Origin: Halobacillus karajensis
Lineage (GTDB): Bacteria; Bacillota; Bacilli; Bacillales; Halobacillaceae
DNA: 64,000 nt
Reading direction: 5' to 3'
Assembly (NCBI RefSeq): GCF_900108515.1
Contig: NZ_FNWW01000005.1
Location: 124,001 to 188,000, forward strand
The first letter of the stretch is position 1, and each line of letters starts with the position of its first letter. The position numbers were made by a program, and so were the translations under genes. The notes under the pieces are model-generated. The model was not told where the DNA came from and ran no database searches. It saw only the letters and a program-made list of their open reading frames with translations. Positions 1 through 64,000 of this stretch are shown here, piece by piece.

Positions 1-3917
<3,917 letters not shown>

Positions 3918-4006
3918 TTGTCCCATCCGTAAGTGGCTATACAAGGTGAATCGGAGTGCCTCCTCTAAAGAGGTGCTTCGGCTGATCTTTTAAGGGAGTG
4001 GAGAGC

Positions 4007-5152
4007 ATGAGGAAGATGCACGCACTGTTAATAAGTTCGCTGCTCGTTGTAAGCGCGTGTACCCCTGTTTTTGACAACAGAGATGAAGTCATTCAGGAAA
4101 CTAAGGATGAAAATAATAATCAGTCCGCCATCATCCCCAATTACAACATGTCAGAACAGGATTATCGGATGATCTTGACGGAAGATAGTCCAAAGGTTTC
4201 GACAGCACGAGCAGTAACTACCAACCAGATGGGAAACCGAATGGATATTGATGAATTTGAACGGGGACTTCGCCGCCATTCAAAGGATTACTTTTCTCCT
4301 GAGAATTATTTTTTTCAACCAGGTCAGTACTTGGAAGAAGATACTCTTCTTAACTGGTTGGGAAGAGAGAGTTCAGAGAATGAAAACGGCTTGAATCCAG
4401 AATTGAATGAAGACGAAGCGACTGAGGAAGAATTTCGGGATAGGCCTCGCTATATCTCGAATATTATCGAACAGGATTACTTAGCCAAAACAGATGAAAA
4501 CAAAGTGGAATTAAGTGGAGTTACGATCGGAATCTCATTAAGAACCGTTTATAATTTCACAGCAGAAGGTGAGAGTCATTCAGAAGACCATTCGACAGAA
4601 GAACTTTTACAAAAAGGGAAAGAGTACGCCAATGAAATACTGGAGCGTATCCGTAAGCGTGAAGAACTGAATGATGTGCCTGTGGTTTTTGCTCTTTATG
4701 AGGAGGAAGAATCGAGCTCGAAAATACCAGGTAAATTTCTAAGTAAAGGCTTTGTTAAAGGGTCTGATAAAACGGTTAACAGCTGGGAGAATATCGATGA
4801 AAAACATGTTCTTTTCCCATCGGATGAAGCTAACGAGGACCACTTTGATGATGCCCAGATTTTCTCTGATTTCAGAAAAGAAGTCTCAGACTACTTCCCT
4901 AATTTTGTAGGGATGATTGCGAACGGCTTTTATGTAAATGGGGAAATGCGGGAAGTGTCCATCGAAATCCCGATTCAATTCCAATCTGAATCAGAAGTCG
5001 TTGGCTTCACCCAGTATGTGTACAGTCTAGTGAACGAAATGTTCGCTGATCACTATAATATCCAAGTGAATATTCATAGTATGGATGAACCAGAAAGCTT
5101 AATTGTCAAAAAAGCTGGAGAGAAAGAACCATTTGTTCACGTCTACCAATAA
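4007..5152 (+). CDS. camS: CamS-family lipoprotein (sex-pheromone cAM373 precursor family)
   Basis: Membrane-anchored lipoprotein of about 381 residues. The N-terminus is a lipoprotein signal peptide ending in the lipobox VSAC, so the lipidated cysteine is about residue 19. An acidic, Glu/Asp/Asn-rich body follows. In Enterococcus and Staphylococcus the cleaved signal peptide of this family gives the cAM373 pheromone; the function of the protein body is not known. Position after pcrA-ligA matches yerH of Bacillus subtilis. A GTG at 3998 is in frame, but the GGGAG at 3994-3998 is 8 bases from the ATG at 4007, which is therefore preferred. A strong terminator follows directly, so this is the last gene of the pcrA-ligA-camS unit. 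Confidence 0.88.
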   Translation: MRKMHALLISSLLVVSACTPVFDNRDEVIQETKDENNNQSAIIPNYNMSEQDYRMILTEDSPKVSTARAVTTNQMGNRMDIDEFERGLRRHSKDYFSPENYFFQPGQYLEEDTLLNWLGRESSENENGLNPELNEDEATEEEFRDRPRYISNIIEQDYLAKTDENKVELSGVTIGISLRTVYNFTAEGESHSEDHSTEELLQKGKEYANEILERIRKREELNDVPVVFALYEEEESSSKIPGKFLSKGFVKGSDKTVNSWENIDEKHVLFPSDEANEDHFDDAQIFSDFRKEVSDYFPNFVGMIANGFYVNGEMREVSIEIPIQFQSESEVVGFTQYVYSLVNEMFADHYNIQVNIHSMDEPESLIVKKAGEKEPFVHVYQ

Positions 5153-5156
5153 AAAG

Positions 5157-5192
5157 AAAACCCGTCTGAATATGATTCAGGCGGGTTTTCTT
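5157..5192 (+). terminator. Rho-independent terminator after camS
   Basis: A 14-bp inverted repeat (AAAACCCGTCTGAA / TTCAGGCGGGTTTT, one G-T pair) with a 5-base loop runs into TTTTCTTTTT. It starts 5 bases after the camS stop and ends the pcrA-ligA-camS unit. Confidence 0.93.
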
Positions 5193-5432
5193 TTTGCTGG
5201 GTGACCAAAATGGAATATATTGTAACACCTGGTACGCCAAATTTTGTATGACCAACAGACGGCAACAGACAACCAAACACGGTTTACAGACATTCGCTCT
5301 ATATTATGGAAGAAACAAGTTATCATTATTCGACAAATTTTGAGGGATATAGAGAAAATTAAATAATGGGCGACTTATTTTTCGCTCAGTGGGATATAGT
5401 TGGATATTCAGCCTTAAATCGGACTAAATGGT

Positions 5433-5461
5433 TTGAACTAGATTCATAGTTACGATAGAAT
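5433..5461 (+). promoter_or_regulatory. Putative sigma-A promoter of the P5C dehydrogenase gene
   Basis: TTGAAC and TAGAAT separated by 17 bases. The rest of the 350-base space from 5193 to 5540 is AT-rich and shows no ORF or clear riboswitch. The start codon at 5541 has a strong AAGGAGGCG site at 5525-5533. No sigma-54 (-24/-12) type promoter, which drives the roc genes in B. subtilis, was recognised here. Confidence 0.5.
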
Positions 5462-5540
5462 AGTTCTGGAAGCGTTTAATGTTTAAATTTTCTAACTATT
5501 AGTCAGCGTCACTCATTTACTTTCAAGGAGGCGGTTTTTC

Positions 5541-7091
5541 ATGGTGGTCCCTTACAAACATGAACCATTTACTGATTTTACAGTAGAAGAAAATCGGAAA
5601 GCTTTAGAATCTGCAATTAGTCAGGTCGAAGCGGACCTTGGAAAAGAGTATCCCCTGATTATCGGTGGGGAGCGGATTATGACAGACGAGAAAATAGAAG
5701 TCGTTAACCCTGCGAACAAAAATGAAGTCATCGGTCATGTGTCGAAAGCTAACCAGGATTTGGCTGAAAAAGCTCATCAGGTGGCTGATGAAACTTTTGA
5801 GTGGTGGCGTAAAACGAAAGCCCAATTCCGTGCAGACATTCTATTCCGTGCTGCAGCGATTGTACGCCGTCGTAAGCACGAATTCACGGCTCATCTTGTC
5901 AAAGAAGGTGGGAAGCCGTGGAAAGAAGCAGATGCAGATACAGCTGAAGCCATCGACTTTTTGGAGTATTATGGGCGACAAATGCTCGAAATTGATAAAG
6001 GGGTGGAGATTAATTCCCGTCCTATTGAAAATAACAGGTTCCACTACATCCCTCTAGGTGTTGGAGTCGTCATTTCCCCGTGGAACTTCCTTTTTGCCAT
6101 CATGTGTGGTACGACGGTTGCAGCCATGGTTTCCGGAAACACCGTTCTTCTGAAACCAGCGAGTGCAACCCCGATTATCGCTTATAAAATGATGGAAGTA
6201 CTAGAAGAGGCGGGGCTTCCAAAAGGGGTCATCAATTATATCCCGGGAAGCGGAAAAGAGGTAGGCGACTACCTTGTTGATCATCCGCGTACTCGTTTTA
6301 TTAGTTTTACAGGGTCACGTGAAGTCGGTACCCGTTTATTTGAACGTGCAGCGAAAGTACACGATGGTCAGCGGTGGCTGAAGCGTACGATTATTGAGAT
6401 GGGTGGGAAAGATACGATTGTCGTAGACAGCGATTCTGATTTGGAACTAGCTGCAGATGCGATCACTTACTCCGCGTTTGGATTCTCAGGCCAAAAGTGT
6501 TCCGCATGTTCTCGTGTGGTAGCCCATAAAGATGTGTATGATGAATTGCTGGAACGTGTCGTCAAGAAGACGAAGGAGCACGTAAACTATGGAGACCCTA
6601 CAGACAATAGCAACTACATGGGACCAGTGATCGATCAGGGCGCTTACGATAAAATTATGGATTATATCCAAATCGGAAAAAAGGAAGGCAAATTGATGAC
6701 CGGAGGTAAAGGGGATGACAGCAAAGGCTGGTTCATCGCACCGACGATTTTTGCAGATCTTGATCCAGAGGCACGGCTTATGCAGGAGGAAATTTTTGGC
6801 CCTGTTGTCGGCTTTACAAAAGCGGAATCATTTGATGAAGCGATTGCTATTGCCAACAATACTGAATACGGCCTGACAGGTGCGGTGATTTCCAATAATC
6901 GTGAACACATTGAGAAAGCTCGCGAAGACTTTCATGTTGGAAACCTATACTTTAACCGCGGATGTACGGCCGCAATTGTCGGTTATCATCCGTTTGGTGG
7001 ATTTAATATGTCAGGAACAGACTCTAAAGCGGGAGGCCCAGATTATTTAATTCATCATATGCAAGGAAAAACAACATCGGAAATGTTGTAA
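5541..7091 (+). CDS. rocA: 1-pyrroline-5-carboxylate dehydrogenase (RocA/PutC type)
   Basis: NAD+-dependent aldehyde dehydrogenase that oxidises glutamate semialdehyde (from proline or arginine) to glutamate. It has 516 residues, the usual length. Visible: the Rossmann-fold NAD region with SPWNFLFAI; the general-base motif EMGGKD with E286; the catalytic cysteine C320 in [11 protein letters not shown]; and the C-terminal [14 protein letters not shown]. The perfect AAGGAGGCG site supports the ATG at 5541. The gene stands alone between terminators. A sodium/proline symporter follows on the same strand, but no proline dehydrogenase (putB) lies between or near them, so the first step of proline breakdown must be encoded elsewhere. 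RocA and PutC cannot be told apart from sequence alone. Confidence 0.93.
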
Positions 7092-7102
7092 AGGGAAATA
7101 CC

Positions 7103-7145
7103 AAAAAATCCTTTGTCCACTGGAAAGTGGATAGGGATTTTTTTG
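7103..7145 (+). terminator. Terminator after the P5C dehydrogenase gene
   Basis: An imperfect stem, AAAATCCTTTGTCCAC with GTGGATAGGGATTTT, ends in a run of seven T. The 300 bases after it, before the next gene, are AT-rich and hold the promoter listed at 7322. Confidence 0.85.
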
Positions 7146-7321
7146 TGAGAACAGAACATACTATCTAGGTAAGAAAAAGAAGCGATATCCCCCATTCTTT
7201 AAAAGGATAAAAAATTTGTTAAAATAAATTTTGTGAATGTTTATCATAAAAAGGACATATATATGTATTTTTATACTATTTTAGTGAATAATAATTCAAA
7301 TATCAATAATTTATGCAATTT

Positions 7322-7350
7322 TTGCAATGTTCATTCAAAGGTTATATGAT
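7322..7350 (+). promoter_or_regulatory. Putative sigma-A promoter of the symporter operon
   Basis: TTGCAA and TATGAT with a 17-base spacer. Start of transcription would be near 7357, leaving a leader of about 100 bases before the small ORF at 7455. In B. subtilis the opuE gene at the equivalent place has dual sigma-A/sigma-B control; no sigma-B box was confirmed here. Confidence 0.55.
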
Positions 7351-7454
7351 ATAGTTGTACCTGTATTTGGTTTTTTAAAGTCTTTGAGACTTAAGAACCA
7401 TGCGTCGGTGCGTTTGTATAGGATTGTATAAAACAATATTCGGGAGGTGGAAAC

Positions 7455-7580
7455 GTGTTTGAACTAGCTACTGCAACATCAGCATCCATCGCTGGAGCAA
7501 CATGGTTCTGGTTATTTGTACCAATGCCAATATTAATCATTCTATCTATCATTTCACTATTCACTGAGAGGAGCGAATAA
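7455..7580 (+). CDS. Small membrane protein, likely symporter accessory subunit
   Basis: A 41-residue ORF starting with GTG behind GGGAGGTGG (7442-7450). It encodes a short Ala/Thr/Ser-rich N-terminus, a single hydrophobic span (about residues 17-36, rich in Trp, Phe, Pro, Ile and Leu) and a charged end, TERSE. Its last codons contain the GAGAGGAG that probably serves the symporter gene 6 bases downstream, so the two are translationally linked. Single-span peptides of this size next to SSS-type symporters are known as 'symporter small accessory protein', and MetS plays a similar part beside the NSS transporter MetP. The match is by size, topology and place, not by alignment. The real-gene call is fairly safe; the function is inferred. 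Confidence 0.75.
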   Translation: MFELATATSASIAGATWFWLFVPMPILIILSIISLFTERSE

Positions 7581-7586
7581 CAAAAC

Positions 7587-9098
7587 ATGAGTACTGCAAC
7601 TTTAATAACGTTTATCGTTTATTTAATTGGTATGCTGGGGATCGGTTTTGCAGCATATCGTCTAACAAGTGATTTATCTGATTATGTCTTAGGTGGTCGT
7701 CGTTTAGGGCCAGGAGTAGCCGCACTATCAGCCGGGGCATCCGACATGAGTGGTTGGTTGCTGTTAGGTTTACCAGGTGCTATTTACGCCTCAGGTTTAT
7801 CTGAAGCATGGATCGGTGTGGGTCTCGCGATTGGTGCTTACTTAAATTGGCAGTTTGTTGCCCGCAGACTTCGTGTGTTTACGGAGATTGCAAATGACTC
7901 GATTACTGTTCCTGACTATCTTGAGAACCGCTTCCGTGATCACTCCCACGTATTACGTGTCATCTCTGCAGCTGTCATCCTTTTATTCTTTACCTTCTAT
8001 ACATCTTCCGGTATGGTCGCCGGTGCGAAGCTGTTTGAAGCTTCCTTTGCACTAAGCTACAATCAAGCCCTATGGTTAGGTGCAATTGTTACCATTTCCT
8101 ATACATTCCTAGGTGGTTTCCTAGCTGTAAGTTGGACAGACTTTGTTCAAGGTATTTTAATGTTCTTAGCGTTGATCGCTGTTCCTATCGTTGCTGTTTC
8201 TGAACTTGGAGGATGGAATGCAGCAAAAGATGCTGTAGCTCAAATCGACCCAGCTCACTTGAACATGGTTCAAGGCGTTGGAGCCCTTGCGATTATTTCT
8301 TCTCTTGCATGGGGGCTTGGTTATTTCGGTCAGCCGCATATTCTTGTACGTTTTATGGCCCTTAGGTCTCCTAAAGACGTACCGAGAGCTCGTTTAATTG
8401 GTGTCGGCTGGATGGTTCTAGGTCTATATGGTGCTATTTTCACTGGTTTATTCGGTCTTGCATACATCAACACTGCAGATGTAGCGGATTTAGCAACCTT
8501 TAACGCAGAAGTCATTACAGAGGGCGGCGTCCAAATGCTTGCCGACTCAGAGAAGATTTTCATTACATTCTCCCAGATTCTGTTCCACCCGGTTATTGCA
8601 GGGATTTTGCTGGCAGCCATTCTATCTGCCATCATGAGTACCATTGACTCTCAATTGCTTGTATCTTCTTCTGCGCTAGCAGAGGACTTCTACAAAGCAT
8701 TGTTCCGTAAGAATGCAACCGAAAAAGAATTGGTATGGGTTGGTCGTTTTGCAGTTGCTGCTATCGCCTTGATTGCCGTACTTCTTGCAGGAAACCCAGA
8801 CAGTACAGTTCTTGGTCTTGTATCTTACGCTTGGGCTGGTTTCGGTGCCGCATTTGGTCCTGTAATCATCTTGTCCCTATTCTGGAAAGGCATCACTCGT
8901 AATGGTGCACTTGCCGGTATTATCGTCGGTGCGGTTACCGTCGTTGTATGGGGAGATTTCTTGAGTGGTGGATTCTTCGACCTTTATGAAATTGTCCCTG
9001 GTTTCGTGTTAGGTGGACTTGTTGCTATTCTTGTCAGTCTTGCTGGTCAGCCACCGAAAGATATTGCTGAAGAGTTCGATAAAGCTTCTAAATTATAA
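7587..9098 (+). CDS. putP: Sodium/proline symporter (PutP/OpuE type)
   Basis: Na+-coupled proline importer of the SSS family in the cytoplasmic membrane; 503 residues and about 13 membrane spans. The sodium-site segment GASDMSGWLLLGLPGA (D53, M54, S55) matches the segment known from E. coli PutP, and the central GLGYFGQPHILVRFMA is the family signature. By position (between the pcrA-ligA block and gatC) it corresponds to B. subtilis opuE, the osmotically induced proline uptake system. The P5C dehydrogenase upstream would fit catabolic use instead. Both roles are possible, and the sequence does not decide. It is preceded by a small membrane peptide gene and ends at a strong terminator. Confidence 0.92.
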   Translation: MSTATLITFIVYLIGMLGIGFAAYRLTSDLSDYVLGGRRLGPGVAALSAGASDMSGWLLLGLPGAIYASGLSEAWIGVGLAIGAYLNWQFVARRLRVFTEIANDSITVPDYLENRFRDHSHVLRVISAAVILLFFTFYTSSGMVAGAKLFEASFALSYNQALWLGAIVTISYTFLGGFLAVSWTDFVQGILMFLALIAVPIVAVSELGGWNAAKDAVAQIDPAHLNMVQGVGALAIISSLAWGLGYFGQPHILVRFMALRSPKDVPRARLIGVGWMVLGLYGAIFTGLFGLAYINTADVADLATFNAEVITEGGVQMLADSEKIFITFSQILFHPVIAGILLAAILSAIMSTIDSQLLVSSSALAEDFYKALFRKNATEKELVWVGRFAVAAIALIAVLLAGNPDSTVLGLVSYAWAGFGAAFGPVIILSLFWKGITRNGALAGIIVGAVTVVVWGDFLSGGFFDLYEIVPGFVLGGLVAILVSLAGQPPKDIAEEFDKASKL

Positions 9099-9110
9099 TA
9101 CGAAGTTTGA

Positions 9111-9143
9111 AAAATCCCGGACATTAATGTCCGGGATTTTTTG
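9111..9143 (+). terminator. Terminator after the symporter gene
   Basis: A perfect hairpin, AAAATCCCGGACAT / ATGTCCGGGATTTT, followed by more T. Being symmetrical it could also act from the other side. From 9144 to 9400 no gene or structured element was recognised. Confidence 0.93.
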
Positions 9144-9400
9144 TTTGAGAAATTATTAAATTCAATGATTGAAGGATTCTAATTGAAGCGGACTGCATCA
9201 AGCATAAGGCTGTTCACTTGGGCTTTCAGTATCTTATCTGAGACACAAAACATCAAGGCATCTTGACATTTATAAAAAGAATCCTATCCAACAATCGAAC
9301 CAGCTTTTTTCTCATTAAATAGAAACCAATAAATGTGTGTGTTTCCTGATAAGACAGCGGACCACTGATATGTTAAGATAAGAAAGGTGTGCAACGTACG

Positions 9401-9430
9401 TTGAAAATGGATTCAGATATTTGGTATGAT
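9401..9430 (+). promoter_or_regulatory. Putative promoter of gatCAB
   Basis: TTGAAA and TATGAT with an 18-base spacer, 35 bases upstream of the gatC start, which has GGAGGT at 9454-9459. Confidence 0.55.
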
Positions 9431-9465
9431 CATATATTATGTGAGATCGAAATGGAGGTCGCATT

Positions 9466-9756
9466 ATGTCCAGAATTAGCAAAGAGGAAGTGAAGCACGT
9501 CGCAAATCTTGCGCGTCTTGCTATCACGGAAGAAGAAGCAACGACATTCACAAAGCAGCTTGATGACATCATCACGTATGCGGAGCAGCTGAATGAATTA
9601 GATACAACGGGTATTGAGCCTACTACGCATGTTCTTGATTTGAAAAATGTTATGCGTAAGGACGAGCCGAAGAAATGGATTTCGCAAGAGGATGCACTGC
9701 AAAATGCACCGGATAAGCAGGATGGGCAATTCAAAGTGCCATCCGTATTGGAATAA
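9466..9756 (+). CDS. gatC: Aspartyl/glutamyl-tRNA amidotransferase subunit C
   Basis: Small subunit (96 residues) of the GatCAB complex, which converts misacylated Glu-tRNA(Gln), and in many species Asp-tRNA(Asn), to the amide form in the cytoplasm. GatC wraps round the GatA-GatB interface and stabilises it. The N-terminus with [17 protein letters not shown] is the family signature. GGAGGT lies 6 bases upstream of the ATG. gatA begins 12 bases after the stop, so the three subunits form one operon. Confidence 0.96.
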
Positions 9757-9768
9757 GGAGGTTCGACG

Positions 9769-11241
9769 ATGTCTTTATTTGACTATACATTACGTGAGCT
9801 TCAAGAGAAGCTACATAACAAAGAGATCTCTGTCACGGATCTTGTAGAAGAATCGTACAAGCGAATTGAAGAAGTGGATGAAGAAGTGCAGGCTTTTCTT
9901 ACGTTGAACAAGGAAGCAGCGAAAAAACAAGCCGTTGAACTAGATCAGGAACGTGGCAATGCCGATGCCAATTTGTTCGGGCTCCCGATCGGTGTCAAAG
10001 ACAATATTGTAACAAAAGGTCTGCGTACGACAGCGGGAAGTCAATTTCTCTCCAATTTTGAAGATCCGCTTTACGATGCGACAGTTGTAAACAAATTAAA
10101 TGAGGCCAAAGCAGTGACGATTGGTAAATTGAATATGGATGAATTCGCAATGGGTTCTTCCAACGAAAATTCCAGCTACGTAGCAGCACGAAACCCGTGG
10201 AATACGGATTATGTTCCAGGAGGGTCCAGTGGTGGTTCTGCAGCCGCAGTAGCAGCTGGGGAAGTTCCTTACTCTCTTGGGTCCGATACAGGGGGGTCAA
10301 TACGTCAACCAGCTGCGTACTGTGGTGTAGTCGGGTTAAAACCTACTTACGGCCGTGTTTCCCGTTTTGGTTTGATTGCGTTTGCGTCCTCATTAGACCA
10401 AATCGGACCGATTACTCGTAACGTCGAAGATAATGCCTTTTTACTTGAGACCATTTCCGGGCATGACCAAATGGATTCTACATCAGCAGATGTCGACGTA
10501 CCGAAGTACACCGATTCTCTGACTGGTGATGTTCAAGGCATGAAGATTGCAGTGCCGAAAGAATATCTGGCTGAAGGTGTTTCTCCAGAAGTAAAAGAAG
10601 CGGTTCAGGCCGCGCTTACTCAATATGAAAAAATGGGGGCAACGTGGGAAGAAGTTTCTCTTCCTCACTCTAAATATGCCCTTTCCACATACTACTTACT
10701 TTCTTCTTCAGAAGCGTCATCAAACCTGGCCCGTTTTGATGGTGTTCGTTATGGAAAGCGCGCCGAAGATGCAGAAACAATGCTCGATATGTTCATGCGT
10801 TCTCGTGCTGAAGGGTTTGGTAATGAAGTGAAACGTCGGATTATGCTTGGAACTTTTGCATTAAGTTCAGGTTATTATGACGCTTACTATAAGAAAGCCC
10901 AGCAAGTACGTACATTGATTAAGAATGACTTTGAAAAAGTGTTCGAAGACTATGATGTCATTATCGGTCCAACAACACCGACACCTGCCTTTAAAGTAGG
11001 AGATAAAGTAGACGATCCTATGACGATGTATGCGAACGATATTCTAACCATTCCAGTAAACCTTGCAGGTGTACCAGGAATCTCCATTCCATGCGGGTTC
11101 TCTGGCGACGGCCTTCCAATCGGTCTGCAAATCATCGGAAAACATTTCGATGAAGCTACTGTCTATCGCGCTGCTCATGCCTTCGAACAAAAGACAGACT
11201 ATCATAAACAACGCCCGTCCCTTGGAGGTGCGCGCTCATGA
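9769..11241 (+). CDS. gatA: Glutamyl-tRNA(Gln) amidotransferase subunit A
   Basis: Amidase-signature subunit (490 residues) that frees ammonia from glutamine and feeds it to GatB. The Ser-cisSer-Lys triad is visible: K77 in GVKDNI, S153 in [11 protein letters not shown] and the nucleophile S177 in [13 protein letters not shown] good AAGGAGG site lies at 9756-9762. The stop overlaps the gatB start as ATGA, which implies translational coupling. Confidence 0.97.
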
Positions 11242-12668
11242 ATTTTGAAACAATCATCGGACTTGAAGTCCACGTAGAACTAAAAACAGATTCTAAAATT
11301 TTCAGCCCTTCTCCGAATATGTTCGGGGATGATCCCAATACGAATGTCAACCCGATCGATCTCGGTTATCCAGGAGTTCTTCCGGTTCTAAACGAAGAAG
11401 CTGTTAACTTCGCTATGAAAGCAGCCATGGCACTGAACTGTGATATTGCGGAAGACACGAAGTTTGATCGTAAAAACTACTTCTATCCAGATAACCCGAA
11501 GGCTTATCAAATCTCTCAATTTGATAAGCCTATCGGTGAAAATGGATACATTGATATTGAAGTGGACGGGAAGAAAAAACGTATCGGTATTACTCGCCTG
11601 CATATGGAAGAAGATGCTGGAAAGCTGACACACAGTGATGACGGTTATTCTCTTGTCGATTTTAACCGTCAGGGGACACCGCTCGTAGAAATTGTATCTG
11701 AGCCGGATATCCGTTCACCAAAAGAGGCATACGCATACCTGGAAGCATTGAAGAATATCATCCAGTACACAGGTGTTTCTGATTGTAAGATGGAAGAAGG
11801 TTCACTAAGGTGTGATGCCAACCTTTCCATCCGCCCGATTGGCCAGGAAGAGTTTGGTACCAAAACAGAGCTTAAGAACTTAAACTCTTTCTCATTTGTT
11901 CAAAAAGGACTGGAATTTGAAGAAAAACGCCAGCAGAAAGAATTGCTTTCCGGTGGAGAAATTCTTCAAGAAACACGTCGTTATGATGAGCAGACGAAAG
12001 AAACGATTCTAATGCGTGTCAAAGAAGGTTCGGACGACTACCGTTACTTCCCAGAACCGGATCTTGTACCCTTACACATCGATGAAGCTTGGAAAGAGCG
12101 CATCAAAGCGCAGATTCCTGAGCTCCCAGACGCTCGTAAGAAGCGCTACATCGAAGAACTAAAGCTTCCTGTATACGATGCGATGGTTCTTACAAACAAC
12201 AAAGAGCTTTCCGATTTCTTTGAAGAAACGATAGCTCAAAATGCTGACATTAAGCAGGCATCGAACTGGTTGATGGGTGAAGTTTCTGCCTATATGAACA
12301 AACACTATAAAGAACTTCATGAGTTAGCCCTTACACCAGAATCTCTTGCTAAGATGATCCAGTTAATTGAAGATGGCACCATTTCTTCCAAAATTGCGAA
12401 GAAAGTTTTCACCGAGCTTGTTGAAAACGGGGGCGATCCTGAGAAGATTATTAAAGAAAAAGGACTCGTTCAAATTTCTGATGAAGGCCAGCTGACGGAA
12501 ATTGTTAGTACCATCATGGATAATAACCCTCAGTCTATCGAAGACTATAAGAACGGGAAAGATAAAGCTCTTGGTTTCCTAGTCGGTCAAGTAATGAAAG
12601 AAACAAAAGGACAAGCGAATCCACCGATGGTCAACAAGATCATACTTGCAGAAATGGACAAACGCTAA
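11238..12668 (+). CDS. gatB: Aspartyl/glutamyl-tRNA amidotransferase subunit B
   Basis: Kinase/transamidase subunit (476 residues) that activates the misacylated tRNA with ATP and amidates it. The cradle domain begins with [13 protein letters not shown], the family signature. The conserved LHMEEDAGK and the [16 protein letters not shown] segment are present. The C-terminal helical and YqeY-like tail domain (about 300-476) binds tRNA. The start overlaps the gatA stop by 4 bases. No glutaminyl-tRNA synthetase is seen in the window, which fits the indirect route. Confidence 0.97.
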
Positions 12669-12693
12669 AAAGTCTCTCTAAAAATAGAGTCAG

Positions 12694-12723
12694 CGAAAGC
12701 ACGCACAGAGGTGCGTGCTTTCG
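12694..12723 (+). terminator. Hairpin, probable terminator after gatB
   Basis: A 12-bp perfect stem (CGAAAGCACGCA, loop region CAGAG, TGCGTGCTTTCG). It lacks a long T run, so termination may be partial. Confidence 0.6.
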
Positions 12724-12762
12724 TATGGTTTAGGACATGTCGTCATATACTATAAAAATAGT

Positions 12763-12790
12763 TTGCAATTCCAGGAAAAAGCGCTATGAT
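12763..12790 (+). promoter_or_regulatory. Putative promoter of the diacylglycerol kinase gene
   Basis: TTGCAA and TATGAT with a 16-base spacer. The predicted start of transcription is near 12797, so the in-frame ATG at 12796 cannot be the translation start; this supports 12832. Confidence 0.55.
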
Positions 12791-12831
12791 GTAGAATGGA
12801 ACATGTTTGTAGAAAAAGGGGGTCATACACG

Positions 12832-13734
12832 ATGAAACGTGCCCGAATTATATATAACCCGACCTCTGGAAGAGAAGTCATACGCAAGGTTCTCCCGGAC
12901 ATTTTGCAACGATTTGAACAGTCCGGTTACGAAACCTCCACCCATGCCACTACATGTGCTGGTGATGCGATCAAAGCAGCCGAATATGCCATTGATCGTG
13001 AATTCGATGTCGTTGTTGCGGCAGGGGGGGACGGAACCATTAATGAAGTCATTAACGGACTCGCCGAAAAGCCACACAAACCTAAAGTCGGCATTATTCC
13101 AGTCGGGACAACCAACGATTTTGCCCGTGCTTTACACATACCAAGAAATATTCATAAAGCTGTTGATGTTATTCTGGATGACTATAGTCATCCCCTTGAT
13201 ATCGGCCGTGTTAATGAGCAATATTTCATGAACATTGCTGGTGGCGGGAAAATTACTGAAATCTCCTATGAAGTCCCAAGCAAGCTGAAAACGATGATCG
13301 GTCAGCTGGCCTACTATTTGAAAGGCATCGAAATGCTCCCATCCATTCGTCCGACATTCGTTGAGATGGAATATGATGGGAAATGGTACGAAGGGGAGAT
13401 TATGCTATTTCTCGTCAGTAATACCAACTCCGTCGGTGGCTTAGAGAAACTAGCCCCATCCGCAAGTATGGATGATGGACTTTTTGACCTGATGATCATT
13501 GAAAAGATGAACATCGCTGAATTCGTCCGGCTGGCAACACTCGCCATTCAGGGTAATCATCTTAACCATCCGAAATTCTTCCATACAACCGCAAGCCGGG
13601 TGAAAGTAAAGACAGATGAAAAGATGCAACTCAACATAGATGGAGAATATGGTGGATTATTGCCCGGGGAATTTGTCAATTTATACAGACATCTGGACTT
13701 TTTTGTACCAGAAGATAAATTCAAGGAAGAATAA
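12832..13734 (+). CDS. dagK: Diacylglycerol kinase DgkB/DagK
   Basis: Soluble lipid kinase (300 residues) that phosphorylates diacylglycerol left by lipoteichoic acid synthesis and returns it to phospholipid synthesis as phosphatidate. The DAGK catalytic domain shows RIIYNPTSGRE at the N-terminus, the nucleotide loop GGDGTINEVING (G65-T69 core) and VGTTNDFARALHIP. The ATG at 12832 has a GGGGGT ribosome site 8-9 bases upstream and lies downstream of the predicted transcription start. Neighbours gatCAB and rlmCD match the yerQ(dgkB)-yefA(rlmCD) order of B. subtilis. Confidence 0.93.
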   Translation: MKRARIIYNPTSGREVIRKVLPDILQRFEQSGYETSTHATTCAGDAIKAAEYAIDREFDVVVAAGGDGTINEVINGLAEKPHKPKVGIIPVGTTNDFARALHIPRNIHKAVDVILDDYSHPLDIGRVNEQYFMNIAGGGKITEISYEVPSKLKTMIGQLAYYLKGIEMLPSIRPTFVEMEYDGKWYEGEIMLFLVSNTNSVGGLEKLAPSASMDDGLFDLMIIEKMNIAEFVRLATLAIQGNHLNHPKFFHTTASRVKVKTDEKMQLNIDGEYGGLLPGEFVNLYRHLDFFVPEDKFKEE

Positions 13735-13739
13735 AGGGG

Positions 13740-13774
13740 AGCGCTGCTGTTTATAGACAGTAGCGTTCTTTTTC
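13740..13774 (+). terminator. Terminator after dagK
   Basis: A stem, AGCGCTGCTGT with ACAGTAGCGTT (two G-T pairs), is followed by CTTTTTC. From 13775 to 14027 no convincing gene is seen; an open minus-strand frame there is discussed in the findings. Confidence 0.75.
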
Positions 13775-14027
13775 TTCATTTATGAGGCAAGCTTGCTTGA
13801 AACATTTGATTTTCTTCGGCTGATTGCAGGTACCCGGAATGACTGGCCCTTCATAATAGTCGAAGCCATCACCAGCTGGTCGAGAATATAAGTCGAATGG
13901 GTTATGAGAAGAAAGCTCCCTTTTCTGCCCTGTTGTTCTTACATTAGTTACAGCTACCCAGGGCGACTATACATTTCATGATATGGTAAACTACGGATAG
14001 AGTATATAGATAAAGGACGGATGAACA

Positions 14028-15407
14028 ATGGCGAAACCGAAACCGCCGGTACAGAAGAACCAAACGATAGAACTCAGCTTCGAAGATTTGACCCACGAAG
14101 GCAATGGGGTAGGAAAAGTCGATGGTTATCCACTTTTCGTTCCGTATGGCCTTCCAGGCGAAAAGGCGGAAGTCAAAGTAGTTAAAGTAAAAAAGAACTT
14201 CGGCTTTGGAAAACTTGTTAAAGTAACCGAAGCAAGTGACGACCGCGTGGAACCCCTTTGTGATGTTTTTTACCAATGCGGAGGCTGTCAGCTTCAGCAT
14301 ATGAGTTATCAGATGCAGCTTAATATGAAGCGTAAGCAAGTGAAAGATAATATGAAGAAAATCGGTCATCTTGAGCATGTGCCGGTACATCCAACGGTTG
14401 GCATGGAAGACCCTTGGCGCTACCGGAACAAAGTACAAATCCCAGTCGGGCAAAAAGAAGACGGCGAACTGATGACAGGGTTCTACCAAAAACGAAGCCA
14501 TAACATTATCGATATGGATACATGTTTGATACAGGATGAAATGAACGATCGTATGGTCGAGAGTGTCCGCCGCATTGCTTCCAAGCACGGGATCGATGCT
14601 TACGACGAACAGACCCATCGTGGAGTTCTGAGACATATTATGGTCCGGACGGGTCAGAATACAAAAAATATTATGATCGTGATTGTAACAAAAACAAAAA
14701 AACTCCCCCATAAAGATAAGATGGTTGACGAAATCCGTGATGCTTTTCCAAACGTAAAGTCTATTGTTCATAACGTGAACAACGCCAAGACGAACGTAAT
14801 CCTAGGAAAAGAAACCCATATCCTTTGGGGAGATGAATATATCTATGACACAATCGGTGATATCCGATTTATGATCTCACCGAAATCGTTCTATCAGGTC
14901 AATCCGACCCAGACGAAAAAGCTTTATGATAAGGCCCTTGCCTATGCCAACCTTAGTGGAGGTGAAACGGTAATTGATGCCTATTGCGGTATCGGTACAA
15001 TTTCCTTATTCCTTGCTCAAAAAGCAAAGAAAGTCTATGGCGTTGAAATCGTCCCGGAAGCCGTTACAGATGCAAAGAAAAATGCCCGATTGAACAAGAT
15101 GGACAACGCTGAATTTTACGTCGGCCAGGCTGAAGAACTCATGCCGTGGTGGCGGAATCAAGGACTAAGACCTGATGTAATTGTCGTTGACCCACCGAGA
15201 AAAGGCTGTGATGAAGCCCTCCTAAAAGCCATGCTTGATATGGAGCCTGAGCGAATTGTTTACGTTTCTTGTAACCCCTCCACGCTTGCCCGTGATTTGC
15301 GGATCCTAGAAGATGGGGGATATAAGACGAAGGAAGTGCAGCCTGTAGATATGTTCCCGCAGACGGCGCACGTGGAGTGTGTTACGTATTTGACCCCTAA
15401 ATCATAG
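14028..15407 (+). CDS. rlmCD: 23S rRNA (uracil-C5)-methyltransferase RlmCD
   Basis: SAM-dependent m5U methyltransferase of the RumA/TrmA family (459 residues); the B. subtilis enzyme modifies both U747 and U1939 of 23S rRNA. An N-terminal TRAM RNA-binding domain (about 8-70) is followed by the [4Fe-4S] cysteines C78, C84, C87 and C166, a Rossmann SAM domain ([16 protein letters not shown]), DPPRKGC, and the catalytic cysteine C415 in [13 protein letters not shown]. The start has an AAAGGACGG ribosome site. A 275-codon open frame lies antisense to this gene and is a shadow. Confidence 0.95.
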
Positions 15408-15421
15408 AGTTTTAAAAGAAG

Positions 15422-15462
15422 AACATAAGAGTGGTCACATTTTGACTACTCCTATGTTTTTT
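15422..15462 (+). terminator. Terminator after rlmCD
   Basis: A long imperfect stem from AACATAAGAGTGGTCA to TGACTACTCCTATGTT, ending in TTTTTT. Confidence 0.88.
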
Positions 15463-15506
15463 GAAGCCATGAATATGTACGGGTATATGGTAGGTCAAAC
15501 AAAATT

Positions 15507-15550
15507 AAAAAAACAGAGAATTCCATAATTAGAGGAATCTCTGTTTTTTT
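15507..15550 (-). terminator. Terminator of the metallophosphoesterase gene (works from both sides)
   Basis: An inverted repeat AAAACAGAGAATTCC / GGAATCTCTGTTTT with one bulged base, flanked by A and T runs. It lies 13 bases beyond the stop of the minus-strand gene. Confidence 0.85.
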
Positions 15551-15562
15551 AATGAAAACATT

Positions 15563-16414
15563 TTAGTTAGCCTTAATTAATTCTTGATCCAAGGCATTTA
15601 GAGCAAATTCATGAATCGTGATTTCCGGTCGGCTGCCCACACGAATGTTGAGCCCTGTTTGTCCAAGTCCCTCATTGATGTAAAAAGGTTTTCCATGTTG
15701 TTTATGAAGCCCTTTTATAATCTTCATTCTCGCTAGTTTGCCCATTTTCACAAGATGGTAGGCTTTTGGATAGCAGATTTGTCCGCCATGGAAGTGACCG
15801 GATAATAAATAATCAAAATGATAATTTTCCATGTGAAGCACGATGTTTGGGTCATGGGTTAGTACTAGGTTTGTTGATGGTTTAACGTTCTTATAGGCCA
15901 TTTCTAATTCACTTCGTTTTGTACTAAAATCATCCACCCCGATAATATTTAGAGGATGGCCGTTGATATGAATCGTTTCACTTTCATTTCTTAAAACTTT
16001 ACAATGGTGTTTCTCTAATGTGTGGATCAATGCATTAAGGTTTTCTTGTTTTAAAACATAATCATGGTTCCCAAGAACAGCATAGATTCCATATTTAGCA
16101 TTTAAACGATTAAGAACCTGTAAATAAGGAACAAGCTTAGGGATTGTTCGTTTACGATCCAGGAAGTCCCCTGTCAGGGCAATTAAATCAAAGTTTTTAT
16201 CTTTAAGATCCTCATAAAGTTGATTGGATGTAATCGAAATATTCTCAAGGTGTAAATCAGAGAGCTGAAGAATTTTCAAACTTGTTAATTGTTCGTTTGA
16301 TCCTTCTGTATTTATTTTAATTTCATTTATAACAACATCACGGGTATTATAATAAAATTTGATTATAAAATATAAAAGCGGAATTATTATTGCTGATAAT
16401 ATAATAAAAATCAT
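15563..16414 (-). CDS. Membrane-anchored metallophosphoesterase (YkuE/YaeI type)
   Basis: Calcineurin-like phosphoesterase of 283 residues with one N-terminal membrane span (about 1-22), the catalytic domain probably facing outward. The five metal-site motifs are all present: LQLSDLHLE, LTGDFLD, VLGNHDY, VLTHDPN and LSGHFHGGQ. Relatives include UDP-diacylglucosamine-hydrolase-like and lipid-phosphate enzymes; the substrate here is unknown. AAGGGGG precedes the ATG with good spacing. It is divergent from a UgtP-like glycolipid glycosyltransferase across a 120-base AT-rich gap, which hints at a shared role in membrane lipids, but this is inference. Confidence 0.85.
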   Translation of the reverse strand: MIFIILSAIIIPLLYFIIKFYYNTRDVVINEIKINTEGSNEQLTSLKILQLSDLHLENISITSNQLYEDLKDKNFDLIALTGDFLDRKRTIPKLVPYLQVLNRLNAKYGIYAVLGNHDYVLKQENLNALIHTLEKHHCKVLRNESETIHINGHPLNIIGVDDFSTKRSELEMAYKNVKPSTNLVLTHDPNIVLHMENYHFDYLLSGHFHGGQICYPKAYHLVKMGKLARMKIIKGLHKQHGKPFYINEGLGQTGLNIRVGSRPEITIHEFALNALDQELIKAN

Positions 16415-16537
16415 AAAATCCCCCTTCTAAATTTTTATTATACATGAAAATAAGTTAAATGGTTATGGTAATTGAATGAATACATCGTAGATATTTCCAA
16501 AAAAATATCTTTTTTACATTAATCGGAGGGGTTTTTG

Positions 16538-17668
16538 ATGACACATAAAAGAAACATTTTATTTCTTCCATTCTTACAAATACCTTCCGGACATCATCAA
16601 GCTGCGGATGCTATCATTGATGAATTATCAGAAAAACATCCTGATATTAAGTGCGATAAAGTTGATATCCTCTCTTACAGTTACGGGAAGGTAGAAGCTT
16701 TTGTTTCCCTTACTTATTTGAAGTGGATACAAACCATTCCGCAATTCTACAACTGGCTTTATCAAAGTAGTGTCTATAAAAAGGGAGATTTCGACAAGCG
16801 GTACCATCTTTATGAGCTATTGTTTATACCTTTTATGAGGAAGCTGCTTAATGAGAAGAAACCTGATCTTATCGTATGTACTCATGCTCTCCCCTCCTAT
16901 ATGATCAATCGGTTAAAAGAGGTTCATGAGCTGCATATCCCCGTCATTAATATCTATACAGATTATTTTATTCATGAATTTTGGGGGATCAAACATATAG
17001 ATTTTCATTTTACGTCTTCCCATCATATGAAAGAATTTTTATTGCACAAAGGGATAAAAGAGAATCAAATCGTGAATACAGGGATTCCCATACACCAGAA
17101 ATTAAAAAACCACAGTGGAAGTGTGGGGAAGAGCCATCATTCTTTATCACTATTGATAACCGGTGGGAGTTTAGGGATTGGAGCAATTGGAGAATTAATT
17201 AAGAGAATGGGAACACATTCGATGATTGATTTTTTTGTATTATGCGGAAAAAATGAACAGTTATATGGAAAGTTAAAGAACTCTGGTAGGGCTAATATTG
17301 TTCCATTAAGGTATATAAAATGTAAAGACGAAATGAATAAGTTATACGATCAAATCGACGGAATTATAACAAAGCCTGGCGGAGTAACCATTAGTGAAAG
17401 CTTATATAAAAGGAAACCGATTTTTATTTATCATGCCTTACCCGGGCAAGAAGTCATCAATCTCCACCAGCTGAAAAAACTCGGACTTGTCTATGAATTG
17501 AACTATTGGAAAAGGCAGACACAGCCTATGGATGAATTCATCTACGCACTTTATAGAAATAAGAGTCAGTGGATGGAAGATCATCACCAATCCATTTCTC
17601 TATATCATCAACAGCTTTCAACTATTGGGCCGGTTGATTTTATCGAAAAGGTTATCTTCGAAAAGTAG
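16538..17668 (+). CDS. UgtP/MGDG-synthase-like glycosyltransferase
   Basis: GT28-type glycosyltransferase of 376 residues. The N-terminal acceptor domain starts with ILFLPFLQIPSGHHQAADAI, the MGDG-synthase signature (B. subtilis UgtP makes glucosyl-diacylglycerol). The C-terminal nucleotide-sugar domain shows ITGGSLGIGAIGEL and the donor motif TKPGGVTISESL. The likely product is a membrane glycolipid made from a UDP-sugar and diacylglycerol or a related lipid. A TTG at 16535 precedes the ATG; GGAGGGG at 16525-16531 suits the ATG at 16538. Probably a paralogue of the main UgtP. It is divergent from the metallophosphoesterase gene. Confidence 0.82.
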   Translation: MTHKRNILFLPFLQIPSGHHQAADAIIDELSEKHPDIKCDKVDILSYSYGKVEAFVSLTYLKWIQTIPQFYNWLYQSSVYKKGDFDKRYHLYELLFIPFMRKLLNEKKPDLIVCTHALPSYMINRLKEVHELHIPVINIYTDYFIHEFWGIKHIDFHFTSSHHMKEFLLHKGIKENQIVNTGIPIHQKLKNHSGSVGKSHHSLSLLITGGSLGIGAIGELIKRMGTHSMIDFFVLCGKNEQLYGKLKNSGRANIVPLRYIKCKDEMNKLYDQIDGIITKPGGVTISESLYKRKPIFIYHALPGQEVINLHQLKKLGLVYELNYWKRQTQPMDEFIYALYRNKSQWMEDHHQSISLYHQQLSTIGPVDFIEKVIFEK

Positions 17669-17839
17669 AAGTGAAAAAGTGAATGGTAGACTTTGTTTTT
17701 TATATACGTGAACAGAGGTACGGTTTATGAATAAGTAATTGAATCAACTATTTTTTCAAGTCACAATTCCTTAGAGTGCATGATAATTAGAGGGAGGAGT
17801 ATATTAAAAATAATAATATTGTTGGGAGGAGTTTATGCT

Positions 17840-18148
17840 ATGGAAAGTGTACCGGTAGAACAACTTATTAGTGATTTAGAAAACTCATTTCGACCCCTAA
17901 TGGAGAAAAATAATCTAGATGATATCGGAATTTTTGAGGAGGAAGGCCAGGGTGATTACTATCATCTTGGTTATACGGTCAAGAAAAATGAAAGGGTTTA
18001 TATGGTGCATCTTCCGTTTATTAAAAGTGAAGATGGCCACCTGACTCTTGATAAACAGGAATGGATAGTAGAAACAGATGATCCCAACGCTGTAGATTTA
18101 AAAGGGTTCGATAAGATTGATGATGTCTTTCAGAGTCTTTTCAGATAA
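17840..18148 (+). CDS. Small hypothetical protein, Bacillaceae type
   Basis: A 102-residue acidic, soluble protein with a mixed alpha/beta pattern and no signal peptide. Not recognised with certainty; the DUF5634 family of Bacillaceae is a possible home, but this could not be checked. GGGAGGAG at 17824-17831 places the start at 17840; the longer frame from 17780 would place that ribosome site inside the gene. A second GGGAGGAG copy lies about 30 bases upstream with no start codon behind it. Confidence 0.6.
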   Translation: MESVPVEQLISDLENSFRPLMEKNNLDDIGIFEEEGQGDYYHLGYTVKKNERVYMVHLPFIKSEDGHLTLDKQEWIVETDDPNAVDLKGFDKIDDVFQSLFR

Positions 18149-18236
18149 GTAAGTAAAATTTCGGATTGGTGAATGGGTGAACTGACTAAAAAACGATCAC
18201 AAATGGATGATCACTTTTATAAATGATGCAACCACT

Positions 18237-18265
18237 AAAGGAACCTTATCTGAGGACCTTTTTTA
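18237..18265 (+). terminator. Weak terminator candidate in the 18.15-18.6 kb gap
   Basis: AAGG-CCT / AGG-CCTT stem with bulges, then TTTTTT. It would end the transcript of the gene at 17840. A short GATCA/TGATC repeat lies at 18194-18213. The rest of 18149-18598 is AT-rich with no ORF or structure that I can support. Confidence 0.4.
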
Positions 18266-18598
18266 TGCCGCAGAAGGATGACGGCAGGACAGAACTGGTT
18301 TATTAAAGGGAATGACCGACATTTTTTGTTTCTCCAATAATAATAGGTATTCAGTAAAGGCGTACACACTAGGGGATAGCAAAGTTTTTGTGGTACTTGA
18401 ATATTCTTTCTTTTAAAAGCCTATTTTAGTTATTTTCTTACTATAAGGGGATTAAAGGTTGTTTATAGTTCGCTTCGTAAATTGGTAATGAATAACTAAC
18501 ATAATACTTTCGTTCATGGAAAATATTAAAAAGGTCTTTAACAAATATTAGACCCATTGACTCCAATTTGTGGAGGAAATCGATTAGGAGGTAAAAGG

Positions 18599-18883
18599 AT
18601 GGCGTTAGAAGAAAAAGAGCGAATTATTATTCCCGACGAAAACGGGGAAGAACATTTATTTGAAATATTGTTTACATTTGATGTGGATCAAACAAATGCA
18701 ACTTATATCGCAGTATCTCCTGTGGATCAAATCGGAGGTAATGATGTAGATGTATTCCCCTTCCGGTATGAAGAAAAAGTGAACGATGAGGACGACCTTG
18801 CCTTATATCATATCGAATCGGATGAAGAATGGGAAATGGTGGATGAAGTGATAAATACGTTAACAGGTGAGGATTTGATTTAA
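18599..18883 (+). CDS. DUF1292 protein (YrzB-like)
   Basis: A 94-residue, strongly acidic protein. The opening segment ending in IIIPDENGEEHLFEILFTFD and the ending with SDEEWEMVDEVIN match the DUF1292/YrzB pattern. In B. subtilis yrzB sits next to yrrK and alaS; here it is far from those genes, so this is probably an extra copy. Function unknown. TTAGGAGGT at 18585-18593 fixes the ATG at 18599; the 14 upstream codons in frame are not coding. Confidence 0.75.
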   Translation: MALEEKERIIIPDENGEEHLFEILFTFDVDQTNATYIAVSPVDQIGGNDVDVFPFRYEEKVNDEDDLALYHIESDEEWEMVDEVINTLTGEDLI

Positions 18884-19170
18884 GTTTGAGGCTTCAAATC
18901 CACAAACTTTTACCAGAATATCGTCTCAAGGGTAAAGGAACTGTTTTTCCAAATACATTCTAACAATTCCCTCATTATTAAGCTGATCGTAAGAGGTCTG
19001 AATTCTTGTATTAATCTCCTCATGCTTTACAAAAAAATTGTTTAGCCTTGATATATTATATTTTCATTCTATTTCTTTTACTTTAAAAAGGGAGCCAAAT
19101 TAGTTTTAACTATAAATAAATTTACCATTAAAAATGAAGATGTTTGATATAGAGGCTGAAGCAATAATCT

Positions 19171-19204
19171 CCCAGGTTTTTCTATAGAACCTGGGCTTTT
19201 TTAT
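19171..19204 (+). terminator. Strong orphan terminator
   Basis: CCCAGGTT / AACCTGGG stem with a 9-base loop, then CTTTTTT. It lies 290 bases after the nearest upstream gene and 320 before the next, so it may end the DUF1292 transcript or a small RNA. The remainder of 18884-19526 is AT-rich, without an ORF of note. Confidence 0.8.
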
Positions 19205-19526
19205 GTCTTTTTCAATACAAAACCACTCCATTTTATTTTAATTCTCTTTTCTTTCTTTTATTATCTTTCTCTACCCACCTATAGCGTTAAAAGTCGGAAA
19301 GCCTATAGGAGAGAAATTCGGGGTCTACGAATCAGTCGTTTATATCAGAAGTGTAGGGGGATAAAGGAAAGGGGCCATGAAAGCAGGCGAATGTTCGATC
19401 AACCGTCCTTCTCGGGCTTAAGTAAGTGTTAAAAAAAGACCTATTTTATGGCATTTTCCTACAAATGCCGGCATCTCTTTCTAGTTCATTCATAGGATGG
19501 ACTATTAAATGAAAAGAGGTGGTAGA

Positions 19527-20855
19527 ATGTTAGGGTTCTCTATGATTCAATTAACCAAAACCCATAGTGAGAAGCTGGATAAGGAACTGCGTAAAAGTCT
19601 AGTTCATTTATATAAGCCTTTGCGCCGAACTCCTTGTTTTTTGCATCGCTCGATTGAAAAGTATTTAGAGAAGCGGAAAAAATTCCCGGTCATTATTGAA
19701 TTTGAAGAAGAAAAGGTGATGTATTCCGGTATAAGTAAGGTTCATGACCTGGTGGGTAAAGAGAAACACTGCAAGGTTGAGCATGAATTTCCAAGTACAT
19801 GCTGTTGTTCTGGAGTATTAACCGCATCAGCCATTGAAAAAATACTTTCCGACGATTGCCACATTAAAAAAATCTATTATGATCGGGAGGTAATGGCTTT
19901 ATTGGATGTGGCTTCTCCGGCTGTTCATGCTCATGCATTGAACCAAATGGGGTTAACTGGTAAAGGTGTGAATATCGCAGTTGTAGATACCGGTGTTTAT
20001 CCGCACCAGGATTTAACCCAGCCAGAAAATCGGTTGATTGCTTTTAAGGATGTCGTTAATAACCGTGAAGAGGCTTATGATGATAATGGACATGGAACTC
20101 ACTGTGCGGGGGATGCTGCAGGTAATGGTTTTGCCTCTAATGATAAGTATCAGGGTCCTGCTCCAGAGGCTGGAATTATTGGGGTTAAAGTCCTTAACCA
20201 GATGGGGTCAGGCTCTCTTTCGACGATTATTGCAGGTATCCAATGGTGTATCGATCATAAAGAAGAATATCAGATTGATATCCTCTCTTTATCTTTAGGT
20301 GCGGCTGCCGATGAGTCTGACTGTGATGATCCACTTGTCCAAATTGTTGATCAAGCATGGGAAAGTGGCATTGTTGTTATTGTAGCTGCTGGGAACTCAG
20401 GTCCAGATCAAAGGACAGTTGCCACACCTGGCATCAGTTCGAAGGTGATTACTGTAGGTGCTGTCGATGATAGAAATACGGTGGAACGCAGCGATGAACA
20501 GATTGCTTCTTTTTCAAGTCGAGGTCCTGCTTGTGGCGAAGATTCAAAACCAGATTTGGTTACTCCAGGTGTGAATATTGTTTCCTTAAGGTCGCCAGGA
20601 TCTTACCTTGATAAAACCTCAAAATCAAATCGTGTAGAAAACGACTACTTCAATTTATCTGGTACCTCTATGGCTACCCCGATTTGTGCAGGGGTCGCTG
20701 CATTAATCCTTCAAGAACATCCAGAATATACTCCAGATCAAGTCAAACAACAGCTTCTTGCAGGAGCCGTGGATATCGGGTTACCGCCCTATGTCCAGGG
20801 GGCAGGGTACTTGGATGCAGAAAAAGCATTGGAGTTTACAGGAAGAGAAGAGTAA
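19527..20855 (+). CDS. aprX: AprX-type subtilisin-like serine protease
   Basis: S8 peptidase of 442 residues. The catalytic triad is D154 (AVVDTGVY), H189 (DNGHGTHCAG) and S381 (SGTSMATPICAG), with the oxyanion Asn in AAGNSGPD. The N-terminal 120-residue prodomain (MLGFSMIQL..., CFLHRSIEKYLEKRKK, TCCCSGVLTASAIE) resembles AprX of B. subtilis; there is no Sec signal peptide, so the protein is probably intracellular, as proposed for AprX. AGAGGTGG at 19515-19522 favours the ATG at 19527 over the one at 19509. It is a single gene ended by its own terminator. Confidence 0.9.
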   Translation: MLGFSMIQLTKTHSEKLDKELRKSLVHLYKPLRRTPCFLHRSIEKYLEKRKKFPVIIEFEEEKVMYSGISKVHDLVGKEKHCKVEHEFPSTCCCSGVLTASAIEKILSDDCHIKKIYYDREVMALLDVASPAVHAHALNQMGLTGKGVNIAVVDTGVYPHQDLTQPENRLIAFKDVVNNREEAYDDNGHGTHCAGDAAGNGFASNDKYQGPAPEAGIIGVKVLNQMGSGSLSTIIAGIQWCIDHKEEYQIDILSLSLGAAADESDCDDPLVQIVDQAWESGIVVIVAAGNSGPDQRTVATPGISSKVITVGAVDDRNTVERSDEQIASFSSRGPACGEDSKPDLVTPGVNIVSLRSPGSYLDKTSKSNRVENDYFNLSGTSMATPICAGVAALILQEHPEYTPDQVKQQLLAGAVDIGLPPYVQGAGYLDAEKALEFTGREE

Positions 20856-20912
20856 GGTGGGGAATTATTAAGGAAACCATACGAAGCGGAAATTAAATTC
20901 CTTATTTTCTAC

Positions 20913-20940
20913 AAAGCTGGCTGAATGCCGGCTTTTTTCT
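20913..20940 (+). terminator. Terminator after aprX
   Basis: AAAGCTGGC / GCCGGCTTT with a short loop and six T. Confidence 0.85.
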
Positions 20941-21056
20941 TTTCTCTAAGAGGATACGAATCCCTTTTCCTAGGAAAAGTTGTGGAAAGCGAAGGAGAAG
21001 GGGGGACTTGTTGTCATTCCTCATCCCCTTCCTGACATCAAGAATACGGGAGGCTC

Positions 21057-21464
21057 TTAAGTTTTATTATTAGGAAAAGTTTTTTGTGTATGTTCTTCCC
21101 ACCACTTCAAAGCGCTGTATAATATAGCCGATCCGTCACCGGTAAAAGGAACAAAATTAAACAGGTTTAGGATGCAAAGCATAGAGAAAAGGTGGCTATA
21201 GATACTTTCAGAAAAATAAAGCATCGCTCCCCCAATAAAAGGAAGAATCAAGTTAGGTGCAGTTGAAATCCAGAATATTTGACCATACTGGTGATCGTTC
21301 TCATATACTACTTTCCCACCGAAAGGATGAATGTTTATCGAAATTACCTTTTTTTTAAATAATAGAATAAAAAGTAAATGAATCAGTTCATGTAAAACTA
21401 ATACAAGAAATAATAGGGCATAAATGAGGAGACAAGCTTTTCCAAGAATAAGGAAGTTCTCCAT
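21057..21464 (-). CDS. Minimal M50 (site-2-protease-like) membrane metallopeptidase
   Basis: A 135-residue, very hydrophobic protein with about four membrane spans. Zinc-site motif HELIH at H25-E26-H29 inside the first span region, and the second S2P motif at N103-P106-D110-G111 (NFVPFTGDG, one residue shorter than the usual NxxPxPxxDG spacing). This is the core of an intramembrane protease with almost nothing else. YydH, the M50 protein of the B. subtilis yydFGHIJ peptide operon, is a known case of such a protein beside an ABC exporter. It is the last gene of a minus-strand operon and starts 1 base after the stop of the preceding gene. Probable substrate: the 82-residue single-span protein at the head of the operon (inference). 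Confidence 0.75.
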   Translation of the reverse strand: MENFLILGKACLLIYALLFLVLVLHELIHLLFILLFKKKVISINIHPFGGKVVYENDHQYGQIFWISTAPNLILPFIGGAMLYFSESIYSHLFSMLCILNLFNFVPFTGDGSAILYSALKWWEEHTQKTFPNNKT

Positions 21465-21465
21465 A

Positions 21466-21738
21466 TTAAGCGGTACTTGTTCTCGTCCTGAATTTACGTA
21501 AAATCAAAACACTGATACATAAAATCACAAGCCATGCTAGATATGTGAAAAGGACTTGTGTGGTGAGAGAAAATGTGGTGAATAATTCTTCCTCATTCAT
21601 AGTCATATCAATTTGTAAACCTAACTTAGAACGGTAGATACCTGATTCATCTATTGAGAATAATGTAACAAAGTAATCTATTAAAAAAGCGGCTAAATAG
21701 ATCACTGTTCCAATGAAAATCCATTTGGTTAATTTCAT
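21466..21738 (-). CDS. Small two-span membrane protein of the peptide/ABC operon
   Basis: A 90-residue protein with two membrane helices (about 5-27 and 60-81) joined by an acidic loop (SIDESGIYRSKLGLQIDM..., NEEELF) and a basic C-terminal tail RKFRTRTSTA. No family recognised. Its ATG overlaps the permease stop (ATGA), and the M50 gene follows after 1 base, so all three are translationally coupled. It could be an immunity protein, or a partner subunit of the exporter or protease; nothing in the sequence decides. Confidence 0.65.
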   Translation of the reverse strand: MKLTKWIFIGTVIYLAAFLIDYFVTLFSIDESGIYRSKLGLQIDMTMNEEELFTTFSLTTQVLFTYLAWLVILCISVLILRKFRTRTSTA

Positions 21739-23156
21739 AATTTTTTTTCTTCACTCCTCCAATTCTTTCGATTGAATCTGGAAAAATCCCAAGATGGTAT
21801 TGTATCCTTCTCTTCAGATTGTAAAAGCAAGAAGTATTTCATCATAATTAATAGAAGGTAAACAATGATGAAGATGAAAAAACTTTTGGCTACAAGATAG
21901 ATAGAAACAGCTAGAACCACACATAATATTGAAGCAGTGAATTCATTGACAGAACTCTTACTTTTAGGGAAGAGGATACTCATCACAACCGCGGATTCAA
22001 AGATAATTAAACCATAGTAAGCACTATCCCAATAATCACTACTTAAGGTGAGAGCAAACAAGATAAGTGGAAGGTTCAATACTAGACTGATTCCTGTAGT
22101 GATAACTGTTTCCTTAACTGGAGTAATAGTAAAAAAGCGATTCATGCCTCTATATGATAACGTTGTATTAAAGTATCGGATCCCTATAAAGGATAATAAT
22201 GGGTAAACATAAGAAAAGGTCGTCGCTGCAATAAAAAAGTCTTTGGTGTCCCATAAGGCTAAAGTAAAGAAAAGCAATGCAATCCCTAAAACGCGGAACA
22301 TAAGCTTGTTCCTTAAGAATCCCAATAAGATTAAAGTAAACGTATTCACTCGCTTACCCCATCGAAACAGAAAAAACTCTTCTCCATAATAAATGCCGGT
22401 TTGATCTTCTTCTTTACTGTAATAAATGAGCATCAGGAGTAATGCAACTCCGATGAGAAGAATCGAAATAAGAAGGATCATAATTAAACCGTTTAGTTCC
22501 ATATTCAGATTTTGGATACTCTGATCAATTTTGAAACGGAATACAAATAAATGAAAGAAAAGCAGGACAACAAGTAATCCATGGTTAAGGTTGTACGTCG
22601 TTAATTTTAGTTTCTCTCCTAGGACATGAAAGATAAAATGATAGAAAAGAATACTGAAAAAAAACAGCAATTGACAGTAAACGAAGACAAGTAAACTGAC
22701 CAGCCAAGGGAAGTAAAATAATTTCAGCAGTGGAATAATAATCGCAAATACGATTAAAAACGCTCCATAGCTGAGCACCAATTTGAATAACATGCTGCCT
22801 AACCAAATGCTTCCCTTTTCAAATGGGAGGATTTTTAATTGATATTGCATTTTACCTGTCAATGAAAAGGTGATCGTGACAATCAAATAAATAAAACCTG
22901 TAATAATAATGAGTACATTTGTCAGGCTGGAAAATAATATATTCTTCATACCACTGTTGCTTTGGTCTTCCGTAATGAACATTTGATTATATTGAGATAG
23001 ATTTAATAGATAATAAGCGATGTAAATGGCCACTAGTAATCCTAAAAGGATATAGCGGTTTCTTTTTTTTTGAAACATAGGATTTGCCAAAAGATTATGG
23101 AAAACCTCATGCATTAAGAGTTTGGTTATGGTGTAAGAATCGGTCAATTTGTTCAT
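21735..23156 (-). CDS. ABC-type permease, multi-span
   Basis: A 473-residue integral membrane protein with about ten to twelve hydrophobic spans and no nucleotide-binding domain. It is the membrane partner of the ATPase encoded upstream. The frame starts at 23156, overlapping the ATPase gene by 50 bases. An internal ATG at 23114 overlaps the ATPase stop by only 8 bases and may be the true start; neither has a clear ribosome site. Low similarity to ABC-2 or bacitracin-type permeases is expected; the substrate is unknown. Context (peptide, M50 protease) suggests export of, or immunity to, a processed peptide. Confidence 0.75.
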   Translation of the reverse strand: MNKLTDSYTITKLLMHEVFHNLLANPMFQKKRNRYILLGLLVAIYIAYYLLNLSQYNQMFITEDQSNSGMKNILFSSLTNVLIIITGFIYLIVTITFSLTGKMQYQLKILPFEKGSIWLGSMLFKLVLSYGAFLIVFAIIIPLLKLFYFPWLVSLLVFVYCQLLFFFSILFYHFIFHVLGEKLKLTTYNLNHGLLVVLLFFHLFVFRFKIDQSIQNLNMELNGLIMILLISILLIGVALLLMLIYYSKEEDQTGIYYGEEFFLFRWGKRVNTFTLILLGFLRNKLMFRVLGIALLFFTLALWDTKDFFIAATTFSYVYPLLSFIGIRYFNTTLSYRGMNRFFTITPVKETVITTGISLVLNLPLILFALTLSSDYWDSAYYGLIIFESAVVMSILFPKSKSSVNEFTASILCVVLAVSIYLVAKSFFIFIIVYLLLIMMKYFLLLQSEEKDTIPSWDFSRFNRKNWRSEEKKL

Positions 23157-23838
23157 AATAATTTTTTAATTCCCCATTATTTATTACGATTTCTTCAATC
23201 ATAGAAATGTCCTCAATATTTTCTATTCTCCCTTTATTTAAAAGGTGAACCTTCGCTTGTTTATTCCGGCTGATATAATCCATGTTATGAGAAATAAGAA
23301 TGAACTTCCGATTAGTTGCAAAGCGTTCGATTAAGTATTCTGTAAGCAAATAGCTCTCATAATCAAGCCCATTAAATACTTCATCTGCTAAAATATAGCG
23401 GACATCTAACGCTAGCGCGATCGCTATTTGTAATTTTTTCTTCATTCCGTATGAATAATCACCAATTTTTTGGTTAAGGCGATCCTTCAAGTGGTAGAGA
23501 TCAATGATAAAATGGAATAAGTCATGATCCGGATTCTCATATCTGGAAAATACGAAGTGAGCGTATTCTCTCCCTGACAAATATTCAGGTAAGTAAAAAT
23601 CAGAAGGGATATAATACATAAACTTTTTTGCAGCCTTTTCTCTTCTATCTTCCCCGTGAATAGTGATTTCTCCTTGTTCAAAAGGAATGATGTCACAAAT
23701 ACAATTAAAAAGCGTCGTTTTTCCTGACCCATTGATACCTACAAGGATGTCTATGCCTTTAGAATCAAATGAAAGAGTTAAGTTTTTCAACACTTTGTTG
23801 TTTCTATATGATTTTATTAATCCGTCTATTTTTATCAT
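23107..23838 (-). CDS. ABC transporter ATP-binding protein
   Basis: Nucleotide-binding subunit of 243 residues. Walker A GINGSGKTT, Q-loop region, a divergent signature YSYGMKKKLQ in place of LSGGQ, Walker B YILADEVFNGLD and H-loop ISHN are all present. The class resembles exporters for peptides and antibiotics. A TTG at 23847 opens the frame, but the ATG at 23838 has AAGG at a better distance. It lies 57 bases downstream of the 82-residue peptide gene and overlaps the permease gene. Confidence 0.85.
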   Translation of the reverse strand: MIKIDGLIKSYRNNKVLKNLTLSFDSKGIDILVGINGSGKTTLFNCICDIIPFEQGEITIHGEDRREKAAKKFMYYIPSDFYLPEYLSGREYAHFVFSRYENPDHDLFHFIIDLYHLKDRLNQKIGDYSYGMKKKLQIAIALALDVRYILADEVFNGLDYESYLLTEYLIERFATNRKFILISHNMDYISRNKQAKVHLLNKGRIENIEDISMIEEIVINNGELKNYYEQIDRFLHHNQTLNA

Positions 23839-23895
23839 ATCAGTCAACCTTATGAGTATTTTTTGTATGGGTTTGGAGAATAGATGTTTTATGTT

Positions 23896-24144
23896 TTAAT
23901 TAGGTTTACACCCAATTCCTATGTTCCATACCTTAGGCCAATTCCATTTTACTTGCCCTGAGAATGAATAGCCTTTGCTTGTACAATAGTAAGCATAGCC
24001 TATGCCACCAATCACGGCTATCAAAATAATTACCCAAATAATCCATTTGTTTTCAATTACGTCCTGGTATTTAACCTCTAGATGATTTTTCAGTGAATAA
24101 AGCCAATTAAGTAAAACTAGTTGAAAATCATGTAAAGCTGTCAA
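23896..24144 (-). CDS. Putative precursor peptide, single membrane span with Cys-flanked C-terminal tail
   Basis: An 82-residue ORF that starts with TTG behind an excellent GGAGGGGG site 8 bases upstream. Three parts: a charged amphipathic N-terminus (1-33), a hydrophobic span (about 34-53, WIIWVIILIAVIGGIGY core), and a 29-residue tail bracketed by C54 and C79. The tail is rich in Trp, Gly, Lys and Tyr, with QVKWNWPKVWNIGIG in it, and could form one disulfide. No known bacteriocin family was recognised. It heads an operon with an ABC exporter and an M50 protease, so release of the tail by intramembrane cutting is a natural model, but this is inference. It could instead be a small immunity or regulatory membrane protein. 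Confidence 0.6.
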   Translation of the reverse strand: MTALHDFQLVLLNWLYSLKNHLEVKYQDVIENKWIIWVIILIAVIGGIGYAYYCTSKGYSFSGQVKWNWPKVWNIGIGCKPN

Positions 24145-24190
24145 CTTAGTTTCCCCCTCCGCTCTCCGCTATTCTCCAAACCATACGGTT

Positions 24191-24221
24191 ATGAGATAAA
24201 TCACCTCATATGTAAATTATA
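24191..24221 (-). promoter_or_regulatory. Putative promoter (-10) and dyad of the peptide/ABC operon
   Basis: On the minus strand TATAAT is at 24221-24216; no good -35 is seen. Just downstream, at the expected transcription start, an inverted repeat ATGAG-9-CTCAT (24191-24209) could be an operator. The leader to the TTG start would be about 65 bases. Confidence 0.4.
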
Positions 24222-24298
24222 TCCATTTATACTATTAAATACATAGTCCTAAAGATGGAATTTTCTGAATGATCCTGATGGAGAGCATAATGCTCTAT

Positions 24299-24332
24299 GA
24301 ACATTGGCCAGAAACAATGTTCCTGTTTTTTG
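24299..24332 (+). terminator. Orphan plus-strand terminator
   Basis: GAACATTG / CAATGTTC stem with an 8-base loop, then CTGTTTTTTG. A second small hairpin (AGAGCA TAA TGCTCT) lies at 24282-24296. No plus-strand gene lies upstream, so it may end a small RNA that is divergent from the peptide operon. Confidence 0.6.
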
Positions 24333-24382
24333 TTTATCTTATAAAGTTGGCAGGGGGAGCAAAATCCTCTGGGGTGTTTCTT

Positions 24383-24450
24383 GGAAAGAAAATACCTTAC
24401 CGGGGACATCTGGAGCGGAAGACTCTGCTCCAGACATTCGGGTAAGGTAC
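24383..24450 (-). terminator. Terminator of katG
   Basis: Read on the minus strand, a long hairpin (TACCTTACC with GGTAAGGTA as outer arms, CTGGAGC with GCTCCAG as inner arms) is followed by TTTTCTTT, 8 bases beyond the katG stop. The stem is unusually long, about 20 paired bases. Confidence 0.75.
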
Positions 24451-24457
24451 AGAATGA

Positions 24458-26695
<2,238 letters not shown>

Positions 26696-26741
26696 TCACT
26701 CTCCCTCTTGTATTTGTCGAAAAATTATAATCTATCTTAAT

Positions 26742-26756
26742 TTAAAATTATAATAA
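26742..26756 (-). promoter_or_regulatory. PerR-like box upstream of katG
   Basis: On the minus strand TTATTATAATTTTAA matches 12-13 of the 14 defined positions of the PerR consensus TTATAAT-N-ATTATAA. A TATAAT lies downstream of it (minus strand) near 26729-26724, so the box is placed near a -35 region. Peroxide derepression by PerR is the usual control of catalase genes in Bacillus. Confidence 0.6.
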
Positions 26757-26929
26757 AAAAGTGGGTGATTTGGAAGAAAGATACATCCTTTTTACAAAAA
26801 ACATCCCCTCCTGCTAAATGGAAACTTTCGGTTAATAAAATGGGGGGACAGGAAAATTCAATGATGGTATAGGATCTTTGCTCCTTTCTTTTGTATTGCT
26901 TAAAGGCGCTTCTCACAAATCTTTTATGA

Positions 26930-26958
26930 TTGAAAAATAAGTCATATGTGTATAGGAT
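26930..26958 (+). promoter_or_regulatory. Putative promoter of the membrane-protein gene
   Basis: TTGAAA and TAGGAT with a 17-base spacer, about 75 bases upstream of the preferred start. The rest of 26757-26929 shows no gene. Confidence 0.5.
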
Positions 26959-27034
26959 GTAATCATTGATTCTATTGAAATAGATGCACTTAGAACAACT
27001 TAAAAAATCCTTGAGACTAGATAGGGGAATGATT

Positions 27035-28402
27035 GTGCGTCCTATATCCAACTACTTATACATATTTTATTCGTTTGTCTTTATCCTGAATGTGGTTCAT
27101 GTATTCTGGGACCATCCCACCCTTTATTCCATCATTGGTGTGCTCGGGATGGTGATGACGGCTATCAGCTTCCCTCGAGCTGACCGCGTCTTTAAAATTC
27201 TAGGAGTTGTCCTGCTGGGGGCGGGTGCTTTCTTCTTTTTTTCAGGTGAAGCGGTGTGGAGGGATATTCCAACGTTTTTTGCTGGTAACATTGGACTTCT
27301 TTTCTTACTGTCTATGCTTCCTTGGATGAATAGTGTCGTGAAAGCGGGCAGGTATAATAAACTTCTTCAATCCCTGTTGGGAAATAACGCAAGAGGGCTT
27401 GGATCTCTGTACATCCGAAGTGAAATGACAATGGTTTCATTGGCAGCATTTTTAAATTTATCGTCAGCTACGATAGCTCAGGATTTATTGAAGGAACAAT
27501 TGAAAGACGCGAAAACGAAAATAAAGAACAGTTTTATCCTAATGGCAACATTAAGAGGGTATTCGCTGGCACTATTGTGGAGTCCTCTCGAAATTTTACT
27601 CGCCACTTCCATCTTTATTACAGGTGCCAATTATTTAGAAGTTTTGCCCTGGATGTTGTTGATTGCTATCTTGGGAATTGCGATGGATTCTTTTATAGGA
27701 AAAATGATGTTTCGGAAAGAGGGAATTAACCCACCATCTGATAAAGAGAAGGCACCAGAACAAAGCAGGAAGAAGTTGACGACATTTATTTTCGCTCTTG
27801 TCCTTTTTTTATCTATTGTTGTGTTCCTGGGTAATATTATCCAGTTGGACTTTCTGTTCGCCGTTACCATTGCGATTTTTCCATTTGCCTTTCTGTGGGC
27901 TGTGTTCGTGAAGAGAACAAGGAGCTTTTTGCAGATCGGCTGGTCAAATTGGAAATGGAAGACCAACCACTTAAGTAACTTTATTGTCTTGTTGTTATCC
28001 CTCTCCTTTTTAACAGTTACGTTGAATCAGTCGCCTTATTTACAATACTTGCAAGATCCGATTGTGTCCCTTGAAGGGAATCCACTTCTCATTATGCTTT
28101 TTATACAGGCCGCATTTTTGGTCATGACGGTATTAGGTGTCCACCCACTTGCTACGATGGGGATTTTCGGAGGAGTCAGCGAATTACTACTTGGAGCTTT
28201 TCCTCCCGTTACGTTGACCATCCTTCTTGCTTCTTGTGCGATTGCTACCGTTCCATCCGCACCTTATGGGTTAATTGTTACGATGACTTCGGTGGCTTTA
28301 AGAATGAACCCATATCAAATTGTATTGAGGAATCTGCCATACAGTCTTTTTTTGGGGTTTTTAGGGGTCGGGATTTCGTTGCTGACATTACTGATTTACT
28401 AA
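27035..28402 (+). CDS. Polytopic membrane protein, ion-transporter-superfamily-like
   Basis: About 455 residues with some twelve hydrophobic spans in two halves. The second half contains GVHPLATMGIFGG and an AIATVPSAPYGLIV loop, a layout like the re-entrant loops of IT-superfamily (DctM/ArsB-like) anion carriers. No precise family was recognised and the substrate is unknown. The frame opens at an ATG at 26984 without a ribosome site. AGGGG at 27023-27027 lies 7 bases from the GTG at 27035 but only 1 from the ATG at 27029, so 27035 is preferred with modest confidence. Confidence 0.65.
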   Translation: MRPISNYLYIFYSFVFILNVVHVFWDHPTLYSIIGVLGMVMTAISFPRADRVFKILGVVLLGAGAFFFFSGEAVWRDIPTFFAGNIGLLFLLSMLPWMNSVVKAGRYNKLLQSLLGNNARGLGSLYIRSEMTMVSLAAFLNLSSATIAQDLLKEQLKDAKTKIKNSFILMATLRGYSLALLWSPLEILLATSIFITGANYLEVLPWMLLIAILGIAMDSFIGKMMFRKEGINPPSDKEKAPEQSRKKLTTFIFALVLFLSIVVFLGNIIQLDFLFAVTIAIFPFAFLWAVFVKRTRSFLQIGWSNWKWKTNHLSNFIVLLLSLSFLTVTLNQSPYLQYLQDPIVSLEGNPLLIMLFIQAAFLVMTVLGVHPLATMGIFGGVSELLLGAFPPVTLTILLASCAIATVPSAPYGLIVTMTSVALRMNPYQIVLRNLPYSLFLGFLGVGISLLTLLIY

Positions 28403-28584
28403 TAAACAAGGGATATAATCGCTCTCATGTGTGTTGGATTGCATACGTATGATTCTTTTCCTTTATGTTGGACAGGTTAATAATTATCCTAATTCATGCC
28501 GCAATAATGGAAATCATTGATTTGTTTATAGTGCAGGGATTTGGAAACTCTATAAAAGATCTTTCTTTTAAAGGAGCTAATTCA

Positions 28585-29427
28585 ATGTTCTCACACATCA
28601 AAGACTTACAATACAATGCAAAACCTTCGCAGCCGGATCCTGTTTATGCAAAAAAACTGCAGGAAATTTTGGGCGGCCAATTCGGAGAGATTTCAGTCAT
28701 GATGCAGTACCTCTTCCAGGGGTGGAACTGCAGAGGGAATAGCAAATATAGAGATATGCTTTTGGATATAGGAACAGAGGAAATAGCCCATGTGGAGATG
28801 ATTGCCACTATGATTGCTCAATTACTGGAGGGGGCTCCTGCTCATGATCAAGACCAAGCAGCCCAGGACCCTGTCGTTGAGGCTGTCCTTGGTGGAATGA
28901 ACCCACAGCACGCGGTTGTTAATGGTTTAGGAGCCCAGCCCAATGACAGTGCTGGATATCCATGGAATGCCCGTTATACTATTGCAAGTGGGAACTTGCT
29001 TGCTGATTTTAGAGCTAATTTAAACGCAGAGTCTCAAGGAAGGCTTCAGGCTGTTCGCCTTTATGAAATGACCACAGACCCCGGAGTCAGGGATATGCTT
29101 TCTTTTTTAATTGCCAGAGATAAAATGCACCAAAACCAATGGATGGCAGCCATTGAGGAATTAGAGCAAATGGAGGGGGCAGTTGTGCCAAACACCTTCA
29201 ACTCAGACCATGAAAGACAGGACGTCGCCTATACATTCATGAATTTCTCAGAAGGAGAAGAAAGTAGTCAGGGACGTTGGGCGCAAGGGAGCTCTATGGA
29301 CGGAAAAGGGACGTTCAGTTATGTCCAAAATCCGGACGCTGTAGGGCAAAAGCCAGAATTGACCCCTGCGCCAGCGTTTATCCATGGTACTCTTCCTTCT
29401 ACACCATCCCAAGAAAAAGATATCTAA
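28585..29427 (+). CDS. Manganese catalase
   Basis: Non-haem dimanganese catalase of the ferritin-like superfamily, 280 residues. The metal ligands lie in GQFGEISVMMQYLFQGWN, IGTEEIAHVEMIATMI (ExxH) and a later pair around LSFLIARDKMHQNQW (H in a four-helix bundle). Sequence and length agree with the YjqC/CotJC-like group found in Bacillaceae, some of which are spore-coat proteins. AAAGGAG 8 bases upstream fixes the ATG at 28585; the 40 in-frame codons before it are hydrophobic and not coding. A strong terminator follows. It adds a second peroxide defence beside katG. Confidence 0.92.
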   Translation: MFSHIKDLQYNAKPSQPDPVYAKKLQEILGGQFGEISVMMQYLFQGWNCRGNSKYRDMLLDIGTEEIAHVEMIATMIAQLLEGAPAHDQDQAAQDPVVEAVLGGMNPQHAVVNGLGAQPNDSAGYPWNARYTIASGNLLADFRANLNAESQGRLQAVRLYEMTTDPGVRDMLSFLIARDKMHQNQWMAAIEELEQMEGAVVPNTFNSDHERQDVAYTFMNFSEGEESSQGRWAQGSSMDGKGTFSYVQNPDAVGQKPELTPAPAFIHGTLPSTPSQEKDI

Positions 29428-29445
29428 CATTAGAGAAAACGTTTA

Positions 29446-29482
29446 AAAAAGGGGCCTTCCTAATGAGGATGGCCCCTTTTTA
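29446..29482 (+). terminator. Terminator between manganese catalase and DUF3231 genes
   Basis: AAAAAGGGGCC / GGCCCCTTTTT stem. The A and T flanks let it serve both converging genes. Confidence 0.9.
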
Positions 29483-29488
29483 GGGAAG

Positions 29489-29983
29489 TTATTTATGGAG
29501 CGGTGGGACAACCAACCAACCCTTTTCTTTATTTAATCGTAAAATTTTAGAACCTGCCTGCGTTTTATTCATATGGAATTTGCCGAATAGCATCGCTATA
29601 TCTTCTCTGGTTGATTGACCAATAGCTTGGCTGCAGGCTACGAGCCCTTGAGCAACGTTCATAGAGATAGCTGCACTGATTTCAGGGTCATTTAGTTTAG
29701 CTCCTACAGGGATATCTTCACTATTAGCGATAGAACGCTCTGGAGGAGATGGAGGAAGGACCACTCCATTCATTTTCAGTACTTCTTCAATTTCTTCGCT
29801 TTCCTGCTTAATCCCTTGTACAAGCTCTTCAAGAATTCTTTTTAGGTCTCTATCACCGGCATGATTGTACATCGTCTGATAATTCGCATCATACCCTTTT
29901 GCTGCAGAAAGGTAGCTCCACAGGCTGAATACTTCACCGTAATGTAGTGGTTCTTTTTGTTGGTTATCGCTAAGTATACCCAT
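29489..29983 (-). CDS. DUF3231 family protein
   Basis: A 164-residue, all-helical soluble protein. The pattern (LHYGEVFSLWSYLSAAKG, MYNHAGDRDLKRILEELV, GLVACSQAIGQSTREDIAMLF) matches DUF3231, a ferritin-like helical bundle common in sporulating Bacillaceae. Function unknown; a link to spores has been suggested for the group. AAAGGAGATG precedes the ATG at 29983; the upstream frame to 30034 is not needed. It converges with the manganese catalase gene. Confidence 0.8.
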   Translation of the reverse strand: MGILSDNQQKEPLHYGEVFSLWSYLSAAKGYDANYQTMYNHAGDRDLKRILEELVQGIKQESEEIEEVLKMNGVVLPPSPPERSIANSEDIPVGAKLNDPEISAAISMNVAQGLVACSQAIGQSTREDIAMLFGKFHMNKTQAGSKILRLNKEKGWLVVPPLHK

Positions 29984-30127
29984 TGTTTCATCTCCTTTTA
30001 TTGTAAATACATCTGGTATTATTTGCACGAGCATAGATATTATCCCTTTTTATTTGATTTTTTTACGTCCTGGTAGTGATCTAATGATTAGGGAATATCA
30101 TAGTCGTTAGGTGGGAGGGGAGCGGAT

Positions 30128-30184
30128 ATGATCATCTTCAATATAACAAAACAAGCAGGATTTCTATCCTGGTTGTCGATTTAA
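30128..30184 (+). CDS. Possible 18-residue leader or micro-ORF
   Basis: An ATG behind a very strong GGGAGGGGAGCGG ribosome site opens an 18-codon frame that ends in LSWLSI. It overlaps the 3' end of the pseudogene on the other strand. There is no gene downstream on this strand for 3.8 kb, so a leader function is unlikely. Only the ribosome site supports it. Confidence 0.25.
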   Translation: MIIFNITKQAGFLSWLSI

Positions 30185-30585
30185 GCATTGATCTCTGCCT
30201 TTCTGTACCGATGGCTTAATATACCTTGTTAACAGATCCCGTGATATAGGGCCGACTACTAGTAATTGCGCAGGAAGAGCTACGATGATATTGAGTCCGA
30301 CAGTTTTAAGGTACGCTGTAAAGATAGAACCATCGATGCCCGCTGTTATCGACGTTAAAATAACTCCATACGCCGACATAATTAAAACCATCATTGGTAC
30401 CATACAGAAGGCAAGGGCTATATTCACATGGATTTCTTTTGATATTGTAGGGAAGGGATAATACCAGTTTGCGTGCTTGAGGTTCCACGACTGACTCTGC
30501 AATAAAGGCGACAATAAATGTGATTAACCATCCCAAAACACATGAAAAGTCCAAAAATAATTCCTTCCCTTTTATTACTAGGCAA
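30164..30585 (-). pseudogene. Decayed DUF2798 membrane protein gene
   Basis: Three reading frames must be joined to rebuild one DUF2798-like protein. A TTG start at 30585 behind AAAGGATG gives MPSNKREGIIFGLFMCFGMV, the typical N-terminus. The frame then shifts and loses several residues before LITFIVAFIAESVVEPQARK (near 30530). A second shift near 30440 leads to KEIHVNIALAFCMVPMMVLI and the rest, to a stop at 30164. Family members have four membrane spans and unknown function. Two independent lesions argue for a true pseudogene rather than a sequencing error. Confidence 0.75.
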
Positions 30586-30771
30586 TGAAAGCATCCTTTC
30601 TTAAGACATAGATGTTATTTTATCGCCTTAAAATCTTTTTCATAAGTGACAGCTCTGTGACATTTATGCCAAATCTTACAAGTTCGGATTCCAAAAATAC
30701 CATCTTGAAATTCGCTCCCTTCATTTCATGTATTGGAAAACTATACATAAGCGCGTATCATGAGCCTTTTC

Positions 30772-31962
30772 TTATAACAACTTTTTGGACAGGGGGTACA
30801 CCCCAAGACTTTGTAGGATGAGCGATATTAAGACCGTCGTAAAGGATAAGGATAATAGAAGTTCGTTTCCATCCGCATGAGAAGCTTGAAAACTTAGGAT
30901 TAAAAATACGGACATGCTCCCCTTTAGACCAGACCAAGTAATGATGGTCGATTCCCTCCAGGAAATTCTCTTCCTCCACTTATGAAAAATACTCGTCGTA
31001 CCTGTGATAATAATAAATCGAACGATCATTGATAGTACAAATACAATGAATGCAAATCCTAATATAGAAACTTGTAAATATTGGACAGCTTCTATACCTA
31101 TCAATAAAAACAACAAGGAGAGAGCAGAACTTTCTATGATACTCCAGAACCCATCTAGAGATTCCTTGAAGTGATTTTCTTTAATGGTTCGTCCATATTC
31201 AAAAGAAAGCATGAGTCCTGCAAAAACGGTGGCCAGGACACCTGAAACGCCTATGCCTTCCGCTATATTAAAAATGCCGTAGGCTAGCACAATGCTTAAC
31301 ATCACCTGGTACTCTTTGTTGTGTGTATAGTGAACGCCTTTACTCATTAACCACCCGAAAGCGATCCCGAGAGCGGTACCTCCTAAGGATACAAGTAAAA
31401 ACTCACTCAGAAAGGAGGAGACTGAGAAATCTTGTTGGTTTGTATATAATCCCAGAAGCACAGAAAAAATGACGATACTTGTCCCATCATTTATTAAGGA
31501 TTCTCCTTCTACCACATCAGCGATTTTCTCATCTCCTGTTGATTTTTTGAGAATAGAAACAACAGAGACGGGATCCGTCGGCGTTAGAATTGAAGCCAAC
31601 AATAATCCACCGATTAAAGATAAAGAAAGGAAAGGCCCGCTCATTGTGTAGATGACCACACCCAGGATTCCTACGGTTAATAAAATCCCTGCAGTTGCCA
31701 AAAATAGGATAATCCCTATATGTTTTTTGAATTGGTTCGGTGGAAACCTGTAAGCCGAAACAAATAATAATGGTGGTAGAAAGATGTGGTAAATCATATG
31801 TTCTGTAACATGAATGGAAGAAAAGTAAGGAATGAAAGACATACCAATCCCAAGGAACACAAGAATGGTTGGAACAGGGATATTTTCTTGTTTCTTATCT
31901 AGAGTGAAGATCAAATATCCAATAAATAATAATAGAATCCCATGAGTAACTGACAATGACAT
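30772..31962 (-). CDS. CPA1-family Na+/H+ antiporter
   Basis: A 396-residue cation/proton antiporter with about twelve spans. The core motifs TPTDPVSVVSIL (unwound helix) and GESLINDGTSIVIF (the Asp of the ND ion-site pair) are intact. It is shorter than NhaP-type proteins with regulatory tails, ending soon after the last span. Expected role: expulsion of Na+ (or K+) in exchange for protons, important in salt or alkaline habitats. AAGGGAG precedes the ATG at 31962. It is a single gene facing away from the DUF4317 gene's terminator. Confidence 0.87.
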   Translation of the reverse strand: MSLSVTHGILLLFIGYLIFTLDKKQENIPVPTILVFLGIGMSFIPYFSSIHVTEHMIYHIFLPPLLFVSAYRFPPNQFKKHIGIILFLATAGILLTVGILGVVIYTMSGPFLSLSLIGGLLLASILTPTDPVSVVSILKKSTGDEKIADVVEGESLINDGTSIVIFSVLLGLYTNQQDFSVSSFLSEFLLVSLGGTALGIAFGWLMSKGVHYTHNKEYQVMLSIVLAYGIFNIAEGIGVSGVLATVFAGLMLSFEYGRTIKENHFKESLDGFWSIIESSALSLLFLLIGIEAVQYLQVSILGFAFIVFVLSMIVRFIIITGTTSIFHKWRKRISWRESTIITWSGLKGSMSVFLILSFQASHADGNELLLSLSFTTVLISLILQSLGVYPLSKKLL

Positions 31963-32121
31963 CGATCTCCCTTCTTGTAAAATTCTACGTATGGTTCATG
32001 ATTATCCTTTTGTGGAAACGAATAAACTTACAAAAGGAATCCTATATTCAAGCCAATCTGTTCTCATAAGTCTCTCGTATCCATATTCCTTATATATAGG
32101 GAAGGATGTTATAACGATTTT

Positions 32122-32140
32122 TTGTGAAAGCTTTTCACAA
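32122..32140. promoter_or_regulatory. Perfect 8-bp dyad, possible operator
   Basis: TTGTGAAA-GCT-TTTCACAA, about 160 bases upstream of the antiporter start. It looks like a CRP/FNR-type site, but the spacer is one base longer than the usual TGTGA-N6-TCACA. The space 31963-32250 otherwise shows no gene. Confidence 0.4.
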
Positions 32141-32253
32141 GAGCTATGTCCATGGAATCGAGTCGAATCCAGATCACACATGTCTTTCCTGATCTTATGA
32201 TAGGGAAGTAGAACGGAGAGAAGGGGAAGGCACAAAGAGATGGTATTCAATTA

Positions 32254-32290
32254 AAAAAAGCCGGTCTTAGTTAAAAGACCAGCCTTTAAG
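32254..32290 (-). terminator. Terminator of the DUF4317 gene
   Basis: Minus-strand stem AAGGCTGGTCTT / AAGACCGGCTTT, then seven T. Confidence 0.9.
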
Positions 32291-32293
32291 GAT

Positions 32294-33460
32294 TTACTCT
32301 CCAAAAGCTTCTGGAAGCATCTTAAAGCCATCAACTTCTGCATCTTCTTCTACTTCAATCATTATGCAGCGTTTCCCTTTATAATTGACCTGTCTTACAT
32401 ACTGAAGGTCCTGAGGGCTGATGGAAATATTGGCAATTTTTGTGTTGATTTTTATGGATTTCGATTTGAACTTTGGTACGATACTGCTTGCTTTCAACTC
32501 ATATCCTTCATTGTCTGTAACTTGTTGAAAAGCGTGTTTCACTTTTTCTGATTCGACTTGCTCGCCGCTCTGGTTCAACACACGTTCGACATCTCTGTAA
32601 TCAAGCTTAGGCGGTTCATCTTCTTCGTTCTCCTCGACGACTCGGTTGATCTCCCCGTATACATTCGCAAGCGTAGAAGGGCTGAGCTGATCACCGACTA
32701 CATCACGGATGACTTCTTCGAAAACGGCTTTATCTTCTTTAGCGGTCATGATCTCTTCGCCGTTCAGCACCTCTTCGATAAAGCGGTAGTCGGGTTCATT
32801 CGCTTTCCCTGCAGCATAGAGGATGTGGTTCACATCAGAGGTGCCTTCTGTAATACATGGGAAGAGGAACCCGGTGATCGGGTTTTTAAGATCAATAACT
32901 GGATCAACTTCAATTTTATACTTGAACTCTTTCTCTACGTAATCGAATTGAATTTCCTTTTTAGGTTCTTCTGTTTTATTGATGCTGCAGAGAAGGAAGG
33001 GGTTAGAGTAAACGGCATCCCGTTCACTTTCTTCCGCTTCCTCATTCCGGCGTTTTGTTGGTTTTAAATACTCGGCACGGATGAACGTGATAACGACATC
33101 CTTCTCATACGGATGATCATGGATGATTTTTTCTGTCATCCGCAGCATTTCAGCCTTCCAGTCCTCAACGTCGCTGCTTAATAATCCCTTATGTAAGATG
33201 AGCTGGCTGTTATCCTCTGCCTCGCGCTGAAACTTTAGTTCAAATAACTTTTCATCCAGTTGACCTGTCAGTAGTTTCTTGAAATTATTCATAAAAAGCT
33301 CTTGCTGATCTTTATCCAGCATCTCGAACGGCTGGCTTTGATGGTGATAAATGTCTGTTGATTCTTTCATTATATAGACATTGAAAATATCAGAAATTCT
33401 CATTAATTCGTTCTCCACTTTTAACTGTCTCCGGATACCGGCGATGTCTTTTTTGTCCAT
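32294..33460 (-). CDS. DUF4317 family protein
   Basis: A 388-residue acidic cytoplasmic protein. The opening KKDIAGIRRQLKVENELMRI and the YSNPFLLCSI / ITGFLFPCITEGTSDVNHIL segments match the DUF4317 family of Firmicutes. No catalytic motif and no membrane span are seen, and no function is known. It is a single gene with its own terminator. Confidence 0.75.
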   Translation of the reverse strand: MDKKDIAGIRRQLKVENELMRISDIFNVYIMKESTDIYHHQSQPFEMLDKDQQELFMNNFKKLLTGQLDEKLFELKFQREAEDNSQLILHKGLLSSDVEDWKAEMLRMTEKIIHDHPYEKDVVITFIRAEYLKPTKRRNEEAEESERDAVYSNPFLLCSINKTEEPKKEIQFDYVEKEFKYKIEVDPVIDLKNPITGFLFPCITEGTSDVNHILYAAGKANEPDYRFIEEVLNGEEIMTAKEDKAVFEEVIRDVVGDQLSPSTLANVYGEINRVVEENEEDEPPKLDYRDVERVLNQSGEQVESEKVKHAFQQVTDNEGYELKASSIVPKFKSKSIKINTKIANISISPQDLQYVRQVNYKGKRCIMIEVEEDAEVDGFKMLPEAFGE

Positions 33461-33607
33461 TAATCGTTCACTCCTAAATGATCTAGCGTTCTATGCTGTT
33501 TCTATTTTAACATTGATTATCACTTATTGAGGGAAGGGATCCTTTCAATAAAAGAGGATGCAGGCAAAGGAAAAGGATTCCTTCACTTGGAAGAAATCCT
33601 CATTTTA

Positions 33608-33781
33608 TTAGTTATCCTGTTTGGCTTTTTTGGATTTTCTGGCTCGTTTTGCTTCTTCCTTGTGTGCCTTGTTGGCGGCAGCACTTCCAAATTCCCCAGA
33701 AAACTCTGTGTCTGCTTTTTTAGGATCAAATCCTTTTTTGTTCTTTTGTTCTGCATCATGTTTCTTCGTTCTTTTTGCCAT
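33608..33781 (-). CDS. Small basic protein, possible gamma-type spore protein
   Basis: A 57-residue, Lys/Ala-rich protein (MAKRTKKHDAEQKNKKGFDP...) with a central TEFSGEFGS that recalls the TEFASE repeats of gamma-type small acid-soluble spore proteins. The likeness is slight and the family call is tentative. AAGGGAGGTGG places the start at the ATG at 33781, two codons into an ATG-TTC-ATG run. Confidence 0.55.
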   Translation of the reverse strand: MAKRTKKHDAEQKNKKGFDPKKADTEFSGEFGSAAANKAHKEEAKRARKSKKAKQDN

Positions 33782-33984
33782 GAACATCCACCTCCCTTCC
33801 TTATGTAGTATGAAACAGCCCATAATTTCTCATGTAATGAAAAGGCGAAAATCCTCTAGAATCCACAGATTATCGAGGGTATAATAAATAGTAGAGAACC
33901 AAGATAAAAATAGGTGGAAGAGGCAAAGGCTTTCTTCCATCTATTTTTTCTTTGGATGTGAACGAAAGGAAAGAGGACACGACC

Positions 33985-36183
33985 ATGGATTTTTTTGAAC
34001 GAATGAAACATCAAACAGGCGTCTGTCTGAATGATGTGCAACAACAGGCAGTGATGCATACCGATGGCCCTCTGCTCGTACTTGCGTCGCCAGGGGCAGG
34101 GAAAACAACAACACTGAATATGAAAATTGGCTATCTTCTGATGGAGGAAAAAATAAGTCCCGATCGGATCATGGCCATTACATTCAGTAAATCATCTGCT
34201 CAGGATATGTCAGACCGATTTGATGAGTTCTTTTCTGAATTAATGAATGACAAAGTTCACTTCTCAACGATTCACAGTTTTGCTTTCAAAGTAGTCCGTG
34301 AATGGTTGAGAAAGACCAAACAGGATTTCCAGTTAATTGAAGGGAATCTTAACGGGGAAGAACTAAAAAAGGGCTGGGATGGTCCTGACATTCCTCTCCA
34401 TAAAAAGTTCATTTTGAAAAAGCTCTATGAGGATACGAATCGATCCCAGATTACGGATGACGAAATGGATGAACTAATGACGTATATTAGCTTTGTGAAA
34501 AATCGAATGGTTGAAGGGAAAGAGTTGGAACAAGTCCGTTGTAATGTAAAACAAGCTTCTTCGATTTACCTAGAGTATGAACGGTTCAAGGAAAATCATC
34601 AGGGGAAACTTTTATTGGACTTTGATGATATGCTTACTTACTGTCACCAAATTTTATTAGATGATAAGGAAATCCTATCTAAATACCAACGGCAATTTGA
34701 GTATATATTGACAGATGAAAGTCAAGATAATTCCATTGTCCAACATGAAATTGTCGAACAGCTGGCTAAACCACAGAACAATCTGTGCGTGGTCGCAGAT
34801 GATGATCAGTCTATTTTTATGTGGCGGGGCTCAGATGTAACGAAACTGCTACAGTTTGAGAAGACGTATCCAGGCGGTACAGTAATCACGATGTCTCAAA
34901 ACTATCGTTCGTCTCAAGAAATTGTTAAAGCTTCCAACCAATTTATTAAGCGGAATAAGAATCGCTATGCGAAAGAAATGTTCACAGAGAATCCGTCTCA
35001 CAAGCCGGTTGAAATTACCTCTTTACGAAATTACGAAGAACAATTGTCGTATGTGATAGAAGAAATAAGCAAAGCTGGACCAGAAGAAGAAGTGGCCATT
35101 CTATATAGAAATAATTCCTCTGCTGTTCCGCTTGCGGACAAGTTGGACAAAGCAGGAATCCGTTTTTATATGAAGGATATTGATGCAAAGTTTTTCAAGC
35201 ATTGGATTGTCGAAGATATTCTGAACTTTATGCGCTTTTCCTATAATGACCGCCGGGTAGATATCCTTGAACGAATCCATACGAAATTCAATGCTTATAT
35301 TTCCAAAAAGCAAGTAGCCTTTTTGAGAAAGAGGGATGGCCAAGCTTCTGTGTTTGATACCTTAGCGAATCTAGACTTGCCGGACTATCAGCATAAAAAC
35401 ATTAAGCAAGCAAAGAAACGATTCAAAGAAATCAATGAAATGGAGCCTGCAAAAGCGATACGGACAATTCGCGAAAATTTGGGATATGACCATGCGCTTA
35501 ATAAAATGTCTGAGAAATTCGGTTTTAACGCCGAACATCTCATGAGTATTCTCGATACACTTGAAGAAATAGCAGAAGGGTTAGGGTCACTAAAGGGGTT
35601 TGCCGATCGGTTAAAAGATCTGGAGTCGCTTATACAAACCTCAAAATTCAATAGACATAAGAGTTCACTCACTTTAACCACTTTCCATAGTGCTAAAGGG
35701 TTGGAATATGACAGGGTGTATATGGTCGATTTGATCAATGGTATCATCCCGTCGAAGGATGATATGGAAACTTATCGGAATAAAAATACCGCTCCAATGG
35801 AAGAAGCGGTCCGACTTTTTTATGTGGGAATGACAAGAGCGAGAAAAAAACTTGAACTATTGACGTATCACTATAAAGGGAAAGAACGAGTAAGCGAATC
35901 CATTTTTGTAATGAATATGAGGAGAATCGTCCAGCCTGCAGGAGGATCTACTGGGAAAAAACGCAAACGCTCCTCACCTGATTTATCGGATGAGAGCCTT
36001 CTGACTCTTGAGGAGATTGAGCTTGGTAAAGAGGTGGTCCATCGTACATTTGGTCCAGGGGTTGTGAAGGAATATGGCGGGGATCAAATTGGGATTCAGT
36101 TTGCGGAAGCAGGTTACAAAGAGCTGTTACTGGAGGTTTGTATCGCTAATGGTTTGCTCCAGAAACAGACAGAAAAAGTGTAA
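33985..36183 (+). CDS. UvrD/Rep-type helicase, YjcD-like
   Basis: A 732-residue superfamily 1A helicase, a divergent paralogue of PcrA. Motifs: Walker A ASPGAGKTTT; DEXX as LTDESQDNS (ESQD rather than the usual EYQD); DDDQSIFMWRGSD; SQNYRSSQE; TTFHSAKGLEYDRVYM; and VRLFYVGMTRARKKL. The C-terminus (GKEVVHRTFGPGVVKEYGGDQIGIQF) is a Tudor-like segment related to that of PcrA. B. subtilis YjcD has this layout and no clear role. The ATG at 33985 has AAAGAGGA upstream; 33952 is an alternative. A terminator follows. Confidence 0.87.
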   Translation: MDFFERMKHQTGVCLNDVQQQAVMHTDGPLLVLASPGAGKTTTLNMKIGYLLMEEKISPDRIMAITFSKSSAQDMSDRFDEFFSELMNDKVHFSTIHSFAFKVVREWLRKTKQDFQLIEGNLNGEELKKGWDGPDIPLHKKFILKKLYEDTNRSQITDDEMDELMTYISFVKNRMVEGKELEQVRCNVKQASSIYLEYERFKENHQGKLLLDFDDMLTYCHQILLDDKEILSKYQRQFEYILTDESQDNSIVQHEIVEQLAKPQNNLCVVADDDQSIFMWRGSDVTKLLQFEKTYPGGTVITMSQNYRSSQEIVKASNQFIKRNKNRYAKEMFTENPSHKPVEITSLRNYEEQLSYVIEEISKAGPEEEVAILYRNNSSAVPLADKLDKAGIRFYMKDIDAKFFKHWIVEDILNFMRFSYNDRRVDILERIHTKFNAYISKKQVAFLRKRDGQASVFDTLANLDLPDYQHKNIKQAKKRFKEINEMEPAKAIRTIRENLGYDHALNKMSEKFGFNAEHLMSILDTLEEIAEGLGSLKGFADRLKDLESLIQTSKFNRHKSSLTLTTFHSAKGLEYDRVYMVDLINGIIPSKDDMETYRNKNTAPMEEAVRLFYVGMTRARKKLELLTYHYKGKERVSESIFVMNMRRIVQPAGGSTGKKRKRSSPDLSDESLLTLEEIELGKEVVHRTFGPGVVKEYGGDQIGIQFAEAGYKELLLEVCIANGLLQKQTEKV

Positions 36184-36192
36184 AAATGGCAT

Positions 36193-36225
36193 GTCAGTCT
36201 CTTAGGAGGGGCTGACTATTTTGTT
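36193..36225 (+). terminator. Terminator after the YjcD-like helicase gene
   Basis: GTCAGTC / GGCTGAC stem (one G-T pair) with a 10-base loop, then TATTTTGTT. Confidence 0.6.
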
Positions 36226-36334
36226 ATAGGGCAAATTATGGATCATGTGCAAATGGGTAACATCCAAATTTATCGCCACTTAACAGCTTAGGAGGTATTT
36301 GATACTCGAGGGTTACGGAGATGAGCGAGAATGT

Positions 36335-36368
36335 AAAAAAAGACTGTCGAGATTTTCTCAACAGTCTG
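36335..36368 (-). terminator. Terminator of the SDR gene
   Basis: Minus-strand stem AGACTGTTGAG / CTCGACAGTCT, then TTTTTTT. It lies about 175 bases beyond the stop of the gene at 36543. That 175-base stretch is rather GC-rich but shows no convincing ORF. Confidence 0.8.
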
Positions 36369-36542
36369 TAGCTCCGTTCCTGCCCACCGGACCGCGGAAC
36401 TGGACAGCGCAAATTTTGGATGAAGGAGCTAGGCGAACCTTCCTACAATGGCTCTTACTGCTCCAAACATCTTGGCAGGGAGTCTTCCGAATAATGGCTA
36501 TTTATTTGACTACCCTTTTGGATAATATTGAGCGACCAAAAA

Positions 36543-37601
36543 CTATGCTTCGACGGCCTTTCTTTTTCCGTGAAGAATGCGCTCAATCATAGCTTGATCC
36601 ATATTAAGTCGGGTATGACCGTTCCTTCTTAAAAGATCGTGTGTGTTTGAATCATCAAAATGAAGGTTTTTATTCCAATAAGGACGGAAAACGCTCATCG
36701 GGGCATTAAACATCTGCTCTTCTTTCGTTAATTCCCCATCATAATCGGAAGGAACCATCTCGATATTCGGAAAGGCAAGTTTCTCTTTGATCATTTCGAA
36801 TAACATGCGATTGGTAGGGGGATTCGGATTAGTAATGTGATAGATGGACGCTGGGTGATTGGTTTTTAAAGCTGCGATCAGGACTTTTACCACATAATCA
36901 ACAGGAACAAAGTTTTGGCTCGTTTCTTCTCTACATAAAAATTTATACGTTCGGTTTTGGAGTTCACTTTTGCGGGACGTGCGTCTTTTAAGGATTTCAA
37001 GACCCCGGATTACCCCATATAAAGCAAAGCTTGTATCGGCTTCCCCTGTTTTAGAGTCCCCAATGATGATAGATGGTCGGAAGATTTTGGTGTTAAATCC
37101 TCCATCAAAATGGCTTACGAGGTGTTCCGCGTGGCATTTACTTTCTTCATAGCCGTTCACGAACGGCTGATCTGTTGGGTGGAGCTGCTCGGTCGCATGT
37201 CTTTTCAGGCCAAGCGTGTATGCGGTACTTATATAATAAAAGGCAGAGGCCCGGATTTGTTTTGCCAACTCCAGGATATGCTTGGTCCCGTCCAAATTAA
37301 CTTTGAAGGTTTTCTCTCGCTCGTTCTCATCGAAAGAGAGGTAAGCAGCGCTATGATAAACGGCATGGATCTTGCCTTTCAAAAGAAGGAGCGAATCTTC
37401 ATTAACGCCTGCTAGCTCTTTGGAAAGGTCACCTTCGATGGTATGGAGGTTTTGTTTTGTCTCTGTTGCCACTTCCTCCATCAGATTTGTTCCTTTACGG
37501 TTATCTCTTACCATTGCATAAACGTGATGGCCTTCGCTCAGCAACTTTAACGTCAATTGTTTCCCTAAAAAACCTGTTGCTCCTGTGATTAAAATATTCA
37601 T
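36543..37601 (-). CDS. Extended SDR / NAD-binding_4 reductase-like protein
   Basis: A 352-residue NAD(P)-dependent protein of the extended short-chain dehydrogenase class. The dinucleotide motif is GATGFLGKQL, then HSAAYLSF, STAYTLG, and the catalytic YEESK (YxxxK). The NAD-binding_4 pattern (thioester reductase or fatty-acyl-CoA-reductase-like) is suggested by IYHITNPNPPTN and FVPVDYVVKVLI. The substrate could be an acyl thioester or a sugar nucleotide; the sequence does not tell. It is a single gene; the ATG at 37601 follows GAGCTAG..., with GGAG 9-12 bases upstream. Confidence 0.75.
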   Translation of the reverse strand: MNILITGATGFLGKQLTLKLLSEGHHVYAMVRDNRKGTNLMEEVATETKQNLHTIEGDLSKELAGVNEDSLLLLKGKIHAVYHSAAYLSFDENEREKTFKVNLDGTKHILELAKQIRASAFYYISTAYTLGLKRHATEQLHPTDQPFVNGYEESKCHAEHLVSHFDGGFNTKIFRPSIIIGDSKTGEADTSFALYGVIRGLEILKRRTSRKSELQNRTYKFLCREETSQNFVPVDYVVKVLIAALKTNHPASIYHITNPNPPTNRMLFEMIKEKLAFPNIEMVPSDYDGELTKEEQMFNAPMSVFRPYWNKNLHFDDSNTHDLLRRNGHTRLNMDQAMIERILHGKRKAVEA

Positions 37602-37910
37602 GTTGTCTAGCTCCTCTGGTGTTTTTTGATATATAGATAAATCTTTAAAGAGATTAGAATTTTAAGCCTATTATTCATTGTGGATTAAGGATAACACATC
37701 AGCAACCGGAATGATGTGAATAATATGTGAGAAGGAGTCCACTTCTCCTAGACTGGTTGTTCGGTAACAATGGAGTAGGGATGTAAAAGAAAGTGAACTT
37801 TTGGGCTTATCAGAGAAGAAGTGGTATAGACTGAAAAAAAGAAAGAAGGAAGGTATGTTGGGAAGAAAGCTAGTGGAGCAGGGAAGAATCTTAATTGTAT
37901 AGATAATGAA

Positions 37911-37952
37911 AAAATGAAGGCCTCCCCTTTATATGGTAGCCTTCATTTTTAT
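37911..37952. terminator. Bidirectional terminator beyond metE
   Basis: AAAATGAAGGC / GCCTTCATTTT arms with A and T flanks, so it can end metE from the minus strand. From 37602 to 37910 only a short GAGAAG/CTTCTC hairpin (37731-37749) is seen and no gene. Confidence 0.8.
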
Positions 37953-38015
37953 TGTATTGGCTAGAGGCTTAAATGGAGCCCCTTATATTGAAGGGATTTC
38001 TATCTAAGCTTTTGT

Positions 38016-40304
38016 TCATCTTTTTGATACAGTGGTTTGCTTCGCACGGACGTTTTTGGCTGCTTCTACCATATGATTTAATGCCGGCAGGACTTCCTCT
38101 TTCGTCCGGGTCTTCAATCCACAATCTGGGTTGACCCAAAATTGACGAGCCTTTAACACTTTCAATGCACGTGTAATGCTTTGTTCCATTTCCAGGATGC
38201 TCGGGATTCTAGGGCTGTGAATATCGTAAACCCCAAGTCCGATTTCTTTATCATATCCAAATGTCTCAAAGTCTGCGATCAGTTCTCCATGGCTGCGGGC
38301 CGCTTCGATAGATATTACGTCTGCGTCCAATTGATCAATGGTATCAATGATTTCTCCGAATTCCGAATAGCACATATGTGTATGGACTTGTGTATCGTTT
38401 TTAACCCCTGACGTAGCCAATTTAAAAGCATAAACAGCGTCATCAAGATAGCTTTGCTGTTTCTCCTTTTTCAATGGCAGCCCCTCACGCAAAGCGGGTT
38501 CGTCCACTTGTAACATGCGGATGCCATTCTCTTCGAGGGCTGACAGTTCCTTTTTCAAGGCAAGGGCTATTTGAGTGGTCACTTTAGCTGGTTCAATGTC
38601 ATTTCGGACGAATGACCAATTCAAAATAGTCACAGGGCCTGTGAGCATGCCTTTGATGGGTTTGTTTGTCAACGATTGGGCAAAGGCACTCTCTTTTATG
38701 GTCATCGGCGCTTTCCAAGCGACATCCCCATAGATAATCGGAGGTTTCACACAGCGTGAACCATATGATTGGACCCAGGCGAATTGGGTGAACGTGAAGC
38801 CATCAAGCTTCTCACCAAAGTACTCGACCATATCATTTCTTTCAAACTCCCCGTGAACGAGGACATCAAGTCCAAGGGCTTCTTGGTGATGAATCCAAGC
38901 CGCTGTTCTCTCTTCAATGAATGCTTCATATTTCTCAGGAGTCCACTCTCCTTTACGAAAACTTGCCCGAGCCTTACGGATATCCGTGGTTTGAGGAAGG
39001 CTGCCGATCGTTGTCGTCGGCAATAAAGGCAATTGAAATGTTTCCTCCTGGAGCTTTTGGCGTTCAGAAAAAGGCAGGGCGCGTGAGGGTTGTTTCCCTG
39101 ACCATGCAGATAATTCTTCTTGAACAATCGGATTCGTTCTCCCGGTGACTTGTTTAAATTGTTTCCATGTGCTTTGTTGTTTATCTATGGCTGAGGCGAT
39201 AGCTTCTCTCCCTTCATTCACGCCTTTCTTTAGGAGAGCTACTTCCTCTATTTTTTGATCGGCAAAGGCTAAAGCGTTCTTCAGTTCAGGGGCAAGCCTT
39301 TCTTCTGTTTCCGTGGTGACAGGGACGTGTAACAAACTACAGGAAGGCTGGAGGATAAGTTGTTCATCTTTGATGTGTTTTCTAAGTGTATCTATGGTTT
39401 CCAATGAATGATTCAAGTCATTTTTCCAAACATTCCGACCGTCAATAATCCCTGCAGCAAGAGTTTTTCCTTCAGGGAACCCGTGTTTTTCTAAAGCATT
39501 TATATGGTTGCCCTCGTCATAAATGAAATCGATTCCGATGCCCTCGACAGGAAGAGAAATCACTTGTTCATAATAGTCGATGGATTCAAAGTACGTTTGC
39601 AAGAGTAATTTCAAACCTGGTACTTCCCGGGTGATTTTCTTGTACACTTTTTCAAAGTATGCTAGTTCCTTATCCTCAAGGGTTGTACATAGAATGGGTT
39701 CATCTATTTGTACCCATTCAGCTCCGGCTTCGGCCAACTCCTTAAGTACGTCTATGTACAAGGGGACTAGGTGATCAAGAAAAGCATCAAAATCCTCATA
39801 TCCTTTTGCAAGCTTCAAAAATGTAATCGGGCCCAGGAGTACAGGTTTACCGATGATGCCTAATTCATCTTTTGCTTCATTAAAATAGTAGAGCGGGCGG
39901 TTCTCGAGCAGCTTTGGCTCTGTATCGATTTCTGGGACGATGTAGTGGTAGTTTGTATTGAACCATTTCGTCATTTCAGAAGCGACCGCTGTTTCGTTGC
40001 CACGTGCGATATCGAAATACGTCTGGAGCAAGGACTGGTCTTTTTGCTTGAACCGCTCGGGGATGAGTCCAAACATGACGGCCGTATCCAGAACGTGATC
40101 ATAGTAGCTGAAATCTCCAACAGGAATCCAATCCAAACCTAAGTCTTTTTGTTTTTGTAGATTTTTCAGGCGGAGCTCTTTCAGTTCGGTTCTCAAAACT
40201 TCTTCGGTCTGATTTCCTTTCCAAAAGCGCTCTAGGGATTTCTTCCATTCTCGTTTTTCTCCAATTCTCGGGTATCCAAGAGCAGAACTTTGTACGTGTG
40301 TCAT
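38016..40304 (-). CDS. metE: Cobalamin-independent methionine synthase MetE
   Basis: 5-methyltetrahydropteroyl-tri-glutamate-homocysteine methyltransferase (762 residues, the normal length), the last step of methionine synthesis without B12. The N-terminal half opens with SSALGYPRIGEKREWKK. The C-terminal barrel has the Zn-site His/Cys in THMCYSEF, the later EAARSHGEL, and the last Zn cysteine in WVNPDCGLKTR. GGAGGA lies 8 bases from the ATG at 40304; an ATG two codons earlier is too close. The long open frame upstream to 40562 is riboswitch sequence, not protein. Expression is set by a SAM-I and a cobalamin riboswitch in tandem. Confidence 0.97.
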   Translation of the reverse strand: MTHVQSSALGYPRIGEKREWKKSLERFWKGNQTEEVLRTELKELRLKNLQKQKDLGLDWIPVGDFSYYDHVLDTAVMFGLIPERFKQKDQSLLQTYFDIARGNETAVASEMTKWFNTNYHYIVPEIDTEPKLLENRPLYYFNEAKDELGIIGKPVLLGPITFLKLAKGYEDFDAFLDHLVPLYIDVLKELAEAGAEWVQIDEPILCTTLEDKELAYFEKVYKKITREVPGLKLLLQTYFESIDYYEQVISLPVEGIGIDFIYDEGNHINALEKHGFPEGKTLAAGIIDGRNVWKNDLNHSLETIDTLRKHIKDEQLILQPSCSLLHVPVTTETEERLAPELKNALAFADQKIEEVALLKKGVNEGREAIASAIDKQQSTWKQFKQVTGRTNPIVQEELSAWSGKQPSRALPFSERQKLQEETFQLPLLPTTTIGSLPQTTDIRKARASFRKGEWTPEKYEAFIEERTAAWIHHQEALGLDVLVHGEFERNDMVEYFGEKLDGFTFTQFAWVQSYGSRCVKPPIIYGDVAWKAPMTIKESAFAQSLTNKPIKGMLTGPVTILNWSFVRNDIEPAKVTTQIALALKKELSALEENGIRMLQVDEPALREGLPLKKEKQQSYLDDAVYAFKLATSGVKNDTQVHTHMCYSEFGEIIDTIDQLDADVISIEAARSHGELIADFETFGYDKEIGLGVYDIHSPRIPSILEMEQSITRALKVLKARQFWVNPDCGLKTRTKEEVLPALNHMVEAAKNVRAKQTTVSKR

Positions 40305-40335
40305 CGTCATTCCTCCATTTTCCTTTTTCAATCCA

Positions 40336-40372
40336 ATAAAAAATCCCTCTTGCCTTGAAGAGAGACGACGGA
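40336..40372 (-). terminator. Expression-platform terminator of the cobalamin riboswitch
   Basis: Minus-strand TCTCTT / AAGAGG stem, then ATTTTTTATT, between the B12 box and the metE ribosome site. An upstream CCCTC near 40379-40383 could pair with GAGGG as the alternative fold. Confidence 0.6.
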
Positions 40373-40444
40373 GTGGCACGAGGGAAAACGTAACATTCCC
40401 GGTGTGCCGACACGTGTCTATTCCTCGTAGAACGTTGTGCTGCC

Positions 40445-40612
40445 TCCATAGGCAGGTCTCCTGACTTATGATCAACGCAAACCTGCGCCTTCCCATCCGA
40501 GGATAGTGGACATCTTGCAGGCTGCTCCCATATACAGTGGCGGGACCGTGCCGGAATCTCACCGGGCTTCCCTTTTAAGCCGACTTCGAGTGAAGGCGGC
40601 ACCTATGGAACG
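40445..40612 (-). promoter_or_regulatory. Cobalamin (AdoCbl) riboswitch upstream of metE
   Basis: Minus strand. The B12 box AGTCAGGAGACCTGCC (40466-40451) is perfect. The core GGTGAGATTCCGGCACGG, then CCCGCCACTGT, is the class signature. P1 is closed by CCATAGG at the 5' end and CCTATGG at the 3' end. When B12 is present it should stop metE expression, since a B12-dependent synthase can take over. Confidence 0.95.
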
Positions 40613-40630
40613 ACGATATACATTTCAACT

Positions 40631-40658
40631 AAAAAAGCCTCTCATTGAGGAGAGGCTT
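40631..40658 (-). terminator. Terminator of the SAM riboswitch
   Basis: Minus-strand AGCCTCTCCTCA / TGAGAGGCT hairpin with TTTTTT. It lies between the SAM-I aptamer and the cobalamin riboswitch. Confidence 0.9.
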
Positions 40659-40666
40659 AACGTGCG

Positions 40667-40782
40667 AAGACTCCTCTCATTTTTCAAAGCCATAGCTTTG
40701 CTGGAATTAGCACCGCCATCGGATAGATCGGTTGCCGGGTTTCATAGGGCCAGTCCCTCCACCACTCTGAATAAGAGATTGT
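40667..40782 (-). promoter_or_regulatory. SAM-I riboswitch (S-box) upstream of metE
   Basis: Minus strand. The S-box landmarks are all present: GTGGAGGGACTGGCCCTATG, AAACCCGGCAACC, and GGTGCTAATTCCAGCAAAGC. P1 pairs CTCTTAT at the 5' end with ATGAGAG at the 3' end. The latter also overlaps sequence able to form the anti-terminator with the hairpin downstream. High SAM should end transcription before metE. Confidence 0.95.
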
Positions 40783-40801
40783 TATTGGATTGATTAGATG
40801 A

Positions 40802-40830
40802 ATCCTAGCATGTGAAATAAAAGGTGTCAA
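40802..40830 (-). promoter_or_regulatory. metE promoter
   Basis: Minus strand TTGACA (40830-40825), 17-base spacer, TAGGAT (40807-40802). Transcription would start near 40795, just upstream of the SAM aptamer. Confidence 0.8.
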
Positions 40831-41053
40831 ATTGTTTTTTGAATATTGAATCAGGTGGAGTGGCATCCTTGCACGCCATGTGTAGCTTTTGAAGAATGAT
40901 AACCGTTTATATTCTCTATCTTTGCTAAGAGAGATTTCCCACTATTTAGGAGGATTTTAGGGTTTCTCTAAATGGGAAGTTAAGGTTATTTGCATAAATG
41001 TCCCCCTAAAGGGTATGAACATAATAGGATGTTTAAGAACTGGAGGGTGAAAG

Positions 41054-41518
41054 TTGGATAAGATGAACCGAGGAATCATGACTGCACTATCAGCCATTGG
41101 AATTGCACAAGTATTGAAAATCATTACACACAAAAGAGTGTCTGGAGAATGGGATATCAAGCAGGTTGCGACTACAGGAGGGATGCCAAGTTCCCACTCT
41201 GCGGGTGTCTCGGCGCTAGCTGCTTATATTGCTGCAAATAAAGGATCGCGTCACACGGAAACGGCACTCGCTGCCATTTTTGGGGTCATTGTCATGTATG
41301 ACGCACAGGGCATTAGAAGGCATACAGGCGAAATTGCCCAGCTGGTTAATGATCTTGAAGATAATTTTGCAACGATTTCAGGCGATTTCCCGAGTTTTGA
41401 GTTTGTAGAACGAGACAAAGAATTAAAAGAACTACTCGGTCATCAGCCGATTGAAGTCCTTGGCGGGGCTCTCTTAGGTGCGGCTTTGGGTTATTTATCT
41501 GCCAAGGTTGAAGGATGA
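41054..41518 (+). CDS. Divergent PAP2-family membrane protein (DUF212, YuiD-like)
   Basis: A 154-residue membrane protein with about four spans. The pattern TTGGMPSSHSAGVSALAAY and YDAQGIRRHTGEIAQ (PSSHS and RRHxGxxA) marks the divergent PAP2 phosphatase-like family DUF212. An activity on lipid phosphates is assumed but not proven for the family. GGAGGG lies 6 bases before the TTG at 41054, so TTG is chosen over the ATG at 41063, which is 15 bases away. Confidence 0.85.
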   Translation: MDKMNRGIMTALSAIGIAQVLKIITHKRVSGEWDIKQVATTGGMPSSHSAGVSALAAYIAANKGSRHTETALAAIFGVIVMYDAQGIRRHTGEIAQLVNDLEDNFATISGDFPSFEFVERDKELKELLGHQPIEVLGGALLGAALGYLSAKVEG

Positions 41519-41564
41519 AAGTTTTAGGGGTGGATAAAGGTAAAGGGAGGAGGTGATTCGACTA

Positions 41565-41723
41565 ATGGGGAAGGTGCATAACTCTTTCAACCAAGGAAAC
41601 GGTGACGTATACTCAAGTTCTGGGACAAATATAAGTGAAGTCAAACGTCGCAATGACCAATCAGGTCTCTCTTATAATCAGGTGAAAGAAATGCTGGCAA
41701 AGTCCAATCGAACCAACAAATAA
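41565..41723 (+). CDS. Small spore-type protein, gamma-SASP-like
   Basis: A 52-residue ORF behind a very strong GGGAGGAGGTGA site. The C-terminal half has the TNISEVKRRNDQSGLSYNQV pattern, the T-x-I-x-x-V-K/R-x-x-N-x-x-S arrangement seen in gamma-type small acid-soluble spore proteins. It is hydrophilic, rich in Asn, Ser and Lys, with no Cys or Trp. It would serve as an amino-acid store or spore-core protein. A strong terminator lies 60 bases downstream. The family call is by pattern only. Confidence 0.65.
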   Translation: MGKVHNSFNQGNGDVYSSSGTNISEVKRRNDQSGLSYNQVKEMLAKSNRTNK

Positions 41724-41780
41724 GAGAAGGTTTTTGTCGGAAAAAATGCAGGGCTCATGGATGGACCGAACGCTTACAGA

Positions 41781-41819
41781 AAAGCCAGCCCCCTGTACAT
41801 GGGGCTGGCTTGTTTTTTT
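41781..41819 (+). terminator. Terminator after the small spore-type gene
   Basis: AAGCCAGCCCC / GGGGCTGGCTT perfect stem, then GTTTTTTT. It also separates the converging small gene at 41831. Confidence 0.93.
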
Positions 41820-41830
41820 CTGGAATTCGT

Positions 41831-41932
41831 TCAACTTTTTTTAGTCAGGTCCGCGTGTGGGTTCTTATTAGTGGCCTTTCGGTCTCTTCCTTTAGGGTTG
41901 TTTTTCTTTTGGCTTTCTCTGTTTTTACTCAT
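41831..41932 (-). CDS. 33-residue basic protein, possibly a minor spore protein
   Basis: An ATG at 41932 behind AAAGGAGGCC opens a 33-codon frame of very hydrophilic, Lys/Arg/Asn-rich sequence (MSKNRESQKKNNPKGRDRKA, then ending LTKKS). Composition and size resemble minor SASPs (SspL to SspP group), but no specific match was made. From 41950 to 42204 no gene was recognised; see the findings for that GC-richer stretch. Confidence 0.55.
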   Translation of the reverse strand: MSKNRESQKKNNPKGRDRKATNKNPHADLTKKS

Positions 41933-42204
41933 ATAGTGGCCTCCTTTAGGGATGGAAACTTTGTTTTTTGATCGTACATCCTTAATTTTACCGTTTTTTC
42001 GGGTTCTATGATGGTTTGATCCATTTCATTTATGAATGAATCCGCTACGGATGAAAAGAATAAGGAAAATGCACGGCCCTCCAGTAATGGGAGAATCCAA
42101 CATGGCTGGAAGGGGAACCCCTTGCAGACAAAAGGAAGGGATTTGCTTATCTGTCGTATTTCTGTGGCTGACTTCAGCCCCTTCCCTTTGGACAAGCGAT
42201 CTAA

Positions 42205-42233
42205 TTGACAACGGAACCTTCAACCTTTACCAT
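42205..42233 (+). promoter_or_regulatory. Promoter of tcyABC
   Basis: TTGACA and TACCAT with a 17-base spacer, about 50 bases upstream of the tcyA start. No S-box or T-box is present in the leader. In B. subtilis CymR controls related sulfur genes; no CymR site was defined here. Confidence 0.6.
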
Positions 42234-42283
42234 CATAAAAGTATTAAAACATATCAAATTACTAGGCATTAGGAGGTTATTTA

Positions 42284-43111
42284 ATGAAAAAAATAGCTGT
42301 GCTTTTATCCATAGGTTTTCTAGCTGTCATTCTTATAGCATGTGGAAGCAGTGACGAAGGTGAGCAGGCTTCTTCAGATGAAGGAGCGGACTCGGATTCT
42401 TCTGATCAAACCCTGCTTGAGCAAATTCAGGAAAGCGGGGAATTGGTGATTGGTACAGAGGGAACATACCGTCCATACACCTTCCATGATGAAAATGATA
42501 AACTCACAGGGTTCGATGTGGAAATTGCCAGGGAAGTGGCCGAACGTCTTGGCGTAAAACCCGTGTTCAACGAGACCAAATGGGATTCTATGTTTGCCGG
42601 TCTCAATGCTAAGCGCTTCGATATGGTTGCCAACCAGGTAGGTATTAACGAGGACCGTCAGAAGAAGTATGCTTTTTCTGATCCGTATATTCAATCCTCT
42701 GCTGTGATCGTGACTCATGAAGATAATGATTCTATCCAGGACTTCTCTGACTTAGAAGGTGTAACCACCGCACAATCCATGACAAGTAACTATGCAGACA
42801 TCGCCCGAGAAAATGGTGCAGAAATTAACAGTGTAGAAGGATTTAATGAATCTATGCAGCTGCTATCGACTAAACGGGTGGAGGCTACAGTTAATGACCG
42901 TTTGTCTGTGCTGGATTATTTGAATCAGCGGGATGATGTCCCTGTTAAAATTGCTGTCCGACAGGATGAAGCTTCGAAAAGTGGCCTGTTGTTCCGTCAA
43001 GGCAACGATGAATTAGTAAAAGCTGTTAACGAAGCCCTTCAGGAAATGAAGGATGACGGCACATATTCGGAAATTTCAGAGAAGTGGTTTGGTGAAGATG
43101 TATCTAAATAA
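42284..43111 (+). CDS. tcyA: Cystine ABC transporter substrate-binding lipoprotein
   Basis: Extracytoplasmic binding protein (275 residues) anchored by a lipid: the signal peptide ends in the lipobox LIAC, followed by an acidic Ser/Asp linker (22-48). The type-2 periplasmic fold shows VIGTEGTYRPYTFHDE, KLTGFDVEIAREVAERLG, WDSMFAGLNAKRFD and the C-terminus KWFGEDVSK, close to B. subtilis TcyA. The ligand is L-cystine by homology. AGGAGG precedes the ATG. The permease and ATPase genes follow in the standard order. Confidence 0.9.
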   Translation: MKKIAVLLSIGFLAVILIACGSSDEGEQASSDEGADSDSSDQTLLEQIQESGELVIGTEGTYRPYTFHDENDKLTGFDVEIAREVAERLGVKPVFNETKWDSMFAGLNAKRFDMVANQVGINEDRQKKYAFSDPYIQSSAVIVTHEDNDSIQDFSDLEGVTTAQSMTSNYADIARENGAEINSVEGFNESMQLLSTKRVEATVNDRLSVLDYLNQRDDVPVKIAVRQDEASKSGLLFRQGNDELVKAVNEALQEMKDDGTYSEISEKWFGEDVSK

Positions 43112-43799
43112 TATCTTTACAGACCCTGAAATGCAGGAAAAATATATGGACATCTTAGTGAGCTCTTTTCTCCCTTTGGTGAAAGGGGCTTTCTACTATA
43201 CGATTCCATTGACGTTGATTACATTTGGCATAGGACTTGTGCTTGCCATCTTTACGGCATTGATGAGGCTTTCCAATTTGAAAACTTTACAATGGATTGC
43301 TCGTGTCTATGTCTCGATTATTAGGGGGACGCCCTTACTTGTCCAATTGTTCATTATCTTTTTCGGTCTGCCATCGGTTGGTGTTACGATTAACCCGCTC
43401 TATTCAGCTATCATTGGTTTTTCATTGAATATGGGGGCCTACAATTCAGAAATTATTCGGGCAGCGATTTTGTCGATTCCGAAAGGGCAGTGGGAAGCCT
43501 CGCACTCGATTGGAATGACGAATTTACAAGCTTTACGAAGAGTCGTCCTGCCTCAGGCAACGAGGGTCTCTATTCCACCCTTGTCCAACTCATTTATAGG
43601 TTTAATCAAGGATACTTCATTGGCATCAACCATCACGTACACAGAGATGTTCCGTAATGCCCAGGAGATTGCCGCTAACAATTATGAATTTCTTCTTGTA
43701 TATACAGAAGCTGCGGCGATTTATTGGGTGATTTGTATCGGTCTCTCGTTTGTCCAGGATCGTGTGGAAAACAGGTTAGACCAATATGTCGCGAAATAG
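43098..43799 (+). CDS. tcyB: Cystine ABC transporter permease
   Basis: Inner-membrane permease (about 233 residues, five spans) of the polar amino acid family. The coupling (EAA) loop is [22 protein letters not shown]. The ATG at 43098 overlaps the end of tcyA by 14 bases and has only a poor ribosome site, so the ATG at 43146, behind AGGAAAA, is an alternative start. Translational coupling with tcyA is likely. Confidence 0.9.
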
Positions 43800-43809
43800 G
43801 AGGGTGCCC

Positions 43810-44547
43810 ATGATTACTGTGAAAAACCTCAATAAATATTTTGGAGATTTACACGTATTAAAAAATATTAATATGGACGTCAATCGGGGAGAAGTGGTCG
43901 TCGTTATCGGTCCCTCGGGATCTGGAAAAACAACGTTGCTCAGGTCACTGAATATTTTGGAGACTCCTGAAGAAGGAGAAATCACGATTGGAAAACAATC
44001 CGTTGATTTTTCTAAACCTTTGAAAAAGGCACAGGCTGTCGACTTCAGAAAACAGACAGGAATGGTGTTTCAGAATCATAACCTGTTCCCACATTTCACG
44101 GCACTGGAAAATGTGATGGAAGGCCCTGTTACTGTACAGAAGGTCTCCAAAGCAAAAGCACGGGAAAGAGCAGCTGATATTTTAACGAAAGTAGGGCTTG
44201 GTGAGAAACTAGATACTTACCCGCATCAGCTCTCAGGCGGCCAGCAGCAGCGTGTGGGCATAGCCCGAGCATTGGCTACGGGTGTGGAAGTCATATTATT
44301 TGATGAACCGACTTCTGCTTTGGATCCTGAACTTGTTGGTGATGTCCTTGATGTTATGAAAGAGCTTGCGGAGGAAGGGATGACGATGGTTGTTGTCACC
44401 CATGAAATGAGCTTTGCCGAGGAAGTGGCCGACAGGGTCATTTTTATGGATCAAGGAAAAATTGTCGAGGAAGGGAAGCCGGAGCAGATTTTCCACCATA
44501 CCAATGAACCGCGTACCCAGCAATTTTTGAACCGGATAAGGAAATAA
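43810..44547 (+). CDS. tcyC: Cystine ABC transporter ATP-binding protein
   Basis: ATPase (245 residues). Walker [11 protein letters not shown]-loop FQNHNLFPH, signature [15 protein letters not shown], Walker [14 protein letters not shown]-loop VTHEMSFA: all canonical. The ribosome site AGGAGGG at the tcyB stop is 7 bases from the ATG at 43810; an earlier ATG at 43786 lies inside tcyB and has none. The operon ends at a strong terminator. Confidence 0.93.
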
Positions 44548-44613
44548 AGGCAGGCTTTCTAGCATGGTGGGTTCAAAATAAGGGAAAAAATGATGACAAG
44601 CTAACACTATACC

Positions 44614-44655
44614 AAAAACGCTTGGGGTATTTTTAAAGTACCCCAAGCGTTTTTA
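44614..44655 (+). terminator. Terminator of tcyABC
   Basis: AAAAACGCTTGGGGTA / TACCCCAAGCGTTTTT, a perfect 16-bp stem. From 44656 to 44952 I see no gene. Confidence 0.95.
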
Positions 44656-44952
44656 TTTTCTATTAGCCTGAGGTTAGGAATGGTGAATTTATACTTTCTA
44701 ATGGGCGCGCATGTCTTGCGTGGATTTTTTTTCTTTACAAATCTTGCTGTTGGCTGAGCTAACAATAACTCTATCCAAAAGGCTATCCCGAATTTTCTAA
44801 ACCAACGGGAAAGAAATTTTGAAAAGGTTCCAGACTTATTTGTTTTGAACCAACCCAAGACCCTATGATGGTGAGAAGAATGGATAAGATCGACAATCAA
44901 CAAAATATTTAATGAAACTCTGGCATGAAAGCCATCTGTTTTTCCTGCCCAT

Positions 44953-45176
44953 TTAGGTATCACTTTGCTGATTAATGGCCACGCGCCTTACTAGCAATAC
45001 AACAGTGATCCACATAAACGGAAGGATCATCAGTGTATCCAAATAATTTTTTTGCTGAAGCCACGTTCCATCCCCATAATAAGCGGGGCAATTGTGTTTA
45101 CGGAAATGATTGAAACAATCAATAAAAATAGTATACCTTCTTTGTGATTTTGAGGCAGTCTGTCTTCCTTATACAT
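44953..45176 (-). pseudogene. Frameshifted small membrane protein gene, DUF2798-like
   Basis: An ATG at 45176 with GGAGGC 6 bases upstream starts a frame with LPQNHKEGILFLLIVSIISV, the N-terminal pattern of DUF2798 proteins. It stops early, after IIWIH. Adding one A to the run of seven A near 45050 (minus strand) restores a 74-residue, two-span protein with LDTLMILPFMWITVVLLVRR and a stop at 44953. A one-base loss at a homopolymer is either a real mutation or a sequencing error. From 45177 to 45429 nothing else is seen. Confidence 0.65.
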
Positions 45177-45429
45177 AGGTTTGCCTCCGAAAAATTAATA
45201 TTTAAGATGGTAGATGTATCATAAAGACATATTTTTTTGGTTCATACCAACATCTCTGCACACTGATGTAAATAGTTTACATTCTGTACGAATAAATGGG
45301 TGGAAAAAACCTCTCTCATTCTCTTAAAACCAATCCAGAATTTGTTTGAATATTCTTTACTTTATGATCATAAACTCCTAAACTGTGAATATACAAGTAT
45401 TTTCCATTACCTATGTTGGAGGAAAAACG

Positions 45430-48400
45430 ATGAAAACAGTAGAGCGTGTGAAAATTGTAGAATATGAAAAAGGCTATGCAGCTGGAATAGCAAAGATGTG
45501 GAATGAGAGTCGTGAGAATTGGGGCGGCGATGCAGTGGTTATGACAGAAGAAGATGTTTTAGAGAAGGAAGCGAAGTCTGTAAATCTCCACTTGTTCCTC
45601 GCTGTAGTTGAAGCCGAGGTTGTCGGGTATTGCGGCCTTTCGGAATATAAGGAAGATACATGGGCTCTTTATATTCCACTTTTGAATGTCCATCCCGATT
45701 ACCAAGGATTGAAAATCGGAAAAAAATTGCTGCTTCAAGCGATTGATAAAACGGTGGAATATGGGTGGCCGCGACTTGATCTTTTTACATGGCCGGGAAA
45801 TATAAAGGCGGTTCCGTTATATAAAAAATGTGGCTTCTTTTGGGAGGAGCGGGATGATACGACTCATTTGATGAACTTTATGCCGCAAGTGCTTCAAATC
45901 TCTGCTTTACGACCTTTTTTCGAAAAGCATGATTGGTATTCTACGAGTGTGAGACCAATGGAAATTACACCAGATGGAAGAAAAGAGAAAGGGTTTACCT
46001 TCTATGAATATCGTTGGGAAGCGGGTGAGGAATATGTGAGAGTCCAGTTTGAACGGACTGGCCGTGGTATGCGGCTAATTGAAACTCAGGACTGGTGCGC
46101 GGAAATGGAAGTCCCTGAATTTAAACTCTTGGAAAATAAAGACTATCCAGTTAAGTATAAAGTTGAGAATTATACGAATGATCCTTTTGAAGTGTCCTTG
46201 TCCGGGAAATCATCCCTGCTTGTAGATGAAGATTTGAGAAAAGAAGAGCTTGTAGAAAACAGCTGGAATACTGAATCGATCATACAAGTACATTTACCTG
46301 AACATGAACCGAACCCATGGAAAACACATCCTGTGATCGGATCTGACCTTATTCTTGACGGCCATAAACTGCCGATGAGTACCGGTGTTTTTCCTACTCA
46401 AGCGGGAAAAGTGGATATTCGTTCTGTTCAAAAGTATTGGCGGCCGGGTCAGGAAGGGGCTCTCTATTTAGATGTGGAAAGCCGGATGGAGGAAAAATCG
46501 ACTTGGATCATTCAATTACCGAAGCAGGAAGTAGTGGAATGGGCGGAGCCTTTGCTTAAGGTAGTTGTAGACTGTAAAAGCCGTTTAACGATCCCTCTTT
46601 CGGTCGAGTTACTGAAAAATGGCTCCTTAAATGATGTAATCTCCGTGGAGGCATGGACAGAGGATGGCCGATCCTTTTCCTTTCAAACAAAGCTTACCCT
46701 TGCCTTTCCTGGATTTGGTGGGAAGTTTGGCGGTGAAACGGATAAGGAATGGTATGGTTACAATGGACCTTATTTTGTGATGATCGAAAAACGTAATCAC
46801 AAAGTATCCATTGGCTCCGTTCGGTCGAAGGAAGACCCTTTCATTCTCATGACACCAAAAATCGGACAACCGTTCAGTGAAGAATTTTCGAAAAAAACAG
46901 CGTCGAGCGTTGAATATATGGAGTTGGCGGAATCATTCATGCTTAAAACATCCCTTGAATCCGAAGCTTTCCCGGGGGCTTTATTGAATAGTTATTACAC
47001 CATCTATGGGGATGGACTTATTGAAATCCGCCAGGAACTGATCAATAGTGGACAGAAGGATTATAAAGACCTTTATTTGCTCCAGCCTATTTTTCCTAAA
47101 TATAAGGCGCTGGCTATACCAGAGAAAGACGGGGTCATGATAGGGACGGAGGCGCTGATCCCTTATACGGAATATATACGTGATAAGGATATTTCAGAAC
47201 GATGGTTTTTTACTACGAACCGTAAAGGGGAGACTTTCGGGGTTGCTTGGCCAAAAGAGGCTGTCGGTCGGAAAGATGACTGGCGTTTTGCTTTAGAATA
47301 CAAGGTGGATGATCTTTTACAAGGACAAAGAAACATCCTTGGCCCCATTCAAGTTGGCGTAAATGTGTCTCCCGACTGGTCCGTTTGGCGTGAAATGATC
47401 TTAGGAGATGTGGAGACACTTCCTGAGAAACCGTTATTTGAGATGGTAGCTGAAGGAGGAATCGTATCTCAAGCAGGTAGAGAAGTTATTCATTCCTTCC
47501 GTTCTTTATTGACGCCGCATCTATACGGAGAGTTAATTGTTCACCATAATGGTCATACGTTGGTAAAAGAAGCGAAACAAGAGGAGGAAGTAACAGCTCT
47601 TGATATGCCGATCGTTCACGACCGGCCAGGGCTTGCTGTTCTTTCTGGGTCATTTCATTCGGATGGCCGACAAGCCGACTTTATGACTTATCAATTCGTT
47701 CAGGGAAAAGAAGAGGTGAGGGTCAGGAAGGAAGGGGATTGTTGGACTGTCGATAACGGTGTGCTTACATTTAGTGCATCCTCTTCCTATTTTCCAGGGA
47801 TTTATTCTATGAAATATCAAGGTCGTGAATTTCTGCATCATCAATACCCTATAGCTGGACCCAAGAGCTGGTGGAATCCATGGGGAGGAGGGATCCGCTA
47901 TGCCCTTGAGGGGGTAAGTCCTTTTTCCATGATGAAAGAAGAAACGGTTGTTGGACCTGTCACTAAACTGGATCAGGAAGGAAATGCTTGGAAAGGCATT
48001 TGCTTGACAACAAAGTTCGATGTCCATGAGGAAATGAAAGGCGTGACGTTGAAGCAGTATGCGTTGACATTGCCTGAGGTGCCGGCAGCAGCCATCTTTG
48101 CAGAGGTTGACCAGCGAGCTACTCGTACGTTTACTGGTGAAAAACTAGCCCTGGAAGCGTTTTTTAAACCAAGTGATACATTATCCTCCTGTTATGCATG
48201 TATTCCTACAGAAGGCCTTTTTCATACGTATTATGCAGGGGTTGAGGAGTACGAACTTGAATCTAATGATTCCGTTGTCGTTGGTTCAGATGACAAGAAG
48301 GAACATTTACTTTTCGTACAATCACAAAGTAAAAAACGAGCCGAATGGTACATGAACAAGGAAGTTTTTCTACTTGAGACTATTCATGAGTGGTCAGCTT

Positions 48401-48507
48401 CATCTGGGAAGGTAGCTGCAGTTGAGCCGGCTTTCTTAATAATTGGAGATCATCAGCGACCATGGAAACATCATCCATTCCATAGGATTTCGTTTAAGGG
48501 GAAATAG
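45430..48507 (+). CDS. Giant GNAT acetyltransferase fused to a large beta-rich region
   Basis: A 1025-residue protein. Residues 1-160 form a GNAT N-acetyltransferase: LNVHPDYQGLKIGKKLLLQA is the acetyl-CoA motif A (Q/RxxGxG/K), followed by YGWPRLDLFTW and PLYKKCGFF. The remaining 860 residues have no recognised motif; they are rich in Trp, Gly and beta-strand patterns, with segments (FRSLLTPHLYGELIVHHNG; GPKSWWNPWGGGIRYAL) suggesting several beta-sandwich domains of the carbohydrate-related kind. No signal peptide, so it is cytoplasmic. GGAGG 7-10 bases upstream fixes the ATG at 45430. An amidohydrolase gene follows after 1 base, so the two probably act on one substrate. Confidence 0.75.
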   Translation: MKTVERVKIVEYEKGYAAGIAKMWNESRENWGGDAVVMTEEDVLEKEAKSVNLHLFLAVVEAEVVGYCGLSEYKEDTWALYIPLLNVHPDYQGLKIGKKLLLQAIDKTVEYGWPRLDLFTWPGNIKAVPLYKKCGFFWEERDDTTHLMNFMPQVLQISALRPFFEKHDWYSTSVRPMEITPDGRKEKGFTFYEYRWEAGEEYVRVQFERTGRGMRLIETQDWCAEMEVPEFKLLENKDYPVKYKVENYTNDPFEVSLSGKSSLLVDEDLRKEELVENSWNTESIIQVHLPEHEPNPWKTHPVIGSDLILDGHKLPMSTGVFPTQAGKVDIRSVQKYWRPGQEGALYLDVESRMEEKSTWIIQLPKQEVVEWAEPLLKVVVDCKSRLTIPLSVELLKNGSLNDVISVEAWTEDGRSFSFQTKLTLAFPGFGGKFGGETDKEWYGYNGPYFVMIEKRNHKVSIGSVRSKEDPFILMTPKIGQPFSEEFSKKTASSVEYMELAESFMLKTSLESEAFPGALLNSYYTIYGDGLIEIRQELINSGQKDYKDLYLLQPIFPKYKALAIPEKDGVMIGTEALIPYTEYIRDKDISERWFFTTNRKGETFGVAWPKEAVGRKDDWRFALEYKVDDLLQGQRNILGPIQVGVNVSPDWSVWREMILGDVETLPEKPLFEMVAEGGIVSQAGREVIHSFRSLLTPHLYGELIVHHNGHTLVKEAKQEEEVTALDMPIVHDRPGLAVLSGSFHSDGRQADFMTYQFVQGKEEVRVRKEGDCWTVDNGVLTFSASSSYFPGIYSMKYQGREFLHHQYPIAGPKSWWNPWGGGIRYALEGVSPFSMMKEETVVGPVTKLDQEGNAWKGICLTTKFDVHEEMKGVTLKQYALTLPEVPAAAIFAEVDQRATRTFTGEKLALEAFFKPSDTLSSCYACIPTEGLFHTYYAGVEEYELESNDSVVVGSDDKKEHLLFVQSQSKKRAEWYMNKEVFLLETIHEWSASSGKVAAVEPAFLIIGDHQRPWKHHPFHRISFKGK

Positions 48508-48508
48508 G

Positions 48509-49354
48509 ATGAAAATCATTGATGCTCATATTCATTTTTCAGACATCAAAAGCTTTAGAGATACAGGACGCGACCTCTCGCGTGTGGATTATTCCAGTGA
48601 GGGACTCAGGAAAGAGATGGAGGATGGTAATGTAGTTTTTGCAGTCGGGATGGGGGTAACCGAGAGAGAAGAAGGTTTCCCGGATCAGTTTGTTCAAACA
48701 CCTATGGGGCTGGATTTGGACAGAAATCTTCCTGCAATGGTGGGGGTGTGTGCTGGGATTAACCCTTTTGACTTGGATCAGGAGGCTTTGGGTCGGTTAG
48801 AAACGGAGCTTCAAAAGGCGGAGGTCGTTGGGGTGAAAATTTACCTCGGCTATTATCCGTTTTCTGCTTCTGATGATATCTATCAATCCGTTTATGACCT
48901 TGCCGCACAATATAAAATCCCAGTTATATTTCATACGGGAGATACGTATTCGGAAAGAGGATTATTGAAATATTCCCACCCGCTAACCTTAGATGAGGTG
49001 GCCGTTACTAGGCGTGATATTACTTTTTTGATGGCACACCTCGGGGATCCATGGGTGCTGACAGGAGCAGAAGTTGTTTATAAAAACTGGAATATGTACG
49101 CTGATTTATCAGGCTGGCTTGTTGGAACGAAAAAAGAACTAACAGCAAGGCTTGTAGATAACCACTTTGATCATGTCCGTCATGCGCTTACTTATTGTGA
49201 TCATTATGATAAGTTATTGTTTGGTTCAGATTGGCCGCTCGTACCTATAAAGGATTATGCGGAATTTATAGGGGAGCTTATCCCTTCCAAACATGTGGAG
49301 GAGGTCTTCTATAAAAATGCATGTCATGTTTTTCCGAAAATCAAACAACTATGA
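48509..49354 (+). CDS. Amidohydrolase (TIM-barrel metal-dependent hydrolase)
   Basis: A 281-residue amidohydrolase-superfamily enzyme. Metal-site motifs: DAHIHF at the N-terminus, VKIYLGYYPF, VIFHTGDTY, LMAHLGDPW and the final Asp in LFGSDWPLV, the amidohydrolase_2 (decarboxylase/lactonase-like) arrangement. It starts 1 base after the stop of the GNAT fusion gene; AAGGGGAAATAGG serves as ribosome site. The in-frame codons from 48443 lie inside the upstream gene. The substrate is unknown; an acylated amino acid or sugar would fit the acetyltransferase partner (inference). Confidence 0.82.
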   Translation: MKIIDAHIHFSDIKSFRDTGRDLSRVDYSSEGLRKEMEDGNVVFAVGMGVTEREEGFPDQFVQTPMGLDLDRNLPAMVGVCAGINPFDLDQEALGRLETELQKAEVVGVKIYLGYYPFSASDDIYQSVYDLAAQYKIPVIFHTGDTYSERGLLKYSHPLTLDEVAVTRRDITFLMAHLGDPWVLTGAEVVYKNWNMYADLSGWLVGTKKELTARLVDNHFDHVRHALTYCDHYDKLLFGSDWPLVPIKDYAEFIGELIPSKHVEEVFYKNACHVFPKIKQL

Positions 49355-49403
49355 GAAGAGAAGCTCAATTCCTTAGCAAGGAGCTGGCTTCTCTTTTATT
49401 TTT
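49355..49403 (+). terminator. Terminator of the GNAT-amidohydrolase operon
   Basis: AGAGAAGC / GGCTTCTCT outer stem and CCTT / AAGG inner stem, then TTTTATTTTTT. Confidence 0.85.
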
Positions 49404-49536
49404 TCATGGAGGATGAATAATATATCGAATGGAATGGTTAGATAAACGTTTTCTTATATACGTCGGTTAAAACAGAAAAGAGGGGAACACTTATGATAGG
49501 GTAGAAACAACAACTGATGCGAAAAAGGAGATTTTT

Positions 49537-50982
49537 ATGACTACAGAAAAAGGATGGAACTTACAAAACAGCTACACGGAACTTCCTGATTCATTTTATA
49601 CGAAAACGAATCCAACGGATGTAGAGAAGCCTGAACTTGTTCTTTATAATGAGGGACTTGCAAAAAAACTGGGATTAGGCGCTAATCATGACCCGGGCAT
49701 TTTCGGAGGTCGTACACTGCCGGAAGGAGCGGAACCCATTGCTCAAGCATATGCCGGCCACCAGTTTGGTCACTTTACAATGCTTGGAGACGGGCGTGCT
49801 GTGCTGCTAGGAGAACAAGTAACGCCTGGGGGAAAACGGTTTGATATCCAGTTGAAGGGGATAGGGCGTACACCTTTTTCCCGTGGAGGGGATGGACGAG
49901 CGACGCTTGGTCCAATGCTTCGGGAATATATTATCAGTGAAGCGATGCATGGCTTAGGTATTCCGACAAATCGAAGTCTCGCCGTCGCGTTGACGGGGGA
50001 GTATGTCCAAAGAGAGGACTTACTTCCAGGCGCTGTACTGACCCGAGTGGCTTCCAGTCATTTGCGTATCGGTACGTTTCAATATGCAGCTGGTCTTCAG
50101 GATCACGATCAATTGAAAGCTCTTGCCGATTACGCCATTGAACGGCATTATCCAGAGGTTCGTGATTCCTCTCATCCTTATTTGGCCTTTTTCGAAAAAG
50201 TAATTGAACAACAAGCCGCTCTGATTGCTCAGTGGCAGCTCGTCGGTTTCATTCATGGCGTAATGAATACAGACAATATGACGATAAGCGGGGAAACGAT
50301 TGATTATGGTCCGTGTGCCTTTATGGATACGTATGATCCGGAAACTGTGTTCAGCTCGATTGATAGGCAAGGACGCTATGCGTATATGAACCAGCCACCA
50401 ATCGGGGCCTGGAACTTAGCTCGCTTTGCGGAAACTCTTTTGCCGCTCTTCGATGAAAATCAAGAAAAGGCTGTGGAATTAGCTCAAGAAGCTCATGCCA
50501 AATATGAAAAGATCTATTATTCTCAATGGTTGGAGGGCATGCGGAAGAAATTAGGGATGATGACGGAAGAAGCCCAGGATGAGCCATTGATTGATGATTT
50601 ACTTGAGATAATGAAGAACAATAAAGCGGATTATACACAAACTTTTCGGGCTTTGACTTTAGGCCGGCCAGATAAAACAACCATGTATGGGAAATCGGCA
50701 TTTACAAACTGGCACAAACAATGGAAAGCCCGTTTAGAGCGTCAGAAAACCAGTGAAAATGATGTCCGGGATTTAATGAAGCAATCGAACCCTTCTATCA
50801 TTCCACGGAATCACCGAGTAGAGGAAGCGCTTGAAGCCGCGGTAGAAAATGGTGATTATCAATTGGTCGAAAAGCTTCTTTCTGTCTTAGCCGACCCTTA
50901 TGCATATTCCAAAGAGCAAGAAGTATATGCAGAACTGCCTGATCCCTCTACCCAACCCTATCGCACTTTTTGCGGTACGTAA
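49537..50982 (+). CDS. selO: Protein adenylyltransferase SelO (YdiU/UPF0061)
   Basis: Pseudokinase-fold AMP transferase (481 residues) that puts AMP on Ser, Thr or Tyr of proteins and is linked to oxidative stress. The family landmarks [40 protein letters not shown], and [20 protein letters not shown] with the metal-binding Asn/Asp are present. The C-terminus PYRTFCGT has Cys where animal SelO has selenocysteine. AAGGAGA precedes the ATG. It is a single gene; no partner is apparent. Confidence 0.93.
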
Positions 50983-51041
50983 GGAATAGTCGTGTCATTT
51001 CATACAGAGGTTGTAGTTCAAGTGTTCTTGAATGGAGAGTT

Positions 51042-51070
51042 TTGACAGGGGACTATGGTCTAATTATAAT
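51042..51070 (+). promoter_or_regulatory. Consensus promoter of the marR gene
   Basis: TTGACA, 17-base spacer, TATAAT: a perfect sigma-A promoter. The last base of the -10 is the first base of the operator repeat, so a bound repressor would cover the start site. Confidence 0.88.
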
Positions 51071-51087
51071 AGTATGTATAGCAACTA
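51070..51087 (+). promoter_or_regulatory. Operator copy 1 (18-bp repeat)
   Basis: TAGTATGTATAGCAACTA, identical to the copy at 51552-51569 and an imperfect palindrome (TAGT...ACTA ends). It overlaps the -10/+1 of the marR promoter, as expected for autorepression by a MarR protein. Confidence 0.75.
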
Positions 51088-51103
51088 TTTAGGGAGATTA
51101 AAT

Positions 51104-51532
51104 ATGAATTTAAGTTTTCAAGATTATATCAGCATTAAACTGCATCAGACGGATTTAAAGCTTACTAGTTATATTAAGTCCCAACTCCATCCATACAACC
51201 TTGCACCAGAACAGAATCTAATCATGATGCTCTTATGGGAAAAGGATGGTTTGAATCAAAATCAGCTTGCCCAATACCTGGGGAAGGATAAGACAAATAT
51301 TGCCCGGATGGCTTCTAATCTCGAGAGTAAAGGATTTATTAAGCGAAACTTTTGTACAGAAGACCGTCGTTCGTTGGAACTTTATCTGACAGAGAAAGGG
51401 CAAGAGCTAAAGGAACAGGTGGTCCCTGTAGCAGAATCGTTTAATGAAAAGGTGACAGAAGGAATTTCAAAGGATGAACTATTAGAATTTGACCGGCTCC
51501 TCACGAAAATGCAGAACAATATTGAAGGGTGA
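51104..51532 (+). CDS. MarR-family transcriptional regulator
   Basis: A 142-residue dimeric winged-helix repressor. The HTH covers about 45-95 (LNQNQLAQYLGKDKTNIARM as recognition region, ESKGFIKRNFCTEDRRSLELYLT as wing). One cysteine (in the wing, NFCTEDRR) is not in the N-terminal position used by OhrR or YodB, so thiol sensing is uncertain. AGGGAG precedes the ATG at 51104; the ORF upstream to 51032 contains the promoter and is not coding. It probably represses itself and the pirin gene. Confidence 0.9.
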   Translation: MNLSFQDYISIKLHQTDLKLTSYIKSQLHPYNLAPEQNLIMMLLWEKDGLNQNQLAQYLGKDKTNIARMASNLESKGFIKRNFCTEDRRSLELYLTEKGQELKEQVVPVAESFNEKVTEGISKDELLEFDRLLTKMQNNIEG

Positions 51533-51551
51533 GGGCCTTCTTTTTTGTAGG

Positions 51552-51569
51552 TAGTATGTATAGCAACTA
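51552..51569 (+). promoter_or_regulatory. Operator copy 2 (18-bp repeat) before the pirin gene
   Basis: Exact repeat of the site at 51070-51087, 19 bases upstream of the pirin start. It lies between the marR stop and the pirin ribosome site; no separate promoter hexamers are clear. Confidence 0.75.
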
Positions 51570-51587
51570 AATGGAAGGGTGGTTAAT

Positions 51588-52442
51588 GTGGCAAGCTTTC
51601 AAAGAGAAGTGAAGGACCAATGGTATGTGCAATATCAGGAGATGGGGTTCCCGGCCATTCAGAAGGGTTGGGTACTTCCGGCAGATCGATGGCGTGATTT
51701 CGACCCATTCATCCTGATGGCAGAGGATTGGTTCAAAAAGGGTACATTTCCAGATCACCCTCATCGTGGGTTCCAAACGATCACTTATGTCGTAGATGGT
51801 CGTCTGGAACATATTGATAATGGGGGTGGACGTGATATTCTTGAACCGGGCGATGTCCAGTATATGAATGCCGGTTGGGCGGCACGGCACGCAGAAGATG
51901 GTGTGGAAGACGACATTGCTCATACGCTGCAGTTATGGTTGAATCTTCCGAAAGGCAAGAAAAATTCCGAAACGATTTATCAGAATGTATATGGAGAAGA
52001 AGCACCTGTGGTTCCTTTTGAGGGAGGAAAGGTAAAAGTGTTCTCTGGAAACATAGCTGGGGTGATAGGGCCGCTTGATTCCATTGTTCCGATCACGCTT
52101 AGTGAAATAACTTTGTCTGATGGGTCAGCATTTACTTTGGAGTTACCTGAAAGCCACAACGCTTTTATGTATGTCCTTGCTGGAGAAGTGGTGGCAGGTG
52201 AAAATGAAGTGAATATAAAAAAACATGGGGTTGGTACGCTTTCTTTCAATGAAGAAGGAGATGGAGATAGCGAGTTGAGCCTTAAATCCAAGAAACGTCG
52301 GACGAAAGTGCTCGTTTATTCCGGCGCCCCGATTCGTGAGGAAATTGTACCGCATGGTCCATTTGTTATGAATACGATGGAAGAAATTAAACAGGCTTAT
52401 GATGATTTTCGGAGAGGGAAATTTGGACCTCCAGCGGTTTAA
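51588..52442 (+). CDS. Pirin family protein (cupin, quercetinase-like)
   Basis: A bicupin of 284 residues. The N-terminal cupin has the iron-site motif FPDHPHRGFQTITYVVDGRLEH with His-His-...-Glu and a third His after GGRDILEPGDVQYMNAGWAARH. The C-terminal cupin (150-284) lacks the metal ligands, as usual. Bacterial pirins such as YhhW cleave quercetin; others act as redox regulators. AAGGGTGG lies 5 bases before the GTG at 51588. It is controlled together with the MarR gene. Confidence 0.9.
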   Translation: MASFQREVKDQWYVQYQEMGFPAIQKGWVLPADRWRDFDPFILMAEDWFKKGTFPDHPHRGFQTITYVVDGRLEHIDNGGGRDILEPGDVQYMNAGWAARHAEDGVEDDIAHTLQLWLNLPKGKKNSETIYQNVYGEEAPVVPFEGGKVKVFSGNIAGVIGPLDSIVPITLSEITLSDGSAFTLELPESHNAFMYVLAGEVVAGENEVNIKKHGVGTLSFNEEGDGDSELSLKSKKRRTKVLVYSGAPIREEIVPHGPFVMNTMEEIKQAYDDFRRGKFGPPAV

Positions 52443-52469
52443 TAAAGAAAACGATTGGCAGGAGTCATA

Positions 52470-52503
52470 GCTTGTAGAGATACGTTTCTCTACAAGCTTT
52501 TTT
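52470..52503 (+). terminator. Terminator after the pirin gene
   Basis: AGCTTGTAGAGA / TCTCTACAAGCT stem, loop TACGTT region, then TTTTTT. Confidence 0.92.
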
Positions 52504-52894
52504 GTACACGGGGAAGGGTAGCGCATTTACTTTCTTGAGATTTTTATTTTCATACGTCGCTTATTCTGGGAAGGAAGTTTACCACTCATCATCTGCTGAA
52601 AAAATAAACGGCTCTTACATCCATCTCTTGGAGGAAAAATTATCATTTAGATGCTTGTCTTCATCTGTCAGACTTGAAAGAAGGCACATCGAAATCAAAG
52701 GGATTTGCTTTGGAATCGAAACAGTTAAAGTGGGTGGGAAAGCAAAAGATTCACTTCTAAACACCGCCTATGATGCGGTTTGGCAGTTTACAGATGGAAA
52801 ACCGCAAACGACTGACGAAGAGGTGGAAGTGATCATTAAAATGGCTAGCTTTTCTGCCTTGATTATGGGTTGTGTTTCACTGGAGAGTTTATGA
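52502..52894 (+). CDS. Doubtful hypothetical ORF
   Basis: A 130-codon open frame with a TTG start but no ribosome site; it begins inside the T-tract of the pirin terminator. The C-terminal half (WQFTDGKPQTTDEEVEVIIK) looks protein-like. It may be a decayed gene missing its 5' end, or simply an open frame. No family recognised. Confidence 0.3.
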   Translation: MYTGKGSAFTFLRFLFSYVAYSGKEVYHSSSAEKINGSYIHLLEEKLSFRCLSSSVRLERRHIEIKGICFGIETVKVGGKAKDSLLNTAYDAVWQFTDGKPQTTDEEVEVIIKMASFSALIMGCVSLESL

Positions 52895-53042
52895 AGAAGC
52901 GGGGCACTATGAGCGATGGGCGTACGCTTCACCTTTTTCAATATCCGGTTCAACCAGAGTGTTGGACATTTTTCTAAACAGGAAACAGATCTCCTCCTCA
53001 TCCATATCTATATAGTATCGAGGTATAGGTGGGATTAAGGTG

Positions 53043-53357
53043 ATGAGTAAGGAACATTTGTTACGAGCCGCGAACGATTTTAATAAGGGGTCATTTAATA
53101 AATTATTCGAGGCTTTCCGGGTGAAATATGAAATTACAGGGGAAATGGCAGGAAACATTTATCTTTTTGCGCTTTCGTATGAAGAATTAATATCCATCGC
53201 TGATTTTATGGATAAAACGATCTATGCCTTGGAGTTAAAGGGAAAGCTTTCTATTCTTAAATTTGAAGAACAATTGAAAGTTAAATATCCCGGTGTGGAA
53301 CTTAAGCAGCTGCTCCCTGTCTATTTTGGGGATGGTTACGTTCAAAAGTCTTCATAG
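53043..53357 (+). CDS. Stand-alone fragment resembling the N-terminus of JetD-like (TIGR02679) proteins
   Basis: A 104-residue ORF. The pattern SFNKLFEAFRVKYEITGEMAG, KLSILKFEEQL, and LKQLLPVYFGD resembles the first ~100 residues of TIGR02679 proteins, the JetD subunit of some Wadjet anti-plasmid systems, which continue for about 300 more residues with a Toprim-like domain. Here the frame stops right after YFGD...KSS and no continuation is found in any frame downstream. It may be a relic or an adapted short protein. The start (GTG at 53040 or ATG at 53043) has only a weak ribosome site. The family link is from memory of the pattern, not from a search. Confidence 0.4.
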   Translation: MSKEHLLRAANDFNKGSFNKLFEAFRVKYEITGEMAGNIYLFALSYEELISIADFMDKTIYALELKGKLSILKFEEQLKVKYPGVELKQLLPVYFGDGYVQKSS

Positions 53358-53493
53358 GGGGAGGCCATGGATTGACGCTGATTTCTGTTCATAGATATCC
53401 CCTCCATCGGGGTTTACAATAGGGGGATAGTCGTAAAGCGTTGTTAAATAGTAAAAGGAGATACTTATTTATCTGTAGAAAGAACATTGGAGC

Positions 53494-53522
53494 TTGACGC
53501 AATTTGGAAAAGCGTATATAAT
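53494..53522 (+). promoter_or_regulatory. Promoter of the cold-shock gene
   Basis: TTGACG, 17 bases, TATAAT. The leader to 53655 is about 125 bases and has a GTGGA/TCCAC hairpin (53623-53639) just before the AGGAGGT ribosome site, in line with the long structured leaders of csp mRNAs. Confidence 0.8.
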
Positions 53523-53654
53523 GATAATTAATTATTCTTGTTCGGTTAGGAATGAAAGCTGAAGTAACTTGAAAGTGACTTTCGACTTGAATGAATAGGC
53601 AGAGCAATTATAGTAATACAATGTGGATGTTTAATCCACGCAGGAGGTAACAAT

Positions 53655-53852
53655 ATGTTACAAGGTACAGTTAAATGGTTCAACGCAGAAAAAGGTTTCG
53701 GTTTTATTGAAGTAGAAGGACAAGACGATGTCTTTGTACACTTCTCTGCTATTCAAGGCGAAGGATTCAAAACTCTAGAAGAAAATGAACAAGTTACTTT
53801 TGAAGTTGTTGAAGGTGACCGTGGCCCACAAGCGGCTAACGTCCAAAAATAA
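53655..53852 (+). CDS. csp: Cold-shock protein, CspB/CspC type
   Basis: A 65-residue single OB-fold RNA chaperone that binds single-stranded RNA and DNA. RNP1 (KGFGFI) and RNP2 (VFVHF) are complete; [17 protein letters not shown] opens the protein. AGGAGGT 8 bases upstream. It is a single gene with its own promoter and terminator. Confidence 0.97.
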
Positions 53853-53860
53853 GTAGGATA

Positions 53861-53893
53861 AAAAGACTTCCGAATCGTTCGGAAGTCTTTTTT
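53861..53893 (+). terminator. Terminator after csp
   Basis: AAAAGACTTCCGAA / TTCGGAAGTCTTTT perfect stem with a 3-base loop. Confidence 0.95.
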
Positions 53894-54038
53894 GTCGAGA
53901 AATTTTAAAAGGAGTAACTTTTCATAATAGGTGACATACGACTCCGGTGCCTATCCTCTTGAGGTCCTATGCTTGTCTGCGGGGAGCCAGTTGTTTTTAT
54001 GTTTTTTCCTACAAAAAAGTGTAAATCCTAATCATGTA

Positions 54039-54079
54039 GAAAAGCCAGACTCTTACTAAAGGAAGAGTCTGGCTTTTGT
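54039..54079 (+). terminator. Orphan terminator
   Basis: AAAAGCCAGACTCTT / AAGAGTCTGGCTTTT perfect 15-bp stem. No gene lies between it and the csp terminator. Between them (53930-54000) is a stretch of higher GC with a CCTC/GAGG hairpin, so a small RNA is possible. Confidence 0.85.
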
Positions 54080-54240
54080 GCTTGACGGAATTTCTAGGCT
54101 TACTTATTGAAGGGAGAGATCAATATGGTTATTTTTTGACAATAAGTGATGAATTTCCCGGGAAATAGCACCAAGAATTGACAAGGTGTTTAAGAAGCAT
54201 GAATTCTGTTAAAAGTATACTAGTGAAAAGGATGGTGTAT

Positions 54241-54699
54241 ATGACAAAACCAAAGACATATCAGGATCGTTTAAAGAATCTGAATCCTCGTAAAGCAGTA
54301 GAACGTGGTCGTAACCACTTCTCTGAAAAGGAATACAAGGAAAAACTGCGTCAGTATGGCAGTCGAATAGGAACAAAAGTGGTTTATTATAGTCTCTTGC
54401 TTTATTATGCATTCCAACATCCTGAAACACCGAAAAAAGCGAAATGGACGATAGCAGGAGCGCTAGGTTATTTGATTTTACCCGTGGATCTCATCCCCGA
54501 TTTCATTCCTGTGGTCGGTTTTACCGATGATAGTGTCGTCATTATTTATGCTGTCTATCAGGTGATCTCTCATGTTGATGACACTGTGAAAGCTCAGGCG
54601 AAAGAAAAGCTATTAAAAATATTTGAAGGTCAAGTAGATATAGAAGAGTTAGAAGAGCTTTTAGAAATAGAGGAAAAAGCAAGGAATCCTGAGCATTAG
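54241..54699 (+). CDS. DUF1232 membrane protein (YkvA-like)
   Basis: A 152-residue protein. The DUF1232 core KAKWTIAGALGYLILPVDLIPDFIPVVGFTDD forms a helical hairpin with the LPxDLIPDFIPxxGFxDD signature; a charged N-terminus and an acidic coiled tail (EELEELLEIEEKA) flank it. Function unknown. AAGGATGGTG lies upstream of the ATG at 54241; the earlier frame from 54178 has no ribosome site. The terminator stem starts inside the last codons. Confidence 0.82.
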   Translation: MTKPKTYQDRLKNLNPRKAVERGRNHFSEKEYKEKLRQYGSRIGTKVVYYSLLLYYAFQHPETPKKAKWTIAGALGYLILPVDLIPDFIPVVGFTDDSVVIIYAVYQVISHVDDTVKAQAKEKLLKIFEGQVDIEELEELLEIEEKARNPEH

Positions 54700-54716
54700 G
54701 TTTCCTTGCTTTTTTA
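54676..54716 (+). terminator. Terminator of the DUF1232 gene
   Basis: AAAAAGCAAGGAA / TTTCCTTGCTTTTTT; the left arm lies within the coding end. Confidence 0.88.
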
Positions 54717-54882
54717 GTGATCTAAACACTTGAAAGTGGCAACGGTCACTGAAATCCATTCCATGTATAAAAAAACTGCAAGTTTGGTCTTAACTTATAG
54801 ATAATGTGCTAGTCTCTTGAACTTTAGTTCTATTCATTAATCGTGTATAATAGGCGTGTTTTGTATAAAGGAGAAGATATCG

Positions 54883-57072
54883 ATGACTGCTACATTCTAC
54901 AACTTGAAAACAGATGGATCTTTTTTTCAATATTTGAACCGAAAAAATCAATATAAACAGCCTGTGAGAGAATGTATGCTTCGTACGATAGCGAATCTGG
55001 AAGATATGCGAACAACGGAACATCGTCCAGGAATGCTGCTTGGAAAGATTCAATCGGGGAAGACGCGTGCATTTATCGGCATAATGGGGCTGGCCTATGA
55101 TCATGGTTTTGATATGGTCATCCTTTTGACAAAAGGAACGAATGCGTTGGTCAAGCAAACATATGCACGTCTCCAGGAAGAATTTAAAGGGGCAATCGAG
55201 CATGACGCGATGAGAGTCTTTGATGTTATGAGCATGCCTGAAAATCTACGAAAATATGAATTATCTCAAAAGCTCGCATTGATTGTTAAAAAGGAGACCC
55301 GCAATTTAGATCGTCTTAGGGAAGCAGTAATGGAAAAGTACCCACAGCTTCAAGACAAGCGGGTCTTATTTATAGATGATGAAGCGGATTTTGCAAGTGT
55401 TGCCTATGAACATAAAAGGGATAACAACATAAAGCAAATGCGTGTGATTGCCTCAAAAATGAATGACTTAAGAAAAATGCTCAACCGTCCTGCTTTTTTA
55501 CAAGTGACAGCGACCCCCTATTCGCTCTATCTACAACCTGAACAAATGAAAATTCACGAAGGGAAAGTTTTTGAACCGATTCGTCCTGCCTTTACGGAAT
55601 TAGTTCCTGTTCATGATCGTTACATCGGGGGCGAAGTCTATTTTGATAAGAGTGAGAAGGATGGGCATCTTGCATCGTACCTTTATCATGAAGTTGAAGA
55701 AAAAGAGTTGGAAGTTATGAAAAAAATGGACGGACGACGAGTGAAAATGGATCGACTGCTAACACAGAAAAACATATCAAATATCCGTAAAGCGATTATT
55801 AATTTCATTGTAGGAGCGAGTATTCGTCGATTTCAGCAACGTTTAAAGGGCCGCCGTGAACAAAAATATTCGTTTATCATTCATACAGAACGGGGGAAAC
55901 AGGCGCATTCGTGGCAGGCCGAATTAGTCCAAGCATTCGAAGCGTTATTAATAGAAGGTGCCCGTGAGGGGTCGAAAGAACTGTACCACTTGGTTCGAGA
56001 ATCTTATGATGACCTTATTCGTTCTGTTAGGACGTTAAAGAAGACGCCTGTTCCTGAATTCGAGGATATTTATGCAGATGTACGCCACTCCCTTGATGAA
56101 GAGTATATGGTGAGTAGTATCGTGAATTCAGAAAAAGATGTTAACGAGCTTCTTGACCACAAAGGTGAGCTTAAGTTAAGGGCGCCGATGAACATCTTTA
56201 TCGGGGGGCAGATTCTAGATCGAGGAGTGACCATCCACAATTTGATTGGATTCTTTTATGGTAGAAATCCAAAGTCATTTCAGCAGGATACCGTTCTTCA
56301 ACATTCGCGAATGTATGGGGCAAGACCTATAGCTGACCTTGCTGTCACCCGTTTTTACACGACACAGAAGATTTATAGAGTCATGAAACAAATCCATGAA
56401 TTTGATCGTGAATTGAGACATGCATTTGAAAGGGGCGGACATCATCAAGGCGTGGTTTTTATTCAAAGAGATCTCAATAATTCCATTCTGCCGTGTAACC
56501 CGAATAAAATTTTATTATCCAACCTTACCATGATCACACCTCACAGAAGGATGCTTCCTGTCGGTTTTCAGACCGGTTATAAAACTCATATCCAAAAGAC
56601 GATTCGGGATATTGATCAGTTTGTTGATCGTGTCCGTAAGAATGCCAGAATCTCAAAAGAGGGTGCTTGTCTTATCCCCGTATCTGATGCGAAGAAAATT
56701 CTTACCCTCATTCACGCGACACTGGAGATGGAGGAAGGCCATGACTTTCACTTGGATGAATATGAAGGTGTACTTGACTACTTGGGGGCCGAATCAGGGG
56801 ATGAGCCTTATGTTTGGTTGCTAACGAAAACGAACCGGAAAATTCGTCGGTTTAAACAGGATGGGAAATATGAAAATTCTCCGGATACACCTGGTAAGGG
56901 GGCGGGGGAACTGGCGATAGCGAGGAAGATAGCCCAACAGCATCCTGCTCTTATTCTGCTTCGGCAAGAAGGAAAAAAAGAAGATGGATGGCGAGGCTCC
57001 TCATTTTGGTGGCCTGTGATAGTGGCACAGGCAGAGACAGCCCCGACGGTTTTTGCGAACAAAACGATTTAG
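54883..57072 (+). CDS. Z1-domain SF2-like ATPase, solitary
   Basis: A 729-residue protein with helicase-like motifs: a Walker A variant GKIQSGKTRAFIGIM, DEAD-like FIDDEADFA, QVTATPYSLYL (motif III), and the Z1 signature GGQILDRGVTIHNLIGFFYG with QQDTVLQHSRMYGAR (motifs V-VI). Z1 proteins are typical of defence islands, where they sit beside MORC-type ATPases, DUF4420 nucleases and methylases. None of these is here; the neighbours are DUF1232 and a cyclic-di-GMP gene. AAGGAGAAG precedes the ATG at 54883. It may be a defence orphan or a housekeeping adaptation. Confidence 0.82.
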   Translation: MTATFYNLKTDGSFFQYLNRKNQYKQPVRECMLRTIANLEDMRTTEHRPGMLLGKIQSGKTRAFIGIMGLAYDHGFDMVILLTKGTNALVKQTYARLQEEFKGAIEHDAMRVFDVMSMPENLRKYELSQKLALIVKKETRNLDRLREAVMEKYPQLQDKRVLFIDDEADFASVAYEHKRDNNIKQMRVIASKMNDLRKMLNRPAFLQVTATPYSLYLQPEQMKIHEGKVFEPIRPAFTELVPVHDRYIGGEVYFDKSEKDGHLASYLYHEVEEKELEVMKKMDGRRVKMDRLLTQKNISNIRKAIINFIVGASIRRFQQRLKGRREQKYSFIIHTERGKQAHSWQAELVQAFEALLIEGAREGSKELYHLVRESYDDLIRSVRTLKKTPVPEFEDIYADVRHSLDEEYMVSSIVNSEKDVNELLDHKGELKLRAPMNIFIGGQILDRGVTIHNLIGFFYGRNPKSFQQDTVLQHSRMYGARPIADLAVTRFYTTQKIYRVMKQIHEFDRELRHAFERGGHHQGVVFIQRDLNNSILPCNPNKILLSNLTMITPHRRMLPVGFQTGYKTHIQKTIRDIDQFVDRVRKNARISKEGACLIPVSDAKKILTLIHATLEMEEGHDFHLDEYEGVLDYLGAESGDEPYVWLLTKTNRKIRRFKQDGKYENSPDTPGKGAGELAIARKIAQQHPALILLRQEGKKEDGWRGSSFWWPVIVAQAETAPTVFANKTI

Positions 57073-57169
57073 GAATAGATGCAAGAATTGCCGTGTTTAA
57101 TCGATTGATAACGCTTGTTTATAATAGGGGAAGAATCAATTGTTAAAAAAAGGAAAGGGGTGAGAGGTG

Positions 57170-59599
57170 ATGGAAGTTATTGGTGTTTATAATGGATGGT
57201 TAGTATTTTTATCCATAATTGTGCCCATTCTCTCTTCCTATACAGCGCTGCAAATTGTTAAACGAATGATGCATGCGAAAGATAGCAGCTGTTATAAATG
57301 GCTGATTCTTGGCAGCGTGATTTTCGGTGGCGGTATTTGGTCGATGCATTTTATAGCTATGCTTGCCTACGATATGGGCATCTTGGTCATGTATGAGATC
57401 CCTGCTGTTCTATTAAGCATGGTAGCTGTCCTTGTTTCCAGTTTTGTTGCTTTTTTTCTTATAAGTAAAGGGGTTCATAAGGCCGTTTGGCGTTTCGCAG
57501 GGGCTGTATTAATTGCTGTTAGTATTATCTCCATGCATTATATTGGGATGGATGCCATGGAGATGGATGCTTACATCAAGTACGATTCTCGTTTGGTAGG
57601 AGTGTCGATAGGAATTGCCTTAGTTGTCTCTTTTGCCAGCTTGCGTCTTTTTTCTCTGCATTCACAGAAGCAAGTCATTGATAACAGGAAAGAAGAAGTT
57701 AAAGTAAGGCTGAGCGCTGTCTTTATGGGCGTAGCTGTATCAGGGATGCATTATACGGGGATGGCATCTGCTTCCTTTTATTTGAAAGGAGATGGACTGT
57801 CGGCAGAAGGTCCGGCCATCGATCCTGGTTCTTTAGGATGGGTGATAGCTGTAGGTGTTATTTTGATAGTGGTTTTCATTATGGCGCTAATCAAGCTGGA
57901 TGCAGAGATGGAGACCACCAATACTCGTCTTGAGGTGGCCAATCAGATGTATAGGGCTATCGTTGAAACTGCTAATGATGCCGTAGTGACCTCAGATGAT
58001 AAAGGGATGGTCATGTCATGGAACAAAGCGGCTGAGAACATTTTTGGTTTTAAGGAAGAAGAAATGGTAGGAATTTCATTATTGAACGTGATGCCTGAAA
58101 AATACCGAAAAGCTCATGAACTAGGAATAAAAAGATACAATCAAACCCGAATTTCCCGAGCTATCGGGAGAACCCTGGAGTTGGAAGGTTTACATAAGAA
58201 TGGATCCACCTTTCCGATCGAGTTGTCGTTATCAACCGTTGAAGATGGAGGACGCACTTATTTTACTGGCATCATTCGTGACATTACAGAGCGTGTCGAA
58301 AGTGAACAACGGATCAGGGATCTCGTCTATCAGGATGATCTCACCCAGCTGCCGAACCGACGAGCCCTTTATGATCAATTAGCCGAGTCTATAGAGAGAG
58401 TAGATGCTCCGATTGCCGTTATGTTTCTTGATTTGGATAGGTTCAAACAGGTGAATGATGTATATGGCCATCGAATCGGGGATTTATTGCTTTACGAAGG
58501 AGCGGAACGCACTAAATCGTGTTTGACTGAAAAAGACCTATTAGCGAGGCAGAGCGGGGATGAATTTATCATGGTTTTACCTGAAAGAGGGGCGTTGGAA
58601 GTAAAGCAGATCGCTCAATCCATACTCGAAAAAATCGCAGCCCCCTTTGTGATTGATGGAAGAGAGATTTATATCTCTGGATCAATCGGTATCTGTTTGT
58701 ATCCGGAAGATGGTTCAACCCCTGACTTATTGATTAAACGTGCGGATACATCCATGTACCAAGCCAAGCAGAGGGGCGGCAATCAGTGTTGTTTTTACAC
58801 CAAAGAAATAGATGAAAGTTTATCAAGAAAACTTCAGCTGGAAAATGGGTTGAGAAAAGCTTTAGAACGAGATGAAATTGAAGTCTATTACCAGCCACAA
58901 GTAGATACGTTTTCTGAGCGGATAACTGGTTTTGAGGCGCTGGCACGATGGAACCATCCAGAGCTTGGTTTTATACGTCCAGATGAATTTATTCCCATGG
59001 CTGAAGACACAAAGTTGATTGTACCTCTCGGCGAAAAAGTTTTATTGGAAGCTTGCCACCAATTCAGCAGGTGGCTTGCCGCCGGTTATAATCTTGATCG
59101 AATCGGGGTCAATTTATCCGCCATACAATTTCGAGACCCCTCGATCACGGCTACAGTATCTCATGTCCTCAAAGAAACAAATATACGTCCTGAACATTTG
59201 GAGCTGGAGCTTACAGAAACGATTGTCCAAGATTCAAAGGAAGCCATTCCTGTTATGCAACACTTGAAAGGCATGGGAGTCCAACTCGCTCTCGATGATT
59301 TCGGGACGGGATACTCTTCCCTTAGCTATTTGAAAGATTTTCCTTTAGATACAATTAAAGTAGATAAATCTTTTATTGACGCTATACACCAAAGTGAGAA
59401 AGATCGAGCTGTCGTGGATACTTTAATTCGGCTTGCCGCCAAGTTGGAAATGAACGTAATTGCAGAGGGAGTCGAGACAGAATCTCAATTAAACTATTTG
59501 CGCATTCATGGTTGTACAGAATATCAAGGGTATGTGTTTAGTGCTCCATTGAAAAAGGGAGAAGCAGGGAAGCTATTGGAGAAGGGGATAGATTGGTAA
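57170..59599 (+). CDS. MHYT-PAS-GGDEF-EAL protein (DgcW/YkoW-like)
   Basis: An 809-residue membrane sensor and cyclic-di-GMP enzyme. The MHYT domain (about 5-200) has seven spans with SMHFIAM, SMHYIGM and SGMHYTGM, thought to bind copper and sense O2, CO or NO. A PAS domain follows (about 260-380). The GGDEF domain has SGDEF at 462-466 in place of GGDEF, a variant that is often still active. The EAL domain has E589-A-L, ELTET, DDFGTGYSSL and KVDKSF intact, so phosphodiesterase activity is likely. Domain order and length match B. subtilis DgcW (YkoW). GGGGTGAGAGG serves the ATG at 57170. Confidence 0.92.
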   Translation: MEVIGVYNGWLVFLSIIVPILSSYTALQIVKRMMHAKDSSCYKWLILGSVIFGGGIWSMHFIAMLAYDMGILVMYEIPAVLLSMVAVLVSSFVAFFLISKGVHKAVWRFAGAVLIAVSIISMHYIGMDAMEMDAYIKYDSRLVGVSIGIALVVSFASLRLFSLHSQKQVIDNRKEEVKVRLSAVFMGVAVSGMHYTGMASASFYLKGDGLSAEGPAIDPGSLGWVIAVGVILIVVFIMALIKLDAEMETTNTRLEVANQMYRAIVETANDAVVTSDDKGMVMSWNKAAENIFGFKEEEMVGISLLNVMPEKYRKAHELGIKRYNQTRISRAIGRTLELEGLHKNGSTFPIELSLSTVEDGGRTYFTGIIRDITERVESEQRIRDLVYQDDLTQLPNRRALYDQLAESIERVDAPIAVMFLDLDRFKQVNDVYGHRIGDLLLYEGAERTKSCLTEKDLLARQSGDEFIMVLPERGALEVKQIAQSILEKIAAPFVIDGREIYISGSIGICLYPEDGSTPDLLIKRADTSMYQAKQRGGNQCCFYTKEIDESLSRKLQLENGLRKALERDEIEVYYQPQVDTFSERITGFEALARWNHPELGFIRPDEFIPMAEDTKLIVPLGEKVLLEACHQFSRWLAAGYNLDRIGVNLSAIQFRDPSITATVSHVLKETNIRPEHLELELTETIVQDSKEAIPVMQHLKGMGVQLALDDFGTGYSSLSYLKDFPLDTIKVDKSFIDAIHQSEKDRAVVDTLIRLAAKLEMNVIAEGVETESQLNYLRIHGCTEYQGYVFSAPLKKGEAGKLLEKGIDW

Positions 59600-59849
59600 A
59601 ATGCAATAAGAAGTGAACATAAAGAAAGGCTGTCGAGACTTGTGCTCGCCAGCCTGAGGCCTTGTAAAGGGTCTTTTCTTTTGTTTGGAAGTTTTAGAAC
59701 TTCATGATAGGTCCCTTATGAAGTGGGAGCATTCAGCTTCAGTTCCTTTTTCTTCCGGATCTTAAGTCCATACATATAGTGGCCAAAAAACATCAGGGTG
59801 ATCTTGGATTAGACTTTTGGGGGGAAGCAAGGCGCTTATGCTTTTGTTC

Positions 59850-60113
59850 CTAGCTTTTATTTTCGATTGGTTCATCAAATAAATCTGTGAATTTGGCAAC
59901 GTTCTCATAACTGAATTCGAATGCCATTCGAACTTCACCGAATCCGGGTTGATAAAAATAACCTTGGACTTCGTAGCTGCCTGAGTTTTCCCTAACTTTA
60001 GTGAGGTGGAAGTATCTCTGGATAAACTGGGCCATTTCCTCCAGTTTCTTATTCCGTACTTTTATCCATTGCTCTCTTAATTCTTTTGTTGGAAAGTCAG
60101 ATTCTTTTAACAT
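59850..60113 (-). CDS. Small hypothetical protein
   Basis: An 87-residue soluble protein: an N-terminal helix rich in Lys/Glu (REQWIKVRNKKLEEMAQFIQ), then a beta-rich part (GSYEVQGYFYQPGFGEVRMA). No family recognised. GAGGAGTG 7 bases upstream of the ATG supports it as a real gene. The 250 bases between 59600 and 59849 hold only a possible 25-codon remnant (see findings). Confidence 0.65.
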   Translation of the reverse strand: MLKESDFPTKELREQWIKVRNKKLEEMAQFIQRYFHLTKVRENSGSYEVQGYFYQPGFGEVRMAFEFSYENVAKFTDLFDEPIENKS

Positions 60114-60355
60114 TTGCTCACTCCTCTAAGGAAATCAAAGCTATGAAACTATTTGTTACCATTATACTATAAAAGCTCACTGCTATTTTCAACTACTATC
60201 CGAAAATTATGACACTCTCTTTTATTCCCTAACAGCTTATGAACGCTCTTACTTGTTTATTAGTCGTTTTTCTAAATGCAAAAGGATATTAAGACACTCT
60301 TTACCTTTCCGTAACGTTATCCTTTACAGTGGAAATTAAAAAGGAGGGGGACCTA

Positions 60356-61381
60356 TTGAAAATAACAGAAGTAGCTCTAAAATTGAACACAACCCCGCGC
60401 ACCATTCGTTTTTATGAAGAAAAAGGCCTTGTTTTTCCTGGGAAGGCGGGGAATGGTTACCGCTTATATAAGGAAGCGGATGTAAAGACACTACAGGCCG
60501 TTTTGGCCTTGAGAGAGGTGGGGATGTCAACGGCGGAAATAAAAACAGCATTGGAACAAGAGGGAGGCGTTTCAGACTTCTTACATAGACAACGTTCGGC
60601 CCTTTATAAAGAAATGCTGCAAATAAGAGATATGATTACAGCTTTGGACAAAATGATAGAAGGCAATGAAAAGGACGCGAGGGAAGAGTCTATGATAGAA
60701 CTAGCCGGAAAGTTAAAGCGTTTAAAGAAAAAACGCGCAAATTGGCAGGATCGCTGGAATTTTGATGATCAGGCATTGGTTTACGATCAAAATATAAAAA
60801 CAACGGGTTATCGTTTTAATGTCCATGAAAATTATTGGGATGCGCTGCAGATGATAAAAGAATGGGTGGATGCAACGTCAAATGAACAAGGGGTCGATAT
60901 TGGAACGGGGACAGGAAATCTGACCGGGCTATTCATAGAGGAGGATATTCCTATCATAGCCATTGATCAATCTAAAGAAATGTTGAAAATGTGTAAAAAG
61001 AAATTCCCCCGTGCAGATACGCGCCATGGACATTTTCTTTCTTTACCTTTAAAAGATCATGAAGCGGATTTCATAGTGTCCAGCTATGCTCTTCATCATT
61101 TACCAGATGATGAAAAAGAGTTGGCACTTGCTGAAATGGATCGAATTTTATCTGGTGGAGGTCGCATAGCTATAGCGGATTTAATGTTTAAAAATAAAAC
61201 AGACAAACAACAGCTGATCGATCATTTGTGTAAAACAGGAAATACGGAAGCGATCGATGCTATAGAGGATGAATATTATGCGGATCAGTCACGTATTATG
61301 AAATGGTTGGAGAACAAGGGGTATAAAGTGCAGGTGAATCAATTGAATTCGATTCTCCATCTATTATTTGCCCGTAAATAG
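60356..61381 (+). CDS. MerR-type regulator fused to a SAM methyltransferase
   Basis: A 341-residue fusion. Residues 1-70 are a MerR winged HTH (KITEVALKLNTTPRTIRFYE; GNGYRLYKEADV), followed by a dimerisation coiled coil (90-140). Residues 165-341 are a class I methyltransferase (motif I VDIGTGTGNLTGLF; AIDQSKEMLKMCKKKFP; SSYALHHLPDDEK). The effector-binding part of a MerR protein is thus replaced by an enzyme domain. AAGGAGGGGG lies 5 bases from the TTG at 60356; the GTG at 60329 would put that site inside the gene. An 8-bp palindrome TAACGTTA (60311-60318) upstream could be part of its own operator. Confidence 0.85.
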   Translation: MKITEVALKLNTTPRTIRFYEEKGLVFPGKAGNGYRLYKEADVKTLQAVLALREVGMSTAEIKTALEQEGGVSDFLHRQRSALYKEMLQIRDMITALDKMIEGNEKDAREESMIELAGKLKRLKKKRANWQDRWNFDDQALVYDQNIKTTGYRFNVHENYWDALQMIKEWVDATSNEQGVDIGTGTGNLTGLFIEEDIPIIAIDQSKEMLKMCKKKFPRADTRHGHFLSLPLKDHEADFIVSSYALHHLPDDEKELALAEMDRILSGGGRIAIADLMFKNKTDKQQLIDHLCKTGNTEAIDAIEDEYYADQSRIMKWLENKGYKVQVNQLNSILHLLFARK

Positions 61382-61627
61382 GTTGTAGAAGGACAACTTT
61401 GTTCGTTGAAGAAAAAATCTCTAATGAAGATTCAGGCTACCGAATAACTTTTTCATGGCGGGGGACAAAGAAGATCTATAATATTTTAAAATAAGGAAGG
61501 TGAGTACTTTCCACAAATTTTCCACATTTGTATAAAAAACACCATAAATTTGGCTGAACACTTGCCACGACAAGGGTCGGAGGGATTACTTTATGGAGTT
61601 GTCACTTATGAAGCCATTCCTTATGTG

Positions 61628-61655
61628 TTTACAGATAGGGGTTCCGTGTTACAAT
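61628..61655 (+). promoter_or_regulatory. Promoter of the SurA-N lipoprotein gene
   Basis: TTTACA, 16 bases, TACAAT. Transcription starts near 61662, after the first in-frame ATG (61654), so the start must be later. The region 61382-61627 shows no gene. Confidence 0.65.
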
Positions 61656-61689
61656 GGCTAACACAACGGTGAATAAAGGAGAAATGACA

Positions 61690-62448
61690 GTGAATAAAAA
61701 GTGGTTATTAAGCTTAATGTTAGTAGCTTTTGTGGCTCTACTTGCCGCATGTGGTGAAGATGAAGGGGCCAAGGAAGAAAAAGAAGCGGGCCAAAGTGAA
61801 GAAGCGAGTCAAGAGTCTGGGGAAAAGCAGAAAACTCCTGAACCGGATCTTGAAGGTATTCCAGATGTGGTTGCTGAAGTAAATGGAGAAGAAATCAAAA
61901 AGAAAGAATTTGAATCCACTTATAAAGGTCAGTTCCAACAGGCTGCTATGCAGTCACAAATGACAGGGCAGGAATTGGACCAAGATCAGTTGAAAAAACA
62001 AGTAGCTGATAGTTTAGTCGGTCAAGAGTTATTGATGCAAGAAGCGGACAAACGTGAATTTTCTGCATCAGACGAGGAAGTCAATAATAAACTAGAAGAA
62101 CTTGCTAAACAACAGCAAGTAGAATCAGCAGACGAGTTCCTTAAGGCTTTGGAAGAGCAAGGGATGAGTGAAAAAGAAGTAAAATCACAAATTCAGTCTC
62201 AAATTAAAATTGACAAGCTTATTTCAGAAGAAGCTGGAGATGTTCAGCCATCTGAAAAAGAAATGAAAGAAGCTTATGATAAAATGAAAGAACAACAGGA
62301 ACAAATGGATTCTAAGCAGGAAGTTCCATCTTATGAAGAAGCTAAACCGACAATTGAACAACAATTGACGCGTCAAAAAGAAGGGGAAGCGACTCAAAAA
62401 ATCGTGGACAACCTTCGTGAAGACGCAGATGTTACAGTAAACCTGTAA
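61690..62448 (+). CDS. SurA N-terminal domain lipoprotein (foldase-like, no PPIase)
   Basis: A 252-residue lipoprotein chaperone candidate. Signal peptide LLSLMLVAFVALLAACGED with lipobox LAAC; an acidic linker (Glu/Ser/Lys); a SurA_N region (VVAEVNGEEIKKKEFES..., LVGQELLMQEADKREFSAS) and a C-terminal helical part that corresponds to the chaperone arms of PrsA. The parvulin (PPIase) domain expected in the middle of PrsA is absent. AAAGGAG at 61675-61681 is 8 bases from the GTG at 61690 but 2 from the ATG at 61684, so GTG is preferred. It likely aids folding of secreted proteins on the outer face of the membrane. Confidence 0.85.
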   Translation: MNKKWLLSLMLVAFVALLAACGEDEGAKEEKEAGQSEEASQESGEKQKTPEPDLEGIPDVVAEVNGEEIKKKEFESTYKGQFQQAAMQSQMTGQELDQDQLKKQVADSLVGQELLMQEADKREFSASDEEVNNKLEELAKQQQVESADEFLKALEEQGMSEKEVKSQIQSQIKIDKLISEEAGDVQPSEKEMKEAYDKMKEQQEQMDSKQEVPSYEEAKPTIEQQLTRQKEGEATQKIVDNLREDADVTVNL

Positions 62449-62462
62449 AAAACAAATGATAC

Positions 62463-62505
62463 AAAAGAACCCCCGGACCCTAAAAAGGGTCCGGGGGTTC
62501 TTTTG
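62463..62505. terminator. Bidirectional terminator between the lipoprotein gene and nupC
   Basis: AAAAGAACCCCCGGACCC / GGGTCCGGGGGTTCTTTT, an 18-bp perfect stem flanked by A and T, suited to both converging genes. Confidence 0.96.
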
Positions 62506-62563
62506 TGATGATAGAATATCCAAATACAAATACTGGGGGACCAGGTCATACAAATAATGGAAA

Positions 62564-63754
62564 TTAAATAAACATGGATACGAATATGGCTGTGATAAAG
62601 CTTGCGAGTGTCCCTCCGATGATGGCTTTGAGTCCGAGTTTGGCGACTTGGGATTGCTTGTTTGGAGCTAGAGACCCAAGACCGACAATTAACTGACCAA
62701 TGGAGGAGAGGTTTGCGAAATTACATAGGGCCACAGACATCACAGCGATTGTTTTAGGGGAGAATTGATCCATCATCTCCTGCATGTTTCCATAGGCGAG
62801 AAATTCATTGGAGGCTAGTTTAGTACCGATCAAAGAAGCTGCCTGAAATGCATCTGATAACGGGATTCCAATGAGAATCGCAAAAGGATAAAATAGGTAG
62901 CCAAAAACCGTCGATAGATCAGTATGAACAATACCAAGGAGGCCATTGACCAAGGCAATCATACTCATAAAAGCAATGAGAAGACCACCAATATTCATGG
63001 CCAATTTAACACCGTTCACAGCTCCATCGGAAATGGCTTCAAAGACATTGGTTTGTTCTGAACTGGCCATTTGTACATTTCCATCCAATTCCGACTCTTC
63101 TGCTTCTGGTTCAAGGAGCTTAGCTATGACAAGAGAAACTAAAGGTACGCTGAAAATGGAGATTAATAGATAATTTAAATCAATGCCCATTTCTACGTAT
63201 CCGACCAGGATAGCACCACTTGCAGATGCGGTGCCTCCTACCATGATGGCAAAGGTTTCAGAACGAGTCATTTTAGCCAAGTAAGGTTTAACGAGCAAAG
63301 GGGCTTCAGCTACTCCGAGAAAGGTATTACCTACAGCGCTGAAGGATTCGACTTTGGATGTCTTTAATAACTTCCCAACAATGGTGCCTAAGAACTTTAC
63401 GATAAATGGGAGGACCCGAAGATAATAGAGTGCGGAAATTAATGACGATATAAAAATTAAGGCTCCCAATACATTAATGGCAAAAAGAAAATCGATCTCT
63501 GTTTCCGCGAACAGCGGGCCGAATACAAATTCTATCCCTGCTGAACTATAATCGATAATGCTTTGAATAAATAGAGCCGCTTTTTTCAATATGACCTGCC
63601 CTAATGATACGTTTAACATCGTATACACAAAAACACCTTCAAGTACTAGTCCAATAATGATTGTGTGCCACTTTACCATCTTTCTATTACTGCTTAGCAG
63701 CCAGGCTAGCGCGATGATCACAAGTAATGAAATAAGTCCTGTAAGAAAACTCAT
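62564..63754 (-). CDS. nupG: Concentrative nucleoside transporter (NupC/NupG type)
   Basis: A 396-residue CNT-family transporter with about ten spans, importing nucleosides with H+ or Na+. Family landmarks: GNTFLGVAEAPLLVKPYLAKMTRSE, GGTASASGAILVGYV and ALCNFANLSSIGQLIVG. AAGGAGGAA precedes the ATG at 63754. The guanine riboswitch in its leader fits the B. subtilis purine-nucleoside permease gene nupG (yxjA), which has the same control, so a purine nucleoside substrate is probable. Confidence 0.92.
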   Translation of the reverse strand: MSFLTGLISLLVIIALAWLLSSNRKMVKWHTIIIGLVLEGVFVYTMLNVSLGQVILKKAALFIQSIIDYSSAGIEFVFGPLFAETEIDFLFAINVLGALIFISSLISALYYLRVLPFIVKFLGTIVGKLLKTSKVESFSAVGNTFLGVAEAPLLVKPYLAKMTRSETFAIMVGGTASASGAILVGYVEMGIDLNYLLISIFSVPLVSLVIAKLLEPEAEESELDGNVQMASSEQTNVFEAISDGAVNGVKLAMNIGGLLIAFMSMIALVNGLLGIVHTDLSTVFGYLFYPFAILIGIPLSDAFQAASLIGTKLASNEFLAYGNMQEMMDQFSPKTIAVMSVALCNFANLSSIGQLIVGLGSLAPNKQSQVAKLGLKAIIGGTLASFITAIFVSMFI

Positions 63755-63822
63755 GATGTTCCTCCTTGGAATAATAATACGGATTCCTTTAATAGAGGTA
63801 GGATGTCGGACATCTCAGCTAA

Positions 63823-63860
63823 TAAAAAAACCTCTTTCCTTAATGGGAAAAGGAAAGAGG
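63823..63860 (-). terminator. Expression-platform terminator of the guanine riboswitch
   Basis: Minus-strand CCTCTTTCCTT / AAGGAAAGAGG, then seven T. It lies between the aptamer and nupG. Confidence 0.92.
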
Positions 63861-63894
63861 CAGAGAGGGTTCAGCAATCCCTCATCAGCTAACT

Positions 63895-63967
63895 TTCCTT
63901 ATAGTCCGGCCATTTACGGTAGCCAGGTAGAGACTTGTGGACCTTATTTCCACATTTATATAAGGAA
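63895..63967 (-). promoter_or_regulatory. Guanine-type purine riboswitch
   Basis: Minus strand. P1 is TTCCTTATA (63967-63959) with TATAAGGAA (63903-63895). The core TCTCTACCTGGCTACCGTAA, then ATGGCCGGACTATAAGG, carries the conserved J2/3 and J3/1. The base that selects the ligand is C (GGACTAT), which means guanine/hypoxanthine rather than adenine. Promoter hexamers probably lie at or beyond the window edge. Confidence 0.93.
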
Positions 63968-64000
63968 TCCGTATAGAATAGAATGATAGAAATTCTAGCA

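Follow-up and report, generated by a model that had tools for sequence, protein, structure and literature searches.

The window is a stretch of 64,000 nt of Halobacillus karajensis DNA. Reading of its ORFs confirmed a cassette of five genes at positions 21057-24144, all co-directional on the minus strand, to which all positions given below refer. The initial annotation described a five-gene operon on one strand with short overlaps and gaps, and this is borne out by the ORF coordinates. The cassette lies in the lowest-GC 3-kb stretch of the window, with 33% versus 41% (scan in 500-base steps). Its first gene (23896..24144) has a TTG start and codes for a tmcA-like precursor peptide of 82 aa with a single span. 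The likely ribosome-binding site of this gene, read by eye, is GGAGGGGG at 24153..24160. The gene of a tmcB-like ABC ATPase (23107..23847; 246 aa, with the motif GINGSGKTT) lies directly downstream of the precursor gene, after a gap of 48 bases, or of 57 bases if the ATPase starts at the next start, ATG. It matches PF00005 with E=1.1e-18. Its ORF overlaps by 50 bases with that of an ABC permease of 473 aa (21735..23156), which by position stands in the place of tmcC. The permease ORF in turn overlaps by 4 bases with that of a 90-aa two-span protein (21466..21738), by position in the place of the escort gene tmcE, and after a gap of 1 base follows the gene of a tmcP-like site-2 protease (S2P) of 135 aa (21057..21464). 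The cassette has no oxidoreductase gene, and radical-SAM enzymes are matched by none of its five proteins; the ORFs at 18-28 kb were read by eye.

Three Halobacillus genomes carry this set of five genes in an unchanged order (window-type loci), and so do O. gellani, G. halophilus (with two broken frames in its record), B. xiamenensis, B. zhangzhouensis, and one further genome; the cassette is thus not a chance arrangement. None of 21 other genomes of the genus has a window-type locus. The flanks, read by eye, are partly common to the Halobacillus loci and different elsewhere. A search with the permease in 397 genomes of the order gave six matches; four adjoin an intact peptide and protease, one adjoins broken copies of both, and one a peptide remnant with no protease. 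Co-occurrence of the peptide and M50 genes, the check proposed in the initial annotation, was examined, and the two were found together except at three decayed loci (L048/L069, L061, and L121).

TMcins, published in 2025, are a class of antimicrobial peptides that keep their own membrane-spanning helix, and according to their authors they were overlooked by genome mining (PMC12328743; PMC13252029). A profile trained on 18 peptides of other clusters, with no window-type peptides among them, was run against 361 targets, mostly ORFs of the window. It matched the TmcA-like gene of S. epidermidis pHOB2 with E=1.6e-17 and the window peptide with 1.2e-15, and the next best target with 0.69. A second profile, with window-type peptides included and L092 left out, matched the staphylococcal gene at 1.4e-13; L092 is the branch nearest to the staphylococcal one. 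The match of the alignment of window-type peptides to the single staphylococcal peptide was weak (E=0.0017, probability 16%). The pHOB2 layout is as published for staphylococci: tmcP is the fourth gene, tmcA (297 bp) is the last, and an HTH regulator belongs to a two-gene operon. No DsbA-like gene is annotated in the pHOB2 cluster.

In the Halobacillus peptides, 46 of 52 residues are invariant at positions 31-82 and 13 of 30 at positions 1-30; the most conserved stretch in this comparison is the predicted mature part. The predicted leader, residues 1-29 (24058..24144), was delimited by analogy with TMcin-G1905 and by its low conservation. The transmembrane helix, residues 33-56 (23977..24048), is predicted from an AF2 model of low confidence (mean pLDDT 60, with blocks of 63, 74, and 64 in this region), in which beta strands follow at 59-67 and 73-81. 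Within the limits of that confidence, the modelled helix and two strands have the layout described for TMcin. C54 and C79, which delimit the C-terminal loop (23908..23985) with its predicted two-stranded beta sheet, are invariant within the close group of peptides. Among 22 aligned peptides, the second Cys is present in all and the first in 21, with the Cys of L091 one column off. Their spacing is 25, the same as that of C25/C50 in TMcin-G1905, and by this analogy a disulfide would close the loop.

In the TMcin model, the protease cuts off the N-terminal leader and the span is kept in the product (PMC12328743; PMC13252029); TMcin-G1905 is cleaved 24 residues before the first Cys (PMC13252029). 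The soluble C54-C79 product of 2.9 kDa, cut out inside the span, which was expected in the initial annotation, is therefore not supported. By the same analogy, the leader would be removed by the protease before the helix, and the expected mature product comprises about residues 29-32 to 82, with a mass of 5.8-6.1 kDa and the helix kept. The monoisotopic masses calculated for a disulfide-bonded product are 5801.0, 5930.1, 6043.2, and 6142.2 with starts at residues 32, 31, 30, and 29, respectively.

The protease matches PF11667 (DUF3267) with 37.0 bits against a cut-off of 27.1. Its AF2 model (pLDDT 87.6) has four helices, and the best folds in PDB are SpoIVFB and the S2P of M. jannaschii, with probability 1.00 each and E of 0.003-0.004; no PDB match was at E of 0.001 or below. 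From the Pfam match and the modelled fold, the protein is classified as an S2P. The zinc and catalytic motif HELIH comprises residues 25-29 (21378..21392), and PFTGDG, residues 106-111 within NFVPFTGDG (21132..21149), contains the distal active-site residues of an S2P, Pro and Asp. HExxH is invariant in 12 of 12 aligned proteases without the RRE domain (see below) and in 13 of 13 with it. P106, D110, and G111 are invariant in the 12 RRE-less proteases; in the 13 RRE proteases the distal P and D are invariant and G is present in 12. Identity of the protease among the Halobacillus loci is only 48-51%. A protease profile matched the window M50 with E=1.2e-10 and the staphylococcal tmcP with 4e-17, and the alignment of window-type proteases matched the single staphylococcal protein weakly (E=0.0003, probability 38%).

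The window permease has no Pfam match, and NCBIfam searches gave none for the peptide, permease, or protease. With a TmcC profile, the permease was absent among the matches listed, down to E=1.1. With a TmcE profile, the two-span protein reached E=0.4, and the best window ORF was instead the protease, with 0.013; hhalign of the two-span protein with TmcE gave E=0.03 over 21 columns. Direct comparison with staphylococcal TmcC and TmcE revealed no homology to the permease or the two-span protein, so these two of the five parts were assigned by position, size, and topology. The TmcP protease requires the escort TmcE (PMC13252029), and the two-span protein, left without a role in the initial annotation, would by position be this escort. 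A BofA-like inhibitor role was set aside in view of the published TmcE. Immunity as the only role of the ABC pair was dropped as well, because TmcBC is required for secretion in TMcin-G1905. The tree used for comparison of clusters has no outgroups, and within the ABC superfamily a kinship of the window ATPase to those of the other clusters is putative.

Halophilic and other Bacillaceae yielded complete or partial TMcin-like clusters, as did one genome from outside the class of the window and plasmids of Paraclostridium, Peribacillus, Roseburia, and S. epidermidis; the plasmid survey does not include two more P. bifermentans records from the matches (H4 and H7). Some of these clusters may already be included in the trees of PMC12328743 and PMC13252029. 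The first peptide profile matched 23 genomes, 12 of which hold clusters or remnants. The other 11 were taken as chance, as their 3-kb loci have no match to the window ATPase; three of these loci were also read. The peptide alignment found eight relatives in genome contigs, and the protease alone found none. Two of 13 matches (L093 and L094) were rejected by eye as SpoIVFB-like proteases in a cell-division/L27 ribosomal locus. Another search gave 23 matches: three already known loci, one cluster (L119), two loci of another kind (L117 and L118, rejected), and 17 that cover the protease core only (model positions 128 onward). Searches of phage records with the window peptide and with an RRE protease gave no match, and plasmid records were likewise negative for the L092 protease and for the peptide and the permease of the window. 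DsbA-like genes are located behind the cluster in the non-staphylococcal loci L070, L096, and L119. The DsbA-like protein of L070 has no match in the window's own genome, which encodes elsewhere one Thioredoxin_4 gene and one DsbB-family gene. A fusion of TmcP with TmcE was also found among the relatives.

Fifteen relatives (L049, L052-L054, L070, L084-L091, L096, and L119) have a protease with a PqqD/RRE-like domain. PqqD is matched by all of them, with E of at most 0.0044; 11 matches exceed the Pfam cut-off, and the calls below it (L049, L052, L070, and L090) rest also on alignment A10. In clusters with this domain, the leader carries a lasso-type [YFW]xxP motif in 14 of 14 cases, and in clusters with an RRE-less protease it is missing from the leader in 15 of 15; the rows are related and represent about three independent changes on the tree. 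The window belongs to the latter group, with no PqqD match in Pfam or NCBIfam and no [YFW]xxP in the leader. Twelve of the 15 RRE-less proteases were scanned with Pfam and gave no PqqD match; for L021, L022, and L066, length and alignment were used instead. The count does not include L048/L069 and L061 (broken peptide), L119 (uncertain peptide start, contig end), and L121, which has a truncated protease and YSSPAA in its leader. In L121, a truncated RRE was read by eye, with no match in Pfam. L062, L063, L064, and L067 duplicate L020, L022, L021, and L047, respectively. For L084, L086, L087, L089, and L091, a start codon shortly before the motif was chosen, downstream of the longest ORF start. 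The motif pattern allowed M in the last place, and no match relied on it. NCBIfam gave only weak matches on the relatives. Window-type cores carry WNWPKV, as in the window itself, or WNWPRV, which fits the pattern and may be a coincidence; as it is placed in the mature part, it was scored as no leader motif.

These sequences suggest that in many TMcins the leader is recognized by a domain so far not connected with this class, which was described as unlike other RiPP clusters. The family-wide pairing of an RRE-like protease domain with a lasso-type leader motif appears to be new. Probably, TMcins in a broad branch are RRE-guided RiPPs made in the membrane, in which the RRE fused to TmcP would grip the cytosolic [YFW]xxP and feed the helix to the active site, and the window and several other lineages would have lost domain and motif together.

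The cassette is most probably a TMcin-type bacteriocin cluster with the TMcin-like processing, export, and pore formation proposed here (probability about 0.87). The initial annotation was right in recognizing a ribosomal peptide system whose membrane-embedded precursor is cut by a dedicated S2P and whose ABC pair exports the peptide or protects the cell. Its claim of a new class is not supported, as the peptide profile places the cassette with the published TMcins. Gene content, co-occurrence, the S2P fold, and homology of peptide and protease to TMcins come from the present analysis; processing order, cleavage side, disulfide, export, escort, and pore formation are modelled on TMcin-G1905. 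The precursor would insert into the producer membrane with its N-terminus inside, and host oxidoreductases would join C54 to C79, a bond that would loop the C-terminal beta hairpin back to the helix at its outer end. At the inner end, the small S2P, aided by the two-span protein, would trim off the leader. The helix-bearing peptide of about 51-54 residues would then be extracted from the membrane and secreted by the ABC pair, which probably also shields the producer. Once released, the peptide would integrate into the membranes of Gram-positive competitors, where it would assemble into pores.

Improbable is a peptide-signal (pheromone) system, in which the protease cuts inside the span and the soluble C54-C79 loop signals instead of killing. 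Enterococcal S2P proteases free peptide pheromones, according to the available part of PMC10202637, and LytTR-family regulators adjoin the relatives L052 and L054. However, no regulator or receptor gene was noticed when ORFs of window-type cassettes were read by eye, and the published relative TMcin-G1905 (S. aureus pCT545) kills cells as a peptide that retains its helix (PMC12328743, PMC13252029). Among the Halobacillus peptides, conservation of the helix (22 of 24 residues invariant at 33-56) matches that of the loop (22 of 26 at 57-82), which would not be required of a discarded anchor. Furthermore, two loci without peptide and protease still hold the ABC pair and two-span protein, as expected of protection from a toxin; with n=2 loci that lost the peptide, this is a weak indication of an immunity role of the ABC pair. 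Still less probable is a housekeeping or stress operon, with the protease turning over membrane proteins and the small peptide regulating the ABC transporter. Small membrane proteins would fit it, and S2Ps are often regulatory (available part of PMC10202637), but the distribution in the genus is sporadic, the flanks are at most partly shared, G+C content is low, and TMcin-like relatives are plasmid-borne. An epipeptide-like (YydF/EpeX) system with the modification enzyme supplied in trans is highly improbable, as in spite of matching types of components (a small peptide, an M50 protease, and an immunity-giving ABC pair, in the available text of PMC12871923 and PMC10885120) the EpeX/YydF family TIGR04077 is absent from the window's genome, with a positive B. 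subtilis control, and the peptide groups with TmcA; it was dropped, as was the soluble pheromone.

For the TMcin reading, a PqqD/RRE domain fused to a small S2P, together with a two-cysteine single-span peptide, is a handle for finding more TMcins. If true, the role of the RRE would join TMcins to the RRE world and make them findable by RRE mining. Substrate choice by the protease becomes testable through RRE and YxxP, a common origin of TmcP and TmcE through their natural fusion, and the source of immunity through the decayed loci in which the ABC genes persist.

SpoIVFB and the M. jannaschii S2P resemble the window protease in fold, HExxH, and distal Asp. SpoIVFB carries a CBS domain; the window enzyme has none, is 135 aa long, and is located in a peptide operon. 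In lasso peptides and LPPs, an RRE binds a [Y/W]xxPx[L/V/I/F/A] motif of the leader, a motif that the RRE-bearing relatives share; the leader peptidases there are others (SpI-like LppS for LPPs), and the available part of PMC13381572 mentions no transmembrane precursor for either. The epipeptide system EpeXEPAB (YydFGHIJ) of B. subtilis likewise has a peptide, an M50 protease, and an ABC pair conferring immunity (available part of PMC12871923), but it includes a radical-SAM epimerase and a different precursor family; the distinction from epipeptides made in the initial annotation thus holds. With RRE-bearing TMcin-like clusters, the window has the peptide, ATPase, and S2P core in common, and profiles built mostly from these clusters match its peptide and its protease, although it lacks both their N-terminal PqqD/RRE-like protease domain and their [YFW]xxP leader motif. 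The gene order is A-B-C-E-P in the cassette and B-C-E-P-A in staphylococcal TMcins; tmcD and a regulator are missing from the cassette, and its leader is probably shorter (about 29 versus 45 residues). TMcin-G1905, pHOB2, and the cassette alike combine a small S2P, an ABC ATPase and large permease, and a two-span protein with a single-span precursor whose two conserved cysteines are spaced by 24-25; homology was detected for the peptide and the protease, and none for the permease and the two-span protein.

The five genes on the minus strand of the window (21057-24144) are tightly packed and were read in the sequence at the positions that the initial annotation gave. They encode an 82-aa peptide, an ATPase, a permease, a two-span protein of 90 aa, and a protease of 135 aa. 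The cassette has G+C content of 33% vs. 41% for the window, and it occupies the lowest-GC 3-kb stretch there. In the family scan, the protease was classified as DUF3267 (PF11667) above the Pfam cut-off, with a weak M50 match, and the ATPase as PF00005; no family above cut-off was recognized for the peptide, permease, and two-span protein. When modelled (pLDDT 87.6), the protease has SpoIVFB and the M. jannaschii site-2 protease (S2P) as the closest folds (probability 1.00, E 0.003-0.004).

According to PMC13252029 and PMC12328743, the membrane-spanning bacteriocin TMcin-G1905 is made from the single-span precursor TmcA, the 45-residue leader of which is cut off by TmcP, a DUF3267 S2P without gate helices that requires the two-span escort TmcE. 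Both cysteines of its disulfide C25-C50 are universal, the bond is made by the DsbA-like TmcD, and activity depends on it; the product is secreted via the ABC pair TmcBC, keeps its helix, and forms beta-barrel pores. An S. epidermidis cluster is laid out like that of TMcin-G1905, down to the 297-bp tmcA and the two-gene operon that has an HTH regulator, but no DsbA-like gene is annotated in it. A profile of 18 peptides, leaving out the staphylococcal one and all window-type peptides (from loci with the same five genes in window order), matched the window peptide with E=1.2e-15 and staphylococcal tmcA with E=1.6e-17, while the third-best of 361 targets, window ORFs of at least 40 aa included, reached E=0.69. 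The protease profile recovered the window protease (E=1.2e-10) and staphylococcal tmcP (4e-17). Because of these peptide and protease matches and the architecture, the window cassette is assigned to the TMcins. The TmcC and TmcE profiles recovered the staphylococcal proteins (4.9e-9 and 2.8e-13, respectively); the window permease is not among the matches listed for TmcC (to E=1.1), and for TmcE the window two-span protein had E=0.4, the best window ORF being the protease (E=0.013). In direct comparison with single staphylococcal proteins, window peptide and protease matched weakly, and no match to TmcE or TmcC was found for the two-span protein and permease. The export and escort parts of the window have either diverged beyond recognition or been replaced.

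A protease search in 44 genomes of the family revealed three strong relatives beyond the window's own, in Halobacillus sp. Marseille-P3879, H. sp. A5, and H. andaensis, all three with the five genes in the same content and order. Identities to the window are 74-77% for the peptide, 67-70% for the ATPase, 57-58% for the permease, 64-66% for the two-span protein, and 48-51% for the protease. In this Halobacillus comparison, 46 of 52 peptide residues are invariant from E31 onward vs. 13 of 30 before it, and therefore selection falls on the helix and loop. No window-type locus was found in the 21 other genomes of the genus to which the window belongs. More such loci are in O. gellani, G. halophilus, B. 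xiamenensis, B. zhangzhouensis, Bacillus sp. FJAT-47783 (peptide and protease both broken), and one further genome. In the G. halophilus record (L066), the ATPase (7312-8042) and protease (9611-9978) frames are broken, by decay or draft error, and the permease and two-span genes are intact. A permease search in 397 genomes of the order gave six matches, four with intact peptide and protease adjoining, one with both broken, and one with the peptide C-terminal end alone and protease absent; these survey counts refer to sampled genomes and are not prevalence estimates.

The peptide profile also picked up loci of short two-cysteine peptides with ABC and M50 genes, otherwise unlike the window. Their proteases are mostly about 300 aa long, with an N-terminal PqqD-like domain resembling a leader-recognition domain (RRE). 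When five such proteases were queried against 398 genomes of the class, 12 genomes had a total of 13 matches; 11 of these matches lie in clusters with a short two-cysteine peptide (including L053 of genome G152). Further TMcin-like clusters are on plasmids of P. bifermentans, S. epidermidis, Peribacillus, and Roseburia, and in one genome outside the class (L119); the Peribacillus protease is truncated, and the Roseburia cluster has no ATPase adjacent. On the Roseburia plasmid, a 502-aa thioredoxin/DsbD-like protein adjoins the peptide and protease (L122:7113-8621), and an IS110 transposase is close by. Genome G085 has two TMcin-type clusters, L089 and L095. In one of them the protease has the RRE and the leader has YAAP; in the other the protease is 135 aa long and both features are absent. 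LytTR-domain regulators lie closely 3' of two RRE-type clusters (L052:8281-8634 and L054:1087-1491). The L046 cassette (genome G380) lies between 117-nt direct repeats (4792-4908 and 8160-8276, 93% identical), as if moved between MITE-like elements; no further full-length copy of the repeat was found in G380, and ten short stretches elsewhere in this genome match the ends of the repeat. L117 and L118, from two genomes, were rejected as a locus of another kind; by eye, two proteins there have radical-SAM-like CxxxCxxC segments and adjoin a protein of 278-281 aa that begins with a PqqD-like part.

The RRE domain and a leader motif go together in TMcin-like clusters. [YFW]xxPx[VLIFA] was present in the leader of all 14 clusters with the RRE-like domain (at residue 3 in ten, a position depending on the start codons we chose) and in none of 15 without it, nine of which are window-type (Fisher p=1.3e-8, kinship of rows ignored). 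On the ATPase tree of 27 rows, the RRE label needs three changes, at least two on well-supported branches, a rough count as the tree was flagged for long branches. The link was first spotted on 10 loci and persisted in those added afterwards; shuffled leaders had the motif in 1-5% of cases. Lasso RREs bind [Y/W]xxPx[L/V/I/F/A] (PMC13381572), and F at the first place (in L049) extends this pattern. From the co-occurrence and the motif known elsewhere, we infer that the RRE probably contacts the leader. The words RRE and PqqD are absent from the main texts of PMC12328743 and PMC13252029, and DUF3267 together with PqqD is in the text of no paper among the matches listed.

The peptide is lost and the ATPase, permease, and two-span protein are kept in the decayed loci L048/L069 and L061. 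In L121, most of the protease is gone, the peptide, ATPase, and permease are kept, and no two-span gene is in view. This retention of the ABC genes hints that the ABC pair may protect the cell, a point left open in the text of the TMcin authors.

By analogy with TMcin-G1905, the window precursor would insert into the membrane, host enzymes would join the C54-C79 disulfide, and the peptide, after leader removal, would be extracted and secreted and form pores in competitors. With the cleavage site placed as in TMcin-G1905, 24 residues ahead of the first cysteine, the product would start near residue 30. A Thioredoxin_4 gene and a DsbB-family gene are present elsewhere in the H. karajensis genome, and no match to the DsbA-like protein of L070 was found there. 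The genome with L070 belongs to the same genus as the window, and the locus's DsbA-like and VKOR genes (L070:8153-9173) overlap the end of the RRE-type operon.

The main text of PMC13252029 describes tmcD as absent outside staphylococci, whereas a DsbA-like gene is directly 3' of the two-span gene in the non-staphylococcal L070, L096, and L119. The low-confidence model of the window peptide, with helix 33-56 and strands 59-67 and 73-81, agrees with the published TMcin fold. At L091:2446-3702, the RRE, S2P, and TmcE-like two-span part are in one 418-aa ORF (residues 325-406 vs. TmcE profile, E=1.7e-6), which fits the proposal in the TMcin authors' text that TmcP and TmcE derive from one six-helix ancestor.
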